DNA of 64,000 bases, taken from Candidatus Uhrbacteria bacterium (GTDB lineage Bacteria; Patescibacteriota; Patescibacteriia; 2-12-FULL-60-25). Every line of letters begins with the position of its first letter. Position 1 is the stretch's first letter. The position numbers were made by a program, and so were the translations under genes. This document shows, piece by piece, positions 1-64,000 of the stretch. The notes beneath the pieces were generated by a model. That model saw nothing but the letters and a program-made list of their open reading frames with translations, searched no databases and was not told where the DNA came from. The stretch is from positions 124,001 to 188,000 of the forward strand of contig JACRQE010000005.1 of the NCBI GenBank assembly GCA_016222815.1, given 5' to 3'.

Positions 1-14
1 AACGCGGCCACGCG

Positions 15-269
15 TTGGTCACATCGGCACATGCCATCATCAAGATGTATGACGGTCAATTGAGGGGCGTCCATATCGGCTGCGACGAGCCGATCGTCTA
101 CGAACTCAAGACGGTCCGATCAGCGGTGGACTGGATGGAGAAGTGGAAGATGAATCTCTGGCCGTCGGCGGCTGAAATCACGCGCCAGATCCCCATGGAC
201 ATGGACGAGGTGGACTATTGCATCCGCATCCTGCTTTCGGGATTCGATAAGCAGGCAGTCGAGGGATAG
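15..269 (+). CDS. Small hypothetical protein, possibly 5'-truncated
   Basis: The frame is open to the left edge of the window, and the first start-like codon is a TTG at 15, so the true start may lie outside. The readable part is 84 residues, soluble, with an Asp/Met-rich stretch near the C-terminus and no motif I recognise. It is followed by a strong rho-independent terminator, which supports it as the end of a transcription unit. Function unknown. Confidence 0.5.
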   Translation: MVTSAHAIIKMYDGQLRGVHIGCDEPIVYELKTVRSAVDWMEKWKMNLWPSAAEITRQIPMDMDEVDYCIRILLSGFDKQAVEG

Positions 270-285
270 AGCTCAAGCGACATAC

Positions 286-320
286 GCACCGCGCTACTCC
301 AGCGCGGTGCTTTACGTTTG
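286..320 (+). terminator. Rho-independent terminator
   Basis: A perfect 10-bp stem GCACCGCGCT / AGCGCGGTGC with a 5-nt loop is followed by TTTACGTTTG. It ends the small upstream gene. Confidence 0.85.
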
Positions 321-346
321 CCCGGGTGCGTGCCCGATGCTACTTT
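318..346 (+). promoter_or_regulatory. Sigma70-like promoter of methyltransferase gene
   Basis: TTGCCC at 318-323, a 17-nt spacer, and TACTTT at 341-346. The -10 ends 9 nt before the ATG at 356, so the mRNA would be (nearly) leaderless. Confidence 0.5.
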
Positions 347-355
347 GTGTGCATT

Positions 356-1144
356 ATGGATACGGAATTGCGTCAAACCATTTTAGAGGCGAATTTGGAT
401 CTGCATCGAGACGAAGCGGGGCTTTATGACCGGATCCATCCGGAGCTGAACAATGAGGAGGAGTGGTCACGGTTGGACCGCATGTTGGGGGTTGCTTTGA
501 ATGGATTGCCGTCAGATGCGCCCAAGCTGGCTTTGGACGTGGGTGCGGGGACGGGTTTCGTGACCGGGCGCCTGCTAAAACTTGGTTTCAAGGTCCAAGC
601 CGTGGATATCTCGAACGAGATGCTGGGGATGCTGTCGTCCAAATTCGCGGCAGATGTCCAAGCCGGAAAAGTTTCAACCATGGCGCAAGACATCGATTCG
701 TTCTTGGGCGAATGTGCAGATGGATATTCCATCATAACCATAAGTTCGGTGCTCCATCATTTGCCGGATTATGTGGCGACCTTGGGGCGTTTGGCGCAAA
801 GATTGATCCCGGGCGGAGCGTTGGTCATTTTCCATGAGCCGACCGGCGGAGAGCTGTCGTGGATGGAGAAGATTCTGTTGAGTCTGGATTGGAAGTTTTC
901 ATGGAGGTTCCAGACATCAAGCCATGACCGCGAGTTCATCAAATCGAAGAGACTGGATTACGGCATGGCGGATTACCATGTGACACACGGTTTCGATGAA
1001 GAGAGGGTCCGAGAGGCGCTGAAGGCCGAAGGTCTGAAGATTGATGTGGTCGAGATGTATGCTACGGCCAAGACGAAGCCGATAAGGTTACTCTTGAGGG
1101 TTTTAGGTATGAAGCGGACATGGTGCCTGTCAGCAAGGAAATAA
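356..1144 (+). CDS. Class I SAM-dependent methyltransferase
   Basis: This 262-residue protein has the Rossmann-fold motif I LDVGAGTGFVTG near residue 60, a motif II acidic residue (AVDIS), and a post-I segment with SSVLHHLPDY, typical of Methyltransf_11/25-type small-molecule or tRNA methyltransferases. The substrate is not predictable. I place the start at the ATG at 356 rather than the upstream GTG at 326, because a -10-like TACTTT lies 9 nt upstream and would leave the upstream codons untranscribed. The C-terminus is basic (RLLLRVLGMKRTW), possibly membrane-associating. The gene is monocistronic between two terminators. Confidence 0.8.
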   Translation: MDTELRQTILEANLDLHRDEAGLYDRIHPELNNEEEWSRLDRMLGVALNGLPSDAPKLALDVGAGTGFVTGRLLKLGFKVQAVDISNEMLGMLSSKFAADVQAGKVSTMAQDIDSFLGECADGYSIITISSVLHHLPDYVATLGRLAQRLIPGGALVIFHEPTGGELSWMEKILLSLDWKFSWRFQTSSHDREFIKSKRLDYGMADYHVTHGFDEERVREALKAEGLKIDVVEMYATAKTKPIRLLLRVLGMKRTWCLSARK

Positions 1145-1159
1145 TCGTTCGGATATAAC

Positions 1160-1185
1160 AAAACACCCTCGGTCAAGGGTGTTTT
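1160..1185. terminator. Bidirectional terminator between methyltransferase and tRNA-Val
   Basis: The inverted repeat AAAACACCCT / AGGGTGTTTT can act in both directions. It serves the methyltransferase from the left and the minus-strand tRNA from the right. Confidence 0.8.
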
Positions 1186-1188
1186 GCG

Positions 1189-1265
1189 TGGTGGACGGCA
1201 GAGGAGTCGAACCTCTGACCTTCACAATGTCAATGTGACGCTCTAACCAACTGAGCTAGCCGTCC
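1189..1265 (-). tRNA. tRNA-Val (GAC)
   Basis: The minus strand gives a full cloverleaf: acceptor GGACGGC/GCCGTCC, D arm GCTCAGTTGGTTAGAGC, anticodon loop TTGACAT (anticodon GAC) and T arm AGAGGTTCGACTCCTCT. The 3' CCA is encoded (TGG on the plus strand at 1189-1191). No intron. Confidence 0.95.
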
Positions 1266-1451
1266 ATGTTTTGCCTGTATTCGGCCAAAATCCGTAGACC
1301 GAAATGTAAAATATTTGCGGCAGTTTGTCAATCGGAATGATGCCGTACCTCGTACAGCGTGCCGCGAGGGCATTTCGGGAACATCGCCTAGCTTCATGAG
1401 GGTATGCTATACTGGCGCCAGCTAACAATTCATTGTTTTATTTGCGTCCCT

Positions 1452-2282
1452 ATGGAAAATAAATCGCCAAAACAAAAAAAGCTCGTCCGCAGGATCAAGG
1501 CCGGCTCAACGCCTATCCCGCAGGGGCCGACTGGCGGATTATCGGCGGAAGCGGAAAACACGTGCGGCCATATGGGTTGCGGCGGAGGCAAATGCAATGT
1601 CCGTTACGTGGGTCCGGTGACACCAGTCCGCGACCACCACATCGTGCATGCGGCGCGTCACGCTTCGCATATCTGGTCCGCGGCCATCGTATCCGGTCTG
1701 GCGGTCGTTTTAACCGGCGCAATAGGGTACGCAGCCTTCGGAGCCGAAGCCACGAATCCGGGAGGGACGATGTATGGAGAATTCCAGCAGATCAACCAAC
1801 GGTTGGATAAGATCGAAAACATGCTGAGCACTTTGTTGGACAGAGGGCAGACTCCCAAGCCCGGTACGGGGGCGTCAGAAATGCCAGCTGCAGCACCAGA
1901 TGCTAATCAGTGCATGGAGAAGTGCAAAAAGGAATTCGGCGATAATATCGATGGCGTGAACAGCTGTTATAAGGTGCGTTGCAGCCAGCCAGCCCAACCG
2001 ACCGAGATGACGGATGCGCAATGCAAAGACAAATGCGCCGAGAAATATTCCAGCTTGGATATCACCCAGGAACAGAAGGATTCGTATACCAAGGCGTGCG
2101 TCGAAAGGAGCTGCACGACGGCGTCTGCTCCCACGACGACACAGGAGGATACCAAGGCTTCCTGCTTGAGCAAATGTACGAACACCCGTCTGTCATGTGC
2201 CAAAGAAGCGGGATCGAATGTCACGGCTCTGCGGTCTTGTTTCAGCAAGGAAGCGGAATGCAAGAGCGTCTGCAACAAATAA
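1452..2282 (+). CDS. Membrane-anchored cysteine-rich protein with coiled coil
   Basis: This 276-residue protein starts at the ATG at 1452; a TATACT -10-like box lies near 1410, which would leave the more upstream start codon untranscribed. The order is: a basic Lys/Arg N-terminus, a small Cys/His patch (CGHMGCGGGKC), one transmembrane helix at about residues 75-97, a short coiled coil (NQRLDKIENMLSTLL), a Pro/Ala linker, and then an extracytoplasmic segment with repeated C-x3-C pairs (CMEKC, CKDKC, CLSKC, CKSVC). Paired cysteines outside the membrane suggest a disulfide-stabilised helical-hairpin array. I recognise no family; a surface or structural role is inference only. Confidence 0.75.
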   Translation: MENKSPKQKKLVRRIKAGSTPIPQGPTGGLSAEAENTCGHMGCGGGKCNVRYVGPVTPVRDHHIVHAARHASHIWSAAIVSGLAVVLTGAIGYAAFGAEATNPGGTMYGEFQQINQRLDKIENMLSTLLDRGQTPKPGTGASEMPAAAPDANQCMEKCKKEFGDNIDGVNSCYKVRCSQPAQPTEMTDAQCKDKCAEKYSSLDITQEQKDSYTKACVERSCTTASAPTTTQEDTKASCLSKCTNTRLSCAKEAGSNVTALRSCFSKEAECKSVCNK

Positions 2283-2306
2283 CGAACGGTTCTCATCAGA
2301 AACCAA

Positions 2307-2340
2307 AAACTCTCCGGGAAGACCGGAGAGTTTTATTTTT
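2307..2340. terminator. Terminator shared by convergent genes
   Basis: ACTCTCCGG / CCGGAGAGT hairpin followed by TTTTATTTTTT on the plus strand. The minus-strand DHH gene ends inside it, so it probably serves both. Confidence 0.8.
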
Positions 2341-3487
2341 TGATGGCTTTGATGGTTTGGCGCAGACGGTCGATGACCATGGCCATGCCTTCGACGAGCG
2401 ACGTGGTCGGGGGCAAATCGAATTCGATGATGTCGCGCGAGCCGGTGACGCCGAATACGCGGCCGAGTTCCTGGGCTGAGTAAGGCGGCTGGGCATGGAT
2501 CGAAATACGGATGCCGGCTTTTTGGATGTCCAAGGACTCATTGGCCAGGACCACAACTTTTGCGTCAGGGGAATATGACACGAGTTCGCGGACGATGCCG
2601 TCCAGGGCGCGGTCATCAGCGCCCGCTTCCATGAAATCCTGGCGGGTGAGCGCGCTCCAGACCAAACCGGAATCGCGATCTTGCTCCAAACGAGCCAGAG
2701 CCCGGCCCCAAAGCCTGAGTGTCGGTACGGTGCGGGTGCGCCACAAGCCGTGGACGATATCTTCGCGTTTTGCCCCCATGGCCACTAGTTCCGAAGCGGT
2801 CTGGAGGGTCTGGGGCGTGACGTTTGAGGTGCGGAACGATTGGGTCTTGGCGATCATGCCAGCCAGGAGGGCGGTGGCGATATCTTCATCTATGAGGTTG
2901 CGGTTCCAGTCCAAGAAAAGGCGGTACAGGATTTCGGTGGTCGATACGGCAGTCAGGTCGACCAGGTTGATCTGGCCCCAATGTTCGTTGCCGGAATCGC
3001 GGTCGATGTTGATGATGGGCGTGCGGTACAGGAAATCGGCGTGATCTTTGAACAGGTCGCCGAGTGCGTGGACATCGGGACAGTCCAGGGCGAGTATGAG
3101 GTCGTAGCGGTCGGTGCCGTGGCGAAAGGAGACATCTTTTGGAGACCACTCGCCGTTCTGTGGCACGATGTCTATCAGGAGACGGCCGTCCTTCACGTCG
3201 TAATGGAGTTGGTCGAGCGGGTTTTGGCTGACGTCCACGGAAATCTCGAAAGACCGTACGGCACCCAAGGTCGATTTCAGGCTTTCGGTCTTGAGGAAGG
3301 ACGGGGCGCGTTTGGGATCGAAACCGGGGATGACGGCGTCGACGGTTTTATGTTGTTTGTTCAGGAATAACGAAACAGCCACGGCTGCAGCCAGGGCATC
3401 GGTGGTTTCGGGCTGTCTGGTGGCGACCAGGATGCGCTTGGAGCGCGCAATGAGTTCGGTCGCCTGTTGGGCTTCGTTCAGGGCCAT
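2333..3487 (-). CDS. DHH-superfamily phosphoesterase-like protein with degenerate active site
   Basis: The 384-residue protein has the layout of NrnA/RecJ-type DHH proteins: an N-terminal part with TTDALAAAVAVSLFL where the DxDAxGS motif is expected, then NIDRD in the position of the catalytic DHH triad followed by EHWGQINLVD and STTEILYRLF, and a DHHA1-like C-terminal half ending GVTGSRD. The fold is recognisable but the metal ligands are largely replaced, so hydrolytic activity is doubtful. The start is set at the ATG at 3487; upstream in-frame codons lack similarity. It is divergent from valS. Confidence 0.7.
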   Translation of the reverse strand: MALNEAQQATELIARSKRILVATRQPETTDALAAAVAVSLFLNKQHKTVDAVIPGFDPKRAPSFLKTESLKSTLGAVRSFEISVDVSQNPLDQLHYDVKDGRLLIDIVPQNGEWSPKDVSFRHGTDRYDLILALDCPDVHALGDLFKDHADFLYRTPIINIDRDSGNEHWGQINLVDLTAVSTTEILYRLFLDWNRNLIDEDIATALLAGMIAKTQSFRTSNVTPQTLQTASELVAMGAKREDIVHGLWRTRTVPTLRLWGRALARLEQDRDSGLVWSALTRQDFMEAGADDRALDGIVRELVSYSPDAKVVVLANESLDIQKAGIRISIHAQPPYSAQELGRVFGVTGSRDIIEFDLPPTTSLVEGMAMVIDRLRQTIKAIKK

Positions 3488-3649
3488 GTTAAGGCAATTA
3501 ATCCGCGAACCAAGCATGGTTATTTCGGGATTGGAAAGCTTACCCCCAAGCTTTACAGCGGTCAAGGGTTTTTTGGCTTAGTTCAGCCAATATTTGTTAA
3601 CTAATGAATTTACAAAATGCGGGGCTCAAATCTGCTTAACTAAACGGAT

Positions 3650-3678
3650 TTGCCTCAATACAGTCAACAAAGTACTAT
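3650..3678 (+). promoter_or_regulatory. valS promoter
   Basis: TTGCCT at 3650-3655, a 17-nt spacer, and TACTAT at 3673-3678. The ATG follows 7 nt later, so transcription would start at or next to the start codon. Confidence 0.6.
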
Positions 3679-3685
3679 CGTAACC

Positions 3686-6352
3686 ATGCCAAACCCAACA
3701 GAGTTGCCTAAAGCATACGACGCCTCGGCCGTCGAAAATAGCATCTTCAAAGCCTGGGAAGACTCGGGCTACTTCGATCCGGACAAGTTGCCGGAAAGGA
3801 ATCTGAAAGGCGAGCCGTACTGCATCGTCCTGCCGCCGCCTAACCGGACGGGGACACTGCATGTGGGCCATGCCAAGATGTTGGCCGTCGAGGATCTGCT
3901 CATCCGTTTTTACCGTATGTCGGGGCGCAAGACCTATTGGGTGCCGGGTACGGACCATGCGGCCATCTCGACGCAGGTGAAAGTCGAGCAGATTTTGATC
4001 AAAGAAGGCATTGCGCATCCGAGACACGATTTGGGGCGCGAAGAGTTCCTAAAACGGGTGCGGGATTTTGCCCAGCAGTCGCGCGACACGATCGTGGAAC
4101 AATGCAAGAAAATGGGTTCGTCAATGGATTGGAAGCGGGAAAAATATACGCTGGACGAAGAGCGCAACGTTGCGGTCAACATCATGTTCAAGATGATGCA
4201 CGAAGACGGCCTGATCGACCGCGGCAACCGCGTGGTCAATTGGGATCCGCAGTTCAAGACCACACTCTCGGACGATGAGGTACTGCACAAGGAGACGCAG
4301 GCCGAACTCGTGACTTTTACTTACGACAAGGATTTCCCGATCGCCATATCGACGACGCGCGCCGAGACCAAGTTCGGCGATACGGCCGTGGCGGTGCACC
4401 CGGATGACGAAAGATACAAGAAGTTCGTGGGCCAGACGCTGAAGGCGAATTATTGCGGCAAGGAAATCACGGTCAAAGTCATCGCGGACAAGGAAGTTGA
4501 TCCGGCTTTCGGCACGGGTGCGTTGGGCGTGACTCCGGCGCATTCGATGATCGATGCCGAGATGGCCGAGCGTCATGGTTTGCCCATGGTCCAGGTCATT
4601 GACCAGGATGCTCACATGACGGCCGAGGCTGGGGTCGAGTTTGCCGGTTTGACGACTCTCGAAGCGCGCAAAAAAGCGGTCGAGATGCTTGAGGCGACGG
4701 GCTGTGTCAGCAAAAAGGAAACCGTCCCGCAGAACCTGATGGTCGCGGAACGCGGCGGCGGGACGGTCGAACAGCTGCCCATGCTGCAGTGGTGGGTGAG
4801 GGTGAACAAGCCGTTCAAGATCCGGCAGAACACGCTCGGAAAATGGAAGAAAGGCGAGGAGGCGACGCTGAAGGACTTGATGCGCTACGCGGTTTCGTCA
4901 GGACAAACGCGCATCCTGCCGGAGAGCTTCGAGAAGATTTACTTCCATTGGATAGACAACCTGCGCGACTGGTGCATTTCGCGACAGATTTGGTTCGGGC
5001 ATCAGGTGCCGGTATGGTACAAGGGCGAAGAAATCAAAATCGGGAACGAGTCTCCAGGAGATGGCTGGGAACGCGACCCGGATACGCTCGACACCTGGTT
5101 TTCGTCAGGCATGTGGACGTTCACGACTTTGGGTTGGCCGGGGACGGCGTCGATTGATGCTGAGGGGAACCTGGTGAAGTCCGGCGAACTCAAGGAATAT
5201 CATCCCACGGCAGTGCTCGAGACGGGTTATGACATCATTTTCTTTTGGGTGGCGCGTATGATTTTGATGACGACATACGCGCTCGGTGAAGTGCCGTTCA
5301 AGGACGCTTATCTCCACGGTTTGGTGCGCGACGAGAAGGGGCAAAAGATGTCCAAGTCTCTCGGCAACGTCTTGGATCCGCTCGAGCTCATCCCGAAATT
5401 CGGGACCGACGCGGTGCGTTTGTCGCTCGTCATGGGCACGGCGCCGGGTATGGACCAGAAGTTGTCTGAAGAGAAAATAAAGGACTACCGGAATTTCACA
5501 AATAAGTTGTGGAACATCTCGCGGTTCATCCTGATGCAGATTGGTGAATCGGTAGGGGCGAGGCATGCCTCGCCCGTACAGCCGAAAACGTTGGCGGATA
5601 AGTGGATATTGTCGAGATTGACCGAGGTCCAAGGGCGCGTAACCAAACTAATCAACGATTATCAATTCTCGCAAGCTGGTGAGATGTTGCGCGATTTCAC
5701 CTGGGGTGATTTGGCGGATTGGTATCTCGAAATCGCGAAGATCGAAAAAGACAAAGAGGCAATTCTGCGTCATATCCTTGAGACTGTCATCAAAATGTGG
5801 CATCCGTTCATGCCGTTCGTGACAGAATATATCTGGGGACTGATGGGGAACAAGGAGTTGATTGTCGCGGAATGGCCGCTTTCTGTCGTCTCGAGCGGTA
5901 GTCGAGAGACCCCTGAATTTGAAATGATCCGCAATCTGATTACCGATATCCGCCGACTTCGTGCCGAACAGGGTGTCGAGGCTGCAGCGTTCGTCGAAGC
6001 AGCCGTAATTGCGCCGACCCAGGTTATTATCGAGAATAAGGACATCATCAAACAGCTCGCACGTTTATCGGACCTAAAGACCGTCGAGGCCGTGCCCGAA
6101 GGCTGGGCGACCTCGGTCAGCGGTACCCTGACTTTCGGCATCAACGCCGCGGGAACGGTTGATAAGGAAAAAGAAAAAGCCAAGATTGAAAAAGAGCTGC
6201 ATGAATTGCGGCCGTATATAGCCATGACCGAAGCGAAACTTGCGGATGCGGAATTCACGTCCAAGGCGCCGGCGAAAGTCGTAGAGGGGATGAAGGCGAA
6301 ATTAGCTGAGGCCGAGGCGAAGGCGAATGCACTGGAAGAGAAGTTGAAATGA
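3686..6352 (+). CDS. valS: Valyl-tRNA synthetase
   Basis: Class I synthetase of 888 residues that charges tRNA-Val. The HIGH motif is HVGH at residues 59-62 (PPPNRTGTLHVGHA), followed by the inserted CP1 editing domain, then KMSKS at 554-558, an anticodon-binding helical domain, and a C-terminal coiled coil rich in Lys/Glu. The start at 3686 is fixed by the -10 hexamer 7 nt upstream and the absence of any SD. Two palindromic sequences sit in frame: residues about 623-632 (VGARHASPVQ) are the translation of a dispersed repeat, and residues about 734-743 come from another. Two tRNA-Val genes lie in the same window. Confidence 0.97.
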   Translation: MPNPTELPKAYDASAVENSIFKAWEDSGYFDPDKLPERNLKGEPYCIVLPPPNRTGTLHVGHAKMLAVEDLLIRFYRMSGRKTYWVPGTDHAAISTQVKVEQILIKEGIAHPRHDLGREEFLKRVRDFAQQSRDTIVEQCKKMGSSMDWKREKYTLDEERNVAVNIMFKMMHEDGLIDRGNRVVNWDPQFKTTLSDDEVLHKETQAELVTFTYDKDFPIAISTTRAETKFGDTAVAVHPDDERYKKFVGQTLKANYCGKEITVKVIADKEVDPAFGTGALGVTPAHSMIDAEMAERHGLPMVQVIDQDAHMTAEAGVEFAGLTTLEARKKAVEMLEATGCVSKKETVPQNLMVAERGGGTVEQLPMLQWWVRVNKPFKIRQNTLGKWKKGEEATLKDLMRYAVSSGQTRILPESFEKIYFHWIDNLRDWCISRQIWFGHQVPVWYKGEEIKIGNESPGDGWERDPDTLDTWFSSGMWTFTTLGWPGTASIDAEGNLVKSGELKEYHPTAVLETGYDIIFFWVARMILMTTYALGEVPFKDAYLHGLVRDEKGQKMSKSLGNVLDPLELIPKFGTDAVRLSLVMGTAPGMDQKLSEEKIKDYRNFTNKLWNISRFILMQIGESVGARHASPVQPKTLADKWILSRLTEVQGRVTKLINDYQFSQAGEMLRDFTWGDLADWYLEIAKIEKDKEAILRHILETVIKMWHPFMPFVTEYIWGLMGNKELIVAEWPLSVVSSGSRETPEFEMIRNLITDIRRLRAEQGVEAAAFVEAAVIAPTQVIIENKDIIKQLARLSDLKTVEAVPEGWATSVSGTLTFGINAAGTVDKEKEKAKIEKELHELRPYIAMTEAKLADAEFTSKAPAKVVEGMKAKLAEAEAKANALEEKLK
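5552..5579. repeat. Dispersed palindrome inserted in frame in valS
   Basis: The core GGGCGAGGCATGCCTCGCCC is a perfect palindrome flanked by GTAGG/CGTAC. The same core recurs in an intergenic position at 59709-59733. Here it encodes VGARHASP-type residues without breaking the frame. Confidence 0.85.
5886..5914. repeat. Second palindromic sequence inside valS
   Basis: GTCTCGAGCGGTAGTCGAGAGAC forms an inverted repeat (CTCGA...TCGAG) in the C-terminal domain and translates as SSGSRETP. No second copy was seen in the window, so its status as a mobile repeat is inferred from its palindromic form. Confidence 0.45.
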
Positions 6353-6353
6353 T

Positions 6354-6662
6354 ATGAAGTTCCACAAAAATCCCGAAGCGATGGCGACACTGTTCGCGGT
6401 AGGGAGTTTTGTTTTGGCGATTCTGTTTGGGACCAGATGGGCTCCGGCGTGGTACGTGTTTGAACCCAGTTGGTTTTTGTTCGTAATGGTAGACAGATGG
6501 GCAGTCGGCGCCGAAATGCTCGCCGCAACGCCATCAGACGCGCAAAGCGATATTTTATTCTACATCTATGGACCGGTAGGTTTGGCGTGTTTCCTGATCT
6601 CGGCCGGGATTTGGGCGGCGATCGGATTTCACGTTGGGAAATATCTGGGAAAGAAAAATTGA
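6354..6662 (+). CDS. Small two-helix membrane protein
   Basis: 102 residues, starting one base after the valS stop and so co-transcribed with it. Two hydrophobic helices (about residues 10-28, and 67-95 with FYIYGPVGLACFL) are separated by a Trp-rich loop, and the C-terminus is basic (KYLGKKN). No family recognised; it is probably an inner-membrane protein. Confidence 0.7.
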   Translation: MKFHKNPEAMATLFAVGSFVLAILFGTRWAPAWYVFEPSWFLFVMVDRWAVGAEMLAATPSDAQSDILFYIYGPVGLACFLISAGIWAAIGFHVGKYLGKKN

Positions 6663-6679
6663 TATGGAGTTATAGGCCC

Positions 6680-6708
6680 TTGACAGGAAGACAGCTTTCT
6701 GTTAGTTT
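6680..6708 (+). promoter_or_regulatory. Promoter of SAM-riboswitch operon
   Basis: TTGACA at 6680-6685, a 17-nt spacer, and TAGTTT at 6703-6708. It would start RNA about 12 nt before the riboswitch. Confidence 0.6.
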
Positions 6709-6726
6709 TTAAGTACAACTGAAGAC

Positions 6727-6837
6727 TGACGTATCCAGAGAGTGGAGATGCCAAGGGAACTGACCCGATGCTCCGCCCGCAACCTTCCGAGAGGAAAGGT
6801 GCGAAATTCAGCCCCAATTGGGGAAAGATATCGAGTC
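6727..6837 (+). ncRNA. SAM-I (S-box) riboswitch
   Basis: The conserved S-box elements occur in order: GTATCCAGAGAG at the P1/P2 junction, GGGAACTGACCCGATG (kink-turn and pseudoknot strands), CCCGCAACC, a P3 hairpin (ACCTTCCGAGAGGAAAGGT), GGTGCGAAATTC, a P4 stem CCCC/GGGG, and GAAAGATA closing P1. P1 pairs GTATC with GATAT. The aptamer binds S-adenosylmethionine in known members. Two intrinsic terminators follow before the first gene, consistent with a transcriptional OFF switch. The assignment rests on recognising the consensus, not on a covariance search. Confidence 0.88.
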
Positions 6838-6847
6838 CTGGAGTACG

Positions 6848-6867
6848 TCGCCGATAAGGCGATTTTT
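6848..6867 (+). terminator. Riboswitch expression-platform terminator
   Basis: TCGCC-gataa-GGCGA followed by TTTTT, 11 nt after the aptamer. CTGGAG (6838-6843) can instead pair with CTCCAG (6903-6908), enclosing this hairpin and offering an alternative fold. Confidence 0.65.
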
Positions 6868-6910
6868 CAATACAAAACGCCTTTCTACAGGCGACGAACA
6901 ATCTCCAGAA

Positions 6911-6945
6911 CCCCCGTCTTTCCCTGCGAAGACGGGGTTTTCTGT
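6911..6945 (+). terminator. Second leader terminator
   Basis: CCCCGTCTT / AAGACGGGG with an 8-nt loop, followed by TTTTCTG. It lies upstream of the first gene, so readthrough of two terminators is needed for expression. Confidence 0.75.
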
Positions 6946-7058
6946 CCCAAAGAGGATGGGATGGAGCAGAATTACTGGAGGTCGTTGTAGGTTGATTCGG
7001 TAAGTTCTTCGACAAACTAAGTGAATCAAACTGGAAAAATATCCGGGAGGAGCTACCC

Positions 7059-7325
7059 ATGACAGATAAGAATGATTCCGGGGATATCGTCCTGGACGGA
7101 TCGTTATTCCATGATGAGGAGGAGTTCGAAGACGCTTGCCCTATCATCGAAGAACAATTCCTGCTTTGGGATATCGCAGATTGCCTGGCGGAACACGTCG
7201 GGGATCTGGAAGTCCAGAAATTGACGAGTGATTTCCTGGATCAGCTCGAGGGATTGTGCGACAGATTGGATGACGAAACGGCTGAACGTCTTGGCCGAGA
7301 CGCGACGAATCCTAAGTCTAACTGA
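7059..7325 (+). CDS. Small acidic orphan protein, first gene of S-box operon
   Basis: 88 residues, strongly acidic (Asp/Glu-rich throughout, e.g. FHDEEEFEDA), predicted helical, with no motif I know. The SD GGGAGGAG lies about 6 nt before the ATG. It is the first gene after the SAM-I riboswitch and its terminators. The next gene is 64 nt downstream with its own SD. The role is unknown; the acidic, helical character would suit a small binding or inhibitor protein, but that is speculation. Confidence 0.7.
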   Translation: MTDKNDSGDIVLDGSLFHDEEEFEDACPIIEEQFLLWDIADCLAEHVGDLEVQKLTSDFLDQLEGLCDRLDDETAERLGRDATNPKSN

Positions 7326-7388
7326 ATCTGCATCACCAGAGGTCGTCATGTTGAACTGAAAAATCTCAATCGCTGAAGGAGAAAAACC

Positions 7389-8006
7389 ATGAAGATCGAA
7401 CACAAGACAGTCATCCGCGCGAGGGCGGCGGAACGACGGGCTTCGAGCGAGGTTTTGCCCATCCGCGACGATCTTCTCGCCCGGTTCGAGAAGATCCTGG
7501 ACAGACTTAGCCAGGACAAGGATGCGAGGGAGTCGCAGGCAACGACGATCCGGTTCAAGCTCGAGGATTTGGCCGTCGAAATCAACCGCAGAACGGCGGA
7601 TGATCGTAACGAAAGCCGAATCCTGCGTTTCTTCGTCAGGGCTACAGCCATCGACGGTGCGCCCAAGCACAAACGCCGATTCGAAGTCGAAAGCTTCAAC
7701 CCTAAAGCCCATAAAGCGCATTGGGCGATACTCTGGACGGGCAAGGACTGGAATTGGGAGCAGCTCGAACACCCCTGGGAACGCGACTTGATCGTGTTCG
7801 GCGCATCCTGCTTCGAGAGTGATGATGACGTATCGTTGGCTTTCAGCCTGGCGACCGGAATCAGCCTCCGAAGCTTCAGCCATCCTTTAAGCACAGCCCA
7901 TGCCGAACTGAAAAATGGCAAATGGGACATCACGGTGCACGGATGGCCGACGAATGCCTCGGCCATCCAGGTCTTCCTGGAAAATGAACTCAAGGGATTG
8001 CGATAA
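7389..8006 (+). CDS. Orphan protein, second gene of S-box operon
   Basis: 205 residues. The N-terminal third is basic and helical (RARAAERRASSEVL, RFEKILDRLSQDKDAR). The rest is mixed alpha/beta with many Trp residues (HWAILWTGKDWNWEQL) and a C-terminal segment about STAHAELKNGKWDITVHGWP. SD GAAGGAG, 6 nt before the ATG. It does not match any family I recognise. Spacing of 64 nt upstream and 12 nt downstream indicates one operon with its neighbours. Confidence 0.7.
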   Translation: MKIEHKTVIRARAAERRASSEVLPIRDDLLARFEKILDRLSQDKDARESQATTIRFKLEDLAVEINRRTADDRNESRILRFFVRATAIDGAPKHKRRFEVESFNPKAHKAHWAILWTGKDWNWEQLEHPWERDLIVFGASCFESDDDVSLAFSLATGISLRSFSHPLSTAHAELKNGKWDITVHGWPTNASAIQVFLENELKGLR

Positions 8007-8017
8007 GGAGGTATGTC

Positions 8018-8368
8018 ATGAACGTCAGCCAACAACAGTTGTACTTTGCGGGTATCTTCAACTCACGTCTCGGCTGCAACGGTATCTGCCGCGCCGTGAA
8101 AATCGCCGAGCTGGATGACCTCAAGTTCGGCCTCCTGCAGTCGGCCTTCGCCGAGCTTTGGCCGGATGCCCAGGAACACTCCAGGCTCTTCGTCGTCAAC
8201 GGCAAGTTCGTGGAGCGGGTGCCGTACGAAAGGATCATCCCGGAACTCCTGGATGAGGATTGGACGGAGTGGCGTAAGCTACTGGCCCATCTGACCGAAC
8301 GGGAGTGGCACGATCTCCGACAGGCACTGCGTCTGTTCCGCGAAGCCTGCCGCCAGGCTGCGGCGTAG
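8018..8368 (+). CDS. Small orphan protein, third gene of S-box operon
   Basis: 116 residues, with a very strong SD (AAGGAGG) 5-6 nt before the ATG. Helical, rich in Leu/Glu/Arg, with a Trp-rich middle (LLDEDWTEWRKLLAHL) and a basic C-terminal helix (RQALRLFREACRQAA). No family recognised. It is followed 28 nt later by a strong terminator, so it ends the riboswitch-controlled unit. Confidence 0.7.
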   Translation: MNVSQQQLYFAGIFNSRLGCNGICRAVKIAELDDLKFGLLQSAFAELWPDAQEHSRLFVVNGKFVERVPYERIIPELLDEDWTEWRKLLAHLTEREWHDLRQALRLFREACRQAAA

Positions 8369-8395
8369 GAGTGACGATATGCAGTATTTCTCTCA

Positions 8396-8425
8396 GCCCC
8401 GTACGATTTCGTGCGGGGCTTTTCG
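8396..8425 (+). terminator. Terminator of S-box operon
   Basis: AGCCCCGTAC / GTGCGGGGCT hairpin followed by TTTT. Confidence 0.85.
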
Positions 8426-8426
8426 A

Positions 8427-8456
8427 TTGACAGGCGGGGGTCGGCAGGGATAAATA
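8427..8456 (+). promoter_or_regulatory. Promoter of 246-aa orphan gene
   Basis: TTGACA at 8427-8432, a 17/18-nt spacer, and ATAAAT(A) at 8450-8456, immediately after the terminator. Confidence 0.6.
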
Positions 8457-8496
8457 GCTAGGCACATTCACTCACCACCACAGCGGGAGATGCCAA

Positions 8497-9237
8497 ATGG
8501 GTGACAAATACTATGCCGGCAATGGAGGATATCCGGTCGGGTGGACCGGCTTGAATACTCCGCGCCAGCAGGTCCAGGAATTCGAGTATGCGGTCCTGGC
8601 CGAAGACGATCAGGGCGAGCGCATCGAGGACTACTTGGATGACAGCCAGGTAGAGAAGCTGGCGCGTGGCGTCCAGGTTCCGCAGGGTTGGGATGGAATC
8701 GCGGTCGTACCCAAACCCCAGAAGCTGGCGCCGCTCTACCGCGGCCGGTTCAAAGGTTTCCAGTACAACCAGGCCTATGCCCACATGCTGCAGCTCCTGA
8801 TGCGTTACTTCGGACTGCGCAGCGATCCGGGGTTGGCCTTCGGGACAGACCAGGATACGGCCTGCTCGAAGCTGTACCAGAAACTCCTGGCCCAGCCTGG
8901 CGACTACATGGTGTTCGCAGCCCAATTGGGCCGGGTCCATCCTGATCGCCGTTTGGATCATGAGATGAAAAGGCTGTCTGTCTTTGAAGTCCCGATGGAC
9001 GGGTATCTTGCCGTGGGTATCTTGATCGCCAATCCGAAGCGGCTTACCTCTGTCGACGACAGCGGTATCTCTTGCCCTGGGGCGCATCTGCGCGACCGTC
9101 CGAATCGGATTCCTGTCCTGCGGAGGGCGGGAATCCAGCGAAGCGACGGACGGATTGACGACGAGTGCCTGCAGGTGAAACATCTGCCGATAACCGAGCC
9201 TGGGTGGATGGCCACAGCTCGCATACCAGGCATCTGA
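8497..9237 (+). CDS. Orphan protein of 246 residues
   Basis: It has its own promoter and a GGGAG SD 7 nt before the ATG. The N-terminus is Gly/Tyr-rich, followed by an acidic segment (LAEDDQGERIEDYLDD), a region with Tyr/Phe (YRGRFKGFQYNQAYAHML), and a C-terminal half with several Arg and two Cys. No catalytic motif is evident. A terminator follows. Function unknown. Confidence 0.65.
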   Translation: MGDKYYAGNGGYPVGWTGLNTPRQQVQEFEYAVLAEDDQGERIEDYLDDSQVEKLARGVQVPQGWDGIAVVPKPQKLAPLYRGRFKGFQYNQAYAHMLQLLMRYFGLRSDPGLAFGTDQDTACSKLYQKLLAQPGDYMVFAAQLGRVHPDRRLDHEMKRLSVFEVPMDGYLAVGILIANPKRLTSVDDSGISCPGAHLRDRPNRIPVLRRAGIQRSDGRIDDECLQVKHLPITEPGWMATARIPGI

Positions 9238-9272
9238 AATTAGGGCGGATACACGCTTCCGCCACTACACCA

Positions 9273-9307
9273 ACACCCCGACGACCTGTCGGGGTTTCGT
9301 TTTATAG
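9273..9307 (+). terminator. Terminator upstream of tyrS
   Basis: CCCCGAC-gacct-GTCGGGG followed by TTTCGTTTT. Confidence 0.85.
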
Positions 9308-9314
9308 CTATTCT

Positions 9315-9343
9315 TTGCCTTTTTATGCCTTTTCCGATAGTCT
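9315..9343 (+). promoter_or_regulatory. tyrS promoter
   Basis: TTGCCT at 9315-9320, a 17-nt spacer, and TAGTCT at 9338-9343. The ATG is 8 nt downstream (leaderless). Confidence 0.6.
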
Positions 9344-9351
9344 TGGTGCGT

Positions 9352-10731
9352 ATGCAAAACGTAAAAAACGATCCGAAAGCCATCCAATCATTCGTGGAGC
9401 GCGCCGTGGAGAACGTGTATCCGACACCGGAGGCATTGGCTGAACTCCTAAAATCAGGAAAACGCATCACGGTGTATTTGGGTGTGGATCCGTCAGGACC
9501 GTCGTTGCACATCGGGCATGCCATAGCCATGCGCAAACTGGCGGAGCTCCAGAAGCTGGGCCATAGATGTATTCTGCTGATCGGCGACTTTACGGCCATG
9601 ATCGGCGACCCGACGGACAAGGGCGCGACGCGGGTCAAACTGACGCGCGAACAGGTCCTGGAGAACTGCAAAGGTTATAAGGAACAAGCGTCCAAGATTT
9701 TGGATTTCGGCGGGGAGAACCCGGTGGAGCTTAAATTCAACAACGATTGGCTGGGCAAGATGACCTTCGCCGACGTGGTGGAGCTAGCTTCGCATTTCAC
9801 GGTCCAGCAAATGGCGGAGCGGGATATGTTCAGGCGGCGCATGAGCTGGCGGACGACGTGCCCCAAATGCGGCAACGAAAATTACATGCCAGCCGAGTCG
9901 CAAGAGACTTCCACGGACGAAAAAGGCAACCATATCCTGGTCTCGACATATGATGAAAACAGGCTTTGGAAGTGCAAAAAATGCCATCATGAATATTCCC
10001 CAGAATCGGCCGGCGAGGTCCATTCGCCGCGGCCGGTGTATCTCCATGAGTTCCTGTATCCTTTGATGCAGGGATACGATTCCGTGGCCATGGACGTGGA
10101 CTTGGAGATCGGCGGGAATGACCAGACTTTCAACATGCTGGCCGGCCGGACGCTGATGCGTGAAATCAAAAATAAGGAGAAGCTCGTGCTGACCTGCAAA
10201 CTGTTGACCGATCCAACGGGCAAAAAGATGGGCAAGAGCGAAGGCAATATGATCACGCTCCAGGACGCGCCAGAGGACATGTACGGTAAAGTCATGAGCT
10301 GGACGGATGGGATGATCGTGCCTGGATTTGAACTGGTTACGGACGTGACGATGGATGAGATTGAGGCCATGAAGGGAGCCATGGAAGACGGGGTGAACCC
10401 GATGGATTTCAAGCGCCGGCTGGCGAAAGAAGTCGTGATGGCATTTGTCTCGGAAGAAGCTGCGGAAAAGGCAGCTGAACATTTCACGACCGTGCACCAG
10501 AAGCATGAAAGGCCGGAAGAAATCCCAGAGCTTAAAGTCCAAAACTCAAAGATTAAATTGGTGGATGCGCTGGTCGAATCTGGGCTCGTACCGTCAAAGA
10601 CCGAGGCGCGGCGGCAGATCGAACAAGGCGCGGTCAAAGTCGACGATACTGTGGCCGAAGATGCGGATATGGAAGTCGCGGCTGGTTCGGTGATACAGAA
10701 AGGGAAAAGATTTTTCGTGAAATTGGTATGA
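9352..10731 (+). CDS. tyrS: Tyrosyl-tRNA synthetase with zinc-ribbon-like insertion
   Basis: 459-residue class I synthetase. It has the LHIGH motif at residues 52-56, tyrosine-site segments (HEFLYPLMQGYDSV, GGNDQTFN), a KMGKS form of the second signature, and a C-terminal S4 RNA-binding domain ending the chain. Between the helix ending MFRRRMSW and HEFLYP there is an insertion of about 55 residues carrying C170-x2-C173 and C208-x2-C211, a plausible zinc ribbon. Canonical TyrRS has only a short loop there. The start at the ATG at 9352 fits the -10 hexamer 8 nt upstream. The stop overlaps argS by four bases (ATGA), implying translational coupling. Confidence 0.95.
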   Translation: MQNVKNDPKAIQSFVERAVENVYPTPEALAELLKSGKRITVYLGVDPSGPSLHIGHAIAMRKLAELQKLGHRCILLIGDFTAMIGDPTDKGATRVKLTREQVLENCKGYKEQASKILDFGGENPVELKFNNDWLGKMTFADVVELASHFTVQQMAERDMFRRRMSWRTTCPKCGNENYMPAESQETSTDEKGNHILVSTYDENRLWKCKKCHHEYSPESAGEVHSPRPVYLHEFLYPLMQGYDSVAMDVDLEIGGNDQTFNMLAGRTLMREIKNKEKLVLTCKLLTDPTGKKMGKSEGNMITLQDAPEDMYGKVMSWTDGMIVPGFELVTDVTMDEIEAMKGAMEDGVNPMDFKRRLAKEVVMAFVSEEAAEKAAEHFTTVHQKHERPEEIPELKVQNSKIKLVDALVESGLVPSKTEARRQIEQGAVKVDDTVAEDADMEVAAGSVIQKGKRFFVKLV

Positions 10732-12578
10732 CATACACCTGGCAAGCGATCCTCGAGCACGTGGCGCGGAAAATCGGCGAAGCGGCGGAAACCGAAGTCA
10801 AGGCCGAAGATTTGGTGACACCGCCGAATTCGGATTTGGGGGATGTTGCTTTCGGTTGCTTCAAAATCGCCAAGACGAAGGGCAAGAATCCGGCGGAGAT
10901 CGCGAAGGAGCTTGCAGCTAAACTCCTGAAAGACGACCACACTATCGAATCCGTCTCTGCCTCCGGACCGTATCTGAATGTCGTCCTGCGGACCGGGGAT
11001 TTTTTGTCGCGCATCATCCAGGAGGTCGAGCACTACAAGGCCAAGTACGGAAGTTCGGAAGAGGGGAACGGGCGACAAGTCATGGTGGAGTACGCCCAGC
11101 CTAACACCCATAAAGAGATGCATATCGGGCATCTGCGGAATCTGGTTTTAGGCGCATCGCTGGCCAGATTGCTGCAGACGGACGGCTGGCAGGTCATCGC
11201 GGCCAGCTACCACGGCGACGTTGGGGCGCATGTCTCCAAGTGTCTGTGGCTTTTGGTGCGCGAAAACTCCAGCGGGGTGGCGCAGCCTAAACCCAAGAAA
11301 CCGAAGAAAGGCGAACCGGAGACTGTTGTGCTCAATCCCGACCAATGGACTGAAAAGGTATTGGCCGAACTGGATGATACGATGGTCGATAAAATAGTGG
11401 AATCGATCCCCAAAGAAAAGAGGACTGGGGAATATCTGGGCAAGATCTACGCCGAGGCGTCGAAACTCCTGGAAGAGAACCCGGATTGGAAGGAACAGGT
11501 GTCAGAAGTCCAACGCAAACTCGAGGCCAAATCAGCGGGTTGGAATAAATTGTGGCAAGAGACGCGGCGCTGGTCGATGGTCGAGATGGCGAACCATTTC
11601 CGCGAACTGGGAGTCACGCTGGACAGACAGTATTACGAAAGCGAAGTCGTGGAAGAGGGACAGAAAATCGTGGACAACCTCTTGAAATCCGGAACAGCCA
11701 AAGAAAGCCAGGGCGCGATTGTAGTGGATTTGGAGCACGAGAAGCTGGGAGTGTTCCTGATCCGCAAGTCGGATGGGACATCGCTCTACGCGACTAAGGA
11801 TTTAGCGCTGGCCCAACTCAAATTTAAGGAATACCCGAAGCTCGAACGCAGTCTGCACGTCGTCGATTATCGTCAATCGTTATATTTCAAGCAGCTTTTC
11901 AGGACGCTGCAGCTCATGGGCATCAAGAAGCCTATGGAATACGTGGGTTATGAATTTTTGACGTTAAAAAGCGGAGCCATGTCGAGCCGTGAAGGTAACG
12001 TGGTGACTTACGAATCTTTCCGCGATGAGGTGTTGGCGTTCGCGCGGAAAGAGACGGCTGCACGGCATGAGGATTGGCCGCAGGGGAGGGTCGAACACAC
12101 AGCTTGGTGCCTGGCCATGGGCGGCATCAAGTACGGGATGCTCAAGCAGGACAGCGAAAAAATAATCACGTTCGAACTCGAGAAAGCGCTGGCATTCGAA
12201 GGCGATACCGGACCGTACATCCAATATGCGGTGACGCGGATGAATTCCATACTCAAAAAAGCCAATTGGGACGCGACTAAGGGAGTGGAGGCCGGGGATC
12301 GGACGCTCCTGACCGAAAAAGCAGAAAAGAAACTGGCTTTGCAGTTGGCGGTTTTCCCGGAGATTTGTTCGCGGTCGGCCAAGGAGCTCAAGCCTGCGCT
12401 AATCGCCCAATGGTGCTTTACCACGGCTCAAGCGGCGAATGCTTTTTACAGAGATGTGCCGGTATTGGAAGCGCCGTTCGGGGTCAAACAAGCCAGACTA
12501 CAGCTCGTGGCTTCGTCGGCATCGGTGTTGATCCTCGGACTCAACCTATTGGGCATCCCGGTCCCGGAAGAGATGTGA
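10728..12578 (+). CDS. argS: Arginyl-tRNA synthetase
   Basis: 616 residues. N-terminal Add-1-like domain (LVTPPNSDLGDVAF), then class I catalytic core with AQPNTHKEMHIGHLRN, the MSSREGNVV segment replacing KMSKS as usual in ArgRS, and a C-terminal DALR anticodon-binding domain (YIQYAVTRMNSILKKA ... AANAFYRDVPVL). An insertion rich in Lys/Pro (KPKKPKKGEPE) sits within the catalytic domain. It overlaps the tyrS stop by 4 nt, so the two form one operon. Confidence 0.95.
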   Translation: MTYTWQAILEHVARKIGEAAETEVKAEDLVTPPNSDLGDVAFGCFKIAKTKGKNPAEIAKELAAKLLKDDHTIESVSASGPYLNVVLRTGDFLSRIIQEVEHYKAKYGSSEEGNGRQVMVEYAQPNTHKEMHIGHLRNLVLGASLARLLQTDGWQVIAASYHGDVGAHVSKCLWLLVRENSSGVAQPKPKKPKKGEPETVVLNPDQWTEKVLAELDDTMVDKIVESIPKEKRTGEYLGKIYAEASKLLEENPDWKEQVSEVQRKLEAKSAGWNKLWQETRRWSMVEMANHFRELGVTLDRQYYESEVVEEGQKIVDNLLKSGTAKESQGAIVVDLEHEKLGVFLIRKSDGTSLYATKDLALAQLKFKEYPKLERSLHVVDYRQSLYFKQLFRTLQLMGIKKPMEYVGYEFLTLKSGAMSSREGNVVTYESFRDEVLAFARKETAARHEDWPQGRVEHTAWCLAMGGIKYGMLKQDSEKIITFELEKALAFEGDTGPYIQYAVTRMNSILKKANWDATKGVEAGDRTLLTEKAEKKLALQLAVFPEICSRSAKELKPALIAQWCFTTAQAANAFYRDVPVLEAPFGVKQARLQLVASSASVLILGLNLLGIPVPEEM

Positions 12579-12592
12579 CCAGGAGACGCAAA

Positions 12593-12617
12593 ACATGTAA
12601 CATGTAGCATGTAGCAT
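12593..12617. repeat. ATGTAGC-type short tandem repeat
   Basis: Successive ACATGTA/GCATGTA units just after argS. A similar run (TAGCATGTAGCAT style) follows the YraN gene at 30001-30044. The units are self-complementary around CATG. Confidence 0.6.
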
Positions 12618-12660
12618 CAAGTTTATCGTTTTTTGTTTCGTGTTACGTGATACATGACTT

Positions 12661-14256
12661 ATGGATCTCCTTCCGCTTGAATTGACACTGACCGTGGGTG
12701 CCGGCAGCGCCACTATTTTTTTAGGCATCGCCGCCTGGTGGCGGAACAAGTGGGCGCTAGGGAACTTCCTATACGCGCTTATCGCATTCTGTCTGGCTAT
12801 CTGGACTTTGGCTGACTGGCTTATCTCACTGGAGTCCACGGCCCTGCCGTTCCAGATGTTTTTTTGGAAGCTGACTTTTTACGCGGCCGTGTGTTTCGGG
12901 CCGGCGTTGGTCGTGCATGCAGTTACGCATTTGGCCAATCTGCCGTTCCATCGGGTGAATAATTTGGCGTATCTGGCCGGCCTGCTTTCGTTCGCCAGTA
13001 TGGCTTTGGGCACTCTCTTGCGCGACATGCCGCAGCCATTCATCCCGAATACGGTCTGCCTGCAGGCTGCATCGGCGGTGGGCATCATCTTGTATGTGGC
13101 AGCCATCTTGTTTACGGCCTTCCATCTGTATCCTTTGACCGTGTCGCATACGATTCCGACCATGGAAAGGCGGCGCGCGACCTACGGCATCGTGCTTCTG
13201 AACATCTTTTCCGTAGCCGGCATCCTCCAGCTGACCATCGGGCCGTTGCCGGTGAATTTGCTCATGCCGATCATCACGATATCTTTCTTGACGCTGTCCC
13301 TCATGTCGTTCGTAAGGTCGTCTTTCCTGGAAGTTGAGTTAGGACCACTGGAGGCGTTCTTTATCCTGTTGGCGGCGTATGCTGTCGTGATCCTGCTCCG
13401 TTCGACGAACCTGGGCGAAGCGGTCGTGGCTGTTTTGGGTTCGGTCATCGTCGCGTTGTTCGCGTTTTTGGCCATCCATACGGTGAAGGGTGAGCGTTCG
13501 AAGCGGAAGTTTTTGGAGGAGGCTAACCGGCAACTGCGCATGCTCGAGGAGGCCAAGTCTGATTTCGTGGATATGGTGGCGCACCAGTTGCGCGGCCCGT
13601 TGGCCAGCATCCGGGCGGCTTCGTCCATGATCGCGGCCGGGGATTTCGGTGAAGTCTCGGAAAAAGCCGCCAGGACGGCCGGGCAGATCCAGGACACGGC
13701 GACGCGTTTGGTTTCTCTTTCCGACACGTTCCTGAATGCTTCGCGGCTGGAGATGGGCGTGTACCAGAGTCAGCGCGTGGCTACGAACGTCAAAAGCGAG
13801 ATCGAACATATCGTGAACGAGATGCGGACCGCTGCAGAGACCAAGCGGATCACTTTGACGACGGAGATACAGGAGAGCTGTCCGTTGGATGTGAGTTTGG
13901 ATAGGGACGTGTTGGAGAATGTGCTCTTCAACCTGGTGGACAATGCGGTCAAATATACGTCCCGCGGGTCGGTGACCGTGGGGTGCAAAGCAGAGGGAAA
14001 TACCATGGTGATGAGCGTGAGCGATACTGGGCCGGGCATGACCCAGGAGGAATGCCACGGCTTGTTCAAGAAGTTCCACCGCGGACGGGTCGGCCATATG
14101 TACCAGATTTCGGGTTCAGGTTTGGGGTTGTATGTGGTCAAGAAATTGGTCGAAGCCGCTGGCGGTTCGATTTCGGTGAGCTGCGAAGGTATAGATAAAG
14201 GGACGACATTCACGGCGCACCTGCCGTTTGAAGAAGTGAAGCAGTCCCAGGCCTGA
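12661..14256 (+). CDS. Membrane sensor histidine kinase
   Basis: 531 residues. The N-terminal half (about residues 1-260) is a multi-pass membrane sensor with seven to nine hydrophobic helices, like the HisK_N 7TM type. Then comes a HisKA dimerisation domain with phospho-acceptor His308 (VAHQLRGPLASIRA), followed by an HATPase domain with N-box NLVDNAVKYT, G1 DTGPGM and G2 GSGLGLYVVKK. All catalytic boxes are intact. No response regulator is adjacent; the receiver-like gene at 30658 is far away. Its signal is unknown. The start has no clear SD. Confidence 0.9.
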   Translation: MDLLPLELTLTVGAGSATIFLGIAAWWRNKWALGNFLYALIAFCLAIWTLADWLISLESTALPFQMFFWKLTFYAAVCFGPALVVHAVTHLANLPFHRVNNLAYLAGLLSFASMALGTLLRDMPQPFIPNTVCLQAASAVGIILYVAAILFTAFHLYPLTVSHTIPTMERRRATYGIVLLNIFSVAGILQLTIGPLPVNLLMPIITISFLTLSLMSFVRSSFLEVELGPLEAFFILLAAYAVVILLRSTNLGEAVVAVLGSVIVALFAFLAIHTVKGERSKRKFLEEANRQLRMLEEAKSDFVDMVAHQLRGPLASIRAASSMIAAGDFGEVSEKAARTAGQIQDTATRLVSLSDTFLNASRLEMGVYQSQRVATNVKSEIEHIVNEMRTAAETKRITLTTEIQESCPLDVSLDRDVLENVLFNLVDNAVKYTSRGSVTVGCKAEGNTMVMSVSDTGPGMTQEECHGLFKKFHRGRVGHMYQISGSGLGLYVVKKLVEAAGGSISVSCEGIDKGTTFTAHLPFEEVKQSQA

Positions 14257-14259
14257 TTT

Positions 14260-14288
14260 TTGACATTTGACCTGTCGCCCGGTACGGT
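14260..14288 (+). promoter_or_regulatory. Bactofilin promoter
   Basis: TTGACA at 14260-14265, a 17-nt spacer, and TACGGT at 14283-14288. The ATG is 8 nt downstream. Confidence 0.6.
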
Positions 14289-14296
14289 ACTGCCGT

Positions 14297-14737
14297 ATGT
14301 TTTCATCAAATAGACGGCCCGAGAGGCCTGACAATATGGATAATTTCAGCAACAGTGCGCAATCCTCGAGCGCCACGGTCATAGCACGAGGCGTCAAAGT
14401 CGAGGGAGAATTCGTCAGTCAAGGCGATGTGGTCATCGAAGGCGAAGTTAATGGTCGGGTTTCGACCAGCGGTCTTTTGACCATCGGGACAGAAGCCAAG
14501 CTGAAAGCCGAGATAACGGCTGATGATGCGGTGGTGGCCGGGACCATCGAAGGTATGGTGACGGTGAAGAAACGGTTGGAACTTAAGGCCACGGCCAAGA
14601 TCATCGGAGACCTGACGTGTGAAACTGCGACGGTCGAAGCCGGGGCAGTCGTGCATGGTAAGTGTTCCATCGGCCAGGGCAAGCCCACCAAGGAGGGCAA
14701 GGCACAGGTAATGCCGAACGAGAAGCCCGGGGCATAG
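14297..14737 (+). CDS. Bactofilin (polymer-forming cytoskeletal protein)
   Basis: 146 residues. A short basic and Ser-rich N-terminal tail is followed by the DUF583 beta-helix (VIARGVKVEGEFVSQGDVVIEGEVNGRV ... repeated hydrophobic rungs), and then a short charged tail (GKPTKEGKAQVMPNEKPGA). Bactofilins self-assemble into filaments near the membrane and affect cell shape. I chose the ATG at 14297 because a well-spaced promoter ends 8 nt upstream, though the ATG at 14336 is possible. It follows the histidine kinase but has its own promoter. Confidence 0.9.
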   Translation: MFSSNRRPERPDNMDNFSNSAQSSSATVIARGVKVEGEFVSQGDVVIEGEVNGRVSTSGLLTIGTEAKLKAEITADDAVVAGTIEGMVTVKKRLELKATAKIIGDLTCETATVEAGAVVHGKCSIGQGKPTKEGKAQVMPNEKPGA

Positions 14738-14789
14738 GGGTCAGGGTCAATTTCCTGGATCCTGGGGATTGGCGTATCGATTTACGGAT

Positions 14790-15674
14790 ATGCGCCGCGA
14801 CTCCTACGCATTCATCTACGACGATTTTTTGAGCGATCGGAAATACGAACGCGTCTTATCCGAGCTCGATGCGCGTTTGGCGTCTTTGGACCTGAACGGC
14901 CGGACGGCGCGGCTGGCCATGTTCCGCAACGCGAAAGACCTGGCTGAGAGCCTGGTCAGCCAGGGAGTGACGACCATGGTCATGGTGGGCAATGACCAGA
15001 CGCTGGATAAGGTCATGTGGTTCTTGCCGGATATGGATGTGACGCTGGGTTATCTGCCGGTGGCAGAACCAAGCCGCATCGCGCGCATCTTGGGCATACC
15101 GAACGGACCGGAAGCGGCCGATGTGCTGGCGGCGCGGCTCATCGAGACCGTGGATGTGGGGCGGTTGGACGACCGGTATTTCTTATCCGAGGTGGCCATG
15201 GAACACACGTTGGCGGCCGTGGATGTCGAAGGACGATATCGCATTTCGCCGGCCAGGGGAGGCTCGGTTTTCATCCGCAACCTGGGGAGTATGGCCGAAT
15301 CCGGCGAAGCGTCGGCGGACTGCAAAGATGGATTACTAGAAGTGATCATCCGACCAGAAGCTGAATCGTCAGGCGGATTCTTCAAGAAAGTAAAACAACC
15401 GGAAACCAGGATTTTCATCGAAAAAGGGGAGATCGTGGCAAGCCAGCCGGTGGAGGCCAAGGTAGACAGCCATGTGATGAACGGCATGCGATTCAAGCTG
15501 GGAATCGTGCCGAACAAACTCAAGATCGTGACCGGCCGTCGCCGCCAGTTGGCGCCCATATCCGAAGGGTTGCCAGCGGCAGCTAAATCTGCTAATCTTC
15601 CGTTCACGACAGGTCGGACCGAAAAATCAGGCACAGGTGGCGGAATTGGTATACGCACTAGCTTGAGGGGCTAG
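14790..15674 (+). CDS. Diacylglycerol-kinase-like protein overlapping a tRNA gene
   Basis: 294 residues. The segment VGNDQTLDKVM sits where lipid/diacylglycerol kinases have GGDGTxxEV, and GYLPVAEPSRIARILGIP matches the following GxxPxGTxNdxAR region, so this is probably a DAGK_cat fold with altered nucleotide loop. A C-terminal beta-rich half follows. The frame does not stop before the tRNA-Leu gene: the last ~15 codons (from 15631) are read from tRNA sequence and the stop TAG lies at 15672-15674 in the anticodon arm. The true C-terminus is thus set by the tRNA. Start ATG at 14790; TTG at 14769 is the alternative. Confidence 0.7.
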   Translation: MRRDSYAFIYDDFLSDRKYERVLSELDARLASLDLNGRTARLAMFRNAKDLAESLVSQGVTTMVMVGNDQTLDKVMWFLPDMDVTLGYLPVAEPSRIARILGIPNGPEAADVLAARLIETVDVGRLDDRYFLSEVAMEHTLAAVDVEGRYRISPARGGSVFIRNLGSMAESGEASADCKDGLLEVIIRPEAESSGGFFKKVKQPETRIFIEKGEIVASQPVEAKVDSHVMNGMRFKLGIVPNKLKIVTGRRRQLAPISEGLPAAAKSANLPFTTGRTEKSGTGGGIGIRTSLRG

Positions 15675-15717
15675 CGGGAGCAATCCCATGGAGGTTCAAA
15701 TCCTCTCCTGTGCACCA
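15631..15717 (+). tRNA. tRNA-Leu (GAG)
   Basis: Type II tRNA with long variable arm: acceptor GCACAGG/CCTGTGC, anticodon stem CTAGC/GCTAG around loop TTGAGGG (anticodon GAG), variable arm GGGAGCAATCCC, T arm with GGTTCAAATCC, and encoded CCA. Its first 44 nt overlap the upstream coding sequence. Confidence 0.95.
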
Positions 15718-15721
15718 AAAC

Positions 15722-15752
15722 AAAATCTCCCGGAAGGGAGATTTTGTTTTAG
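15722..15752 (+). terminator. Terminator after tRNA-Leu
   Basis: AAAATCTCCC-ggaa-GGGAGATTTT followed by GTTTT. Confidence 0.85.
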
Positions 15753-15788
15753 TTTCAAAAAGCATCCCTTTTACGGTATTATCCAGGC

Positions 15789-16544
15789 ATGTCAGATTTC
15801 AAATCACTTTTACGGTCCATCGGACTGAACGAAAGCGAGGTCGAGGTTTATCTTGCGGCGCTTGAAGGCGGGCCGGCGCAGGCCCAGATGTTAGTCAAAA
15901 AGTCAGGGTTTTCGCGGCCGGCGACATACCTGGCGATCGAACAGCTGATGCAGAAAGGGTTGATGAGTTCGGTCAAATTCGGAAAGCGATACCAATACGC
16001 GGCCGAACCGCCGGAACGGTTGGTCAATTACGGTAAATCGCAGGTGAATAATCTTTCGACCAAGGTCGGGGAGATTGAACACGGTTTGGATGATTTGCGG
16101 CTGATGCAGCACGGCGAACGGCCGTCGGTTAAATTTTATGAGGGTGTAGAGGGCCTGAAAGCGATTTTGCAGGATTTGGCTGATTCGAAACCGGAGAGCA
16201 CGCTGGAGATCGCGAACATGGAAGCGGTGCGCGGCGTTTTCACTACCGAGGAGCTCCAGGCGGTGCAGAGGATTTTGGTCAAGATAAAAGCCAAAGGTCG
16301 GGCGTTGCTATCCGGTAAAGTGAATTCCATCCGTCCCGGAGTCGAGGCGCGTTTGTTGCCCAAAGACGAATTTGGTTTTTACGGGGACATCTTGGTTTAT
16401 GGCGACAAGGTCGCCATGGTTTCATTCAAAGGGAAAATGGTGGGCGCGGTCATCGAGAATCCGGTTTTGGCCCAGACCCAGCGCGCATTGTTCGAACTCG
16501 CATGGAGGGGAGCGAGGGAATATCCGGAATTCGGGAAAACGTAG
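15789..16544 (+). CDS. TrmB-like winged-helix transcriptional regulator
   Basis: 251 residues. The N-terminal winged helix (LLRSIGLNESEVEVYLAALE ... SGFSRPATYLAIEQLMQKGL) matches the TrmB family typical of archaea and CPR bacteria. After a linker comes an effector-like C-terminal domain (VKFYEGVEGLKAIL). A TATTAT hexamer at 15777-15782 ends 6 nt before the ATG, suggesting a leaderless message. No obvious target operon is linked. Effector unknown. Confidence 0.85.
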   Translation: MSDFKSLLRSIGLNESEVEVYLAALEGGPAQAQMLVKKSGFSRPATYLAIEQLMQKGLMSSVKFGKRYQYAAEPPERLVNYGKSQVNNLSTKVGEIEHGLDDLRLMQHGERPSVKFYEGVEGLKAILQDLADSKPESTLEIANMEAVRGVFTTEELQAVQRILVKIKAKGRALLSGKVNSIRPGVEARLLPKDEFGFYGDILVYGDKVAMVSFKGKMVGAVIENPVLAQTQRALFELAWRGAREYPEFGKT

Positions 16545-16553
16545 GGACGGGAG

Positions 16554-16579
16554 TTTCCCCGGTCAAGCCGTGGAATGAC
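16554..16579. repeat. Dispersed CCCCGGTCAAGCCGTGG repeat, copy 1
   Basis: TTTCCCCGGTCAAGCCGTGG followed by AATGAC. The same 26-nt element recurs at 33198, 40878 (inverted), 40926, 59570 and 62925. Confidence 0.8.
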
Positions 16580-16604
16580 GGATTTTACAGATAAACAACC
16601 AGAA

Positions 16605-16640
16605 CGACAAAGCCCACCGTTGAACGACAGGTGGGCGTTT
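16605..16640. terminator. Terminator, probably of the minus-strand small RNA
   Basis: GCCCACC / GGTGGGC hairpin with an 11-nt loop. On the minus strand it is followed by TTTGTCG, and on the plus strand by GTTTTGTC. It could serve both the TrmB gene and the leftward RNA. Confidence 0.7.
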
Positions 16641-16873
16641 TGTCTCAGCTTCCGCTTCCCATGGCTCCTCCTCTTGTTGGCGACTCGTTTGTTTTCGGTG
16701 TCCTCAATCCTTGAGAAATGCCGATCGAACGAGTGACTGCTGACTAGCCGCCTAAAGAGGTTGTGCTTGGTTATGGGTAGAGGCTGAGATGCGAGAGGTG
16801 GGTGGAAGTAGCATGTAAGCTGGTTTTTTCGCTTAATACAGCGGAGCTGTTTCGGCGATTTCACCAACTTACA
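16605..16873 (-). ncRNA. Candidate structured small RNA (~265 nt), divergent from the giant-RNA locus
   Basis: A perfectly spaced minus-strand promoter (16880-16908) and a terminator at 16605-16640 delimit a unit without a credible ORF. The predicted 5' end opens with GTAAGTTGG pairing to CCAGCTTAC (plus-strand 16863-16871 with 16815-16823), enclosing an ACAGC-tcc-GCTGT hairpin. Further on, ACTCGTT (16728-16734) pairs with AACGAGT (16684-16690) around CTCAA-gga-TTGAG. An AAGAGGAGGAGCC-ATG near the 3' end opens only a five-codon frame. The position beside a TROVE gene makes a Y-RNA-like role worth testing, but no Y-RNA consensus was recognised. Confidence 0.55.
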
Positions 16874-16879
16874 AAATTT

Positions 16880-16908
16880 AATATAGCACGTATTTTGACT
16901 TTTGTCAA
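16880..16908 (-). promoter_or_regulatory. Promoter of minus-strand small RNA
   Basis: On the minus strand, TTGACA (16903-16908), a 17-nt spacer, and TATATT (16880-16885), in an AT-rich tract. Confidence 0.7.
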
Positions 16909-17028
16909 GGGGTAGAGTGACAAAAATAGTAGATAAATATTATAAAAATAAGTAGAAGTATAATATATAAATAAATATCTAAAATTAGATAAAAATCTCG
17001 CTATTTAAAATAAAGTGGAATGAGGGAC
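16909..17028. other. AT-rich intergenic island between divergent promoters
   Basis: About 120 bp composed almost wholly of A/T runs (e.g. AGTATAATATATAAATAAAT), in sharp contrast to the GC-rich neighbourhood. No ORF. Its A-tracts just upstream of both -35 boxes could act as UP elements for strong RNA synthesis; this is inference. Confidence 0.6.
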
Positions 17029-17057
17029 TTGACAAATATTTTGAACTGTGTTAGATT
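17029..17057 (+). promoter_or_regulatory. Promoter of the giant-RNA/TROVE locus
   Basis: TTGACA at 17029-17034, a 17-nt spacer, and TAGATT at 17052-17057. It is the only clear plus-strand promoter before the two RNA copies and the TROVE gene. Confidence 0.75.
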
Positions 17058-17121
17058 GTTCGTGTTGAACAGTGAAAAGCAAGCGGCGAACATTAAAATC
17101 AGAGTTCTAGAGACTTTAGGA

Positions 17122-18335
17122 GGCCAGGCATCTCGTCCCGAAAGCCGTCAGCCGCACGGCTAGCGAGATGAGGTGCTTGGCAGTGTAGATTGGGGATACT
17201 TCGAACCATCAAGGCGATAAACGACTTCTGGCTATGCTTTCGGGCTGGTCGGATGACAATGTCTCCAGTCGTATCTTCTCCAAGCGTCTCAAGTGCTGTC
17301 AGGGCGGTGTGGGTGAACGGATACTTCGAACCATACAACGCCAAAAATGGGGTGGTCGCCGGTGTCCATCGGATGTCCCTCGGATATCCGGTGATGATGC
17401 CGTCGGCCAAATGCTATCCAGCCTCCGTATGGGGTGTGGGTGGGACAAGGGATTCAAGCCAGGGCCGCGAAAATGGTTCCTGGCGCCCAAGTCGAATGCA
17501 GGAGCGAAAGCTCCAGCTCCAAGTAGTTCGAAAGGACTGTGAGGAGGCTGAGGGAGTACGGTCCCGAAGCAAGAGCCGTCACCGGTTCTTCCCCCTGACA
17601 GCACGTTGGCGGATGTGCGGGATCGAGGCCCTGCATATCCAACGGAGTCTGGCTTGCACGTCGCTAAGCCATGCTTCGTGAGGTGGATACACCTCAAGGG
17701 CACTCAAGAGCGATCGTCGGCCCGTAGATGGGTCCGCGACGCTCTGAAGGCGCCTGAACCTCGGATGCGGCTGATGAGGCTGGCAATCGGGGACCGGACG
17801 TGAGCGTCGCGAACTCACAACCGGAAGGACTTCGCCAATGCGACAAAAAAAGCGCAGGGGTATTCGTGTCACTCCGTGGCACATTGAGTCAGGCGATCCT
17901 GACACCCCTGTGCGACCTCGCTCCCGGTAATAAGGAGCTGGCGGTCTGCCCGCCACGAAGCCGCTACTCAAACGAGGATCGAGCAGCAGTACGCAGAGGC
18001 GCAACGACAAGCCTCGGCGTCGGACCAAGGAGTCCGTTTGACCTCAATCTCCTCGTCAGAGCCCGAAAGCGGGTGGAAACGATGGAGTGGGGGAAAGCAC
18101 CAGCATGGAGCGGTCTGCCAATCGGCAAGAGCACCATGCCTGGGCGCGGTCCGATGTCTCCGGAGCATCGGCGCGCACAGCCCAACGGGAGTAAAACCGT
18201 TTGGGAAGGGTCTGACTGGGAGATTTTCCCGGGACCCATCGTACTCACTCGACGCGGATGAGTGGTTCACTCCATTCTCCGCGCCTCCTCTCCCGCGACT
18301 GACTCGGGGTCGGTAACGGAAGAGGAGAGAGAGTC
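17122..18335 (+). ncRNA. Giant structured RNA, copy A (~1.2 kb)
   Basis: No coding signal: all frames are short and mutually overlapping. The 5' end folds as CCAGGCATCTCG / CGAGATGAGGTGCTTGG around AGCCGT/ACGGCT. Shared with copy B are a 22-nt block at 17185-17206, a 39-nt identical block at 17293-17331, a GNRA hairpin GGAGC-GAAA-GCTCC at 17501-17514, a 25-nt identical block at 17571-17595, a CCGGAAGG...TTCGCCAATGCGAC block at 17821-17844, and two terminal hairpins at 18250-18331. A 12-bp perfect long-range helix joins 17293-17304 with 17593-17604. GGATACTTCGAAC occurs twice (17194, 17319). It carries an extra domain of about 400 nt relative to copy B. Family not recognised. Confidence 0.75.
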
Positions 18336-19116
18336 GGGTCCCTGATCCAACCTTGTCGCAAGAGCCACGTCCTCTACGGAGGGCCTGGACAGCGGCGGGG
18401 TGAAACGAGGGACTCGGCAGCGTAGATTGGGGATACTTCGAACATCAATCAAGACAAGCGACGTTCGGCAAAACCCTTCGGGGCAGAGTCGGATGAAAAT
18501 GTCTCCAATCGTTACTTCTCCGAGCTCTTCGAAAATGTGCTGTCAGGGCGGTGTGGGTGAACGGATACTTCGAACATCCAAATCGCGGTCAGCAATGTCT
18601 TCGGACAATGTTGGCCAAAACCATCAAGTCTCCGTAAGAGGCAGGGTGGGGCATCTGAAGCGAGGGTCGCGATTAGCGGCTACAGCGCCTGATGTCGACT
18701 GAATGGAGCGAGAGCTCCGGCTCCGGGCGGTCTGAAAGGATCGTCTGGAGGATCTCGGGGTACGGCCCGGATCAAGAGCCGTCACCGGTTCTTCCCCCCA
18801 GTAGCGCACATACCTATGGACGGGATGCATTGCGCACCTGTTCCAGCGGAGCAAGGCTGTGACGTCGCGTCAGCCAGGCTTCGCGGGTGGAGGTAAACCC
18901 GAAAGGACATGCCCAGTGCCCGGCTTCGTGCCGTGAAGACTCGGGATGTCTTAAACCCTGGAGACTGAACTAGTTACAGGGACCGACCGTTGAGCCTCGC
19001 GAACTCACGGCCGGAAGGATTCGCCAATGCGACAGCTTGCGCGGGTGAGTGGTTCACTCCATTCCCCGCGCCTCGTCTCTCGGTCCTGACATGAAGTCGG
19101 GGACGGAAGAGGAGAT
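18336..19116 (+). ncRNA. Giant structured RNA, copy B (~0.75 kb)
   Basis: Diverged tandem copy of the upstream RNA. The 5' stem is GTCCCT / AGGGAC. Conserved blocks are at 18422-18443, 18537-18575 (39/39 identical to copy A), the hairpin about GGAGCGAGAGCTCC at 18705-18718, 18774-18798 (25/25 identical), about 18996-19033 (CTCACGGCCGGAAGG...GCGACA), and the hairpins GCGCGGG/CCCCGCGC with GAGTG-gtt-CACTC inside at 19038-19070. Intervening segments differ in sequence and length. The long-range helix is kept as TGTGC (18536-18540) with GCACA (18806-18810) plus GGG/CCC. Motif GGATACTTCGAAC is at 18431 and 18563. It lies directly upstream of the TROVE gene, same strand. Confidence 0.75.
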
Positions 19117-19187
19117 TCCGCACGAAACGCGAAACTGATTAACGAATCGGCTGGTTTAGTGCGGCTCCGGTACTTTCGAAAAACAAC

Positions 19188-19210
19188 CCCTCCGGTGTGA
19201 CACCGGAGCC
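19188..19210 (+). other. Strong hairpin in the TROVE leader
   Basis: CTCCGGTG-tga-CACCGGAG, without a following U-run. It lies 38 nt before the TROVE start, and may be an RNA 3' boundary, a processing signal or a translational control element. Confidence 0.55.
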
Positions 19211-19247
19211 CTTCTCCCCAGGGTATGGGGCAGCGTTGAGGTTGATC

Positions 19248-20987
19248 ATGGCTAAGGCGAATACGGTTCTCTCCATCTCCGAGCAGCTCTCTTCCCGCAT
19301 CGACGCGACTACGAACCACGAGGGTGGTCTCGCGTTCGCGCTCGACGCGCGGTCGCGCCTGTACACGCGTGCGGTGGCGAGCTTGATCCGCGAGGACAAG
19401 TTCTATACCAGCGCGGAACAGTGCGATGCGGAGCTCGTGGCCGACATCCAGGCCGTGGCCGAAGTGGATCCGGAGTTCGTGCTCCGGCTGGCGGCTTTCA
19501 CGCGCCAGGTGATGAACATCCGTTCGACTCCGGTCGCGATGCTGGTCCAGGCTGCGGCCATCCCGGCTTGCAAACCGTTCGTGCGGCGTTGGACGCCGGC
19601 CATCGTACAGCGGGTGGACGAGATCACGGAAGTCATCGCTTACTGGACCATCTGCCATGGCGCAATCGGCTCGGCCGGCGCCAAGGGCGGAGAACACGCG
19701 TTCCCGAACAGCCTGACACGCGGTCTGCAAGACGCGCTGGGGCAGTTCGATGAGTATCAGTTTGCGAAGTACGACCGTGAAGGTCGCGTCACCCTGCGCG
19801 ATGCCCTGCGCATCCTGCGGCCCACGCCGGTTGGCGAGGCACAGTCGGCCTTGTTCCGGTATCTCGTGAAGGGGACTGTGGATGCCGAGCATCTGCCCAA
19901 GCTCGCGGCTAAGGCCGTCCTCCTCCGCAAGGAGACGCTGGACGCCGAAGCGCTGGAGCTGGCCGATACCGCCCACGTGACCCACGAGGTGCTGACGAGC
20001 AAGTTCGGCTCGAACGCCGAGACGTGGAATGCCATCCGCTTCCTGCCGTTCATGGCCGGGCTGCGCAACCTCTCGAACATCATGCGGACGGGCGCTGACA
20101 CCGCCCTGGACCGCGTGCTGTCGATGTTCCGCAATCCGGAGCATGTGCGGCGGTCGAGGCAGCTGCCATTCCGCTTCTTCAGTGCGGCGCGCATCATCGA
20201 ATCGGGTCTGCGCTATGACAGGCGGACCGAATCCCTGGTGCACGACGAGCGGATCGCGGCTCACCCGCGGCGCAACGAGGTATTGGAGGCTCTCCAGACG
20301 GCTGTCGAGTTGTCGCTCGTGAACGTGCCGCGCCTGTCCGGGCGGACGTTCATCACGGCGGACAATTCCGGCTCGATGGCGACGCCCCTCTCGGAGCGCT
20401 CGACGGTGACGCTGCGTGAAGTCGCCAACCTGATGGCGGCCTTGGGCCACGCGTTGTGCGAGGATCCGATCGTGTCGGTGTTCGGCTCGAACCATGCCGT
20501 CGTTCCCGTGTCCCGCAAGGATACGGTGCTGACGAACATGGCCAAGCTGGGCGCGACGCCGGTCGGTGGTGCAACCAATGCGTTCCTCACGGTGCGCTAT
20601 CTGCGCGAGAACAGAATTCGGGTCGACCGGATCGTACTGTTCTCGGACATGCAGTGCTACGACTCGACGGGTCGGCGCTCCACCGGCTACGGCTGGGGAG
20701 AACCCGATGGTTCGCTTGCCGAGGAATTGCGAAAGTACCGCAGCAGCGTGAATCCGGAGGTCTTCATGCACTCCGTCGATCTCGCTGGCCACGGTACGTC
20801 GCAATTCCCGCAGGACGAACGCCGGGTGGCGCTCCTGGCCGGTTGGTCCGAGAGACTGCTTGAGGCCCTGCCGTTGTTCGAGGCAGGAGGTACTCAAGCG
20901 GTCGATCGGATCTCCGGTTGGCAGCCCCGCGTCCAGCGTCGTGAGATGCAGGACCAGGCCGAAGTCGTGACCGAGGTGTCGGAGTAG
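19248..20987 (+). CDS. TROVE-vWA protein (bacterial Ro60 homologue)
   Basis: 579 residues. About residues 15-340 form the TROVE HEAT-like ring (RSRLYTRAVASLIRED, FTRQVMNIRSTPVAML, WNAIRFLPFMAGLRNLSNI). About 360-560 form a von Willebrand A domain with a complete MIDAS: DNSGSMA (D372, S374, S376), the Thr of GATPVGGATN, and FSDMQ. Ro60-type rings bind Y RNAs and misfolded RNA 3' ends in bacteria and animals. The start is the ATG at 19248 with a weak GAGG site; the upstream in-frame ATG-less extension is rejected. It follows two giant structured RNAs on the same strand, with no terminator having a U-tract in between, suggesting the RNAs are its partners or long leader. Confidence 0.92.
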   Translation: MAKANTVLSISEQLSSRIDATTNHEGGLAFALDARSRLYTRAVASLIREDKFYTSAEQCDAELVADIQAVAEVDPEFVLRLAAFTRQVMNIRSTPVAMLVQAAAIPACKPFVRRWTPAIVQRVDEITEVIAYWTICHGAIGSAGAKGGEHAFPNSLTRGLQDALGQFDEYQFAKYDREGRVTLRDALRILRPTPVGEAQSALFRYLVKGTVDAEHLPKLAAKAVLLRKETLDAEALELADTAHVTHEVLTSKFGSNAETWNAIRFLPFMAGLRNLSNIMRTGADTALDRVLSMFRNPEHVRRSRQLPFRFFSAARIIESGLRYDRRTESLVHDERIAAHPRRNEVLEALQTAVELSLVNVPRLSGRTFITADNSGSMATPLSERSTVTLREVANLMAALGHALCEDPIVSVFGSNHAVVPVSRKDTVLTNMAKLGATPVGGATNAFLTVRYLRENRIRVDRIVLFSDMQCYDSTGRRSTGYGWGEPDGSLAEELRKYRSSVNPEVFMHSVDLAGHGTSQFPQDERRVALLAGWSERLLEALPLFEAGGTQAVDRISGWQPRVQRREMQDQAEVVTEVSE

Positions 20988-20999
20988 TACGTCGATCCG

Positions 21000-21048
21000 A
21001 CGGACGGCGAGAAGGTTCCCCGCAAGGGTCGAATCGCTCGCCGTCCGT
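21000..21048 (+). ncRNA. Long perfect hairpin in TROVE 3' region
   Basis: ACGGACGGCGAG (21000-21011) pairs perfectly with CTCGCCGTCCGT (21037-21048). The interior continues as GGTTC/GAATC and CCC/GGG capped by a GCAA tetraloop with a TC bulge. It starts 13 nt after the TROVE stop and precedes the terminator. It could be a small RNA ligand module or a 3'-UTR stabiliser. Confidence 0.5.
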
Positions 21049-21088
21049 AGGGGTCCGTTCCTTCGATACAGGTCGCATGTCACACTAT

Positions 21089-21126
21089 CTCAAACAGCGG
21101 TTTAGCACCCCGCTGTTTTTCTTTTT
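21089..21126 (+). terminator. Terminator of the giant-RNA/TROVE locus
   Basis: AAACAGCGG / CCGCTGTTT followed by TTCTTTTTC. Confidence 0.85.
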
Positions 21127-21194
21127 CCCTAAACCACCACCCCCGGCCCCTCCTAAACTAGGAGGGGAGTTATCTGGTATGATGGGTTCAAATT

Positions 21195-21782
21195 ATGTTC
21201 AATCCCGAAAAATCGACCCAAAAGCCTCGCGAGCATTATCAACGGATGGTGACGATGGCGAATGCCAAGATGGCGTCGTTGGATGCCAACCCTTTCGGGA
21301 ATGATCCGAAAATCGTGGAAGGATGGAGACTGGAGCGCGACCAAAGCTTAACCCGAGCGGCGAAGTATATCGTGGACATGGTGGGCAAGTCTGATGTCGA
21401 GGATCTGCGCGAGGCGGTTGCGCCGGAAAACCTGAAAGACGTGCTGCAGCGCGGCGGAGCGGAATTCCAGGTGCTCATGATGGTCGGCGAAGGACGCGAA
21501 GAATTGGATGTGCTCATCAAGGAACGGGGTGAGCAGATGCATATGATCGGAATGGCGGTTCAATATTTCACGGATGAGAACATAAAATCGATTTTAGGCA
21601 GGCTTTGGAAAAAGACCCAGGATGCGGAAGCGAAATTGCTGCCGTACGAAAAGAAAGATGTTTGGAGCAAGCTGGACGCCGGATATTACGTTTCGTTCAG
21701 GCAGAAGTTCCTGGAAGAGCTGGAGAACACGCGGGCCATGTGTATCCAATATCGGGAGACGGTCAATCGAGGGAAAAAATAA
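21195..21782 (+). CDS. Hypothetical helical protein of 195 residues
   Basis: Charged, all-helical prediction (e.g. RLERDQSLTRAAKYIVDM, LGRLWKKTQDAEAKLLP), no transmembrane segment, basic C-terminus (VNRGKK). There is no SD at the ATG. A possible -10 (TATGAT, near 21179) lies ~10 nt upstream, so it is likely leaderless. No family recognised. Confidence 0.65.
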   Translation: MFNPEKSTQKPREHYQRMVTMANAKMASLDANPFGNDPKIVEGWRLERDQSLTRAAKYIVDMVGKSDVEDLREAVAPENLKDVLQRGGAEFQVLMMVGEGREELDVLIKERGEQMHMIGMAVQYFTDENIKSILGRLWKKTQDAEAKLLPYEKKDVWSKLDAGYYVSFRQKFLEELENTRAMCIQYRETVNRGKK

Positions 21783-21787
21783 GATAT

Positions 21788-21830
21788 GGAAAAGCCCCGG
21801 CCGGAAGAGTTCGGACGGGGCGCGGGACGG
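21788..21830 (-). terminator. Minus-strand terminator of YgiT-like regulator gene
   Basis: On the minus strand, GCCCCGTCC...GGCCGGGGC followed by TTTTCC. It lies just beyond the 21839 gene end. Confidence 0.7.
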
Positions 21831-21838
21831 AGGGGGGG

Positions 21839-22285
21839 CTAGTTCTGCACGGCCAGGGCCGGTGCTTGCAGACCTTCTTCGTCGAGGGCGAAACGCGGGG
21901 TGAAGGTCAGGGCTTTGAACGCCTGGCTTATCCGTTCCGCCATGTGCCTGTGCATGGCAATGGGGACCGGTATGCCCGTGTCTTCCAGCGCCAGCAAGCA
22001 TTCGACCGAGATATTGAAGCTACGGGCGACTTCGGCTGCACTCAGATGCAGGGCTTTCCGGCAGTAGCTGAAGGTGCGACCAGTGAGGCGCCCGCGATCA
22101 ACGGCGCGCATGGCCATGCCGACCTTGAACGCGGTGAGCTCGTTGGGGTCGATCCTGGTTTCGCGGCAGCGCTGGCACGTCCGGCCTTGGACAAAGGCGG
22201 AGTAGGTCAGTCTTCGCACCTTGACCGTAACTTCGACAGCAGTCCGCACGAACGGGTTTTTGCATGATGGACAGACTTGCGGCAT
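21839..22285 (-). CDS. YgiT/MqsA-like zinc-finger HTH regulator
   Basis: 148 residues. The N-terminal zinc-binding region has CPSC (residues 5-8) and CQRC (37-40) in the spacing of YgiT/MqsA zinc fingers. The C-terminal helix-turn-helix is CRKALHLSAAEVARSFNISVECLLALE. In relatives this domain pair is an antitoxin or stand-alone repressor. No MqsR-like toxin is adjacent, so an orphan regulator is likely. A strong SD (AAGGAGG) lies 6 nt upstream. Confidence 0.75.
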   Translation of the reverse strand: MPQVCPSCKNPFVRTAVEVTVKVRRLTYSAFVQGRTCQRCRETRIDPNELTAFKVGMAMRAVDRGRLTGRTFSYCRKALHLSAAEVARSFNISVECLLALEDTGIPVPIAMHRHMAERISQAFKALTFTPRFALDEEGLQAPALAVQN

Positions 22286-22329
22286 CCAGAAACCTCCTTG
22301 GAAAGAACGATGTTGCAGACGGGAGACCG

Positions 22330-22358
22330 AGTATGCCCGAAAATTTCAGATTGGTCAA
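22330..22358 (-). promoter_or_regulatory. Promoter of YgiT-like gene
   Basis: Minus strand TTGACC (22353-22358), 17 nt, CATACT (22330-22335). Confidence 0.55.
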
Positions 22359-22373
22359 GAGGGGATATCAGAC

Positions 22374-22411
22374 AAAAAAGAATCGCCCCGGCGAGAGTTG
22401 CTCGGCGGGGC
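22374..22411 (-). terminator. Terminator of the YkvA/53-aa operon
   Basis: Minus strand CGCCCCGCCGAG...CTCGCCGGGGCG followed by ATTCTTTTTT. Confidence 0.85.
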
Positions 22412-22429
22412 GTACGGGCGGGTGAAGGT

Positions 22430-22591
22430 CTAGTCTGATTCGCGGATTTCGTGTTCGGTTTCGCGCTTGAGGCGTTGGCGGGCGATGCGCTTGGCGCGTT
22501 TTGTCGCCTTGCGATATGTCCGACTTGGAGCTCCCATCAGGTCATCGATCTTAGCTCCGTTGACCTTCTTGAATCCTGACTTCTTGGTCAT
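22430..22591 (-). CDS. Small basic protein (53 aa)
   Basis: A short ORF starts MTKKSGFKKVNGAK and ends HEIRESD, with a Lys/Arg-rich middle (RTYRKATKRAKRIARQRL). Its SD AAGAGG is 6 nt before the ATG. It begins 10 nt after the stop of the YkvA-like gene and is followed by a strong terminator, so it is the second gene of that operon. The charge pattern suggests nucleic-acid binding; no family recognised. Confidence 0.6.
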   Translation of the reverse strand: MTKKSGFKKVNGAKIDDLMGAPSRTYRKATKRAKRIARQRLKRETEHEIRESD

Positions 22592-22600
22592 GTCTGCCTC

Positions 22601-22969
22601 TTACGGCGCGCGGGGATGTTGGTCGGCGCCGGAGCAGGCGGACTCCAGGTCGGAGAGGTTGGGGCGGGGGAGTTGGTCGTTGGACGGACCGATGGGGAGC
22701 TGATGGCTTTCTGCATAACGCATCCCGATTTGATTCAGGACGAGGAAGCAGATGGCCATGAACCCAAGATCGTCCAGGAAAGCCACCAGGAGGATGGCTG
22801 GCGCCAGGACGTCCGGAATCAGGTCCAGCGGCGACAGGACGTAGATGGCCGTGAAGAACGTCATGGCCGCCACACCCGCTTTGTGCCACTTACTGACTGC
22901 TTGGTCGCGGAAGAATGCGATCAGTCCCTGCGCGTTGCGGTAGAAACGGAACCAACCGACGATATTCAT
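22601..22969 (-). CDS. YkvA-like (DUF1232) membrane protein
   Basis: 122 residues. It contains the DUF1232 signature YVLSPLDLIPDVLAP flanked by two hydrophobic helices (about residues 32-50 and 58-82), with a polar C-terminal tail. YkvA-family proteins are small membrane proteins of unknown role. SD GAAAGGAC lies 4 nt before the ATG. The leader contains a TGCGG/CCGCA hairpin. First gene of an operon with the 53-aa basic protein. Confidence 0.8.
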   Translation of the reverse strand: MNIVGWFRFYRNAQGLIAFFRDQAVSKWHKAGVAAMTFFTAIYVLSPLDLIPDVLAPAILLVAFLDDLGFMAICFLVLNQIGMRYAESHQLPIGPSNDQLPRPNLSDLESACSGADQHPRAP

Positions 22970-23032
22970 CGATGTCCTTTCTGCGGTTTTTCAGGCCGCA
23001 TGTTGGTTGACGAGGTACGATTCGAACAGAGA

Positions 23033-23061
23033 AATATAGCAAAAAACAGCCAAAATGTCAA
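23033..23061 (-). promoter_or_regulatory. Promoter of YkvA-like operon
   Basis: Minus strand TTGACA (23056-23061), 17 nt, TATATT (23033-23038). It is back to back with the tRNA-Val promoter. Confidence 0.7.
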
Positions 23062-23064
23062 CCC

Positions 23065-23093
23065 TCGACAAAAAGGGTCAGAGCGCATAAAAT
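23065..23093 (+). promoter_or_regulatory. Promoter of tRNA-Val (UAC)
   Basis: TCGACA (23065-23070), 17 nt, TAAAAT (23088-23093), 19 nt before the tRNA. Confidence 0.6.
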
Positions 23094-23112
23094 AGGCAAA
23101 AATCCTGACCTT

Positions 23113-23189
23113 GGACGCTTAGCTCAGCTGGTTAGAGCGCCTCGTTTACACCGAGGAGGTCGCAGGTTCGATCCCTGCAGCGTCCACCA
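23113..23189 (+). tRNA. tRNA-Val (UAC)
   Basis: Acceptor GGACGCT/AGCGTCC, D arm GCTCAGCTGGTTAGAGC, anticodon loop TTTACAC (anticodon TAC), T arm GCAGGTTCGATCCCTGC and encoded CCA. Confidence 0.95.
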
Positions 23190-23192
23190 CGT

Positions 23193-23222
23193 AAAAACTC
23201 CCGCAAATCGGGAGTTTTTACG
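23193..23222 (+). terminator. Terminator after tRNA-Val
   Basis: AAAAACTCCC / GGGAGTTTTT with a 7-nt loop. Confidence 0.85.
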
Positions 23223-23224
23223 TG

Positions 23225-23271
23225 TCCCGTGGCGCATGAAAGCAAAAATACTTTCGCGCTTTACGGGACTT
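23225..23271. other. Imperfect hairpin between tRNA-Val and the small-gene cassette
   Basis: TCCCGT/ACGGGA outer stem with GCGC-at-GAAAG pairing to CTTTC-GCGC inside. No gene is seen between 23222 and the promoter at 23378; the rest of this gap is AT-rich with no recognised element. Confidence 0.4.
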
Positions 23272-23377
23272 CCTAATGCGGGAGTTCACGTGGCGCAGCC
23301 AAACAGAACTATTATTTTGCTTAATAGAGCTAATTTATTTTTTGCTATTTTCAGCTATTTTTTGTGTACAGATACCA

Positions 23378-23406
23378 TTGACAAAATGGGTTATTTATGA
23401 TATCTT
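23378..23406 (+). promoter_or_regulatory. Promoter of the six-gene cassette
   Basis: TTGACA (23378-23383), 17 nt, TATCTT (23401-23406). Confidence 0.65.
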
Positions 23407-23492
23407 TTTTCGTCAGTCGAAAGCTGAAATTCGTTGGATACAAAGGGCGGATAGCCTGGAGATCCGAAGAATGCAGAGGGAAAGAGGAAAAA

Positions 23493-23810
23493 ATGGAAAA
23501 GATGTACGTCGTTTCTTTCTACGCTGGCCGGTGTCGGATCGTTGAGTATGCTTCCGAGGACGGAAAGACTTTCCGCGCGCCGACCAAGGCCTGGGCACTG
23601 GTCGTGGAGCCGGTGCGGACAGTCGAGAATGGGGCCGTGTATTCGGCTCGTGACGGCGCCGCGCATGGCCGCCTCAATCATTGGCTCACCGCCCAGGGCG
23701 TGTACGAGTACTGGACCGCGAACCAAGAAGTCGCCGCCGCTGTGGCCGAGACTGTCGGGATTGCTCACGACTTCGTCCCTGCTACCTCGTACAAGTCGTT
23801 CCGAACCTGA
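23493..23810 (+). CDS. Cassette orphan 1 (MYVV-family paralogue)
   Basis: 105 residues. N-terminus MEKMYVVSFYAGRCRIVEYA followed by SEDGKTF; near the C-terminus WTANQEVAAAVAETVG. The same N- and C-terminal signatures recur in the next gene, showing paralogy. SD AGAGG about 6 nt upstream. I start at the ATG at 23493 rather than the ATG at 23397, which overlaps the -10 hexamer. No database family recognised; soluble alpha/beta protein. Confidence 0.65.
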   Translation: MEKMYVVSFYAGRCRIVEYASEDGKTFRAPTKAWALVVEPVRTVENGAVYSARDGAAHGRLNHWLTAQGVYEYWTANQEVAAAVAETVGIAHDFVPATSYKSFRT

Positions 23811-23814
23811 TAAT

Positions 23815-23898
23815 CGCCCCTTCCAACCTTCCCAAGTGCGTCCTGCATTTGGGAACCCAACTGAACCGAGGACATGGTGTCCGGAGTTCTGAGGGTTA
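23815..23898 (+). repeat. Duplicated intergenic hairpin element, copy 1
   Basis: About 84 nt, shared with 24364-24445. Hairpin 1 is CCCAAGTGC / GCATTTGGG and hairpin 2 is GGACA-tgg-TGTCC, then CGGAGTTCTGAGGG. Hairpin 1 differs from copy 2 by compensatory changes. It is not followed by a U-run, so it is not a standard terminator. Confidence 0.75.
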
Positions 23899-23938
23899 CG
23901 TCGAACGGGATCAGATAGGTCTTTTCAAGGAGAAAGTC

Positions 23939-24358
23939 ATGATGCATCACATGTACGTAGTGTGCGTCGTCCTCGGTCGATCCACCTTCGAGATCCAACA
24001 TTACGTGTCCGAGGACGGGGAAAACTACGTCATCCCGTTCAAGGAGATGGATGATCCAGAGGGTGGTCAGGAGTGGACGATGCCGGGAGACCACCGCCGA
24101 GTCATCCGTGACGAGAACGTTTCGTCTGTTGACGGGTTGTGGCAGGGCAGGGTCGGTACGTGGTTCAGGTTTGTCTCGTGGTACGAATTCTGGCACGCGG
24201 ACAAGACGGTGGCCGAGGCCATCGCGGCCAGCTTCCGCCTCGGCTCGGAGTTTGCCTTGGGTGACCGTCGCGGTGACTGCTGCGACTACGACACCGACGA
24301 CGACCACGCCGAATGTGGTGACTGCTGCGACATTGATGACGACCGTTACAATAGCTGA
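23939..24358 (+). CDS. Cassette orphan 2 (MYVV-family paralogue)
   Basis: 139 residues. MMHHMYVVCVVLGRSTFEIQ then YVSEDGENYVIP parallels orphan 1, and WHADKTVAEAIAASF parallels its C-terminus. It adds an acidic Cys-rich tail (GDCCDYDTDDDHAECGDCCD) that could bind metal. SD AAGGAG, 6 nt before the ATG. It is preceded and followed by copies of the same two-hairpin intergenic element. Function unknown. Confidence 0.7.
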   Translation: MMHHMYVVCVVLGRSTFEIQHYVSEDGENYVIPFKEMDDPEGGQEWTMPGDHRRVIRDENVSSVDGLWQGRVGTWFRFVSWYEFWHADKTVAEAIAASFRLGSEFALGDRRGDCCDYDTDDDHAECGDCCDIDDDRYNS

Positions 24359-24363
24359 TCGTC

Positions 24364-24445
24364 CGTCCCCTCCAACCTTCCCAAGCGCGTCCTGTGCTTG
24401 GGAACCTGACCGAACCGAGGACATGGTGTCCGGAGTTCTGAGGGT
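24364..24445 (+). repeat. Duplicated intergenic hairpin element, copy 2
   Basis: Matches 23815-23898. Hairpin 1 here is CCCAAGCGC / GTGCTTGGG, keeping pairing despite base changes. The stretch from CGAACCGAGGACATGG to TTCTGAGGG is almost unchanged. Confidence 0.75.
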
Positions 24446-24468
24446 CCGTACTTTCCAAGGAGGGTGTC

Positions 24469-24915
24469 ATGAAGAAGATTTCGGAAACCGCAGCGCGTCA
24501 GTTGTTGGCCCAGAAGGCGCAGCTCATTCGGTCGCGGGATTTCCACGCGAAACGCTACGCCGAGTTGGGGATCGATCATCCCAACCATCTCGCGAGTTTC
24601 GCCGCTGAAATCCGCGAGATCGACACCGAGCTTGTGCGCCGCGCCATGCGGTACGAGGACGAGGCTGTGACCCTGCCCCAGCACATGATCGACGCGATCC
24701 AGCGAGGGGAGTACGGCGACCGTAGCCGCACCGTTTTCGAGCTCATGGTCGAGTGGAACTTGCTGGTCGAAGGCAAGTCCATCGCTCAGCTGGATGCCTT
24801 CGGCATTCTCCGGCTGACGCGAATCCTCGAGGAGGTCGAACTTCGCGTGCTGGAGGTCGAAGATTTCCACGCCGAGGCACGACGCGGGTTCCTGGAGCGC
24901 ATCCAGGCGTCGTGA
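24469..24915 (+). CDS. Cassette orphan 3
   Basis: 148 residues, all-helical and highly charged (ETAARQLLAQKAQLIRSRDF, EIREIDTELVRRAMRYEDE, LTRILEEVELRVLEVEDF). It does not share the MYVV N-terminus of its neighbours. A very strong SD (AAGGAGG) lies 5 nt before the ATG. The C-terminal half resembles that of orphan 4 in being a long Glu/Arg helix. No family recognised. Confidence 0.7.
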   Translation: MKKISETAARQLLAQKAQLIRSRDFHAKRYAELGIDHPNHLASFAAEIREIDTELVRRAMRYEDEAVTLPQHMIDAIQRGEYGDRSRTVFELMVEWNLLVEGKSIAQLDAFGILRLTRILEEVELRVLEVEDFHAEARRGFLERIQAS

Positions 24916-24942
24916 ACTAGGGCGCTGCACCCCGACACAATG

Positions 24943-24983
24943 CGGAGAACCGTTCCTCGGTTCTCCCTTCAACTTTCCGGCCG
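24943..24983 (+). repeat. 41-nt hairpin repeat, copy 1
   Basis: Hairpin GAGAACCG / CGGTTCTC followed by CCTTCAACTTTCCGGCCG. It is identical but for one loop base to 25586-25626. It lies between cassette genes and may be a weak terminator or processing site. Confidence 0.75.
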
Positions 24984-25078
24984 GATTATTCAGCCGCGGA
25001 GTCGAGGGATTAGCATCATAACGATACGATAATCCGGAAGGTTTTGAGGTCGTGATGATGCAGTCCCGGGAGGTTGGC

Positions 25079-25567
25079 ATGAGGTACTTTGCAGTCAGAT
25101 ACGGTTCGGGGAAGTGCGATATCGTCGAACGCGAGGCACGAGCTCGAGATGTCCGCCAGCACCAGCTGAACGAGTGGTTTGCGGTCAGTCGAGACGCGTA
25201 CGAGCTCTGGACCATGAGCATAGATGAGGCGATCAAGGTCGCCAAAACCATGTGCTACGCGGTCCGCCAGGAGTTCGCGGAGCTGACGGTCCAGGAGCTG
25301 TGGAGCTACCGGGAGGCGTACTACAGGGAGCTCGATAAGCATTCCTTCCGCATCGAGCGCCAGCGCTATCTGGAAGCGCTCATGTGCATCGAGGAGGAGT
25401 TGCGCGACAAGCTCGCGACCGTCGAAGACGTCGAGTTTTCTCACGGTTGGCGTCTCGGTCTGGCCAAGCGCTTCCTCGACGACAAGGAGCTGAAGGCCAT
25501 CGGATACGTGCCGGAGGACTTCCTGATGATGAAGCGGCTCTATCCGGTCGAGCAGCCGTCGGCGTAG
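25079..25567 (+). CDS. Cassette orphan 4
   Basis: 162 residues. MRYFAVRYGSGKCDIVEREA resembles the start of orphans 1 and 2, and LWTMSIDEAIKVAKTM matches their WTANQEVAAAVAETV-type segment. A long charged helical C-terminal extension follows (KHSFRIERQRYLEALM). SD GGGAGG, 5 nt before the ATG at 25079; upstream GTG/ATG codons lack one. This links it to the MYVV family with an added helical domain. Function unknown. Confidence 0.7.
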   Translation: MRYFAVRYGSGKCDIVEREARARDVRQHQLNEWFAVSRDAYELWTMSIDEAIKVAKTMCYAVRQEFAELTVQELWSYREAYYRELDKHSFRIERQRYLEALMCIEEELRDKLATVEDVEFSHGWRLGLAKRFLDDKELKAIGYVPEDFLMMKRLYPVEQPSA

Positions 25568-25585
25568 CGCCTTCCAACCAATTCT

Positions 25586-25626
25586 CGGAGAACCGGTCCT
25601 CGGTTCTCCCTTCAACTTTCCGGCCG
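25586..25626 (+). repeat. 41-nt hairpin repeat, copy 2
   Basis: Same hairpin and CTTCAACTTTCCGGCCG tail as 24943-24983, at the equivalent position after the next gene. Confidence 0.75.
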
Positions 25627-25671
25627 AGCAATCGGACGGAGTGAGAAGGACCTTCAACAAGGAGCGACGGA

Positions 25672-25965
25672 ATGTTCCAGATGTTCTGCGTTTTCGTCAT
25701 GGAGTCTGGACCGCGGTGTTTCCAGTACGTGTCCGATGACTGCGTGTCTTTCCACCGGGTCGGTGTCGATTGCATGTACGTGGCGCCCGGTGCGATTAAG
25801 CTCGTGGACGACGACATCATATTGTCGGCGGGTGAAGGCATGATCGGCAAGCTGGATACGTGGGTCAGCTCGCTCGGCACGCGTGTGTTCTTCACGGACG
25901 ACCTACCGACAGCTGTTGCCGCAACCCAAGCCTTGCGCGACGAAATCGCGGCTCGGGCGGCGTAG
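25672..25965 (+). CDS. Cassette orphan 5 (MYVV-family paralogue)
   Basis: 97 residues. MFQMFCVFVMESGPRCFQYV then SDDCVSFHRV mirrors the N-terminal beta strands of orphans 1 and 2. FFTDDLPTAVAATQALRDEI mirrors the C-terminal helix. SD AAGGAGC before the ATG. It ends 8 nt before the next gene. Probably the most compact member of the family. Confidence 0.7.
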   Translation: MFQMFCVFVMESGPRCFQYVSDDCVSFHRVGVDCMYVAPGAIKLVDDDIILSAGEGMIGKLDTWVSSLGTRVFFTDDLPTAVAATQALRDEIAARAA

Positions 25966-25973
25966 GAGGGTCG

Positions 25974-26291
25974 ATGAAGATTTTGAGCCGTATCTGGGAA
26001 AGCGCTGCCATCAAGACCATCGATCTGGCGCTCGGCTTGCTCATCCGCACGCGACGCAGGTTGCTGCCGCCCAAGCCCATCGTGTGGCAGGACCCGCGGC
26101 CGTACCGGCGTGTGAAGTTGGACGAGCTCCAACATCAGCTCTTCCGGCTCCAAGGATGCCGTGAACATCTGGCGGCCTGCGGCTTCGGCGATGAAGATGA
26201 AGAAGAGCTGAATGCCAGGCGCGGCCTCATGCTCGAAGAAATCCTGGTCCGGCGCGGCCAGAAATCCAAGTCGCTGTGCGGCGACTGCTAG
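25974..26291 (+). CDS. Cassette orphan 6
   Basis: 105 residues. The N-terminal amphipathic/hydrophobic helix (WESAAIKTIDLALGLLI) is followed by a basic stretch (RTRRRLLPPKP) and a helical hairpin; a Cys pair at the C-terminus (SLCGDC). A strong SD (AGGAGG) lies 4 nt before the ATG. It is the last cassette gene, closed by a terminator. Possibly peripherally membrane-associated; no family recognised. Confidence 0.65.
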   Translation: MKILSRIWESAAIKTIDLALGLLIRTRRRLLPPKPIVWQDPRPYRRVKLDELQHQLFRLQGCREHLAACGFGDEDEEELNARRGLMLEEILVRRGQKSKSLCGDC

Positions 26292-26310
26292 GATGAAAAG
26301 CGCCATGGTC

Positions 26311-26340
26311 CCATCGGTTCTCGGTGGGGCTTTTCTGTTA
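26311..26340 (+). terminator. Terminator of the six-gene cassette
   Basis: CCCATCG-gttct-CGGTGGG followed by GCTTTTCTG. Confidence 0.75.
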
Positions 26341-26382
26341 CGGTTGGATATTTTCGTCGAAAGAGTGTTAAATTGTCTACAT

Positions 26383-26961
26383 ATGAAAGCTGTCTTGGTC
26401 CACGGGTTGGCAGGTGCGCCGGATAACCATTGGTTTCCTTGGTTGCGGCGGGAGCTGAAAAAACGCGGCATCCCGAGCAAGGCGCCGAAATTGCCGCATC
26501 CGTTCTTACCGGTGCGCGATGAGTGGGTGGCAGAACTGCGGAACGCAATCGAGGATCCGGAGCAGACGGTCCTCATCGGGCATTCGCTCGGTTGTCCGAC
26601 CATCCTGTATTACCTGGAAAAGTATCGCGGCAAAAAGAAGTTCCCGGTCGTGGTTTTGGTCGCAGGATTCGGACGGCAATTCCTGAACGAAAAAGTGGAG
26701 AAGCTCCAGGCGCGTTTGCTGCGTTGGCATAATAAACCGTTGGACTTCGGGAAAATCCGTCCGAAATGCAAAAAGTTCGTATGCATCAATTCGACGGATG
26801 ACCTGCTTGTCCCGTACAGCGAGGGGGAATGGCTGGCCAAAAAGCTGAACGCGGAGCTGGTACCGGAAAAGAAACGCCACTTCGTAGCGGTAGCAGGACA
26901 TGGAACGGTCGAACTGCCGAGCGCCTTGGATGCGGTGATTTGCAACATCAAACCGAAATGA
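26383..26961 (+). CDS. Alpha/beta hydrolase, RBBP9/YdeN-like
   Basis: 192 residues. N-terminal VLVHGLAGAPDNHWFPWL, nucleophile elbow GHSLG, Asp in INSTDDLLVP, and catalytic His in AGHGT, so the Ser-Asp-His triad is complete. Family members are small serine hydrolases of unclear substrate. A TAAATT -10-like hexamer ends 8 nt before the ATG at 26383 (TTGGAT upstream, long spacer), and no SD is present. The TGA overlaps the Nudix ATG by 4 nt. Confidence 0.85.
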   Translation: MKAVLVHGLAGAPDNHWFPWLRRELKKRGIPSKAPKLPHPFLPVRDEWVAELRNAIEDPEQTVLIGHSLGCPTILYYLEKYRGKKKFPVVVLVAGFGRQFLNEKVEKLQARLLRWHNKPLDFGKIRPKCKKFVCINSTDDLLVPYSEGEWLAKKLNAELVPEKKRHFVAVAGHGTVELPSALDAVICNIKPK

Positions 26962-27407
26962 AGCAGACGACCTTGTGTTACGTGGTCAAGGACGGCCAAG
27001 TTCTTTTGGCCATGAAGAAACGCGGGTTCGCGACCGGGAAATGGAACGGGCCGGGCGGCAAGGTTGAGGCGGGGGAGAGTGTGGAGCAGGCGTGCCGGCG
27101 AGAAGTGAAAGAAGAGGTCGGCATCGAGCTCGAAAATTTGGAACAACGCGGAGTCATCGAGTTCAGGTTTCCGGAGAAACCGGAATGGGACCAGGTGTGC
27201 AGTATTTTTGTGGCGACGTCATTCGAAGGCGAGCCCGCAGAATCAGAAGAAATGCGTCCGGCATGGTTCAGATTTGACGATATGCCACTGGCTGACATGT
27301 GGGAGGACGACTCGATTTGGTTAAGCGGAGTGCTGGATGGCGGAAAGGTCAACATGAGATTTTTTTTCGATGAAAGGGGGAAGATGTGGAGATTTGAGGA
27401 AATGTAG
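26958..27407 (+). CDS. Nudix hydrolase, MTH1/MutT-like
   Basis: 149 residues. A complete Nudix box G-x5-E-x7-REVKEEVGI (residues about 37-59) is preceded by WNGPGGKVEAGE, as in MTH1-type 8-oxo-dGTP hydrolases. The conserved WFRFDDMP region follows. It probably sanitises oxidised nucleotides. Translationally coupled to the upstream hydrolase. The stop codon TAG lies within the dispersed palindromic repeat starting at 27404. Confidence 0.88.
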   Translation: MKQTTLCYVVKDGQVLLAMKKRGFATGKWNGPGGKVEAGESVEQACRREVKEEVGIELENLEQRGVIEFRFPEKPEWDQVCSIFVATSFEGEPAESEEMRPAWFRFDDMPLADMWEDDSIWLSGVLDGGKVNMRFFFDERGKMWRFEEM

Positions 27408-27450
27408 GGGCGTACCCCGTACCCCGGGGGCGCATGGCATGTGCCCCTAC
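27404..27450. repeat. GTAGGGGCG...CCCCTAC palindromic repeat
   Basis: Starts GTAGGGGCGTACCCCGTACC and ends GCATGTGCCCCTAC. Same outer ends as the valS and 59709 copies but with a different interior. It supplies the Nudix stop codon. Confidence 0.6.
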
Positions 27451-27484
27451 AACAACCGGTGCGCTTCGCGTACAATGGCGGTAT

Positions 27485-28303
27485 ATGGGATTGAAAGTCG
27501 TGGCTTTGGGGACCGGTATCTGCGTGAACGGCACGGAATATTGTCCGCACCGCCAGCCGCCGGCGTATCTCGTGGATGTCGACGGTTTTTTCGTCTTGTT
27601 CGATTGCAGTGAGGGCGTGCGCTTCCGGCTCCAGGCTGCGGGCGTGGATTATGGCATGGTTTCGCATGTGGCCGTGTCGCATGCGCATCCGGACCACGCC
27701 GCTTTGCCGCAATTCATCCAGGCCAAGCTGTGCCGGCACCTGTGGGGAAAGCGCGACCCTCGGACATCACAACTCAAGATTTTTTTGCCGCATATCCTGG
27801 CGCGGGATTTTCCCCAAGTCTGGAATTGGCACCAACCGGAAAATGACGGGGGGTATTGGAATGAGTTCGTCCCTGAAATCGTCGGGATGGATGACGGATT
27901 CAAACAAGAGCTCGCGTCCGGCATCACGCTCAAGGCTTTCAGCGTGTACCACGGATACGGCAAACATCCGGCCATGGGATTCAGGTTGGAGACGAAGTAC
28001 GGCACCGTGGCCTACACCGGCGATTCGGGCGTGTGCGAGGGAGTGCGCGTGCTGGCGCAAAGCGCGGATCTGCTCATCGCCGATTGCCAAGTGAGAGTGG
28101 GGCAGGAATATACGGGAGGCTATGGCCACATGGGGCCGCATCAGTGCGGAGATATCGCTATCAAGGGCGGGGTGAAGAGACTGTGGCTCGTGCACTACCC
28201 TGAAATCGACGAACCGGAGACCATGCTGGCCGAAGTCAGGGCGGCCGGATATTTCGGCGAAGCGCATCTGGCGCAGGACGGGGAGAGGTTGGAACTGAAA
28301 TAG
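27485..28303 (+). CDS. RNase Z-like metallo-beta-lactamase-fold hydrolase
   Basis: 272 residues. The zinc motif SHAHPDHAAL (HxHxDH) is present, with a later TGDSG aspartate and a final histidine in WLVHYPE. Relationship to RNase Z/ElaC or a PhnP-type phosphodiesterase cannot be separated by eye; the flexible exosite arm of RNase Z is not obvious. TACAAT at 27471-27476 ends 8 nt before the ATG at 27485, so it is probably leaderless. Confidence 0.82.
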   Translation: MGLKVVALGTGICVNGTEYCPHRQPPAYLVDVDGFFVLFDCSEGVRFRLQAAGVDYGMVSHVAVSHAHPDHAALPQFIQAKLCRHLWGKRDPRTSQLKIFLPHILARDFPQVWNWHQPENDGGYWNEFVPEIVGMDDGFKQELASGITLKAFSVYHGYGKHPAMGFRLETKYGTVAYTGDSGVCEGVRVLAQSADLLIADCQVRVGQEYTGGYGHMGPHQCGDIAIKGGVKRLWLVHYPEIDEPETMLAEVRAAGYFGEAHLAQDGERLELK

Positions 28304-28346
28304 GGGTTAGCAGAAAGACCCCTGACTTGATATACTTGAGCTAATT

Positions 28347-28607
28347 ATGTTCACACGCATCTTGATTGGCTTGATATTGGTGGCGGTAGGATTCGTCATC
28401 GTTTGGAAAACGCGTAAGTTCATCGAGACGTTCGGGCCGATTGCCTGGGCTGACGCCAAGCTGGGCGGAGGCGGGACGAGCCTGATGTACAAGACCATCG
28501 GCATAATCCTGATATTCGTCGGATTCATGTACGCCACGAATCTGTGGACCGCATTCCTGGAAGCGACGATCGGCGCCGCGCTTTTCCCTAAAGCGCCGAC
28601 CGAGTAA
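28347..28607 (+). CDS. Small two-TM membrane protein
   Basis: 86 residues. Two hydrophobic helices (MFTRILIGLILVAVGFVIVW and IGIILIFVGFMYATNLW) flank a Gly-rich loop. A TATACT hexamer ends 10 nt before the ATG. It starts a run of closely spaced genes with the downstream methyltransferase. No family assigned. Confidence 0.7.
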   Translation: MFTRILIGLILVAVGFVIVWKTRKFIETFGPIAWADAKLGGGGTSLMYKTIGIILIFVGFMYATNLWTAFLEATIGAALFPKAPTE

Positions 28608-28616
28608 ATTTGCGAT

Positions 28617-29183
28617 ATGAAAGTCCAAAGCGGCACAGAGCTAATTAATCCCTTCAAGCTGTTGGAACGTGTGGGTATCCGCCAGGGCCAGCGCGTGGCT
28701 GATTTAGGCTGCGGGGCGCTCGGGCATTTTGTTTTTCCGGCGGCCCAACTGGTGGGCGCGAACGGTTCGGTTTTCGCCGTGGATATCCAACGCAGCGTGT
28801 TGGAGCAGATCGAGAAGCGGGCCAAGGACGGTCAATATTTCAACGTTTTTCCGGTTTGGTCGGATATCGATGTCTACCGGGCGACCCGTATCGAGGATGC
28901 CTCGCTGGATTTGACTTTGCTCATCAACAACCTGTACCTTTCGCAGAACCGCGAAGGGTTGATTCGTGAGATGGCGCGTTTGGCGCGTCCGGGGAGCCGC
29001 ATCATCGTCGTCGAATGGAAGCCGACGGACAGTCCGCTCGGACCTCCGGTCAGCCAGCGTTTGGATAAGCAGGAAGCGAAGAAGATGCTTAAGAGCCCGC
29101 TCATCGAATTCCAGGATGATTTCGAGGCCGGGCCGTACCATTACGGGATGATCTACGAGCGGACGGATGCGAAAGTCGAATGA
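28617..29183 (+). CDS. Class I SAM-dependent methyltransferase
   Basis: 188 residues. Motif I VADLGCGALGHFVF, motif II AVDIQ, and the post motif LTLLINNLYLSQNREGLIREM. The closing part is EWKPTDSPLGPPVSQRL. Similar to Methyltransf_31/UbiE-like small proteins; the substrate cannot be predicted. It begins 9 nt after the preceding gene, so it belongs to the same operon. Confidence 0.82.
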   Translation: MKVQSGTELINPFKLLERVGIRQGQRVADLGCGALGHFVFPAAQLVGANGSVFAVDIQRSVLEQIEKRAKDGQYFNVFPVWSDIDVYRATRIEDASLDLTLLINNLYLSQNREGLIREMARLARPGSRIIVVEWKPTDSPLGPPVSQRLDKQEAKKMLKSPLIEFQDDFEAGPYHYGMIYERTDAKVE

Positions 29184-29225
29184 AGGGTTGCAAACAAATG
29201 AATTTTCTGGCAGGATTTGCGCGAT

Positions 29226-29636
29226 ATGAACATACCTCCGTTATTGACCCTGGGTTACTGGTTTAGCCCAAGACCGACGCCTTTCATGCCGGTGGTCGAG
29301 TGGTTTTTGCTCGGTTTCTTCGTGCTGGTGACTTTGGCGGGCATCGTAGTCCACGTAGTGCGTTCGCGCTCCAAGCTGGAGAAGCTCAAACGGCGCGCCT
29401 TAGGCCGGGCCGGGACCGCGGCCATCACCATGGGTTTGTGCGGCCTCTTGCTGTACGGTTTCTACTTCGAGAAGACGATGTTCTTGAGCATGCGATTCTG
29501 GTATATCGCCTGGCTCGTCGGTGCAGGGCTCTGGGCCTGGAGCATCCATAAATATGTGACGGTCACGATTCCGGCTTTCCACAAGAAGAATGCGGAGCGC
29601 GAACAGTTCGAGAAATGGCTACCGAAGAAGAAATAG
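29226..29636 (+). CDS. Three-helix membrane protein
   Basis: 136 residues. Hydrophobic helices at about residues 24-45, 64-83 and 89-107, with a strongly basic loop (RSRSKLEKLKRRALGR) and basic C-terminus (KWLPKKK). The ATG at 29226 is chosen over TTG 29217. Orphan. Confidence 0.65.
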   Translation: MNIPPLLTLGYWFSPRPTPFMPVVEWFLLGFFVLVTLAGIVVHVVRSRSKLEKLKRRALGRAGTAAITMGLCGLLLYGFYFEKTMFLSMRFWYIAWLVGAGLWAWSIHKYVTVTIPAFHKKNAEREQFEKWLPKKK

Positions 29637-29646
29637 GGATGGGTTT

Positions 29647-30003
29647 ATGGACCAACGAAGGGAATTCGGAAACCGCGGCGAGGATTTAGCCGCGGTTTTT
29701 TTCGAGCTGCACGGTTTCCGTATCGTGGCCCGGAACTGGAATTGCCGGTTGGGCGAGATCGATCTGATCGCTGAACGTGACGGGAAGATCCACTTCGTGG
29801 AAGTGAAGACGCGACGCAGCCTGGCTTACGGCAATCCGGAAGAGGCGATAACGCCGACTAAACTCCGGCATTTGGCGCGAGCCATTGAGTTGTACCTGAA
29901 ATCGCAGCCCGATGCGCCGGATGATTACCAGGCGGATGCGCTGGCTATCCTGGCCGTACCCGGACAGAAACCGGAATACCATTATGTGGAAAACATCCTG
30001 TAG
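29647..30003 (+). CDS. YraN/UPF0102 endonuclease-like protein
   Basis: 118 residues. A PD-(D/E)xK-like core with GEIDLIAERDGKIHFVEVKT and the preceding NRGEDLAAVFFELHGF are the hallmark of UPF0102, related to Holliday-junction resolvases. Biological role unsettled. It is 10 nt after the membrane protein. Its TAG stop begins the ATGTAGC-type repeat tract. Confidence 0.88.
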   Translation: MDQRREFGNRGEDLAAVFFELHGFRIVARNWNCRLGEIDLIAERDGKIHFVEVKTRRSLAYGNPEEAITPTKLRHLARAIELYLKSQPDAPDDYQADALAILAVPGQKPEYHYVENIL

Positions 30004-30044
30004 CATGCGACATGCAGCATTTAGCATATAGCATGTAGCATTTA
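30001..30044. repeat. TAGCAT-type tandem repeat tract
   Basis: Units TAGCATGCGACATGCAGCAT, TTAGCATA, TAGCATGTAGCAT run from the YraN stop codon. Related tract at 12593-12617. Confidence 0.6.
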
Positions 30045-30115
30045 GGGAGAGAATTTGAATAAAAACAATTTTTGAGGTTAGATGCTGGCGTACCTTGGAA
30101 AGGAAGGAATCCGGG

Positions 30116-30625
30116 ATGACACAAGCCGATTGTTTGGCTTGCGATGTGAATGCGGGCAGGATCCAGGTCCCGGGCGGATTCATCCACCGAGACGACAAAT
30201 GGGTCGTGGACCACATCGTGGGCATGAAGCCGGGAGAGCCGATACCACTCAAGGGTTTCCTCATCATCTGCCCTAGCCGACACGTGGAGCGGATCGATGA
30301 GCTTACGCCTTGGGAGATGTCAGCGTTCTCAACGCTTTTGCGCGACGTGACGCGGGCCGTGGGCTTGACGCTTAAACCGCAGAAGATCTACGTCTGTTCG
30401 TTCGGCGAAGCGGTCAAGCATGTACACTGGTACGTGATTCCGCGTTACGCCGAAATGCCGGCCAGCGGCATCGACGTGCTGGACGGAATTTTCCGCGAAA
30501 AGCGCTGGACGTGCGCTTGGGAGGATGCAGAGAAGGTGGCAGGCCGGATCAAAACAAAGCTTAGGCGTCTGATCATGGTCAGACAGGGAGAAACAGGTTG
30601 CGGTCCCTTTGACGGGGGGTTGTAG
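30116..30625 (+). CDS. HIT-domain-like protein
   Basis: 169 residues. N-terminal CLACDVNAG resembles the start of HIT hydrolases. GFLIICPSRHVERIDELTPWE and HVHWYVIPR form the HIT beta strand and His motif, with the third histidine replaced (HVHWY rather than HxHxH). It may bind nucleotides with altered chemistry. SD AAGGA, 7 nt before the ATG at 30116. Confidence 0.78.
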   Translation: MTQADCLACDVNAGRIQVPGGFIHRDDKWVVDHIVGMKPGEPIPLKGFLIICPSRHVERIDELTPWEMSAFSTLLRDVTRAVGLTLKPQKIYVCSFGEAVKHVHWYVIPRYAEMPASGIDVLDGIFREKRWTCAWEDAEKVAGRIKTKLRRLIMVRQGETGCGPFDGGL

Positions 30626-30657
30626 GATCGTGACCAACGAGAAAGCAGGAGGGGGAT

Positions 30658-31119
30658 ATGGCTTTCAAGATGTTGATCATCGACGATGAGATTCCCGAGC
30701 GGAAAGGCTACGGGCAGATTGAGGGACGCTATCCAGGCGTGTTCGAGATCGAGACCGTGAGATGCTATGTTTCAGCCGAGGGGGAGAGGTCGGCTTGCGA
30801 GCTGTTGCTGTCCAGGGCATTCGACCTGATCCTGCTGGATTTTTCTTTCAACTGCCAGGATGAACAAGGGTTCCTCATTGCGATAAAGATCCGGAAGGAA
30901 GCGGGTCCGAACCAATCCGCGTACCTTGTCGGGACATCCATGAGCTGGGACAGCGTTCTCGTGGGAGCCATAGCGAGGACGTTGAGGAAAGTCCCGGGTT
31001 CCCGTGCGCTTGATGGCTGGACCGGAAAAGAGCGCGACAACGCGCGGGGATTGTTCGAAGAGTTGGATAAGTTCCTTGTCTCGCAAGGGGTTGACCCTGC
31101 TGAAGTCAGTCGGAAATAG
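30658..31119 (+). CDS. Receiver-domain-like protein without output domain
   Basis: 153 residues. LIIDDEIPE gives the acidic pocket, and FDLILLDFSF the probable phospho-acceptor Asp; GTSM could be the conserved Thr/Ser region. The conserved Lys is not clear. No DNA-binding domain follows, so a stand-alone CheY-like protein or structural relative is likely. SD AGGAGGGGG, 4-5 nt before the ATG. A terminator follows. It might partner with the histidine kinase at 12.7 kb, but nothing links them. Confidence 0.65.
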   Translation: MAFKMLIIDDEIPERKGYGQIEGRYPGVFEIETVRCYVSAEGERSACELLLSRAFDLILLDFSFNCQDEQGFLIAIKIRKEAGPNQSAYLVGTSMSWDSVLVGAIARTLRKVPGSRALDGWTGKERDNARGLFEELDKFLVSQGVDPAEVSRK

Positions 31120-31139
31120 GCTATTTCAGGCCAAAATCT

Positions 31140-31176
31140 TAAGACCCCATCCCGAAACTCGGGGGTGGGGTCTTGA
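31140..31176 (+). terminator. Terminator-like hairpin after receiver gene
   Basis: AAGACCCCA / TGGGGTCTT; the 3' arm runs into the next promoter. Confidence 0.6.
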
Positions 31177-31201
31177 CATTTACGGAGATTGATGCTTAAA
31201 T
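31173..31201 (+). promoter_or_regulatory. Promoter of micro-ORF cluster
   Basis: TTGACA (31173-31178), 17 nt, TTAAAT (31196-31201). Confidence 0.65.
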
Positions 31202-31293
31202 CGAAAGCATCAACGTTCCTTTCGTGAAGCCCATTTGGGCACCTGGCGAATCCGCCGGGATAAGAACACCCCAGAAAAAAGGAGAGTGACGTC

Positions 31294-31320
31294 ATGCAGA
31301 AGGAGTCAGGATATGGGTAG
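31294..31320 (+). CDS. Candidate 8-codon leader peptide
   Basis: MQKESGYG then stop, preceded by GGAGAG 7 nt upstream. It overlaps the next ORF start. Too short to be certain. Confidence 0.3.
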   Translation: MQKESGYG

Positions 31321-31474
31321 CGACCGCATGATGAGCGCGAGGCGCGATAATCATATGCGGAACTTCCCGGTGACGAGGCGACGGAACAGCAACCAGGTCG
31401 GCGACGCGATGCGCAGGGGCGCGAGCTGTCACGACGAGGAGCGCCGGCGCGACGACTGCGCCGCCCGCGGGTGA
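31313..31474 (+). CDS. Small Arg-rich protein (53 aa)
   Basis: Begins MGSDRMMSARRDNHMRN and ends DDCAARG; extremely rich in Arg and Asp. SD AAGGAG, 7 nt before the ATG. No homology recognised. The GC content is much higher than in neighbouring genes. It is supported by promoter, SD and terminator context rather than by any domain. Confidence 0.45.
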   Translation: MGSDRMMSARRDNHMRNFPVTRRRNSNQVGDAMRRGASCHDEERRRDDCAARG

Positions 31475-31488
31475 AGGAGGGCCACGCG

Positions 31489-31515
31489 ATGGCCAAGATC
31501 GAGGACTTCCTGTAG
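31489..31515 (+). CDS. Candidate 8-codon peptide
   Basis: MAKIEDFL then stop, preceded by GAAGGAGG 8 nt upstream, an unusually strong SD for so short a frame. The next ATG follows the stop codon immediately. Confidence 0.3.
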   Translation: MAKIEDFL

Positions 31516-31653
31516 ATGGGTTCGACGACGGCATCTGCGCCGGGCGACACTATGCATCGCCAACCGCAGGAGCCAGCACGCGATGACGACGCGTACCTGC
31601 TACGAATGACCGCCGCGCACGACGCGAACCGCGACGGCCCCCGCCCCTTCTGA
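31516..31653 (+). CDS. Small protein (45 aa)
   Basis: Starts directly after the preceding TAG (TAGATG), so it could be translated by re-initiation. Begins MGSTTASAPGDTMHRQP and ends DGPRPF; polar, probably disordered. Followed by a terminator 28 nt later. Confidence 0.35.
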   Translation: MGSTTASAPGDTMHRQPQEPARDDDAYLLRMTAAHDANRDGPRPF

Positions 31654-31680
31654 ACATCCCACGCTCAACCAGTCCACACG

Positions 31681-31720
31681 ACCCCCGGTCAGCACACGCA
31701 GTGCCGCCGGGGTTTTCCAT
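31681..31720 (+). terminator. Terminator of micro-ORF cluster
   Basis: CCCCGG...CCGGGG hairpin followed by TTTTCC. Confidence 0.7.
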
Positions 31721-31730
31721 ATATAAAAAT

Positions 31731-32741
31731 TCAGATAATCAGCATCGCATCACCGAATGAGTAGAAACGGTAACCTTTTGAGATTGCCTCTGAATAGGCT
31801 TTGAGAACGGTCTGGCGTCCCCAGTCTGAATCAGGATGGTGTTCACCGACGAAGGCGGAGACGAGGACGACCAGGGTCGATTTCGGCAAGTGGAAGTTCG
31901 TGATTAAGCCGTCGACGGTCTTGAATTTATAGCCGGGGGTGATGAAGATTTTGGTGAAGCCGTGGTCTATTCCAGACTCCAAAGCCCGGACCGTGGTGGT
32001 GCCGACGGCCATGACGCGACCGCCGCCATCTTTCGTTTCGGCGATGGCCTGGTGCGTCTCGGCCGGGATGTCGAGCCACTCTTCGTGCATCTCGTGCTCT
32101 TCGAGCGTCTCGGTCTTGACCGGGCGGAATGTGCCGAGGCCGACATGCAGGATGACTTCGGCGAATTTTATGCCCTGGGATTTCAATTTTTCGATCAGCT
32201 CGGGAGTAAAATGGAAACCCGCGGTCGGGGCGGCGACCGAACCGACTTCTTTGGCATAGATGGTCTGGTAATCTGAATCGTTTGTGACCCGCTTGCCGAC
32301 ATACGGGGGAGTGGGGACTTGGCCGATGCGTTCGGTTATCTCCAAGACATCTTCAGCTGGACGTCCGAATTCCAAGGCGACGGTGCCATCATCTTTCTTG
32401 TCCGTGACACGACAAACGGTTCCGTCCGAAAAAGATATCTCCGTTCCGATTTTGAGTTTTCTGCCCGGCTTGGCCAAAGCCAGCCAGTTCCCGCCTTCCG
32501 GCCGAAGCAGGAAGATTTCGATGCCGTCCGTGGACACCAGTCTCGCCTTGAAGACTTTGCTGCGGTTCACTACCAGCAAATCGCCGGGCTTCAAGTAGCC
32601 AGAAATATCGGAAAAAATCCGGTGTTCGATGGTACCGGTCTGACGGTCCAGGACCAGAAGCTTTGAACTGTCGCGCGGCCGGACCGGCTCTTGGGCGATG
32701 CTTTCCGGAGGCAGGTTATAGTCGAAATCGGACGTTTTCAT
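31731..32741 (-). CDS. queA: S-adenosylmethionine:tRNA ribosyltransferase-isomerase
   Basis: 336 residues. N-terminal [19 protein letters not shown] is the QueA signature, with [10 protein letters not shown], the central [10 protein letters not shown] region, [11 protein letters not shown], and the C-terminal [17 protein letters not shown] and [11 protein letters not shown]. It transfers and isomerises the ribosyl part of SAM to make epoxyqueuosine on tRNA, thus consuming SAM. It is divergent from rpmE. Confidence 0.95.
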
Positions 32742-32762
32742 GGGTCTCTAGAGTACCAATAC

Positions 32763-32791
32763 TTGCCAAAATATCAAGCTTCTGGTACATT
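32763..32791 (+). promoter_or_regulatory. rpmE promoter
   Basis: TTGCCA (32763-32768), 17 nt, TACATT (32786-32791); 12 nt before the ATG. Confidence 0.6.
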
Positions 32792-32803
32792 CCTGCCACG
32801 AAT

Positions 32804-33115
32804 ATGAAAGCGGCAATCCACCCAAAATATTACCCGGAAGCGAAGCTGGTCTGCGCTTGCGGCAACGTCATCACGGCCGGATCGACCATCCCGGAGATCC
32901 ACGTGGAATTGTGTTCCAAGTGCCACCCTTTTTATACGGGCAAACAGAAGCTGATCGATACGGCACGCCGCGTCGAGAAGTTTGCGGAACGCAAACAAGC
33001 CAAGACCGACAAGGCTGGCGTGAGCTTGGGCAAGAAGGCTAAGGCAGAGAAACGGGCTGCACAGAAGGTAGCCAAGAAGGCGCAGAAAAAGCCGACCCAG
33101 CTCAACGAAGTTTAG
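32804..33115 (+). CDS. rpmE: 50S ribosomal protein bL31
   Basis: 103 residues. The L31 core [20 protein letters not shown] ... [19 protein letters not shown] keeps the zinc-binding form (C-x-C with C-x2-C). A Lys/Ala-rich C-terminal extension of about 40 residues follows, longer than in most bacteria. Precedes prfA, as in many genomes. Confidence 0.95.
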
Positions 33116-33126
33116 CTACGAAACAC

Positions 33127-33157
33127 AAGACCGCCAGCCAAGGCGGTTTTGTTATAG
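33127..33157 (+). terminator. Terminator after rpmE
   Basis: ACCGCC-agccaa-GGCGGT followed by TTTGTT. Confidence 0.75.
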
Positions 33158-33197
33158 TTTGATCCCAAGTACATGGTACGATGCACGAGCCAACAGA

Positions 33198-33225
33198 GAT
33201 TCCCCGGTCAAGTCGTGGAATGACA
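33198..33225. repeat. CCCCGGTCAAGTCGTGG repeat, copy 2
   Basis: GATTCCCCGGTCAAGTCGTG then GAATGACA, directly upstream of the prfA start. Confidence 0.75.
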
Positions 33226-33231
33226 AATAAT

Positions 33232-34305
33232 ATGCCAGACCTGAAAAAATCCGCGGCTGAAGCCCGCGAAAAACTGAAGATGATGGGCGAACAGCTTGCC
33301 GCCCCGGATGCTGCAGCGGACCAGAATAAGTTCCGCGATCTTTCGCGTGCCTACGATTACCAACGCAGGATAGTCGAATTCGGGGATGAATTCATCGCCG
33401 CAACACGCGCCATGGAAGACCTGGAAGCAGCCTTGAATTCGGAAGAAGCGGAGTTGAAACTCTTGGCGCAAGCCGAAATGACGGAGGCTGAAGCCAGGCT
33501 TAATCAGGCGCAGGGAGCTTTCGAGCTGGCTTTGATTCCGCCGGATCCGCATGACGAAAACGACGTGATCGTGGAGATCCGCGCCGGAACGGGCGGTGAC
33601 GAAGCGGCGTTGTTCGCTTCAGATTTGTTCCGCATGTACTCGCGTTTCGCCGAGCGCCAGGGCTGGAAGACGTCGTTAGTCTCCGAATCCAGGGCCGAAC
33701 TCGGAGGCTTCAAGGAAGTCATCTTTTCGATTGACGGGCGAGGCGCATACGGCAACTTGAAATTCGAATCCGGCGTGCATCGCGTCCAGCGCGTTCCGAC
33801 CACGGAGAAACAGGGGCGCATCCACACGTCCACGGCCACGGTGGCGGTCCTGCCGGAGATCGAAGAAACGGAAATCGTCATCAATCCCAAGGATTTGCGC
33901 ATCGATACTTTTTGTGCCGGAGGCAAAGGCGGCCAATCAGTGAATACGACATATTCGGCAGTGCGCATCACGCACATCCCGACCAACACGGTCGTGAACT
34001 GCCAAGACGAGCGCTCGCAACTGCAGAACCGCGAACGCGCGATGACCATCTTGCGCGCCAGGTTGTGGGAAATCGAAGAAGAGAAGAAGCGCAGCCAGCT
34101 GGACGCAGAACGCCGTTCCCAGATCGGACACGGCGAGAGGTCGGAAAAGATCCGGACGTACAATTATCCGCAAGACCGAATCACGGACCATCGCATCAAG
34201 AAATCCTGGCACAATATCCCGATAATCCTGGACGGCGATTTTTCGGCCATCATCACAGCCCTTAAGAGCGGCAAACGGGGCGAGGAAGAGGAAGATGAGG
34301 ATTGA
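33232..34305 (+). CDS. prfA: Peptide chain release factor 1
   Basis: 357 residues. The codon-recognition tripeptide region is [20 protein letters not shown] (PxT form, RF1-type, decoding UAA/UAG). The peptidyl-hydrolase motif GGQ lies in [20 protein letters not shown]-terminal tail acidic (EEEEDED). The ATG at 33232 is chosen because the two upstream in-frame ATGs lie in or before the dispersed repeat. Confidence 0.95.
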
Positions 34306-34326
34306 TACCAAATAGATTTATCCAGA

Positions 34327-34354
34327 AAAAGAGCCCTGAAATGGCTCTTTTTCG
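34327..34354 (+). terminator. Terminator after prfA
   Basis: AAAGAGCC-ctgaaat-GGCTCTTTTTCG. Confidence 0.8.
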
Positions 34355-34367
34355 TATGGCAGGGGAT

Positions 34368-34399
34368 TTGACAAAATGGGAAAAATGTGGTTGGATAAT
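34368..34399 (+). promoter_or_regulatory. Possible promoter of first lipoprotein gene
   Basis: TTGACA at 34368-34373 is clear; the best -10 (GATAAT, 34394-34399) needs a 20-nt spacer, so the match is weaker than elsewhere. Confidence 0.4.
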
Positions 34400-34475
34400 C
34401 TATTCCCAAATAATCTGGGAATGTGGCTTAACCCAGCCCTTTCCAATTGAAACAGACCTGTAAGGAAGGTGAGAC

Positions 34476-35084
34476 ATGACGACTTTCACGAAGACCATTT
34501 CCGCTCTGGCAGTCCTGGCTTTCGCGGCTTGCGCCGACCGTTCGCAGGAAGGCCTGGATCCGGACCCGGTTCCGCAGACCGACGCGGCAGGAGATGTCCA
34601 GGTCGAGGACGCGGACGATGCCAAAGATGACACGGACAAGGGCCTGACCGCCATGTGCGATTTCGACGGCCTGCATGCGGGCATCGCGTTCAAGGCGCCG
34701 GAGCCCCGGGGCGAGGGCCATTTGGCCTACTCGGCGTCCATCGACTATCCGGACATGGCCAACAAGGACGACCTGGTGCCGGGGCTGAACCCGTTCCCGG
34801 GATGCGTGGCGGCGTTCGCGGCCGACCAGTCGCTGGACTGCGATTTCGGAGCCGCCTTCCAGGGCACGAAGATCCTGTTCAACGTAGGCCTGAACGACGG
34901 TTCGTTCACCGAGCCTGCCGGGCATTACTTCTCCGGCATCACCGGGGACAAGATCGTGACCATCGGAACGGTCGCGGCGTGCGTGGGAGGCAAGTTGGTC
35001 GGCTTCTGCAAGGACGACAAATGCGAAGGCGCACTGGCCAAGGACCTGACCGGGAACCTGGCGTACACGATCCCTCAATCCTGA
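34476..35084 (+). CDS. Lipoprotein with acidic linker
   Basis: 202 residues. Signal peptide with lipobox LAFAAC (Cys18), then a disordered Asp-rich linker (QVEDADDAKDDTDKG), then a compact Cys-containing domain ending TGNLAYTIPQS. SD AAGGAAGG before the ATG. Not homologous at sequence level to the next two lipoproteins, but shares their design. Probably displayed on the cell surface. Confidence 0.75.
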   Translation: MTTFTKTISALAVLAFAACADRSQEGLDPDPVPQTDAAGDVQVEDADDAKDDTDKGLTAMCDFDGLHAGIAFKAPEPRGEGHLAYSASIDYPDMANKDDLVPGLNPFPGCVAAFAADQSLDCDFGAAFQGTKILFNVGLNDGSFTEPAGHYFSGITGDKIVTIGTVAACVGGKLVGFCKDDKCEGALAKDLTGNLAYTIPQS

Positions 35085-35150
35085 CGGCTGGAACTCTCGG
35101 TACCCCTGTGGTGTAAGATTGCAGGGGTACTTCCATAAAAGGGGAAAGAC

Positions 35151-35921
35151 ATGGAAACAAAACAGCTGGCGGTACTCTTGATGTCCGTTTCCGTCATCGC
35201 CGCTTGCGGCGGTGGAAGTTTCTTGGCAGCTCCTGGAACCGATCAGGACGCGGCGCAGACGACTGACTCCGGCAAGGATTCCAAGCCGGAAGCCGAGCCC
35301 GAAGATGCCGGACTCGATGCGAAGTCGGAGCAACCGGCGAAGGACGCGACGGAAGAAGATGCTGATGCTCCGATCCCGGACGCGGCTGTCGAAGCCGAAG
35401 CTGACGCCGTTTCGCCGGATGTCGTCGAACCCGATGTCATCGAAGCTGACGCGGATCCTTGTCCCGACGGCGGAATCCTGAACACGGGCCCTGATGATTG
35501 CGGCCAGATCCCGAACAGCGGGCTCTGGATCTGCGTCATTGTGCCGCACATCGATGCATGCGGTACGGTCGGGGTCGCAGGTGCGAATCCGCCGCTGGGC
35601 TTGCTCGTAGACACCTACTGGAACGATCCCATGATCGTGACAGGCGGGCCGTGCATAGCGCCATCGAACTCGGAGGATTCCATCCTGTGCAAGCTGCAGG
35701 CACCCCCTTTGACCACGGTCCAGTTCGCTCCCGGCCTGCACAACGGCTCCGGACCGACCATCCCGGACCGGTTCGCTTGCGACGGTCAAACTTGCCGCGG
35801 CCGCGTCCACGTCTACAAGGATGGCACCGAAGTCGGTGGAATGCAGAACTCTGCAGCCTCCGGCATCGTGACCCTGGTTGCGCATCAAGGACGCCTGGAC
35901 ATCGCGTTCACTGCTCCCTAG
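35151..35921 (+). CDS. Lipoprotein with long acidic linker, duplicate 1
   Basis: 256 residues. Lipobox SVIAAC, then about 85 residues of Asp/Glu/Ala/Pro linker, then a globular domain beginning DADPCP and containing CGQIPNSGLWICVIVPH, GVAGANPPLG, and RGRVHVYKDGTEVGGMQNSA. The globular domain is nearly the same as in the next gene, while the linker differs. Six or more cysteines suggest disulfides outside the membrane. SD AAGGGGAAAG. Confidence 0.75.
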   Translation: METKQLAVLLMSVSVIAACGGGSFLAAPGTDQDAAQTTDSGKDSKPEAEPEDAGLDAKSEQPAKDATEEDADAPIPDAAVEAEADAVSPDVVEPDVIEADADPCPDGGILNTGPDDCGQIPNSGLWICVIVPHIDACGTVGVAGANPPLGLLVDTYWNDPMIVTGGPCIAPSNSEDSILCKLQAPPLTTVQFAPGLHNGSGPTIPDRFACDGQTCRGRVHVYKDGTEVGGMQNSAASGIVTLVAHQGRLDIAFTAP

Positions 35922-35987
35922 CTGAAACGCGACACACCCCCGATATGTATGAATACAGAGGCATATCCGAAGGAATGGAGGTGAAAA

Positions 35988-36902
35988 GTGGCCAGAAGAA
36001 TATGGGCTGTCATCGTAGCGACGGCTTTCCTGCTGGTGGGCTGCTCCTTGGACACCATGGGAGAGAACATGTTTCCGCCCGGCAATCTGCCTGACAGCGG
36101 TCTGCTGGATCAGGGGATGGGCGGTGCGGATGCCCAAGCCGAAACCGCACCTGATGGTCCATCCGAAGCCGACGGCAAGGCTGGATCAGCCGGGTCAGGC
36201 GGCATGGGCGGAACTGCCGGTGTCGGAGGTACGTCTGGCGCAGGCGGCACGATTGCCGACGCGGGCGAGGAAGATGCATTGCCGGATGCGATTCCGGAAG
36301 CGTCTCCCGAACCCTTGCCTGAGGCTTCTCCCGAAGCCGCCCCGGATGTTGTCGAGGAACCTGCGGTTCCAGAGACGGGTCCGGATGCGGTGGAACCCGA
36401 TGTCGTCGAACCCGATGTCGTCGAAGCTGACGCGGATCCTTGTCCCAACGGCGGCATCCTGGATAACGGTCCGGCTGATTGCGGCCAGATCCCGACTAGC
36501 GGCCTCTGGATCTGCGTCATCGTGCCGCACATCGAAGCTTGCGGTACGGTCGGAGTCGCAGGTGCGAATCCGCCGCTAGGCCAAGCGGCCGACACATACT
36601 GGAATGACCCCATGGTAGTGACCGGCGGACCGTGTGTGGCAGTATCAGCCACAGAGGATTTCGTCCTGTGTAAGCTGCCGGCGCCTTCCACGACCATGGT
36701 CCAGTTCGCACCCGGCCTGCACAACGGCTTGGGACCGACGATACCTGGCCGGTTCGCGTGCAACAGCCAAAACTGCCGCGGCCGGGTCCACGTGTATAAG
36801 GACGGCACCGAGGTCGGCGGCATGCAGAATTCCGCGGCCTCCGGCATCGTGAGCTTGGTCATACACCAAGGACGCCTGGACCTGACGCTCATCGCTCCTT
36901 GA
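35988..36902 (+). CDS. Lipoprotein with long acidic linker, duplicate 2
   Basis: 304 residues, GTG start with strong SD (GGAGGTG) 4 nt away. Lipobox LLVGCS. The linker contains a Gly-rich part (GSGGMGGTAGVGGTSGAGGT) and then Pro-Glu-Ala repeats (PEASPEPLPEASPEAAPD), before the same globular domain as the preceding gene. It is a tandem duplication with linker re-expansion. The Gly-Thr-Gly / Asp-Ala linker style recalls myxobacterial lipoproteins, so transfer is possible. Confidence 0.75.
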   Translation: MARRIWAVIVATAFLLVGCSLDTMGENMFPPGNLPDSGLLDQGMGGADAQAETAPDGPSEADGKAGSAGSGGMGGTAGVGGTSGAGGTIADAGEEDALPDAIPEASPEPLPEASPEAAPDVVEEPAVPETGPDAVEPDVVEPDVVEADADPCPNGGILDNGPADCGQIPTSGLWICVIVPHIEACGTVGVAGANPPLGQAADTYWNDPMVVTGGPCVAVSATEDFVLCKLPAPSTTMVQFAPGLHNGLGPTIPGRFACNSQNCRGRVHVYKDGTEVGGMQNSAASGIVSLVIHQGRLDLTLIAP

Positions 36903-36909
36903 AATCTGG

Positions 36910-36936
36910 AGGGCGGACACACCGGTCCGCCCCTAC
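36910..36936. repeat. Palindromic repeat ending CCGCCCCTAC
   Basis: GGGCGGA-cacaccgg-TCCGCCC then CTAC; member of the GGGGCG...CGCCCCTAC group, just after the lipoprotein stop. Confidence 0.55.
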
Positions 36937-36948
36937 GACCCTTCTCCA

Positions 36949-36990
36949 ACCCCCGGCTAGACCGCATCACGCGGCCAGTCGGGGGTTTTG
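36949..36990 (+). terminator. Terminator after lipoprotein operon
   Basis: AACCCCCGGCT / AGTCGGGGGTT followed by TTGC. Confidence 0.75.
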
Positions 36991-36997
36991 CTTATCC

Positions 36998-37026
36998 TTG
37001 CCAAAATTCGGGGTTTTTGATACATT
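36998..37026 (+). promoter_or_regulatory. rpsB promoter
   Basis: TTGCCA (36998-37003), 17 nt, TACATT (37021-37026). Confidence 0.65.
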
Positions 37027-37033
37027 GCCCGCG

Positions 37034-37144
37034 CCCCAAAAGGGCGTTATTAAATCCCTCATCCGTCCACCAAAGAGGCAGGCAGCGCCTTCCCGATCTT
37101 CATCGGGAAATGCCTACCGGGCGGAGAGCTAAAAGGCGGCATTT
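37034..37144 (+). promoter_or_regulatory. Structured rpsB leader
   Basis: About 110-nt 5' UTR with hairpin TTCCCGAT-cttc-ATCGGGAA and flanking complementary CGCC/GGCGG. Ribosomal S2 leaders are often autoregulated, so this may be an S2-binding element; inference only. Confidence 0.4.
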
Positions 37145-37897
37145 ATGAGCAAAATACCTTCGCTTGTAGACCTTCTGCAAGCCGGCGCCCATTTTGGGCA
37201 CCAGACGTCCAAGTGGCACCCGAAGATGAAGAAATATATCTTCGGCAGCCGCCAGGGCATCCATATAATCAATCTTGAGGAAACGCAGAAAGCGTTGGAA
37301 GCGGCTTATGGCTTCGCCAAGTCCGTGAGCCAACGCGGCGGCGTAGTGCTCTTCGTGGGCACCAAAAAGCAAGCTGTGGAGATCGTCAAAAACGCGGCCG
37401 TGGCCGGTGGCATGCCATACGTCAACAAGCGGTGGCTGGGCGGGACGCTGACCAACTTCTCGGCGATTTCGCAGCAGCTGCGCACGTTCAAGGACTTGAA
37501 GCGCAAGCAGGAACGCGGCGAGCTGGCCAAGTTCACCAAGCTCGAACAGCTGCGTTTGAACGAGAAGATCAAGAAACTCGAAGAGAACATCGGCGGCATC
37601 CAGGATTTGGTGCGCATCCCGGAAGCCATATTCATCCTCGACATCCGCAAGGACAAGACGGCTTTCGAAGAAGCCAAGCGCCGCGGGGTCAAGATCATCG
37701 CCTTGTGCGACTCCAACGTGAACCCGAACGACGTCGACTTCCCGATCCCGGCCAACGACGACGCAGTCAAATCCATCGAACTCTTCGCCAACATCATGGC
37801 TGAAGCCTGCAAGGAAGGCCGCCAGGAATGGGAAACGGCCCGGGCCAGGCTCGGCAGCACGCTGATCCAGCGCGATACGCAACCAGCCAACAAATAA
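37145..37897 (+). CDS. rpsB: 30S ribosomal protein uS2
   Basis: 250 residues. Typical N-terminus VDLLQAGAHFGHQTSKWHPK, then FVGTKKQAVEIV and RWLGGTLTNF, coiled-coil insertion (KLRLNEKIKKLEEN style), and the C-terminal IALCDSNVNPNDVDFPIPAN. Followed by tsf after a short gap containing a CGTAGCC/GGCTACG hairpin without a U-run. Confidence 0.97.
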   Translation: MSKIPSLVDLLQAGAHFGHQTSKWHPKMKKYIFGSRQGIHIINLEETQKALEAAYGFAKSVSQRGGVVLFVGTKKQAVEIVKNAAVAGGMPYVNKRWLGGTLTNFSAISQQLRTFKDLKRKQERGELAKFTKLEQLRLNEKIKKLEENIGGIQDLVRIPEAIFILDIRKDKTAFEEAKRRGVKIIALCDSNVNPNDVDFPIPANDDAVKSIELFANIMAEACKEGRQEWETARARLGSTLIQRDTQPANK

Positions 37898-37950
37898 TAC
37901 AAATTAGCGAATAGTCCGTAGCCGTTTGGCTACGACTACCATCAAAATTT

Positions 37951-38559
37951 ATGGCAGACGCAAAGCAAGTCATGGAGTTACGTAACCGCACCGGCGCAGG
38001 CATGGTGGACTGCAAGATGGCGCTCGAAGAAGCGGCTGGCGACATGGAAAAAGCCATCGAAATCCTGCGCAAGAAAGGCGCGGCCAAGGCAGCCAAGAAG
38101 TCGGCTGAACGCACGGCTTCGGAAGGCATCGTCGCGACTTATCTCCATCACACCAAGAAGCTGGCGGCCATGGTGGAAGTCCAGTGCGAGACCGATTTCG
38201 TGGGACGCGGCGAGGATTTCCAGAATTTCGCCAATGACGTGGCCATGCAGGTCGCGGCCATGAATCCGGAATTCGTGTCGCCCGAAACCATCCCGGCCGA
38301 GGCCGTGGAGAAACAGCGCGTGTTCTTCACCGAGGAGATGGCCGGCGAGAACAAGCCTGAAGACATCAAAGCGAAGATCGTGGAAGGCAAACTCAACAAG
38401 TGGTACGCGGATGCTTGCCTGACCAAGCAGCAGTTCTTCAAGGACGAGACCAAGACCATCGAACAATACATGACGGAAATCTCGGCCAAGACAGGCGAGA
38501 AGATCGCCATTTCGCGCTTCGTGCGTTACGAGATGGTGACGACCGGGAAGGTTTGCTGA
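37951..38559 (+). CDS. tsf: Elongation factor Ts
   Basis: 202 residues, the short form with a single core subdomain. UBA-like N-terminus VMELRNRTGAGMVDCKMALE, then the TDFVGRGEDFQNFANDVAMQ core. It is the nucleotide-exchange factor for EF-Tu. The rpsB-tsf order is conserved across bacteria. Confidence 0.96.
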   Translation: MADAKQVMELRNRTGAGMVDCKMALEEAAGDMEKAIEILRKKGAAKAAKKSAERTASEGIVATYLHHTKKLAAMVEVQCETDFVGRGEDFQNFANDVAMQVAAMNPEFVSPETIPAEAVEKQRVFFTEEMAGENKPEDIKAKIVEGKLNKWYADACLTKQQFFKDETKTIEQYMTEISAKTGEKIAISRFVRYEMVTTGKVC

Positions 38560-38578
38560 AAAAAATGACAGAAAAGAC

Positions 38579-38611
38579 AAAGGCCCCCGGTGGCCACCGG
38601 GGGCTTTTTGG
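38579..38611 (+). terminator. Terminator of rpsB-tsf operon
   Basis: GGCCCCCGGTGG / CCACCGGGGGCT followed by TTTTGG. Confidence 0.85.
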
Positions 38612-38640
38612 TTGACAATTCCGGTAAAAACGGTTTTACT
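38612..38640 (+). promoter_or_regulatory. Promoter of 296-aa orphan gene
   Basis: TTGACA (38612-38617), 17 nt, TTTACT (38635-38640). Confidence 0.65.
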
Positions 38641-38674
38641 GGCAGTCACGTCCTTTTGCATAGGGAGTCGGAAG

Positions 38675-39565
38675 ATGCCCCAGGTGAATGTCGCCGAGAT
38701 GATCCGCATCCGGAAAGAGCGACTAGCTTCGATTATGGCTTCCGGGCCAGTCCAGGAGCTGAACAGGGCCGACATGGTCGGTCCGGTCTCGGAGCCGGTC
38801 TCGGAATCGTTCCAGAACAGGATCGTGGGCACCAAGCCCGTGGTCACGTCTTTGGCCAGGTATAAGGCCTACCGCTCAAGACAGGAGCATAACTACGTAA
38901 TCGGGCCGGTGGAGACGCTCAGCCCGTACGTCAAAGAACATGCCGAAGAAGCCCTGGAGCTCACCGCCAGGTTCTGCCACGTGCTGGATCGGGATGTCTG
39001 CCAGTATGTCCATCAGGTCCCGTTCAGCGAAGCTGATGTTCGGAAATTCGAGCATGAAGCGCGTCGCGCCGGATACCGAGGACGCTCGGTGTTGCGTTAT
39101 GTGCCGAATGAGATCGGCTGGGAAGACCTTCAACGTTTGCCGGCTGATATCCGGCTGCCGCACGGGGAGTTCCAGATTCCGCAGCTGCAGACCCATGCGC
39201 CCATGGATGACGATTTGGGCGTGCTGAACGGCTGCTGGTATCTCCACATCCCGAGGGCGTTGTTCCTTTCCCAGGGCTGGACCTGCTCCGAACAGGAATT
39301 GCTCCTGCCTTACATCGCACGTCAATTCGGAGCCCATCCCTCGCTCATCACCATGGGTGATGCGACGGATATGGTTTTCCTTTTCGCCCTAGCCGTGTTC
39401 AACGGCGAGATCGAGAACAGAGATCCTGAAGCGGTCAGGACCATGACCGGAGCCGGGACACGGGCCCACGCTTGCGTCATTTATTCGTCAAAAGTCGTAC
39501 AACTAGATTGGTGGGAGGATTCTGTAAAAGCGCCTTTCTTGGGTCTGGCGCCGCCGCTGGTTTGA
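38675..39565 (+). CDS. Orphan protein of 296 residues
   Basis: SD AGGGAG before the ATG at 38675. N-terminal helical basic region (VAEMIRIRKERLASIM), a middle with Tyr/His (RQEHNYVIGPVETLSPYV), and a conserved-looking C-terminal half containing WYLHIPRALFLSQGW, LLLPYIARQFGAHP and a final DWWEDSVKAPFLGLA. No known motif. Own promoter and terminator. Confidence 0.65.
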   Translation: MPQVNVAEMIRIRKERLASIMASGPVQELNRADMVGPVSEPVSESFQNRIVGTKPVVTSLARYKAYRSRQEHNYVIGPVETLSPYVKEHAEEALELTARFCHVLDRDVCQYVHQVPFSEADVRKFEHEARRAGYRGRSVLRYVPNEIGWEDLQRLPADIRLPHGEFQIPQLQTHAPMDDDLGVLNGCWYLHIPRALFLSQGWTCSEQELLLPYIARQFGAHPSLITMGDATDMVFLFALAVFNGEIENRDPEAVRTMTGAGTRAHACVIYSSKVVQLDWWEDSVKAPFLGLAPPLV

Positions 39566-39579
39566 TCCATGTCTCCATG

Positions 39580-39614
39580 TCCGTGCAGATGCTCAATCTG
39601 CACGGATTTTTTTA
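39580..39614 (+). terminator. Terminator of 296-aa orphan gene
   Basis: TCCGTGCAGAT-gctca-ATCTGCACGGA followed by TTTTTTT. Confidence 0.9.
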
Positions 39615-39672
39615 GCTAAAATAAGCTAAAATGTCAAAAATACATTGAGCTTGTAATTTCAATCGGCATGCC

Positions 39673-39701
39673 TTGACAAATCGCTTAAAATGGGCTATAT
39701 T
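39673..39701 (+). promoter_or_regulatory. Promoter of 352-aa orphan gene
   Basis: TTGACA (39673-39678), 17 nt, TATATT (39696-39701); near consensus. Confidence 0.75.
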
Positions 39702-39758
39702 TATTCATTCTCGAACACTGATGTTTGAGAGGCACTTTCCATCTACAAGGAGGTCGCC

Positions 39759-40817
39759 GTGAACAGCCTGGCGATAAATGACGAACAGGCGATTTCAGTG
39801 AAGTGGCATGCAGTCACCCGAAGGCTGCAAGCTGAACGGGCCTCGGAGGAGGAGACGGACTGGATACTTGAGAACCATTTCAGGATTGCGGTCGACATCA
39901 TGCGCAGCGAGTTGGCGCAGGCGGTTGAGATGACGGCTGAGGCCACGAGCATCTTCATGCATCCTGGCCGCGTGGCCAAACTCGGGCTGGTGAAGCCTTC
40001 GACCTACTTCGACCGCGCGGGCCGGAAGGTCGAAGGCAAAGGCTACCGCCGCAATGACGGCCGGTACTTCTGGACCGGAGACCTGATCATGGTGGTCGAC
40101 GGCGACGTGGTAGTCACCTGTATCCTGCCGAACGAACGGCAGATCCAGACGCTCCACGACGTCATGCCTGCGGCACGCGAGGTCAGAGTGCCGATGCGGT
40201 CCATCGTGCAGGCGGCGCGAACCGCCGCAAGCTTCATGGATCCGATCAGCCAGGTCTACACCATCGAGAGGCCGAAAACGCAATTCAAGGCTCCGCGTTC
40301 GGTTGTCTTCAAGCGCGAACCGCCGCCGACCGCCAAGTGGCTGAAGAAGCCTGGGGCGACGTGGACGGTGCTCGTGGTGGATGACCTGCAGAACGCCAAC
40401 GAGCTGGCGCGACGGGCCGCGAACAAGCTCCGCGAAGATGCCGGCCAAGGATACCCGACGGTCTTCGTAGAGAACGTCGAATGCCGGACCGCCAAGGCAG
40501 TATTCGAAAGGCTGCAAAACTCCAAGTCGATGCGGGCCAGGAAGATGCCGGATATGCCGGCGATCGACTGGAGCAAGCAGGCCAACGACATCCCGAACTC
40601 TGCACGTCGGTGGTGGAGCGAGATGCTTGAGGCCGGCCAGCAGCAGGGCAAGCTCCTGTGCGTAGTCACGCCTGAGACCGCGAAGGCCATCCTCGAAACC
40701 GCATTCGGTTCGAGCGATGCGGCCTGGCGAAGACGGCCTGACGCATGCAGGCCGGGCAGTACCTTCAAGATCAGGGACATGTGCGGATCCCTGATGGTGG
40801 ATTGGTCAGCATATTGA
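39759..40817 (+). CDS. Orphan protein of 352 residues
   Basis: GTG start with a perfect AAGGAGGT SD 4 nt upstream. N-terminal helical half (SLAINDEQAISVKWHAVTRR), a basic middle (RPKTQFKAPRSVVFKREPPP), a segment WTVLVVDDLQNANELARRAA, and a C-terminal part LLCVVTPETAKAILETAFG. No domain recognised. Near-consensus promoter and a strong terminator suggest solid expression. Confidence 0.65.
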   Translation: MNSLAINDEQAISVKWHAVTRRLQAERASEEETDWILENHFRIAVDIMRSELAQAVEMTAEATSIFMHPGRVAKLGLVKPSTYFDRAGRKVEGKGYRRNDGRYFWTGDLIMVVDGDVVVTCILPNERQIQTLHDVMPAAREVRVPMRSIVQAARTAASFMDPISQVYTIERPKTQFKAPRSVVFKREPPPTAKWLKKPGATWTVLVVDDLQNANELARRAANKLREDAGQGYPTVFVENVECRTAKAVFERLQNSKSMRARKMPDMPAIDWSKQANDIPNSARRWWSEMLEAGQQQGKLLCVVTPETAKAILETAFGSSDAAWRRRPDACRPGSTFKIRDMCGSLMVDWSAY

Positions 40818-40826
40818 TTAGTCGCT

Positions 40827-40862
40827 TAGCCGGCTTTCCCTCATGGGAGAGCCGGTTTTCTA
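40827..40862 (+). terminator. Terminator of 352-aa orphan gene
   Basis: AGCCGGCTTTCCC-tca-TGGGAGAGCCGG followed by TTTTCT. Confidence 0.85.
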
Positions 40863-40877
40863 ATTGATAAACCAGTT

Positions 40878-40952
40878 GTCATCCCACGGCTTGACCGGGG
40901 GAACTTACAAACAGAGCAGGCGTGAGGTTCCCCGGTTGAACCGTGGAACGAC
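40878..40952. repeat. Inverted pair of CCCCGGTCAAGCCGTGG repeats
   Basis: First copy in reverse (GTCATCCCACGGCTTGACCG at 40878-40897, continuing GGGGAAC), second copy forward at 40926-40952 (GGTTCCCCGGTTGAACCGTG then GAACGAC). Facing copies could form a long hairpin. Confidence 0.8.
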
Positions 40953-41039
40953 AAAATATTTTATACACAGTCCAGCATTGTCCGATGGTTGCGGCGGCGA
41001 TATAAAACAGGCGTCCTTTTTCGTATGGGAGACCAACCA

Positions 41040-41600
41040 ATGAAAGGTATGCTCGAAGCGATCGTGGGCTGCATGTCGTGCGGCAAGAGCGAAGAGCTGA
41101 TCCGACGCATCAAGCGCGCCGTGATCGCCAGGCAATCGGTCATAGTGTTCAAGCCTGCACTCGACAATCGGACCGACGAAGTGACCATCGCGTCGCGAGA
41201 CGGAAAACGCTGCGACGCCATCGCCATCGACCGGCCAAGCGAGGTCTTGGAGCGTCTGAACGGCGGCCACCAGGTGGTCGGTTTCGACGAGGTCCAGTTT
41301 TTCGGGCCGGAACTCATGCCGGTCGTGAACGAACTCCTGGATCGCGGAACACGGGTGATCGTGTCAGGCCTGGACACGGATTTCCGCGGCGAACCTTTCG
41401 GTGTCGTCGCTCATCTTTTGGCCGTGGCGGACAATGTGACCAAGCTTACGGCCGTATGCATGCGCTGCGGCGGCCAGGCCACACGCTCCCAACGCCTCAT
41501 CGATGGCAAACCGGCTCCGTTCGATGCGCCCATCGTCCAGGTCGGCGGTGACGAACTCTATGAGGCGCGTTGCCGCAGCTGCCACCACGTGCCGAGATGA
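41040..41600 (+). CDS. tdk: Thymidine kinase (type II)
   Basis: 186 residues. P-loop GCMSCGKSEELIRR, FDEVQFFG as the DEXQ-type Walker B, catalytic glutamate region, lasso strand SGLDTDFRGEPF, and zinc-binding CMRCG ... CRSCH pairs. Salvages thymidine to dTMP. The ATG at 41040 fits the family N-terminus. Confidence 0.92.
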   Translation: MKGMLEAIVGCMSCGKSEELIRRIKRAVIARQSVIVFKPALDNRTDEVTIASRDGKRCDAIAIDRPSEVLERLNGGHQVVGFDEVQFFGPELMPVVNELLDRGTRVIVSGLDTDFRGEPFGVVAHLLAVADNVTKLTAVCMRCGGQATRSQRLIDGKPAPFDAPIVQVGGDELYEARCRSCHHVPR

Positions 41601-41617
41601 ACGGAAGACTCTCGAAC

Positions 41618-41651
41618 CTCAAGGCTCCGTGACTACGGAGCCTTTGCGTAG
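41618..41651 (+). terminator. Terminator after tdk
   Basis: AAGGCTCCGT-gac-TACGGAGCCTT followed by TGC. Confidence 0.7.
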
Positions 41652-41672
41652 TTATTTGATATACTGGGACAT

Positions 41673-42350
41673 ATGCAGACACCAGCCGAAAGGCAGTTGA
41701 TCCATACGCTGGACGAAAAACTCAGGAGTGCGGCGGGTTTCCAACGCATCCTGAACATCGGCGCAGCCAAAAGTACGGTGATCGAAGATGCGCTCAAGGA
41801 AGCGGGCGTTGAATTCGTCTGCGACAGGACGGACGTGCAGGACTGCTCGGTCAATGTCCCGTATGCGGGCAGGTGTTTCGTGTGTCCGGCCGAGGACATG
41901 CGGGAGATCGGCAACGGAGAATATGATTTGGTTTTCGCCAATTACGTCATGGAACATATCCAAGATGTCTCAAAAGCAGCGGGGGAGATAGCGCGTGTCC
42001 TTAAACCCGGCGGATATTTCGTAGCGACTTTGGCCAATCCGAGAGCCCCGGAGTTCGTGCTTTCGCGGCATACTCCGACGGAGTTCCATCAGTGGGTCAA
42101 GGGTAAGGGTGCAGGGAAGGAGGCGTATGACGTGCATTATGACTATCGGAATATCGCAGAGCTCAAGAAAAAATTCTCCGAAAAGGGGCTCGAACTGAAA
42201 GAGGCTCTTTATTTTCCGTTCACTTACGGATATATGTACCGTTTTCCGGTGTTGAAATGGTTCAGTCGAGTATATGATGTGTTCATCGGCATATTGGGAA
42301 TCAAATATTTCATGGGACAGGTGTGCATCACATGGCGAAAAATCGACTAG
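41673..42350 (+). CDS. Class I SAM-dependent methyltransferase
   Basis: 225 residues. Motif I is atypical (ILNIGAAKST), followed by DMREIGNGEYDLVFANYVMEHIQDVSKAAGEIARVLKPGGYF, the classic Methyltransf_11 pattern. The C-terminal part is aromatic and hydrophobic (YFPFTYGYMYRFPVL), perhaps binding lipid-linked substrate. TATACT at 41660-41665 ends 7 nt before the ATG (leaderless). Confidence 0.82.
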   Translation: MQTPAERQLIHTLDEKLRSAAGFQRILNIGAAKSTVIEDALKEAGVEFVCDRTDVQDCSVNVPYAGRCFVCPAEDMREIGNGEYDLVFANYVMEHIQDVSKAAGEIARVLKPGGYFVATLANPRAPEFVLSRHTPTEFHQWVKGKGAGKEAYDVHYDYRNIAELKKKFSEKGLELKEALYFPFTYGYMYRFPVLKWFSRVYDVFIGILGIKYFMGQVCITWRKID

Positions 42351-42537
42351 TTTAAGCGCATAATTCGAACGTGAACCAAACGCGCCGGTTGACGCGTATC
42401 TTTAGTCGAACCCAGGCATGGGTCCCCGAATATCGTTTTGCCGCCCACGGTTCCCTGGCAGGCCGGCGGTAGGCAGAACGAAGTCGGGTATAGCGAATGC
42501 ATTCGACCGTTTTAAAGCATTAACCGAAAACGCAACT

Positions 42538-43089
42538 ATGAATTTGACCCAAAAACTAACTATCGCAGCCATCGCATTGAGCGGGACAGCCGCGCTGGGC
42601 ACAAGCGTCTATGCGGCTCAGTTGTCGCCGGCGGTCCATAACCGTATGGGTGATATCGTCCAGGCTATCGCCACAAAGTTCAACCTCAACAAGGATGACG
42701 TCCAAAAAGTCTTTGACGAACAGCGGGCGGCAAACCAGGCGGAAATGCAGGCTAAGGGTGAACAGCGGTTCACGGACATGCTGACCAAAGCCGTAGCGGA
42801 CGGCAAGCTGACCCAGACCCAGGCCGACCTGATTAAGGCGAAACATGAAGAAGTCCAGACGTTCATGCAGAGCCTGAAAGACAAGACGCCCGAAGAGCGC
42901 CAGGCTGCCATGAAGAACCAAGCGGATTCGCTTAAGCGGTGGGCCAAGGATAACGGTATCCCGGCCGGTTATCTACCGATGGGATTCGGGATGGGCGGTG
43001 AACGCGGCGGTTTCATGGGACGCGGCATGGGCAAGATGCGCGGCGGTCAGGGATTTGGTGCGGAAAGAATTAACGCCGCCCAAAGATAA
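42538..43089 (+). CDS. Secreted helical protein with Gly/Arg-rich tail
   Basis: 183 residues. Signal peptide (KLTIAAIALSGTAALGTSVYA, cleavage near AYA/AQ), then a helical region similar to DUF2680-like proteins (IATKFNLNKDDVQKVFDEQR, ADGKLTQTQADLIKAKHEE), then a Gly/Met/Arg tail (GFMGRGMGKMRGGQGFG). Probably periplasmic or cell-wall associated. The 187-nt upstream gap has a CCGCC/GGCGG inverted repeat but no gene. Confidence 0.75.
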   Translation: MNLTQKLTIAAIALSGTAALGTSVYAAQLSPAVHNRMGDIVQAIATKFNLNKDDVQKVFDEQRAANQAEMQAKGEQRFTDMLTKAVADGKLTQTQADLIKAKHEEVQTFMQSLKDKTPEERQAAMKNQADSLKRWAKDNGIPAGYLPMGFGMGGERGGFMGRGMGKMRGGQGFGAERINAAQR

Positions 43090-43107
43090 TCTCCAGAATC
43101 AAAAGAG

Positions 43108-43140
43108 AAAACGCTCCGGCAGTTACCGGGGCGTTTTTGA
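43108..43140. terminator. Terminator shared with convergent MYG1 gene
   Basis: AAAACGCTCCGG / CCGGGGCGTTTT followed by TGATT. Confidence 0.8.
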
Positions 43141-43154
43141 TTCGAGCGTTAGGA

Positions 43155-44030
43155 TCAGTCGAGGGCCAGCTTAGCCAGTTGGTATGCACCCTCGAAACTG
43201 TGGGCCGTGATGACCGAAGTTTGGGTGTTGCAATGGAGGGCGTCTGGCACGCCGGTCAAGGCCGCGAGTTCGTCACCGAATTTTCCGGCCCAATCTGCGG
43301 GAAGCGGGTGCTTGAGCGTCAGTCCGTCAGGCTCGGTCGGGACTGCGGTCACAACCCAGCGGTCACTTTCGCGGGTGATGACGTAAAGGACCGAGGGAAA
43401 TTCATGGACAACGGTTTTTCGCCACGGGAATTTTTTGTCGAACATCAGGATGCGAGGATCGTCGGTCAGGGCCGCGGCCTGGCGCACCAGGATGGCGGCT
43501 TCGATGTCGGCACGGCAGACGGCGATGGTCCTTTTCAGGATTTTGCGCGCCTGGCGAACGGCCTTGTCGAACTGCAGGGATTGGTCCAGTTCGCGTTCCA
43601 TCCAAGTCGGGTTCAGGCTCTCGAGCATGGAAGCTACGGAATACGGATTCGGCCCTTGGTCCAACCTGGGCAGGTTGCCGGTGTGGGCCGCGTCACAGGG
43701 TTGGACGAGCAGACGATCGACCGCTTCGCCGAGTTGCGAAGTTCCGCAGATGCGTTCGCCGAATTGGCGCCAGACCAGGCCGAAGGCGGCGTATTTCACG
43801 CCGTTCATCCGATACGGCGCCCCGTGCTGGTCATGGTCGAAATCGCCGGCCGACAGCTCGAACCTTTGGCCAATCCCGACACGCATTTGGGCTTGCGACA
43901 TGACCAGAGGATCATGCGTCCGGACTAGCTTGACCCTGAAGGCGAGCGTAAGTGCGGCGACGGCGAAGCAGGCGTCGTGGTCGAAGGGGCCATCGCTGAC
44001 AGCGACTTCGACGGTAGTTTTGGGGCTCAT
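43155..44030 (-). CDS. MYG1 family (UPF0160) DHH-type hydrolase
   Basis: 291 residues. N-terminal VAVSDGPFDHDACFAVAAL matches the MYG1 metal motif (DGxFHxDD), followed by LVRTHDPLVM, the DHDQHG acidic/His motif, and GVKYAAFGLVWRQFG. The C-terminal half has PYSVASMLESLNPTW as in eukaryotic MYG1, a 3'-5' RNA exonuclease. The metal ligands are mostly kept, with substitutions. ATG at 44030 with SD GGGAG. Confidence 0.82.
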   Translation of the reverse strand: MSPKTTVEVAVSDGPFDHDACFAVAALTLAFRVKLVRTHDPLVMSQAQMRVGIGQRFELSAGDFDHDQHGAPYRMNGVKYAAFGLVWRQFGERICGTSQLGEAVDRLLVQPCDAAHTGNLPRLDQGPNPYSVASMLESLNPTWMERELDQSLQFDKAVRQARKILKRTIAVCRADIEAAILVRQAAALTDDPRILMFDKKFPWRKTVVHEFPSVLYVITRESDRWVVTAVPTEPDGLTLKHPLPADWAGKFGDELAALTGVPDALHCNTQTSVITAHSFEGAYQLAKLALD

Positions 44031-44138
44031 CGGCAAATCTCCCGGATGGTGAAAGGACAGGCGGAATTTAACAGAACTGCCGCGAGAGTCAAGGAGGGGC
44101 GTGAAAATGTACGGTATGCTATAAAGGTTGTTACCAAT

Positions 44139-44939
44139 ATGCCGGAAAAATTCTTCATGTGCCGCCCGACTTATTTTGACGTGGTGTACGAGATAAATCC
44201 CTGGATGGATGTGCAGAATAAACCGGACAAGGAGCTGGCGGTGAAACAGTGGGAGAGGCTCCGTCAGACGTATCTGGACCTAGGGGCAATCGTCGAAGAG
44301 GTCGAACCCTTGCCTGACTTGCCTGATATGGTTTTCACGGCAAACGCGGGGTTGGTCTTTGAAAAGAAGTTCATCCCGTCGCGCTTCAAATTCCAGGAAC
44401 GGCAGGGCGAGGAGCCGGCTTTCATAAGATGGTTCGCGGAACATGGGTACGAGATCGTGGAATTGCCGCAGGGCATGACATTCGAAGGTGAGGCGGACAG
44501 GATTTTGCGCCATGGGAAAATCTTGGTGGCCAACGGGTTCAGGACCGATGCGACCGTGCCGTATGAAGTCGGACGTTTGCTTGGCGTGGATATCTTGCGG
44601 ATAAAGCTCGTGAATCCTAAGTTCTACCATCTGGATACGTGTCTGGCATATTTTGAAGATGGGGATACGGTCCTGTATTATCCAGGCGCATTCGACGAGG
44701 AATCGCGGGAGAAAATAAAGAAAGAATTCCCGCGCGTCATCGAAGCGGAAGATGACGAAGCGGATAGATACGTGTGCAATTCGATCAATGTCGGACAGAC
44801 TATCGTCATGAACCAGGGGTGCCCTAAAGCCCAAGCCGAGCTGGAGAAATGCGGGTACAAAGTCGTGACTTTGGATATGTCTGAATTCCTGAAATCAGGC
44901 GGGAGCATAAAGTGTTTAACGCTGAAGTTGGGGAAGTAG
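44139..44939 (+). CDS. DDAH/arginine-deiminase-like amidinohydrolase
   Basis: 266 residues. Guanidino-modifying enzyme fold: FTANAGLVF, FEGEADRILRHG (acidic pair), FYHLDTCLAYF (catalytic His) and a terminal SGGSIKCLTLKL with the nucleophilic Cys. This matches dimethylarginine dimethylaminohydrolase-like proteins. Whether it uses arginine or a methylated form is unknown. Divergent from MYG1. ATG at 44139; a TATAAA-like box lies about 20 nt upstream. Confidence 0.85.
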   Translation: MPEKFFMCRPTYFDVVYEINPWMDVQNKPDKELAVKQWERLRQTYLDLGAIVEEVEPLPDLPDMVFTANAGLVFEKKFIPSRFKFQERQGEEPAFIRWFAEHGYEIVELPQGMTFEGEADRILRHGKILVANGFRTDATVPYEVGRLLGVDILRIKLVNPKFYHLDTCLAYFEDGDTVLYYPGAFDEESREKIKKEFPRVIEAEDDEADRYVCNSINVGQTIVMNQGCPKAQAELEKCGYKVVTLDMSEFLKSGGSIKCLTLKLGK

Positions 44940-45082
44940 ATTTTTTGCTTGTTTTAGTCCGCCATCTCGCGCATCTGGCGCGGCAAGGAGCGATTCGCTC
45001 TAGCCGTGGTCAGGTGCGCTCTTTGTTTTGATGATTTGTGGGGTTTGTAGGGCTTGGGTGATTCAGCTAAGATGTGGAGAAT

Positions 45083-47860
45083 ATGCCATTAAGCTGGAAC
45101 GAGGTCAGAGCGCGGGCGACGAATTTTTCCAAGGAATGGGTCGATGCCCAGAAAGAAGCCAGCGAAAAACAGACGTTCTGGAACGAATTCTTCGAGATTT
45201 TCGGCATCAGCCGCAGGAAGGTGGCGACTTTCGAGGAGGGTGTAAGAAAGTACGAAGGCGAGCACGGGAGTATCGATTTGCTGTACCCAGGCAAACTCAT
45301 CGTCGAACATAAATCGGCCGGAAAGAATCTCGACGACGCTTATCAACAAGCGATTGAATACGCTTCGGGTTTGCCCGAGAAGGTGGCGCCGACTCATATC
45401 GTGGTTTCGGACTTCGCCCATTTCCGCGTCTACGACCTGGAGCAGCCGCTGGAGAAAAGGATGATTGAGTTCCCGCTGCGTGACTTGTCCAAGAACGTCA
45501 GGCATTTCGGATTCCTCCTCGGCTATCAGACGGTCGAGGTGAAAGCTGAAGATCCGGTCAACCGCAAAGCCGTCAAAGCAATCGCCAAACTCCACGATTC
45601 GTTGAAGCAATCGGGCTATGTCGGCCATCAACTAGAGATTCTTCTCGTGCGCCTCGTTTACTGCTTCTTCGCCGACGATACCGGCATCTTCGATGATTTG
45701 GATTCCTTCCAGTCTTACATGGAAAAACGGACGAACGTGGACGGCTCGGATACTGGGCCGATTCTGGCGCAGATTTTCCAAGTCCTGAATCAGTCGGTCG
45801 AGAAACGCCAGAACAATTTGGACGAGGATCTGGCTAAACTGCCGTACATCGACGGCCCGTTGTTCTCTGAACGTCTGGATCTGCCGTCATTCGACGCGGA
45901 TATGCGCCAAACCTTGCTCGAATGTTCGGCGTTCGATTGGGGCAAGGTCTCGCCGGTCATCTTTGGCTCGATGTTCCAGTCGGTCATGAACGAGAAAGAA
46001 CGTCATGACCTTGGGGCGCACTACACGTCGGAGACGAACATCTTCAAAGTCATCAACTCGCTGTTCCTTGATGAATTGAAAGCCGAGCTCGAGGCCGCCG
46101 GTAAAAGCAAGCAGAAGCTGACAATATTTTTGGATAAACTGCGTTCTTTGCGGTTTTTGGATCCGGCTTGCGGTTGCGGCAACTTTTTGGTCGTGACATA
46201 TCGCGAGTTGCGGCGTTTGGAGTTGGAGGCTTTGAAAAGGCTGAATATCAAGATCGAGAGCGGCGCCCGCCAGCTTTCGGCTCTGCAGTTCGGCGCGTTA
46301 TCGCAGGTCAACGTGGATCAGATGTACGGCATCGAAATCGAGGAATTCCCGGCGCGCGTGGCGGAGCTGGCGCTGTGGCTCACAGACCATCAGATGAACA
46401 TGGAATTGAGCGCCGAATTCGGCGAGAGGTTCGTACGTTTGCCGCTCAAAGCCCATCCGAATATCCATATCAAGAATGCGCTGCGAATCGATTGGGAAGA
46501 TGTGTTGCCGAAGTCGCGTACCTCGTATGTTTTGGGGAACCCACCTTTTCTCGGTAAGAAAGAGCAGTCAAAAGAACAGAAGGAAGATATGGAGTTGGTG
46601 TGGGGAGACGCAAAAGGAGCTGGCGTTTTGGACTATGTTTCGTGTTGGTATAAAAAAGCCACCGATTTTATTCAAGGGACGCGTATCGTCGTAGCTTTTG
46701 TTTCTACGAATAGCATAACCCAGGGTGAACAAGCCGGTGTCCTTTGGCCAAAGCTTCTCGAATACGGAATAAAAATCCATTTTGCCCATCGCACATTCAA
46801 ATGGAGTAACGAGGCAAGTGGAAAGTCCGCTGTGCACTGCGTGATCGTGGGCCTGGGTCATTTTGATGTTTTACACAAGGAATTGTTCGATTATCCAGAT
46901 ATTAATAGTGAAGCTCATAGAATTATTGTCTCGAACATCAATCCATATTTAGTTGATGCACCTGATGTTGTGGTTACGCATCGTACACAGCCTTTTGCCG
47001 GTGTTCCTCCGATGAACTACGGAAGCATGGCTATTGATAAAGGCTTTTTGATTCTTTCTCCAGAAGAAGCTAAAAAGATTTCGGATGAATGTCCAAAAAT
47101 CATCTCTAATATTCGGCCCTTCGTGGGTGGTGAGGAATTTATAAATGGAAACAAACGATATTGTCTTTGGTTGATTGACACTGATCCTGCTGTCATCAGG
47201 GGGTGTGCAAGTGTTACAGAGAGATTGGATGCAGTGCGTTCATTTAGAGCAAGTAGCGGAAGAGAAGCGACAAAGAGATTGGCGGACACGCCAAGCCAAT
47301 TTGGCGAAGTGCGACAACCACGCGGGGATTATCTTTTGATTCCCAAAGTATCTTCGGAAAATCGGCGTTACATCCCCATTGGGATTATGCCTTCGGAGGT
47401 TATCGCGAATGGTAGTGCGCTGGTTATCTCACAGCCGAGTTTGTTTTTACTCGGTGTTTTATCATCGACGATGCATATGGCGTGGATGAGAGCGGTGTGC
47501 GGTAGGTTGGAGAGCAGATATCAGTATTCAGCCCAAATCGTCTACAACAATTTCCCGTGGCCGCGTGAACCAAGCGAGACGCAAATCAAAGCCGTGGAAG
47601 CGGCGGCGCAGGGGGTGTTGGATGCGCGGGCGGCGTTTCCGAATTCGACGTTGGCTGACCTGTATGATCCTGATACCACGCCGCCGAAGCTGGTGAAAGC
47701 GCATCATGATTTGGATAAGGCCGTCGATAAATGCTACGGCAAAAAGTCCTTCGCCAACGAGACGGAACGATTGGAGTTTTTGTTCGGGTTGTATGGGGAG
47801 TATCTGAAGGAGGCGGAGGGGAGGGAGAAGGGGAAAAAGAAGGCAAAAACGGTGGAATAA
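45083..47860 (+). CDS. MmeI-like type IIG restriction-modification enzyme
   Basis: 925 residues in one chain. N-terminal nuclease with SIDLLYPGKLIVEHKSAG (D...ExK), a helical spacer, N6-adenine methyltransferase with motif I LDPACGCGNFL and motif IV GNPPF, and a C-terminal target-recognition domain followed by helical SRYQYSAQIVYNNFPWP. It both methylates and cuts DNA near an unknown site. The part from about residue 500 to 820 is visibly more AT-rich than the rest. TAAGAT ends 9 nt before the ATG. Confidence 0.92.
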   Translation: MPLSWNEVRARATNFSKEWVDAQKEASEKQTFWNEFFEIFGISRRKVATFEEGVRKYEGEHGSIDLLYPGKLIVEHKSAGKNLDDAYQQAIEYASGLPEKVAPTHIVVSDFAHFRVYDLEQPLEKRMIEFPLRDLSKNVRHFGFLLGYQTVEVKAEDPVNRKAVKAIAKLHDSLKQSGYVGHQLEILLVRLVYCFFADDTGIFDDLDSFQSYMEKRTNVDGSDTGPILAQIFQVLNQSVEKRQNNLDEDLAKLPYIDGPLFSERLDLPSFDADMRQTLLECSAFDWGKVSPVIFGSMFQSVMNEKERHDLGAHYTSETNIFKVINSLFLDELKAELEAAGKSKQKLTIFLDKLRSLRFLDPACGCGNFLVVTYRELRRLELEALKRLNIKIESGARQLSALQFGALSQVNVDQMYGIEIEEFPARVAELALWLTDHQMNMELSAEFGERFVRLPLKAHPNIHIKNALRIDWEDVLPKSRTSYVLGNPPFLGKKEQSKEQKEDMELVWGDAKGAGVLDYVSCWYKKATDFIQGTRIVVAFVSTNSITQGEQAGVLWPKLLEYGIKIHFAHRTFKWSNEASGKSAVHCVIVGLGHFDVLHKELFDYPDINSEAHRIIVSNINPYLVDAPDVVVTHRTQPFAGVPPMNYGSMAIDKGFLILSPEEAKKISDECPKIISNIRPFVGGEEFINGNKRYCLWLIDTDPAVIRGCASVTERLDAVRSFRASSGREATKRLADTPSQFGEVRQPRGDYLLIPKVSSENRRYIPIGIMPSEVIANGSALVISQPSLFLLGVLSSTMHMAWMRAVCGRLESRYQYSAQIVYNNFPWPREPSETQIKAVEAAAQGVLDARAAFPNSTLADLYDPDTTPPKLVKAHHDLDKAVDKCYGKKSFANETERLEFLFGLYGEYLKEAEGREKGKKKAKTVE

Positions 47861-47861
47861 A

Positions 47862-47893
47862 ACTTGAGGTCACAATTTGTGACCTCAAGTTTT
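47862..47893. repeat. Palindrome flanking the Panacea cassette, copy 1 (also terminator)
   Basis: Arms ACTTGAGGTCACAA and TTGTGACCTCAAGT around one base; followed by TTTTATTG so it can terminate the R-M gene. The core AGGTCACAATTTGTGACCT is identical to the copy at 48935-48961. Confidence 0.85.
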
Positions 47894-47906
47894 ATTGATA
47901 ATCTGA

Positions 47907-48281
47907 TTATTTTAAGAGTTCCTGGAGTGCTAGTGGCACGCCGTTCGATTCGACGATTTCTTTGCGTAGGTTGTTTAGATCTTCTTCGTTCAAAATCCCG
48001 ATTTTATCTATCCACTGGTCGAAGGGTTCGTTTTGGTCAGAGAAGCCAACGTGGGCCGCTCGATTGCTGAACTCGGGCGTAGTCAGCATGACGAAGCAAA
48101 ATAGTTTCGCGTTTTTAGGTTGATTGCCGGACTTGGCTTTTTGCTCGGAATTGGCGGCCAACTGCCTGCTTAAATCTTTGTTAAGAATTTTTGCCGCGTA
48201 CGTTACTGAATCGATTTCTGCTAAGTATACGAATTCGGTTTCTTGGAAACGGAAGACATCACCAAAGGCAAGGAAGGCCAT
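47907..48281 (-). CDS. Putative toxin partner of Panacea antitoxin
   Basis: 124 residues. Beta-rich N-terminus FGDVFRFQETEFVYLAEIDS with VTYAAKILNKD, loosely like PemK/Kid-type openings, then a charged helical C-terminus. It begins 1 nt after the Panacea gene stop, the usual antitoxin-first order. The assignment as toxin is from context; no active-site motif is certain. Confidence 0.55.
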   Translation of the reverse strand: MAFLAFGDVFRFQETEFVYLAEIDSVTYAAKILNKDLSRQLAANSEQKAKSGNQPKNAKLFCFVMLTTPEFSNRAAHVGFSDQNEPFDQWIDKIGILNEEDLNNLRKEIVESNGVPLALQELLK

Positions 48282-48282
48282 A

Positions 48283-48831
48283 TTACGCGTTGCTGATTTG
48301 CATGGCCAAGTCTATATCCTCCACGTCTACCTGACAGTCGGAATCATGAGCCGCTAGCTGATACGGGATTGCTTGGTACATGCCGCTTTCTTTCCACGGT
48401 GCTTCTTGGTGTGAAGCCTCTTCGATGAATTTCATGTTTTTATCGCCGAATCTTTTGCAGATTTCATCCAATACCTGAAGCTCGCTGTTGCTGAATAATT
48501 TTTTATCGGATTCGGTCATTTTTCGTCGTGCCGCGATACGGTGCATCATGACTCCATCCTCCGTTTGGATATCTATCGTGTCCGCAAGGGGTGAGCTGTC
48601 CGGATCGGCTTCGGCATCATCAACCATATTTTTTATCGTTGATGGTATTGGCCCATGATCCAGTTTTACGTATTGGTCGAAGGTAATGGGAGAGCCGAAC
48701 TTTTTTACGTGAGTAAAATCAAGATAGTAGAAAAGCTTCATGAGCTTCACTTTGCCCAAAAATTTGCTATCCGTATGCTCACAGAAGTAGAGGATAGTCG
48801 CTTTAAGTTTTGGGATGGAGATTCTCATAGA
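48283..48831 (-). CDS. Panacea-domain (DUF4065/SocA-like) antitoxin
   Basis: 182 residues. The DUF4065 core ILYFCEHTDSKFLGKVKLMKLFYYLDFTHVKKFG ... YVKLDHGPIPSTI is clear. Panacea domains neutralise many unrelated toxins (PanAT systems). I start at the ATG at 48831, just before the domain; the frame is open to 48897. AT-richer than the chromosome average, next to an R-M gene: a small defence island. Confidence 0.85.
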   Translation of the reverse strand, partial: SMRISIPKLKATILYFCEHTDSKFLGKVKLMKLFYYLDFTHVKKFGSPITFDQYVKLDHGPIPSTIKNMVDDAEADPDSSPLADTIDIQTEDGVMMHRIAARRKMTESDKKLFSNSELQVLDEICKRFGDKNMKFIEEASHQEAPWKESGMYQAIPYQLAAHDSDCQVDVEDIDLAMQISNA

Positions 48832-48934
48832 TTCTGCAATCAGAATAGCAGATTGGGGGCGTTTCGATAATGCAAGAAGATCATAAAAGTCAACCATTTT
48901 TTATGCAATTGGTCAATATTTCGACCGTTGTCGG

Positions 48935-48961
48935 TTCAAGGTCACAATTTGTGACCTTGAA
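48935..48961. repeat. Palindrome flanking the Panacea cassette, copy 2
   Basis: Arms TTCAAGGTCACAA and TTGTGACCTTGAA around one base, about 105 bp upstream of the antitoxin start. Shares the 19-bp core with 47866-47884. Could be an operator or a cassette boundary. Confidence 0.8.
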
Positions 48962-49007
48962 TAAATCAGCTAATCTAAGCGCAATTCTTATTGTATGCGT
49001 GGGGATA

Positions 49008-49040
49008 ACAAATCCCCGCGGCTTTTGGGCGGCGGGGATA
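49008..49040 (-). terminator. Terminator-like hairpin after M50 protease gene
   Basis: Minus strand CCCCGC...GCGGGG followed by ATTTGTT; modest U-run. Confidence 0.5.
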
Positions 49041-49044
49041 AGGT

Positions 49045-50256
49045 TCAGTCCTTGAACACGTTGAACGCGGCTTCGGCGCCGGGGACGTGTTTGGTGGCGT
49101 AGAGGAGCGCGAAGAGGACGACGGCCAGGCCGATGTATGCTGCGCCGGACGAAAGGATGTGCGTGGTGCGCAATGGTTCGTTCGTCCCGTCGTACCTGTC
49201 GAGCTCGCGGTTCAGGGTCGACAAGGTGTCAGGATTCCGGTCGGCGTGCCAAAACGCTGATTGCAGACGACTTCGGAATAGATCCACGAGAGGCCTTCGG
49301 AGCGCCGGTTGATGGGCGTCGCGCCAGTCCCGTTCATCGCCTTCGGGCGAAGCCTCGCGATTGAGGTGCAGGAAATCATTCCAGCCTTGGATGACCGCGG
49401 TCCGGAACGGCTCCAGACTCAACCATGGATACTGTCCGATATCCCGTCTTTCCTTATGGTTAGCGCAATCGCAACGATTGGCCAGGACGAATTCATTGTG
49501 TTCGTGGCAAATCTGGCGGATAGCAACGGCGACGGTTTCCGGTTCCGGCTTTACGCCCAAGAACGGCGCCAGATCCTTGGCTGCACGCAGGCAACGGTTG
49601 CGGCGGACTGAACGGAACAAGTCCAGGATGGACTCGCCGAAACCGATAGCCAGGACGAAGAGGATGAGCGAGAGCCCGAGTTTGATGGACAACCAGACGG
49701 CCAAGAGGCAGCTCACCACGAACAGCGCGACGCCGATCCAGCCCGAGAAGGACATGGCGATGTTGCGGAAGACGCGTCCGCCGTCGAGGGGCATGATCGG
49801 CAGAAGGTTGAACAGGTTGACCAGGGCCATCCAACCGGCGATTGCGGCCAGGAGCGGCTCTTGCGTCACCGAATAGAGACCGAGCGTCGCCACGGCAAGG
49901 GTCAATCCCCAGAGCGGTCCCATGAGAGCGATGCGCACTTCGGCGGCGCGGGACGGGAACTGGCTATCGGCAACGGCAGCCGCGCCCAGGAAGGGGATGA
50001 AGTACATGCCGCGGACCGCCACGCCCTCGCGGCGCATAGCCCAGACGTGGCCATATTCGTGGACGAACAGGCTGCCGATGAGCATGAGCGCGAACTTCCA
50101 GTTGAAGATCACGGCATAGATGCCGAGCGAACCGATCCAGGACAGCTTACTGAATTTAGCCAGTTTGAGCAGTGCCGGGATGGCTTTGGCCCCGAATTTG
50201 ATGGCGAGTTTCGCCGAGAGGGCAAAAAAGCCGATTGACGTCTTTTTTTCCGACAT
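49045..50256 (-). CDS. M50 (site-2) membrane metalloprotease
   Basis: 403 residues. The zinc motif HEYGH is in helix 1 (LMLIGSLFVHEYGHVWAMRR), and the second motif is NLFNLLPIMPLDGGRVF, both in membrane helices. A soluble C-terminal half with CHEHNEF and CDCANHKE (possible metal site) is followed by a final TM helix (SSGAAYIGLAVVLFALLY). Intramembrane proteolysis; target unknown. SD GAGGTGG, and a TTGACA promoter upstream. Confidence 0.88.
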   Translation of the reverse strand: MSEKKTSIGFFALSAKLAIKFGAKAIPALLKLAKFSKLSWIGSLGIYAVIFNWKFALMLIGSLFVHEYGHVWAMRREGVAVRGMYFIPFLGAAAVADSQFPSRAAEVRIALMGPLWGLTLAVATLGLYSVTQEPLLAAIAGWMALVNLFNLLPIMPLDGGRVFRNIAMSFSGWIGVALFVVSCLLAVWLSIKLGLSLILFVLAIGFGESILDLFRSVRRNRCLRAAKDLAPFLGVKPEPETVAVAIRQICHEHNEFVLANRCDCANHKERRDIGQYPWLSLEPFRTAVIQGWNDFLHLNREASPEGDERDWRDAHQPALRRPLVDLFRSRLQSAFWHADRNPDTLSTLNRELDRYDGTNEPLRTTHILSSGAAYIGLAVVLFALLYATKHVPGAEAAFNVFKD

Positions 50257-50294
50257 CTAACCACCTCGTGTATTTATGAAGGGGCGAATCGGGA

Positions 50295-50323
50295 TTGTTA
50301 CCGTGTTTCGAGCGACATGTCAA
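50295..50323 (-). promoter_or_regulatory. Promoter of M50 protease gene
   Basis: Minus strand TTGACA (50318-50323), 17 nt, TAACAA (50295-50300). Confidence 0.6.
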
Positions 50324-50380
50324 CTACATAATTTTTACTTGCGTGGCCAGATTAAGTGTATTGAATTCAAACAAAAAAGA

Positions 50381-50413
50381 ATACCCACCCGATTTGGGTG
50401 GGTATTCTTTTTG
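50381..50413. terminator. Terminator next to tRNA-Glu
   Basis: AAAAAGAATACCCACCC / GGGTGGGTATTCTTTTT; serves the minus-strand tRNA. Confidence 0.85.
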
Positions 50414-50486
50414 GTAGCCCCTAGGGGAGTCGAACCCCTCTTAACGGCTTGAAAAGCCGCTGTCCTAACCGATAGACGAAGGGGCC
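50412..50486 (-). tRNA. tRNA-Glu (UUC)
   Basis: Minus strand: acceptor GGCCCCT / AGGGGCT, D arm GTCTATCGGTTAGGAC, anticodon loop TTTTCAA (anticodon TTC), T arm AGGGGTTCGACTCCCCT and encoded CCA. Confidence 0.95.
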
Positions 50487-50517
50487 ACGTAAAGACTGAT
50501 TCGCAGTCCACGTGGCA

Positions 50518-50551
50518 CAGCCCTGCAAAGCTCGCGTGAGCTCGTTGCGGG
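50518..50551. other. Strong hairpin upstream of tRNA-Glu
   Basis: GCCCTGCAA / TTGCGGGGC with inner AGCTC-gcgt-GAGCT. Between tRNA-Glu and the 50616 gene; no gene seen here. Confidence 0.45.
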
Positions 50552-50615
50552 GCAGGCTATTCGTGCGCAGAGAATATACGGAAAAAGCGGGTTCGTCAAG
50601 GCCCGGCGGGCGAAT

Positions 50616-51083
50616 TCAGCTGATGCGAATTCCCCTCGGGAAGGGGTTTTCCCGCGCGGCCTCGTCCCTTTTCGCCCTTTCTTCCAGCTCCCTCATTTCT
50701 ATTTGGGTGGTCCCGAGCAGTTCGGGGGAGTAGCCGGCTTGGCGCATATCTTTGGCCAGGATGATGAGGCGGGTCGAATCGGGGTGGAGACGCAGATATT
50801 CCATCTCTTGGATGGCTTGGTCGATCAATTCGAGTTCGAGTCCATCAAGCTCTTCGGATGTGATACCGATGGTCTCGGGATCAGCGCCGGCTAAAGCGAG
50901 ATTTTTTTTGATTGAAGCGGCGAACGCGAAGGAGCGGATTCCGCGGCGGTATGCGGAGAGTTCCTGTTTAGCCAGTTCCAGATGGCGCTTCTTTTCCTGA
51001 TCGAGCTGCTGGGCGGCGAATTTGAAGCGTTTTTCCTTGCCGGCTTTGGTGACCTTCTTTTTTTCTTGGTGGCTGTCTTTCAT
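50616..51083 (-). CDS. Hypothetical charged helical protein
   Basis: 155 residues. Lys-rich N-terminus (EKKKVTKAGKEKRFKF), long helices (LDQEKKRHLELAKQELSAYR, SEELDGLELELIDQAIQEM), and a C-terminal Glu/Arg helix. No membrane segment or motif. It could be nucleic-acid binding or structural. Confidence 0.6.
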   Translation of the reverse strand: MKDSHQEKKKVTKAGKEKRFKFAAQQLDQEKKRHLELAKQELSAYRRGIRSFAFAASIKKNLALAGADPETIGITSEELDGLELELIDQAIQEMEYLRLHPDSTRLIILAKDMRQAGYSPELLGTTQIEMRELEERAKRDEAARENPFPRGIRIS

Positions 51084-51127
51084 GGGCGTATCTTAGCCAG
51101 TTATCAGCTATCGGTAAACAAGCATAA

Positions 51128-51163
51128 AAGCGAAAGCCCCCGATGGATTTCGGGGGCTTGAGG
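51128..51163 (-). terminator. Terminator of GGDEF gene
   Basis: Minus strand AAGCCCCCGA / TCGGGGGCTT followed by TCGCTTTT. Confidence 0.85.
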
Positions 51164-52207
51164 TCAGTGGACCGAGGGTCTGGCTGATTCGGTTTCGGCC
51201 GCGTCAGGCAGGGTGTAGATACAGTTACGGCCGGCTTCTTTGGCCAGGCGTTTGGCTTCCTGGGCGTAGCGGAGGAGATCGCAGAGGCGGGGATCGCAAC
51301 CGCGGATTACCGACATCCCGATTGAGGCGGTGAGCCGGAAATGCCGTAGGCGCTGGGTGGAGATCCTGATTCCATGCCTTCTTTCCAGCCCTTCGGCAAT
51401 CTCTAGGACATCGGTTTCGGCCAAGGCCGTCAGGATGCGCTGGGCGATCTCGCGGCACTCATCCGGACCTACGCCCTGGATAGGCACGACGAATTCGTCG
51501 CCACCCAGCCTGACCAACGGGTCGGTCGGCCTGCGGACAGAACGGATGACTTCGGTCACTTTCTTGAGCAGCTCGTCACCCAGGACGTATGATTCGTCGT
51601 TGGGTTCCTTGAAACGGTCGAGATCGACGAAGAGGATGGCGAGCCATCCGTCGACGGTGCGCGCCCAGGTCTCGTACCTGGGGTATTCGTTGTCGAACCA
51701 ACGCCGGTTACTGCAGCCCGTCAGCTGGTCGGTCCGGGCCTGGATTTCGAGTTCGCGCTGGTGTTCGAGCGTTTGCCGCAAATCGTGGCAGGTAGCCATG
51801 ATCCGGATGAGCGTGTCCTCGAACTTGAGCGATGAAACATGGATCTCGACCGGGATGAGCGGGCCGCGGGCCGGGCGGATATAGGCCAGGCTGCAATCGA
51901 AGTCCGACAGCACGTTGGCGCGATCCATGATTTCGTCGGCCAGGCAATCGCCTTCGACCGTGCGGAATACCCTGAGCAGGTTGGTCCCGGCCAGCTCGCT
52001 CCGGGATTTGCCCAAGAGCGTTTCGGCCGCCCGGTTGACGAAGGTCATCTCGCCGTCAGGCGTAGTAAAGAATACGGCGTCGTTGATGGCATCCAGGGCC
52101 AGGAGGTGGAGGTCGTTCTGGCTTTCGAGCCAGCGACGGTATCGGATGCCTCGTTTTCCGGCTGGAGGCTTGAGCGGGTAGCGTACCAATATGGTTTTTT
52201 TGTCCAC
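51164..52207 (-). CDS. PAS-GGDEF diguanylate cyclase
   Basis: 347 residues, GTG start with SD GAAGGAG. PAS domain at about residues 32-150 (LLALDAINDAVFFTTPDGEM), then a GGDEF domain with DQLTGCSNRRWFDNE, FVDLDRFKEPND and an intact RLGGDEFVV active loop. It should make cyclic di-GMP. No EAL, HD-GYP or PilZ protein was seen in this window. Cytoplasmic, sensing through PAS. Confidence 0.92.
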   Translation of the reverse strand: MDKKTILVRYPLKPPAGKRGIRYRRWLESQNDLHLLALDAINDAVFFTTPDGEMTFVNRAAETLLGKSRSELAGTNLLRVFRTVEGDCLADEIMDRANVLSDFDCSLAYIRPARGPLIPVEIHVSSLKFEDTLIRIMATCHDLRQTLEHQRELEIQARTDQLTGCSNRRWFDNEYPRYETWARTVDGWLAILFVDLDRFKEPNDESYVLGDELLKKVTEVIRSVRRPTDPLVRLGGDEFVVPIQGVGPDECREIAQRILTALAETDVLEIAEGLERRHGIRISTQRLRHFRLTASIGMSVIRGCDPRLCDLLRYAQEAKRLAKEAGRNCIYTLPDAAETESARPSVH

Positions 52208-52242
52208 GCGTCTCCTTCGGTTGCTGAAAAGAGCGAAACTGG

Positions 52243-52271
52243 ATGTTAGGCTAATCAGGCCGAAATGTCAA
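52243..52271 (-). promoter_or_regulatory. Promoter of GGDEF gene
   Basis: Minus strand TTGACA (52266-52271), 17 nt, TAACAT (52243-52248). Confidence 0.7.
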
Positions 52272-52293
52272 GGTAGACATAGCGACCCGTCTG

Positions 52294-52322
52294 TTGACAA
52301 AAAAACCGGTCGGCGGTATCTT
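52294..52322 (+). promoter_or_regulatory. rpsP promoter
   Basis: TTGACA (52294-52299), 17 nt, TATCTT (52317-52322). Divergent from the GGDEF promoter, 23 bp apart. Confidence 0.75.
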
Positions 52323-52386
52323 GTGCGAGCCGTTAATGCTCTAACTTTCGGCAGGTTTTAAGCCATAATCCACAGTTTACATCAGC

Positions 52387-52698
52387 ATGATCATCATCCG
52401 ATTGTCACGCGTAGGCAAAGCCAAACAGCCGTCCTACCGACTCATCGTGTCCGAAAAGACCAAGGATCCCTGGGGTAAGTACCTCGAGAATTTGGGGTTG
52501 TATAACCCATTGGCCAAGCCCCCGACTTTCGACTTCAAGGCTGACCGTGTCAAGTACTGGATCAGCAAGGGAGCCCAAGCTTCCGACACGGTCTGGAACC
52601 TGCTCGTGGACCAGAAGATCGTCGAAGGAGCCAAGCGTCTCAAGGTCAAAATCTCCAAAAAGCGCAAAGAAAAGTTAGCCAAGAAAAAAGCAGCGTAA
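52387..52698 (+). CDS. rpsP: 30S ribosomal protein bS16
   Basis: 103 residues. Start MIIIRLSRVGKAKQPSYRLI followed by LGLYNPLAKP are diagnostic of S16. C-terminal Lys-rich tail. In many bacteria rpsP, khpA and trmD form one operon; here they are in the same order but separated by inserted genes and terminators. Confidence 0.97.
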   Translation: MIIIRLSRVGKAKQPSYRLIVSEKTKDPWGKYLENLGLYNPLAKPPTFDFKADRVKYWISKGAQASDTVWNLLVDQKIVEGAKRLKVKISKKRKEKLAKKKAA

Positions 52699-52716
52699 CC
52701 CACGCTGCTTTTTCTT
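52688..52716 (+). terminator. rpsP terminator
   Basis: AGCAGCGT-aacc-CACGCTGCT followed by TTTTCTT; the stem includes the stop region. Confidence 0.85.
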
Positions 52717-52791
52717 ACGGACGGATTGATAGTTGACCGTGCATCCTAGATGGTATTAGATTGAAGATGTCCTTTAGAATTGGAGATTTAC

Positions 52792-54027
52792 ATGGACACG
52801 AGGCCTAGTCTTCCGGATCACGAATCAGCCTTACGCGATCTTGGCCTCTACCGACCCTTGTTCCTCACCAGAAGCTTGGTCTTCCCTGAGGATTTTCCGC
52901 GTAGTTACAACGATGCGGTCATGAGGTTCGGACGGGCGTTGAATAAAATCATTCGCCTTGACGGTGCACCCGAGGATGCATACCTGGAATTTTCTCGGCA
53001 CGTCTTGAAGCTTCGGGTACGTAGGTTGCCGGAGTTCATCCGATCCTATGTTACGGATGACCTGATTAAACGTCATCATTTGATTCCGTCCGCGACGCAA
53101 CGAGCGTCGTGTGATCCCTGGATACTATTGGGACGAGCTCTATCGGCTGGCGATAGTAAACGCGGCATCAGATACCGCTTCGAAGTCTCACGTGACCTTA
53201 ATCTGGCATTCCAGATAATGAGGTGGGGATATTCCGTGAAGGCCGCGAGGGCATCAAGCCCATTGGAAGGCTATAGTCAGCTCGAGATTCTGATGGAGAG
53301 CTTGGGCCAAGTTGACCGGTTGGATGATGTCACGCCGATCAGTCTGCATGAACGCGGCTATCCTTACCGCTGTCGTGGGGTTGTCCTCAAAGAAACTGGT
53401 GAAATCTTTATGACATACGGCAGGAGGGAATATCTCGAGTTGGAGCATGAACCATGTAAATTCCTGAATCTCCGTATCGGTTCGGCCAGACTTCCTGTAC
53501 TCTGTGGCATGAGGTTTAAAGATCCGTTGGCATGTGTGGCTAAAATGATTGCCGACAGCCAATCGGACATCTCGCCGTATGAGCCGTGGGAAGCCCCCGA
53601 TATCCTGGGCTTCAGGTTCATGTTCCGTAGCAAGCGTGAGATGAAACAGGGAGGAAAATATATTCGTGACCGCATCCTGGATGAACGGACGTTCAAAGTC
53701 AGCCTCGGTTCCCGACACGGGACCGTCAACAGCCATTCAGCAGCTGCTCTCCTGATGCTGAAAGGATCCATTAACGACCGATTGGGTCTTTTACACCTTA
53801 AGGGCGAAATCCAGTGCATGTTGGTAAGACAGCACTTTGATTTGATTGTGAGCCGTACGGATATCAACCACGAGCTGTACCATCTTCGACGTTACAAGGA
53901 TTCAGTAAGTGGTGCATTGGCACACTGGTATCCGCGCAGCATCTACGGTTTGGATTGGTCGTCTGATGAAGTCGGGTCAAAGCTTGAGGAGGGGATCCGT
54001 GTTTTACTACCCAAACCACGTCCATAA
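52792..54027 (+). CDS. Possible RelA/SpoT-like nucleotidyltransferase-fold protein
   Basis: 411 residues. A segment CVAKMIADSQSDISP ... APDILGFRFMF resembles the K...D-x-x-G-x-R pattern of RelA/SpoT synthetase domains, and LKGEIQCMLVRQHFDLIVSR with a following NHELYHLRRYKD resembles their E-x-Q...H strand. The similarity is weak, and other nucleotidyltransferase folds cannot be excluded. SD TTGGAG. Lies between rpsP and khpA with its own terminator, like an insertion. Confidence 0.45.
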   Translation: MDTRPSLPDHESALRDLGLYRPLFLTRSLVFPEDFPRSYNDAVMRFGRALNKIIRLDGAPEDAYLEFSRHVLKLRVRRLPEFIRSYVTDDLIKRHHLIPSATQRASCDPWILLGRALSAGDSKRGIRYRFEVSRDLNLAFQIMRWGYSVKAARASSPLEGYSQLEILMESLGQVDRLDDVTPISLHERGYPYRCRGVVLKETGEIFMTYGRREYLELEHEPCKFLNLRIGSARLPVLCGMRFKDPLACVAKMIADSQSDISPYEPWEAPDILGFRFMFRSKREMKQGGKYIRDRILDERTFKVSLGSRHGTVNSHSAAALLMLKGSINDRLGLLHLKGEIQCMLVRQHFDLIVSRTDINHELYHLRRYKDSVSGALAHWYPRSIYGLDWSSDEVGSKLEEGIRVLLPKPRP

Positions 54028-54051
54028 AGGTGATCTCAAAAAGGAGGATAA

Positions 54052-54088
54052 TTTAACCCTGGAAATCTTTCCGGGGTTGATTTTTTAG
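54052..54088 (+). terminator. Terminator of RelA/SpoT-like gene
   Basis: AACCCTGGA-aatct-TTCCGGGGTT followed by GATTTTTT. Confidence 0.85.
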
Positions 54089-54186
54089 GCCTTGAATGCT
54101 ATGCTTTTGCTCGAGATTCGGGTGACCGTTTCTCGCTTGATAACTTAAACATTTCTCCGCCTCATGCGGAGAAGCTATTCGACGAT

Positions 54187-54561
54187 ATGGCAGAAACATT
54201 TCGCGACCAGCAGTTTATCGAATTCGTCGTGAAGTCCCTGGTGAACCACCCGGAGGACGTCAAGACGGACCGCACCGTGGATGAACGGGGCGTCCTAATC
54301 ACCCTCCACGTGAACCAGGAGGATATGGGCTACGTCATCGGCCGTTCCGGCCAGACAGCCCGCGCCTTACGCATCTTGCTGAAGATCGTAGGAGCCAAAG
54401 AGAACGCGCGCGTCAACCTCAAGATCTACGAGCCAGAGGATATGCGCCGCGAACACCAGGAACGCCGCGCCACGAGCGTCGGTGCAGCACCGGCCGGACC
54501 GCAGACCCACGGAGAAGCGGGTTTGGTCACGGACAAAGACCTGGAAGACTTGGGAATATAA
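54187..54561 (+). CDS. khpA: KH-domain RNA-binding protein
   Basis: 124 residues. Single KH domain with the GYVIGRSGQTARALRILLK helix-loop-helix (GxxG = GRSG) and FIEFVVKSLVNHPEDVKTD N-terminus as in KhpA/YlqC. RNA-binding partner of KhpB in other bacteria. C-terminal extension with Ala/Pro/Gly. No strong SD. Confidence 0.92.
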   Translation: MAETFRDQQFIEFVVKSLVNHPEDVKTDRTVDERGVLITLHVNQEDMGYVIGRSGQTARALRILLKIVGAKENARVNLKIYEPEDMRREHQERRATSVGAAPAGPQTHGEAGLVTDKDLEDLGI

Positions 54562-54576
54562 TTTAGACAACAACCA

Positions 54577-54616
54577 AAATCCCTCGAAGTAATTCGGGGG
54601 ATTTTGATTTTTTTGC
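54577..54616 (+). terminator. khpA terminator
   Basis: AAAATCCCTCGA / TCGGGGGATTTT followed by GATTTTTTT. Confidence 0.85.
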
Positions 54617-54629
54617 GGAACGAATAAGA

Positions 54630-54656
54630 CAACACCCCGGTGTTCACCGGGGCGGA
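54630..54656 (-). terminator. Terminator of TIM-barrel gene
   Basis: Minus strand CGCCCCGGTG-aaca-CCGGGGTG followed by TTGTCTTATT. Confidence 0.7.
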
Positions 54657-54659
54657 GGG

Positions 54660-55385
54660 TCAGATGAGGTTGAGGTGATTCTCGAGCAGGGACTTGACGG
54701 CCAACTGTTCGGACAGTGGATTGGTTAGCTCGATTGCCACATACCGGCCGAAGTATTCCTTAGGGTAGGCTTTCAGGTAGTCAAACTCCGTTATGGATAC
54801 GTAATGGTGCTTATCGTCCCTGCCGTCACCTTTGCCTTCGTTTTGGTAGGCGCTTACGTGGTTGGCGCCGACCCGGTGATTCTCGATCATGGCGCAGAGC
54901 GTCGGATAGTATTCCGGGTAGACGCGGCGCGTAATCTCGAGGTGCGATATGTCCAAGCAGATGCCGGCGAATCCATTGAGGTCGGATTCGAGCAGTTTGC
55001 CCACGTTTTCGATGTAGATGAGTCGACGTAAATCGTCAGGCAAACCACCTTCGGGCAACTCCGCCTTGCGCACAGGGTGGAGGTTGAACCGCTTGGTGCC
55101 GAATTCATGCATCAGGAAACGGTACTCGTCAGGGTGCATGTCGCTGCGGGCATGGACGAACGGAATCTCGAATTCATGCCGGAGCCGGTGAGTCAGCAGA
55201 AGTTGGTAGCAGTTTTTGCGCTCCGTCGGTTTGAGACCGGTCAGGAAGAGCGCAAAGCGCTTGATGCCGAGCTGCACCGTGTCCTGGACGGCGATTCGCC
55301 AATCCATAGACGGGTCGCCGATGCTGGCGGCTGTGGTGATGGAACACAAGACTTCGGGCGTATCAGGGTTGGAAAGAGCGTTCAT
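54660..55385 (-). CDS. Sugar-phosphate isomerase/endonuclease-like TIM-barrel protein
   Basis: 241 residues. Alternating strands and helices with GIKRFALFLTGL, IPFVHARSDMHPDEY, IYIENVGKLLES (metal-ligand Glu strand), GICLDISHLEITRR, HVSAYQNEG and a final YVAIEL match the AP_endonuc_2/xylose-isomerase-like barrel. Substrate unknown. ATG at 55385. Confidence 0.7.
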   Translation of the reverse strand: MNALSNPDTPEVLCSITTAASIGDPSMDWRIAVQDTVQLGIKRFALFLTGLKPTERKNCYQLLLTHRLRHEFEIPFVHARSDMHPDEYRFLMHEFGTKRFNLHPVRKAELPEGGLPDDLRRLIYIENVGKLLESDLNGFAGICLDISHLEITRRVYPEYYPTLCAMIENHRVGANHVSAYQNEGKGDGRDDKHHYVSITEFDYLKAYPKEYFGRYVAIELTNPLSEQLAVKSLLENHLNLI

Positions 55386-55425
55386 GCGAACGACCCTATC
55401 CTCAAAATTCGGTTTTGTCAACCGT

Positions 55426-55472
55426 TGGGGCGACGCATGCGTCACCCCGGGCAAGGCGTGCCTTGCCCCTAC
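55426..55472. repeat. Two back-to-back palindromes ending in CCCCTAC
   Basis: GGGGCGACGCATGCGTCACCCC next to GGGCAAGGCGTGCCTTGCCC then CTAC; members of the GGGGCG...CGCCCC group, upstream of trmD. Confidence 0.7.
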
Positions 55473-55504
55473 GAAGAATCTGGAATGTGTGATATCAATT
55501 AGGC

Positions 55505-56221
55505 ATGAAAAAGACGAAAAAGGCCAAAACCCTGCGCGCCGATATCCTGACGCTGTTCCCCGAGATGTTCCCGGGTTATCTCGAAGCTTCGATTTTGGGT
55601 CGAGCGCAGGCCAAAAAGCTCCTCGACGCCAAAGCCCATCAGTTGCGCGACTGGACGCATGATCCGCGCAAGACCGTGGACGACAAACCTTATGGCGGCG
55701 GACCCGGCATGGTCATGCAGGTCCAGCCGTTCCACGAAGCGCTGAAGGCGCTAAAAGTCATTCGTACCGCGTACCGCGTACCGCGCAAACGAGGCACGAA
55801 GAACGCGGCACGCGGTACGAGGGTCATCTTGACCAGCGCAAAAGGCAAATTGTTTACTCAAGCGGATGCCCTGCGTTTATCAAAATATGACCGGCTGGTT
55901 TTCTTATGCGGACGCTATGAAGGCGTGGATGAACGGGTCGCGAAGAAGCTCGCTGATGAGGAGCTGTCCATCGGACCATATGTCATGACAGGCGGGGAAT
56001 TGGCTGCGCTGGTCATGCTGGATGCAGTCACGCGACTGCGTCCTGGCGTCCTAGGCAAAGAGGCATCGCTGGAGCAGGAATCCTGGTCAGACGGCCAGAC
56101 CCGCGAGTATCCGCAGTACACCCGGCCGGAAAATTATCTGGGCTGGAAAGTCCCCAAAGAACTTTTGTCCGGTGACCACGCGAAAATCGCAGAGTGGCGG
56201 AAGAAACAATCGAAAGGTTAG
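55505..56221 (+). CDS. trmD: tRNA (guanine-N1-)-methyltransferase with inserted segment
   Basis: 238 residues. SPOUT enzyme with DILTLFPEMFPGYLEASILG, RKTVDDKPYGGGPGMVMQVQP, and the trefoil knot FLCGRYEGVDERV ... SIGPYVMTGGELAALVMLDAV. Methylates G37 of tRNAs. Between HEALKALK and VILTSAKG there is an extra basic stretch (VIRTAYRVPRKRGTKNAARG) encoded by CGTACCGCG-type repeats. Its stop overlaps the stop of the convergent ATPase gene by four bases. Confidence 0.95.
   Translation: MKKTKKAKTLRADILTLFPEMFPGYLEASILGRAQAKKLLDAKAHQLRDWTHDPRKTVDDKPYGGGPGMVMQVQPFHEALKALKVIRTAYRVPRKRGTKNAARGTRVILTSAKGKLFTQADALRLSKYDRLVFLCGRYEGVDERVAKKLADEELSIGPYVMTGGELAALVMLDAVTRLRPGVLGKEASLEQESWSDGQTREYPQYTRPENYLGWKVPKELLSGDHAKIAEWRKKQSKG
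55764..55824. repeat. CGTACCGCG direct/inverted repeat tract inside trmD
   Basis: Three near-direct units CGTACCGCG are followed by CGCGGCACGCGGTACGAG, which is complementary to the first part. The tract is in frame. Confidence 0.6.
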
Positions 56222-58830
56222 GTTCGCGCCCGACGATTGAGGATGAATTTACCAAGCTCTACGCCCATGACGTTCAACAGGCCTACGAAGACGACCGCCG
56301 CGAGCCAAGCAGCGGGGAGCGGGACCGTATCAAGGGCAGACTGCAGCGGCGGGAGATAGATAGCCAGAAGCATGAGCGCCAGCCCAATACCGACGCCGGC
56401 GGTCAGTTTGAGGTTCGAGAACGGATTATATCTGAAGATACTGGTGCTGAAGATGCGCAGGCTGAAGGCTACCAGAAGCGTGTAGGAGCCGAAGGTCGCG
56501 AAAACGAATGTCCGTACCAATCCGGCCTCATACCCTAAACGATCCAGGACGACGTAAAGGATGAAAAGAAGGAGGCTACCGGCCGTGCCGACCACGAGGA
56601 CAAGGAAGCGCATTTCGCGATCCATCAGGTTTTTAGCCAGAGGCAAAGGACGGCGCCGAGAGCGGTGCCCGTCTTCGAATGCGAATGCCACAGCGGGAAA
56701 GCTGTCGGAGAAAAGGTTGACGAACAGAATCTGCAGGGCGTTCAGGGGAAGGTGCAGTCCGAAGATCAGGGAGCCGCCGATAAGGAAGAGCCCACCCAGT
56801 GAATCTGACAGCAGATAGACGATGACCTTGCGGATATTGTTCAGGATGGTTCGACCCTGCTCGATGGCGGCCACGATGGTCCCGAAATCATCCTTCAACA
56901 GGATAAGGTCGGATGCGGCTTTAGCGACTTCGGTGCCGGAACCGACGGCAATGCCGATATCGGCATCGTGCAGTGCCGGAGCGTCGTTCACGCCATCACC
57001 GGTCACGGCGACCACCTCGCCGTTTTCCCGGTAATAACCGACCAGCATCAATTTTTGTTCCGGAGTGACGCGGGCGAATACCCGGACTTTATCTAGGCAG
57101 CGCAGGAGTTCAACTTTGGAGAGTTTGGCCAATTCTCCTCCGTCGAGGATGAGCGAGTCGGGTTCGAGGATGCCGATTTGGCGGGCGATGGATTCGGCGG
57201 TGCCGCGATGATCGCCGGTGACGATGACGGTCTTGACGCCTGACGAGCGGATGCGCGCGATTTGCTCTGCAACGCCTGGACGCAAGGGGTCGCGGAAAGC
57301 GAGCAGACCTTGGAACGAAAAGTGCCTGAAACCCGCAGGCGTGAGTTCGGGCCGCGAGGTCGAATCTTTGGCGATGACTCCCAAGATGCGTTCGCCGGAA
57401 GCGGCTCGGGCCTCGATGACCGAACGGACGGCCTGCTCGGTCGTGGGTGGGAGGTCGCAGAACGCCAGCAGGATTTCCGGAGCGCCCATGAGCGAAAGGC
57501 GATAGCCGTCCTTCGTGGTCGTGATGACGGCGGAGAATTTGTTGGTCGAATTGAAAGGCAAACGCTCGATGATCAAGTGGTCGGGTGAGAGCGAGGGGAG
57601 GATGACCCCGTGTTTGGCGGCATCACGCACAAGCGAGGCTTCCATAGCGCGGCCGATGATCTTCCAGGATTCATATGGATCTTCGGGATTTTCGATGACG
57701 ACGTCGGTGTTCAGGACCGCGTCGCGCAAAAGCCCGAGCTTGGCTTTGGGGTCGCGGGTATCCAGCGGCAGGACGCCGGAAATCTCCATGACCGCTTGGG
57801 TCAGGGTGCCGGTCTTGTCGGTCAAAATTATGCTGGTCGAACCAAGGGTCTCTGCGGCCAGAAGTTTGCGGACGACGCCGCCCCGCTTGGCTAAGCGTTC
57901 GACGCCGATGGCCAGGATGACAGTCAGGGCTACGGGCAGTCCCTCCGGCACGGCTGCGATGCCGATAGCTACTGCCACGAGGAACATATCGAGGAGGCCG
58001 TAACCGGACAGCAAGCCTACGGCAAAGATGACGGCGGTCAGGGCTCCGAGGATAAGGCTGGCGCGTACGGCGAAACGATTGACGGCGCTTTGGAGCGGGG
58101 TGCTTTCTTTTTCGGTAGCGGAAGCCATGGCGGCGATCCGGCCGAACTCGGTCCGATCGTCGGTTTCGGTCACGATGGCTTCGGCCAGGCCTTGGACAGC
58201 TAAGGTGCCGCTCCAGAGCATGCAGCTCCGTTCCGGCAAGGCGGTCGCGGCCGGAAGAGATTCTATCTTTTTGGCCACGGGCAGAGATTCTCCGGTCAGG
58301 ATGGATTCGTCCATCTCCAAGGAATTGGTGAAGATAAGGCGGCAGTCGGCCGGGATGCGGTCGCCTTGGGAGACGTGGATGATGTCGCCGGGGACAATCT
58401 CTGAAGCATCAATTTCCAATTCGTGACCTTGGCGCCTGACACGGGAACGGATGCGGGTGTAGCTCTTCAGGCTTTCGAGCACGGTTTCGGCCTTGTACTC
58501 CTGCCAGAAACCCATGCCCGCATTCACGGCCAGGGCGCAGGCGATGACGATGAAGTCCAGCCATTCCCCGAGGACGCCGGTCAGGACACCGGCGACGGAC
58601 AAAACGATGAAGAGCGGACTTTTGAACTGGCGAAAAAGGATGCGTATCCGGCATAAATCGGTTTTTTCGGCGATGGCGTTAGGGCCGAACTCCTTTTGCC
58701 TTCGGGCAACCTCGGCAACACCCAATCCTTGAGGGGATGAGCCCAGTGCCTTGAATGCCTCTTGGACCGAAAGGGACCAAGCCGGTTCGCTGTGATGTGC
58801 GGTTTTATCAGGGGATGGTGATTGGGGCAT
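56218..58830 (-). CDS. P-type cation-transporting ATPase (P2A-like)
   Basis: 870 residues. N-terminal cation_ATPase_N region, actuator motif TGES, phosphorylation motif DKTGT (with VPEGLPVALTVILAIG before it), nucleotide domain, and hinge GDGVND, with about ten TM helices including the C-terminal bundle. The VPEGLP helix 4 is typical of Ca2+/Mg2+-type P2 pumps. The ATG at 58830 is favoured over 58860. Convergent overlap with trmD. Confidence 0.93.
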   Translation of the reverse strand: MPQSPSPDKTAHHSEPAWSLSVQEAFKALGSSPQGLGVAEVARRQKEFGPNAIAEKTDLCRIRILFRQFKSPLFIVLSVAGVLTGVLGEWLDFIVIACALAVNAGMGFWQEYKAETVLESLKSYTRIRSRVRRQGHELEIDASEIVPGDIIHVSQGDRIPADCRLIFTNSLEMDESILTGESLPVAKKIESLPAATALPERSCMLWSGTLAVQGLAEAIVTETDDRTEFGRIAAMASATEKESTPLQSAVNRFAVRASLILGALTAVIFAVGLLSGYGLLDMFLVAVAIGIAAVPEGLPVALTVILAIGVERLAKRGGVVRKLLAAETLGSTSIILTDKTGTLTQAVMEISGVLPLDTRDPKAKLGLLRDAVLNTDVVIENPEDPYESWKIIGRAMEASLVRDAAKHGVILPSLSPDHLIIERLPFNSTNKFSAVITTTKDGYRLSLMGAPEILLAFCDLPPTTEQAVRSVIEARAASGERILGVIAKDSTSRPELTPAGFRHFSFQGLLAFRDPLRPGVAEQIARIRSSGVKTVIVTGDHRGTAESIARQIGILEPDSLILDGGELAKLSKVELLRCLDKVRVFARVTPEQKLMLVGYYRENGEVVAVTGDGVNDAPALHDADIGIAVGSGTEVAKAASDLILLKDDFGTIVAAIEQGRTILNNIRKVIVYLLSDSLGGLFLIGGSLIFGLHLPLNALQILFVNLFSDSFPAVAFAFEDGHRSRRRPLPLAKNLMDREMRFLVLVVGTAGSLLLFILYVVLDRLGYEAGLVRTFVFATFGSYTLLVAFSLRIFSTSIFRYNPFSNLKLTAGVGIGLALMLLAIYLPPLQSALDTVPLPAAWLAAVVFVGLLNVMGVELGKFILNRRART

Positions 58831-58946
58831 ATGACTGTGTTTTCGAAATGATTGTAGCATGTAAGCCCCGTGCTCTTCAGCCGAAGATGAGCGAGAGACC
58901 CGGGATATGCTATACTAATGTTGAACGAGTCCCAATTTTTAAAAAT

Positions 58947-59570
58947 ATGCCGTCCCGCACTTCACGTCCGAGCCAAAAGCTCGTGTCTCTTACCAAGGAC
59001 TATACGCACGCCATCGCGTACCATAGTTCGGCCATAACAATCTTCTGGATTTTGTTCCTGTTCCTGTCTTTGGGTTTCGGGATGTTATCGCTGACATATT
59101 ACGTCAAGCTCAACCAACAAGAATTGAAGATCCAGGAACTCAATAGGTTGCTCCTAAAGTCACAGATAGGCACGTCGAACCAACCGAAAAACCTGATCAC
59201 GAGTTCCAAACCGGTCGAGATATCGGTGACCATCCCGTCTGCTTCGGGGACCAAGGACCAGGCATATAACAGCCCGTATGCGATGTTGGTCAGGGGAGCG
59301 CTGTCGCCGGACGGGACTAAGTATGCCGGTTACGATGATACGACGACGGGGAAATTGGGCGTGGGGGTGATTACGCTGGCGGATAAGAGGGTCAGACATA
59401 TAGTCCTGTTCGATACGCGGGTCGAGTCGTCAGGGGCCGAGGTCTCGACCGGCATTTACGGTACGATTGGGGTCAGGTGGACGGATAACAAGACGATACA
59501 ATACGACGTGATGGTGAAAAAAGCGGCCGGACTGGTCAAAGAGACGAGAACCGTGAAGATCGGGTTCTAG
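58947..59570 (+). CDS. Single-pass membrane protein with external domain
   Basis: 207 residues. Short basic N-terminus, one TM helix (about residues 28-52, AITIFWILFLFLSLGFGML), a short coiled coil, then a beta-rich domain containing YAMLVRGALSPDGTKYAGYDD and HIVLFDTRVESSG that resembles a WD40/TolB-like blade. A TATACT box lies about 30 nt upstream. Function unknown. Confidence 0.7.
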   Translation: MPSRTSRPSQKLVSLTKDYTHAIAYHSSAITIFWILFLFLSLGFGMLSLTYYVKLNQQELKIQELNRLLLKSQIGTSNQPKNLITSSKPVEISVTIPSASGTKDQAYNSPYAMLVRGALSPDGTKYAGYDDTTTGKLGVGVITLADKRVRHIVLFDTRVESSGAEVSTGIYGTIGVRWTDNKTIQYDVMVKKAAGLVKETRTVKIGF

Positions 59571-59621
59571 ATTCCCCGGTTGAACCGTGGAATGACAGTT
59601 TGTAGAACCGTGGAATGACAG
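59570..59621. repeat. CCCCGGTTGAACCGTGG repeat with partial duplication
   Basis: One full element followed by a second truncated GAACCGTGGAATGACAG half, immediately after the stop codon of the preceding gene. Confidence 0.75.
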
Positions 59622-59627
59622 AAGATG

Positions 59628-59664
59628 TGAAACAGCTCCGCGATTGGCGGGGCTTTTGGTTTTT
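59628..59664 (+). terminator. Weak terminator
   Basis: AGCTCCGC-gattg-GCGGGGCTTTTGG. Confidence 0.6.
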
Positions 59665-59708
59665 TGGCATTAGCCGTATCATTCCCTCAAACTCCTAATC
59701 GTTTAAGC

Positions 59709-59733
59709 AGGGCGAGGCATGCCTCGCCCCTAC
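59709..59733. repeat. GGGCGAGGCATGCCTCGCCC palindrome, intergenic copy
   Basis: Same 20-bp core as the copy inside valS (5555-5574), upstream of gap. Confidence 0.85.
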
Positions 59734-59745
59734 ATCTGCTGATAT

Positions 59746-60753
59746 ATGCCTAAGATCGCCATCAACGGATTCGGCCGCATCGGTCGGAATACGTTCAAAG
59801 CCGGTTTCGATAAGCCGGGATTCGACGTCGTGGCCGTGAACGACCTGACCGATTCAAAGACACTGGCCCACCTGCTTAAGCATGATTCGACGTATCATGC
59901 CTGGAACAAGGCCGTTTCGTACGATGAAAAGAACATCATCGTGGACGGCAAAAAGATACCTGTCATCGCGGAGAAAGATCCGACTAAATTGCCGTGGAAG
60001 GCGCTGGGCGTGGACGTGGTGCTCGAATGCACCGGGCGATTCACAGATGAAAAGGGAGCGAGCCAGCACCTGACAGCCGGCGCCAAGCGCGTCATCATCT
60101 CGGCTCCGGCTAAGGGGGGTAACGTGCCGACGCATGTCATCGGAGTGAACGAAAAAGGCGCGGGCAAGACGGCAAAGGTCATCAACAACGCGAGCTGCAC
60201 CACGAACTGCATTGCACCGGTGGCGGCAATCATGCACGAGACATTCGGGGTCAAGAAAGCCATGATGACGACAGTCCATTCATATACCGCGGACCAGGTC
60301 CTGCAGGACGGGCCGCACAAGGATTTGCGGCGCGCGCGTTCGGCCGGCCAGAACATCATCCCGACCACGACCGGCGCGGCTATCGCGACCACTGAAGTCA
60401 TCCCGGAACTCAAAGGATTATTCGATGGCATCTCCATCCGCGTACCCACGCCGTGCGTCTCGTGTTCTGATTTCACCTTCCTGCTCAAGCGCAAGACCAC
60501 CAAGGAAGAGATAAACGCAGTGATGAAAAAGGCGGCAAAAAGCGCAAGGTACAAGGGGATCCTGGAAGTCACGGAGGAACCGCTGGTCTCGTCGGATTTC
60601 ATCGGCAACCCTGCGTCGTCAATCGTGGATTTGCCTTTCACCCAGGTGGTGGACGGCGATATGGTGAAGATACTGGCTTGGTACGATAACGAATGGGGAT
60701 ACTCGCATCGGTTGGCGGAAATCGCGATCCAAGTCGGGAAGTCGGTCAGGTGA
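59746..60753 (+). CDS. gap: Glyceraldehyde-3-phosphate dehydrogenase
   Basis: 335 residues. NAD-binding start KIAINGFGRIGRN, catalytic NNASCTTNCIAPVA (Cys), HSYTADQVLQDGPHKDLRRARSAG, and WYDNEWGYSHRL near the C-terminus. Phosphorylating type I enzyme of glycolysis. Followed after 2 nt by the phosphoesterase gene, and further on by pgk and eno. Confidence 0.97.
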   Translation: MPKIAINGFGRIGRNTFKAGFDKPGFDVVAVNDLTDSKTLAHLLKHDSTYHAWNKAVSYDEKNIIVDGKKIPVIAEKDPTKLPWKALGVDVVLECTGRFTDEKGASQHLTAGAKRVIISAPAKGGNVPTHVIGVNEKGAGKTAKVINNASCTTNCIAPVAAIMHETFGVKKAMMTTVHSYTADQVLQDGPHKDLRRARSAGQNIIPTTTGAAIATTEVIPELKGLFDGISIRVPTPCVSCSDFTFLLKRKTTKEEINAVMKKAAKSARYKGILEVTEEPLVSSDFIGNPASSIVDLPFTQVVDGDMVKILAWYDNEWGYSHRLAEIAIQVGKSVR

Positions 60754-60755
60754 AC

Positions 60756-61658
60756 ATGGATCTCCGCAAGACGCACAGCCATCCGTATTTGTTCGACGCG
60801 TTCTTGGTCGCGGTCGCGTTTTTCGGGTTGGCTGTCGCTTTCTTGACGTTACGTGCGGGCGGGGTTTGGGGCATTTTGGGCGTTTTGGCTTTGATCGGCG
60901 AAGCCTTGCTTATCTGGGGAATGTTTGTCGAACCGCACCAGGTGAAAGTAGTGACGTACCGGGAGAAATTGCGGCCGGATGCACAGGCTTGGGTAAAAAT
61001 CGTGTTCTTATCGGATTTCCATGCCGGGTCGTTCCATTCCAAAAGATGCTATGAACGGATCGTGAATGAAGTTAGGGCATTGCATCCGCATTTGCTTCTT
61101 TTAGGCGGCGATTTCGTCACGGACAGGTTCGAGCCTGTGATGGATCTGGAAAACCTGAAGGGTCTCGAGGCTCCGTTAGGTAGGTATTTCGTGCTCGGCA
61201 ACCATGATTATCTGGACAGGCCGCAGGAGGTCCGGAAAGCGATCAGATTGCTGGGCTATGAGGATTTGACGAATAAGAGCGTGGATTTGACCTTGCTCGG
61301 ACGAAAGCTCGAATTGAGGGGGGTGGATGACAACTGGTATGGCAAGCCTGAAATTTTCCACAGAAGTTCGCGCGAAGTGCCGCACCTCACCTTGGCGCAT
61401 GAGCCGGATGTCCTGTTGGACCTGAAAGAAGGCGAAACGGATTTGGTGTTGGCCGGGCATACGCACAGCGGCCAAGTCAGGTTACCGTTCGTGGGGGCGC
61501 TCATACCCATCCCGGCGATTTTGGGCCGGGCAGTGGATCGTGGGCGCAAAGTCGTGAACGGCGTTCCATGCATCATTTCGAACGGGCTAGGTGAATCTGA
61601 TGGCCGGATGCGGTTGTTTTCGCCTCCGCAGATTGTTGTGGTGGAGGTGGGGATATAG
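60756..61658 (+). CDS. Membrane-anchored metallophosphoesterase (YkuE/YaeI-like)
   Basis: 300 residues. Two N-terminal TM helices (about residues 11-31 and 36-52), then the calcineurin-like core: LSDFHAGSFH, LLLGGDFVTD, YFVLGNHDYLD, AGHTHSGQV. Relatives remove headgroups or phosphates from membrane lipids. Located between gap and pgk and co-oriented; the ATG at 60756 overlaps nothing but follows gap by 2 nt. Confidence 0.88.
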   Translation: MDLRKTHSHPYLFDAFLVAVAFFGLAVAFLTLRAGGVWGILGVLALIGEALLIWGMFVEPHQVKVVTYREKLRPDAQAWVKIVFLSDFHAGSFHSKRCYERIVNEVRALHPHLLLLGGDFVTDRFEPVMDLENLKGLEAPLGRYFVLGNHDYLDRPQEVRKAIRLLGYEDLTNKSVDLTLLGRKLELRGVDDNWYGKPEIFHRSSREVPHLTLAHEPDVLLDLKEGETDLVLAGHTHSGQVRLPFVGALIPIPAILGRAVDRGRKVVNGVPCIISNGLGESDGRMRLFSPPQIVVVEVGI

Positions 61659-61682
61659 CGTTTTTCGTGCTATCCTGTGGGT

Positions 61683-62879
61683 ATGAAACTGCCTGTTTTG
61701 TCATTATCAAAAAGTTTGAAAGGCAAGCGTATCTTTTTGCGGGTGGACTGGAATGTACCGCTGAAAGGCGCGTTCGCGGCGGAAGATTCACTCAAGATGA
61801 CGCGGTCGTTCGCCACCATCGAGGAGTTGTCCAAGCGCGGAGCTGTGGTGTTGGTCGCGACGCATTTAGGACGTCCGGAAGGATGGGATGAGGATTTAAG
61901 CACAGCCAAGCTCTTGCCTAAGGTCATGGCGGCAAAGGGACCGAAAGTGCATTTTTTGGGCCAGGGTTTGGATAAGCAGGAAGGATTGAAGAAGGCTGTG
62001 AAAGAAATCGAATCAGCGAAACCTGGTTCGATATTCCTGCTCGAGAACGTCAGATTTTATGCCGGTGAGGAAAAGAACGACGTGAAGCTCGCTAAAGCGT
62101 ATGCGTCTTTGGCGGATATTTTCGTGAACGACGCATTCGCATCCAGCCATCGCAAACATGCTTCCGTGGTGGGCATAGCCGGCCAACTTCCGCATTTCGC
62201 CGGACCGACACTGATACAAGAAGTCGTGGCGCTCGGTAAACTGCTCGACAAGCCCAAGAAGCCGTATCTGGCCATCATCGGCGGCGCAAAGCTTACGACC
62301 AAGCTGCCGGCCATCGAGGCGTTGCTCAAAGTCGCGGACAGGGTGCTCATCGGTGGAGCCATGGCACATGCATTTTATGCAGCCAAGAAATGGGAGATCG
62401 GAAAATCATATATCGAAAAAGAGGGGATTGCGGCGGCGCGCAAGATGCTGAAGAACCCGAAGATCGGGTTGCCGGCGGACGGCGTGGCGGCCAAGAAGGT
62501 GGAGCCTGGGGCCAAAGCGTGGTCGGTGAACGTGGCAAAACTCAAGAAGTCGGAAGCCATCGGCGACATCGGTCCGGTGACCATGCGCGAATGGTCGGAA
62601 GAAATCCGCAAAGCCAAAACCATCGTCTGGAACGGACCGCTGGGCGTGGCCGACATCCCGGCTTTTTCACATGGCTCGATGGTGATTTGCCGCGCGATGG
62701 CAGCCAGGAGTATGGGGAAGGCGTATGGCGTGGTGGGCGGCGGGGATACATTGCCCGTGGTTTTGCGTTCCGGTATGGAAGAATGGTTCGACCACATCTC
62801 GACCGGAGGCGGAGCCATGCTTGAGTTCATCACCAAAAAGGGAAAGTTGCCGGGGTTGACTTGCTTAACTAGTAAATGA
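61683..62879 (+). CDS. pgk: Phosphoglycerate kinase
   Basis: 398 residues. RIFLRVDWNVPLKG, THLGRPEGWDED, FLLENVRFYAGEE, NDAFASSHRKHASVVGI, and the C-terminal GGGDTLPVV nucleotide loop and STGGGAMLEFI. Makes ATP in glycolysis. TATCCT at 61671-61676 ends 6 nt before the ATG at 61683, supporting that start over GTG 61677. Confidence 0.97.
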   Translation: MKLPVLSLSKSLKGKRIFLRVDWNVPLKGAFAAEDSLKMTRSFATIEELSKRGAVVLVATHLGRPEGWDEDLSTAKLLPKVMAAKGPKVHFLGQGLDKQEGLKKAVKEIESAKPGSIFLLENVRFYAGEEKNDVKLAKAYASLADIFVNDAFASSHRKHASVVGIAGQLPHFAGPTLIQEVVALGKLLDKPKKPYLAIIGGAKLTTKLPAIEALLKVADRVLIGGAMAHAFYAAKKWEIGKSYIEKEGIAAARKMLKNPKIGLPADGVAAKKVEPGAKAWSVNVAKLKKSEAIGDIGPVTMREWSEEIRKAKTIVWNGPLGVADIPAFSHGSMVICRAMAARSMGKAYGVVGGGDTLPVVLRSGMEEWFDHISTGGGAMLEFITKKGKLPGLTCLTSK

Positions 62880-62894
62880 TCATTTATTTTCGTC

Positions 62895-62951
62895 ATCCTC
62901 CGCGAAAGCGGGGGAACTGCCGGAGTTCCCCCGGTCAAGCCGTGGGATGAC
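62895..62951. repeat. CCCCGGTCAAGCCGTGG repeat with extra hairpin
   Basis: GTCATCCTCCGCGAAAGCGG then GGGAACTGCCGGAGTTCCCC and CGGTCAAGCCGTGGGATGAC: two related palindromic units fused head to head after pgk. Confidence 0.75.
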
Positions 62952-62961
62952 AGGAGCCCAT

Positions 62962-63255
62962 ATGCCGCAAGAAGAAGTGAAGAAGTCAGGCGAGACACAG
63001 GAGCAGTTTAATCTGCGTTTATCGGTCCTCCAGAAGACGCTTGAACTCATGACGGGTGCGTTTTCGTTGGTCGCGGCTTTGGCCTGGAATGACGCCATAC
63101 AAGCACTGTTTTTGAGGTTGTTCGGTCCGCAAAGCGGCATATTCGCCAAGTTCCTCTATGCCTTTATCATAACGGGAATCGTGGTTTGGACCGGATTCAA
63201 GCTTTCTAAAATCCAAAAAGCCTTGGAAAAGAAGAATAACAAATGCGTTAATTAA
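62962..63255 (+). CDS. DUF5654-like small membrane protein
   Basis: 97 residues. N-terminal charged helix, then LQKTLELMTGAFSLVAALAWNDAIQALF as in the DUF5654 family found in CPR bacteria and archaea, and a second TM helix (FLYAFIITGIVVWTGF). Role unknown. Between pgk and eno. Confidence 0.8.
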   Translation: MPQEEVKKSGETQEQFNLRLSVLQKTLELMTGAFSLVAALAWNDAIQALFLRLFGPQSGIFAKFLYAFIITGIVVWTGFKLSKIQKALEKKNNKCVN

Positions 63256-63270
63256 GACGCACAAACCATT

Positions 63271-64000
63271 ATGTTCTCGACATCCAAAATAAAATCCATC
63301 GTCGCACGCGAAATCCTGGATTCGCGCGGCAACCCTACAGTGGCTTGTCGGGTCACGCTTGCTTCGGGAGCTTCAGCTGAAGCCAAAGTGCCGTCTGGCG
63401 CATCGACAGGTTCACATGAGGCCCTGGAGCTGCGCGACGGCGGTAAACGCTACGGCGGCAAGGGCGTGCTGAAAGCGGTCAAGAACGTGAATCAGGAGAT
63501 TGCGCCGGTGCTTAAGGGCGTGGATGCGGTGCGGCAGGAGGATATCGACCATGTGATGATCGAGCTGGACGGGACGCCTAATAAATCGCGGTTCGGCGCG
63601 AACGCCATCCTGTCCGTATCTTTGGCGACAGCCGAGGCTTTAGCCATCCACCGCAAAATGCCGCTTTGGAAGTCGTTGCGCCATACTTTCCAATTCAAGA
63701 AAAAGGCCTCGTTGCCCGTGCCCATGATGAACGTGCTGAACGGCGGAGCGCATGCGGATTGGTCTTTGGATGTGCAGGAGTGTATGCTGTTGCCCCAACA
63801 GAAGAAGTTCTCGGAACGCCTGCGGGCCGGAGCCGAGACTTTCCATGTCTTGGCTAAGCTCCTGAAAGAGAACGGCTTCGCGACCACGGTGGGCGATGAA
63901 GGAGGATTCGCGCCCAAGCTCCAGAAGGTGGAGAACGCGTTCGAGCTTCTTGTTCGGGCCATCAAGAAAGCCGGGTATAAACCGGGGACGGAAATCGCGC
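63271..64000 (+). CDS. eno: Enolase (partial, runs off window)
   Basis: The readable 243 residues begin [20 protein letters not shown] and continue with [56 protein letters not shown] and [11 protein letters not shown], all enolase signatures. The C-terminal barrel lies beyond the window end. Completes a gap-pgk-eno lower-glycolysis group. Confidence 0.97.

Follow-up and report, generated by a model that had tools for sequence, protein, structure and literature searches.

A probable RoRNP operon in an Uhrbacteria bacterium: two predicted giant RNAs with putative Y-RNA-type docking modules ahead of a Ro60-type protein gene

The window analysed here is a stretch of 64,000 nucleotides from a Candidatus Uhrbacteria bacterium, in which 2.2 kb without genes separate a strong promoter from a gene encoding a TROVE-vWA protein (Table 1). 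That this interval is non-coding had been proposed in a sequence-only reading of the same DNA, and it proved to be so: a codon-model gene caller found no gene in 16545-19247, while an earlier and cruder caller had proposed a single 62-aa ORF (17454-17642, minus strand). The eight ORFs of at least 100 aa in the region gave nothing better than an E-value of 0.027 against Pfam; as this top match corresponds to an unrelated family and as the codon-model caller, the second one applied, was negative, hidden protein genes in the two RNA units described below (A and B) were rejected. Upstream lies a TrmB-type regulator gene that has homologues in 38 of the 41 genomes of the order, and a TTGACA-type match was detected within 2.5 kb 3' of TrmB in 34/47 loci. 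The scan also detected a divergent promoter-like sequence (11/12 positions, with TG); the short transcript that it may drive would include a mini-ORF, ATGGGAAGCGGAAGCTGA (MGSGS-stop; 16662-16645, minus strand), with counterparts of the form MGSG[SRGQ]-stop in 7/17 loci examined.

Table 1. Coordinates of the features of the locus in the window
Feature	Position	Strand	Details
TrmB-type regulator gene, 5' of the locus	15789..16544	+	PF01978, E 1.1e-12
Divergent short transcript (predicted)	16613..16908	-	promoter-like 16908-16880, mini-ORF, terminator-like 16631-16613
Promoter-like TTGACA-17-TAGATT of the RNA-TROVE unit	17029..17057	+	10/12 positions, TG before; scan
Giant RNA unit A	about 17064..18334	+	1.27 kb, predicted ends
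Putative Y-RNA-type Ro60 docking module, unit A	17165..17295	+	signature GTAG-N6-GA-TACTTCG at 17185-17203
Sub-domain closed by the 12-bp helix	17293..17604	+	second, diverged GGATACTTCGAAC at 17319-17331
Internal hairpin R4, unit A	17634..17701	+	common to TROVE-less relatives
Segment of unit A mostly missing in unit B	17847..18252	+	main source of the extra length of A
Terminal double hairpin, unit A	18253..18328	+	second hairpin is model R1
Giant RNA unit B	about 18335..19122	+	0.79 kb, predicted ends; repeats; fold z -7.3
Putative Y-RNA-type Ro60 docking module, unit B	18402..18535	+	signature at 18422-18440
Second, diverged module, unit B (weak)	18546..18798	+	R3, E 0.59
Internal hairpin R4, unit B	18838..18904	+	
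Terminal double hairpin, unit B	19040..19115	+	
TROVE-vWA (Ro60/Rsr-like) protein gene	19248..20987	+	579 aa, DNSGS (DxSxS) motif
Terminator-like hairpin AAACAGCGG..CCGCTGTTT, T-rich tail after	21092..21118 (about)	+	by eye; absent from the promoter/terminator scan list

The TROVE domain of the protein was clearly recognised by PF05731 (E 3.8e-32, 112.5 bits against a cut-off of 23), and TROVE chains 9l5y and 9kop were matched in the PDB (E 2.7e-21). The vWA_Ro60 model PF25045 stayed just below its cut-off (E 3.4e-6, 27.5 against 27.7 bits). Residues D372, S374, G375 and S376 are invariant across seven TROVE proteins, and the DNSGS (DxSxS) sequence in the putative vWA domain is presumably a metal-site motif. 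Since the Rsr equivalog model NF041674 gave 48.6 bits against a curated cut-off of 900, the protein is, as judged from its sequence, a relative and not the Rsr equivalog. In a tree of 54 proteins, the TROVE proteins of the window and of a second genome of the order (G034) grouped with those of the viral contigs L110 (0.95) and L108 (0.94).

Units A and B are two diverged copies of one architecture, as the earlier reading had seen. They share direct repeats of 39 nt (100% identical; 17293/18537) and 76 nt (83%; 18253/19040), together with shorter ones of 42 nt (86%), 38 nt (87%), 33 nt (94%), 29 nt (90%) and 15 nt (100%), and CAAGAGCCGTCACCGGTTCTTC occurs twice when 0.00 occurrences are expected. 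The previously noticed 12-bp long-range helix was recovered as well, being exact in A (17293-17304/17593-17604) and retained, with G-U pairs, in B. The fold of B scored z -7.3 against 20 shuffles, a test run on B only since A is over its length limit. Compensatory changes were found in 4/16 pairs of the terminal hairpin R1 and in 5/12 pairs of the internal hairpin R4, whose copies were picked by eye. Over the whole A/B core, pair conservation was above chance (P <0.001 to 0.02) and double changes showed no excess (P 0.07-0.33), in what is a weak test (a coding control reached P 0.004 and 0.014 for double changes in one direction).

The earlier reading had recognised neither GOLLD, ROOL or OLE nor any intron class in these RNAs, and our searches agree with it: Rfam 15 gave no match at gathering score in the region of both copies, and the three matches at E<=10 (best E 0.25) are all far under gathering scores and without weight, so that a known RNA class, including GOLLD, ROOL and OLE, was rejected. 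Neither ARAGORN nor Rfam detected a tRNA in the region, and a tRNA-like T-arm pattern with at most one mismatch had no match in 17064-19140, indicating that the YrlA effector is absent. Searches for DNA similarity to the whole RNAs returned nothing from phage and, in the order, 3/41 genomes: that of the window itself, G003 (a 72-base piece) and G026 (a 36-base piece, judged to be a chance match).

Within each copy, we identified a module of 131-134 nt (about 10% of the length of A and 17% of that of B) consisting of an outer helix, an internal loop CAGyGUAG / (U)AUCUUCU, an inner helix and a GAUACUUCGAA turn. A covariance model (R2) was trained on the A and B modules and one relative from G034, and on nothing else; its alignment displays compensatory changes in 4/19 pairs, and none was seen in six slid controls. 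Among 33 aligned modules, in an alignment fitted to the model, 16/19 pairs contained double changes, with 173 double-change cells against 49 in shuffled and 20-35 in slid controls. Altogether, these analyses showed the repeats and the conserved structure of three sub-domains. The second module of unit B was rejected as a full Y module, given its poor R3 match.

It is known that Ro60 rings partner with short Y RNAs. An R2 search of the viral TROVE loci (76 out of 80) returned 51 matches at E<=1 (best 9.7e-8) in 36 loci and no match in the other 40 loci; three of the matches (in L110 and L108) were known before that search. All 51 matches share the strand of TROVE and lie no more than 1 kb from it. 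The signature GTAG-N6-GW-TACTTCG occurs on the TROVE strand in 23/80 loci, on the opposite strand in 0/80 and in shuffles at 0.00, and its core G.TACTTCG in 58/80 loci against 2/80 on the opposite strand and 1.8 in shuffles; for the control count of the signature, 19 loci with TROVE or with the window locus of G000, G034 or G009 (or repeats of these) were removed by name, and the seven matches that it gave all come from additional copies of the G000 locus, seven in number, that were still included. Two viral loci were read by eye: their R2 matches correspond to short Y-like RNAs, of which several bear a permuted tRNA-like insert as in YrlA, and L110 carries a tandem array of such RNAs 3' of TROVE, several again with these inserts. 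The R3 model located a module with a tRNA-like insert 28 nt 5' of the TROVE gene of a Deinococcus gobiensis plasmid and TROVE-adjacent modules in three named phages, and it had no match in 6/10 named TROVE loci; among all ten, the strict signature scored 0/10 and the core 1/10. A weak R2 match (E 0.044) fell in a locus without TROVE (L079) and a strong R3 match in a genome in which no TROVE was found (G155). The module matches RNAs beside TROVE genes and not a curated Y RNA model; Rfam 15 did not report the Y-like RNAs when four of the viral loci (L108, L109, L110 and L112) were scanned. At E<=0.1, R1 matched none of 57 TROVE loci from viral contigs, phages and plasmids, and neither the R1 pattern nor the exact 28-mer was found in viral contigs.

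Among the 41 genomes of the order, only two yielded the module, both of them belonging to the three that bear TROVE: R2 matches at E<=0.001 were restricted to G000 (two) and G034 (one), and the third, G009, gave no R3 match at its locus and no R2 match genome-wide. At E<=5, R3 detected the module in 0/15 TROVE-less loci of the order tested. The R1 and R4 hairpins are present in the TROVE-less loci of G001 and G032, and R1 also in that of G003. Across viral contigs, the module was shown to track TROVE genes. Cargo genes differ between these sister loci, and the other RNA domains are a platform that is also found beside non-TROVE genes (G001, G003 and G032). In the wider phylum, R1 matched at E<=0.001 only G000 and G011 among 379 genomes, up to 15 candidates having been scored in each; its pattern hit four GTDB contigs, those of G003, G034 and G001 and one titled Rikenellaceae. 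A shared fold of the G028 and G035 leaders (69% identical) was rejected, being supported by just one control in one direction.

Since each window RNA bears the folded element of the short Y-type RNAs beside phage Ro60 genes, both may be regarded as giant Y-RNA partners, and since all 51 model matches adjoin TROVE on its strand, RNA partners of the TROVE ring are the best reading. Computation thus supports the partnership put forward earlier, although the signal is limited to the module; because this module is of the Y-RNA type, the locus would be a variant of the Ro60/Y RNA pairing, and the idea of a wholly new RNA-protein system was abandoned. We consider it probable that 17029-21126 is one RoRNP operon in which two giant RNAs with Y-RNA-type docking modules are followed by a Ro60-type protein, the modules being best read, from sequence comparison, as set in a lineage-specific giant RNA platform and the RNAs being apparently co-transcribed with Ro60. 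The TROVE ring would bind the module, by analogy with the binding of the Y RNA basal stem by Ro60 and Rsr, while the remaining 0.65-1.1 kb of each unit would stand where a normal Y RNA has its short effector end and may act as a large structured scaffold or as a gate determining what is handled by the ring. The terminal double hairpins may form the 3' ends of the units, which would be cut there or protected from the TROVE mRNA, giving separate stable RNAs from A and B.

Alternatively, Y RNAs of the conventional kind, about 130 nt long, could be excised from a long precursor in which the remainder of both units is processed spacer. The module by itself has the size of an ordinary Y RNA and the L110 array consists of short Y-like RNAs, but conserved blocks and covarying hairpins (R4, R1) beyond the module, the fold of the entire copy B and the retained 12-bp helix make this unlikely. 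A second possibility is an autoregulatory leader, in which modules and hairpins remain in the TROVE mRNA and are bound by TROVE to control its own expression: the scan found only one forward promoter with at least 10/12 positions ahead of both RNAs and TROVE, and in G003 the terminal hairpin covers the ribosome site of the ORF that follows (by eye). However, 9/51 viral R2 matches are downstream of TROVE, the tandem units are far longer than a usual leader and the last double hairpin stops 132 nt 5' of the TROVE start, so that we find a leader quite improbable. That a giant RNA works without TROVE, for example as an oligomer of the GOLLD/ROOL sort with TROVE as a passenger gene, would fit the R1 and R4 hairpins of TROVE-less loci and the variable cargo, but is very improbable given a TROVE-tracking module that both copies and G034 carry and that R3 detected in none of the 15 TROVE-less loci of the order tested.

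Beyond the docking of Y-RNA-type modules by Ro60, we tentatively entertain a broader possibility, that the TrmB-linked loci of Uhrbacteria are a giant-RNA platform with exchangeable protein-docking modules, in which loci with TROVE as cargo would have gained Y-type modules, a phage TROVE locus being their probable source, and other cargo would go with other modules set in the same frame. If true, the loci would constitute a modular system of RNA scaffolds, with each RNA module exchanged jointly with its protein partner. The TROVE-less sister loci suggest a giant-RNA family in ultra-small bacteria, of which one large RNA gained a protein-docking domain. The window RNAs raise the question of the role of large RNAs on a Ro60 ring and, since sequence and covariation make the docking module recognisable, partnership could be tested directly in vitro on defined fragments; in addition, the models supply a signature for Y-like RNAs adjoining viral TROVE genes.

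According to passages of PMC8394870, bacterial Y RNAs of the YrlA type are 90-150 nt long with a tRNA-like effector, and Rsr docks on their basal stem (also in parts of PMC4726728). Like these, the window RNAs adjoin a TROVE-vWA gene on the same strand and have a two-helix basal stem with conserved internal loops, and the R2 and R3 models match TROVE-adjacent RNAs of viral contigs, phages and the D. gobiensis plasmid; unlike them, the repeat units reach 1.27 and 0.79 kb (predicted ends), the module alone being 131-134 nt, and they lack a tRNA-like T-arm and possess lineage-specific domains. In Salmonella, the rsr-yrlBA-rtcBA operon, as described in part of PMC7790460, unites a Ro60 protein with its Y RNAs. 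The window likewise pairs a Ro60-type protein with RNAs in what would be a single operon, but here the RNAs precede TROVE and are giant, a TrmB-type gene lies upstream, and neither RtcB nor RtcA was found among the seven neighbouring window proteins scanned. Formation of an RNA-only homo-oligomer is taken as a mark of GOLLD, ROOL and OLE, the giant ornate RNAs (compare PMC12286853); the window RNAs differ from these classes by having no Rfam match and resemble them in being large, gene-free, multi-domain and structured.

The sequence-only reading had described about 2 kb without coding signal behind a consensus promoter, filled by two diverged copies of one architecture sharing an identical 39-nt block, and each of these points held up. 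Our codon-model gene caller found zero genes in the 2.7 kb between the TrmB-type and TROVE-vWA genes (a cruder first version had called a single 62-aa ORF there), none of the eight ORFs inside this gene-free region had a credible Pfam match, and a promoter-like site points into it. Seven families of direct repeats run through copies A and B in conserved order, with 100% identity over 39 nt at one extreme and 83% over 76 nt at the other, and the extra length of A lies mainly in 17847-18252. Beside these RNAs, a five-codon mini-ORF with a strong ribosome site (ATGGGAAGCGGAAGCTGA, MGSGS*; 16662-16645, minus strand) is flanked by the divergent promoter-like site and by a terminator-like hairpin; 7 of 17 loci examined have MGSG[SRGQ]*, and the mini-ORF is a candidate micropeptide, drop-off minigene or small RNA. 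Elsewhere in the window, a SAM riboswitch (6728-6834) scores 44.7 bits, barely over its gathering score of 44.4.

Features of the locus carrying the two large RNAs (window positions unless a contig is named)
Feature	Position	Remark
TrmB-type gene	15789-16544	upstream flank of the gene-free stretch
Promoter-like site	16908-16880	divergent, pointing away from the gene-free region
Promoter-like site	17029-17057	pointing into the gene-free region
Copy A	about 17064-18334	after the 17029-17057 site
Copy B	about 18335-19122	after copy A
R2 module	17165-17295 (A), 18402-18535 (B), L009 5473-5371 (genome G034)	double changes
Internal hairpin R4	17634-17701 (A), 18838-18904 (B)	double changes
Terminal double hairpin	18253-18328 (A), 19040-19115 (B)	fold z-scores -4.0 to -6.2 in six copies
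TROVE-vWA gene	19248-20987	downstream flank of the gene-free stretch

The fold energy of copy B lies 7.3 standard deviations below that of shuffled sequence (20 shuffles). Between A and B, changed predicted pairs were kept above the expectation from redrawn substitutions (P <0.001 to 0.02), and compensatory double changes alone were not in excess (P 0.07-0.33). Double changes in a TROVE coding control gave P values of 0.004 and 0.014 in one direction, although its pairs showed no excess of retention (P 0.105-0.955), so the whole-core pair test is a modest one. The structural evidence is better for three sub-domains: R1, the second hairpin of the terminal double hairpin, shows double changes in 4 of 16 pairs (seven copies; 0 to 2 in slid controls), R4 in 5 of 12 (five copies picked by eye; slid controls 0) and the R2 module in 4 of 19 (three copies; slid controls 0). 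When 33 modules from 25 sources were aligned, 16 of the 19 pairs showed double changes. These filled 173 cells, where shuffles gave 49 and slid structures 20-35; the alignment, having been fitted to the model, is tilted in its favour.

The order is sampled by 41 genomes, that of the window (G000) comprising 1.30 Mb in 8 contigs. At E<=0.001, R1 matched seven of them: G000, G001 and G003 (a member of the same genus as G000) twice each, G034 three times (plus one reverse-strand echo), and G011, G032 and, weakly, G026. A TrmB-type gene and a TTGACA promoter precede the matches of G001, G003, G034, G032 and G026; at the G011 match, no TrmB match was found within the 11 kb examined. What follows the RNA varies: the window and G034 have TROVE, G001 and G003 a gene for a small protein containing YDPGxYxCPWSK, and G032 a DUF6847 protein (E 2.4e-7) among others. 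Because the following genes differ and TROVE occurs in only 3 of the 41 genomes (G000, G034 and, diverged, G009), there is no fixed link between TROVE and the large RNA as a whole.

More generally, genomes of this order carry up to 11 TrmB-type genes. At 34 of 47 loci examined (L058-L097 and the window) a TTGACA-type promoter match lies within 2.5 kb downstream of the gene, and several loci have a long leader without genes and differ in their cargo. The 12-mer ACCTTACAATCA follows the promoter at four loci (L009, L026, L076, L078) and TGCTTGTCCGGA is common to four (L065, L068, L076, L081); across 10 shuffled sets, any 12-mer was shared by three loci at most. G009 (L010:758-1184) and G028 (L065:5225-5573) each have a tmRNA gene no more than about 7 kb from the TrmB-type gene. 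A degenerate R1 pattern was matched by one Rikenellaceae contig (L107), possibly by chance.

The module behaves differently. R2, trained only on the window copies and G034, matched within the order at E<=0.001 only G000 (twice) and G034 (once). A first search covered 37 loci, including four viral ones with TROVE; apart from those just named, the best R2 matches lay beside TROVE in two of those four (L110 twice, L108 once), with weaker ones in the TROVE-less locus L079 (E 0.044) and on the window's second module (E 3.7). A wider set of 80 viral TROVE loci, L108 and L110 among them, was then gathered by protein, and R2 was run on 76 (L111, L125, L170 and L171 were dropped as repeats of another locus). 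It gave 51 matches at E<=1 (best 9.7e-8) in 36 loci, of which L147 and L148 look like near-copies, and none in the other 40. Every one of the 51 shares the strand of TROVE and falls no further than 1 kb from the TROVE match, 42 on its upstream side and 9 downstream. Within 2.5 kb, the signature GTAG-N6-G[AT]-TACTTCG was present on the TROVE strand of 23/80 loci and the opposite strand of 0/80 (shuffles 0.00), and its core G.TACTTCG on 58/80 versus 2/80 (shuffles 1.8); the strict signature occurred in 7/93 control loci, each of the seven being another copy of the locus in the window.

Read by eye, L110 has behind its TROVE gene a tandem series of RNAs, each of roughly 75-160 nt, closed by an outer helix and marked by the signature; several contain a permuted tRNA-like insert in which the T-arm comes before the D-arm. 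In L108, also by eye, two Y-like RNAs precede TROVE, and one of them has an insert of this kind. The L110 array (6690-8100, about eight Y-like RNAs by eye) lies on a 186-kb viral contig. Retraining on the 33 modules gave model R3, which picked up seven modules in 4 of 10 named TROVE loci, each on the strand of the TROVE gene and no more than 0.6 kb from it. One, with a tRNA-like insert, precedes its TROVE gene by 28 nt on a plasmid of Deinococcus gobiensis (E 7.8e-9); four belong to Arthrobacter phage Atuin, and crAss001 and Thermus phage phiLo have one apiece. The remaining 6 of the 10 named loci, the G009 locus and 15 loci of the order that lack TROVE had no R3 match at E<=5. Among 379 genomes sampled from the phylum, TROVE was found in one (G000) and an R3 match in two (G000, G155), the R3 search scoring 10 candidates in each genome. 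The G155 match (L202:1918-2036, minus strand, 56.9 bits) lies on a contig with a tmRNA-like start, read by eye; no TROVE was found in this 88%-complete genome.

Since the module tracks TROVE and resembles Y RNAs, we conclude that the window RNAs join a predicted Ro60 docking module of the Y-RNA type to large domains from the order's platform. The earlier proposal of TROVE partner RNAs is supported in part: the partner signal lies in the module, and other domains of the RNA belong to a platform that also stands beside genes other than TROVE. Against the docking reading count the 40/76 viral and 6/10 named loci in which these models find no module, G009 with TROVE and no module, and G155 with a module and no TROVE. 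A midpoint-rooted FastTree of 54 TROVE proteins places the window and G034 with viral L110 (0.95) and L108 (0.94). This suggests, short of proof, that TROVE arrived together with the module from a phage-like source, into a giant-RNA locus that was already there. TROVE would likely bind the module of each RNA, the remainder probably serving as an outsized effector or scaffold; the RNAs would also be processed at the terminal hairpins, and their ends and physiological role as given here are putative.

Our literature search found no paper pairing Uhrbacteria with noncoding RNA, and papers pairing "Y RNA" with Patescibacteria were, by title, on other subjects; as it missed most subscription papers, this is weak evidence of novelty. 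Rfam 15 gave no match at its thresholds across the A/B region and, in line with the sequence-only reading, no GOLLD, ROOL or OLE model matches the RNAs. The window protein is a TROVE-vWA relative of Rsr, scoring far below the NCBIfam Rsr equivalog cut-off. YrlA-type bacterial Y RNAs are reported to have an Rsr-binding basal stem and a tRNA-like effector in 90-150 nt (PMC8394870; PMC4726728), and the L110 and L108 RNAs are of the same architecture as so described. The A/B units share the basal stem, through their module; their length and their lack of a tRNA-like effector set them apart from canonical Y RNAs, and we do not file them as such. Provided that the module binds TROVE, they would nevertheless work like Y RNAs.
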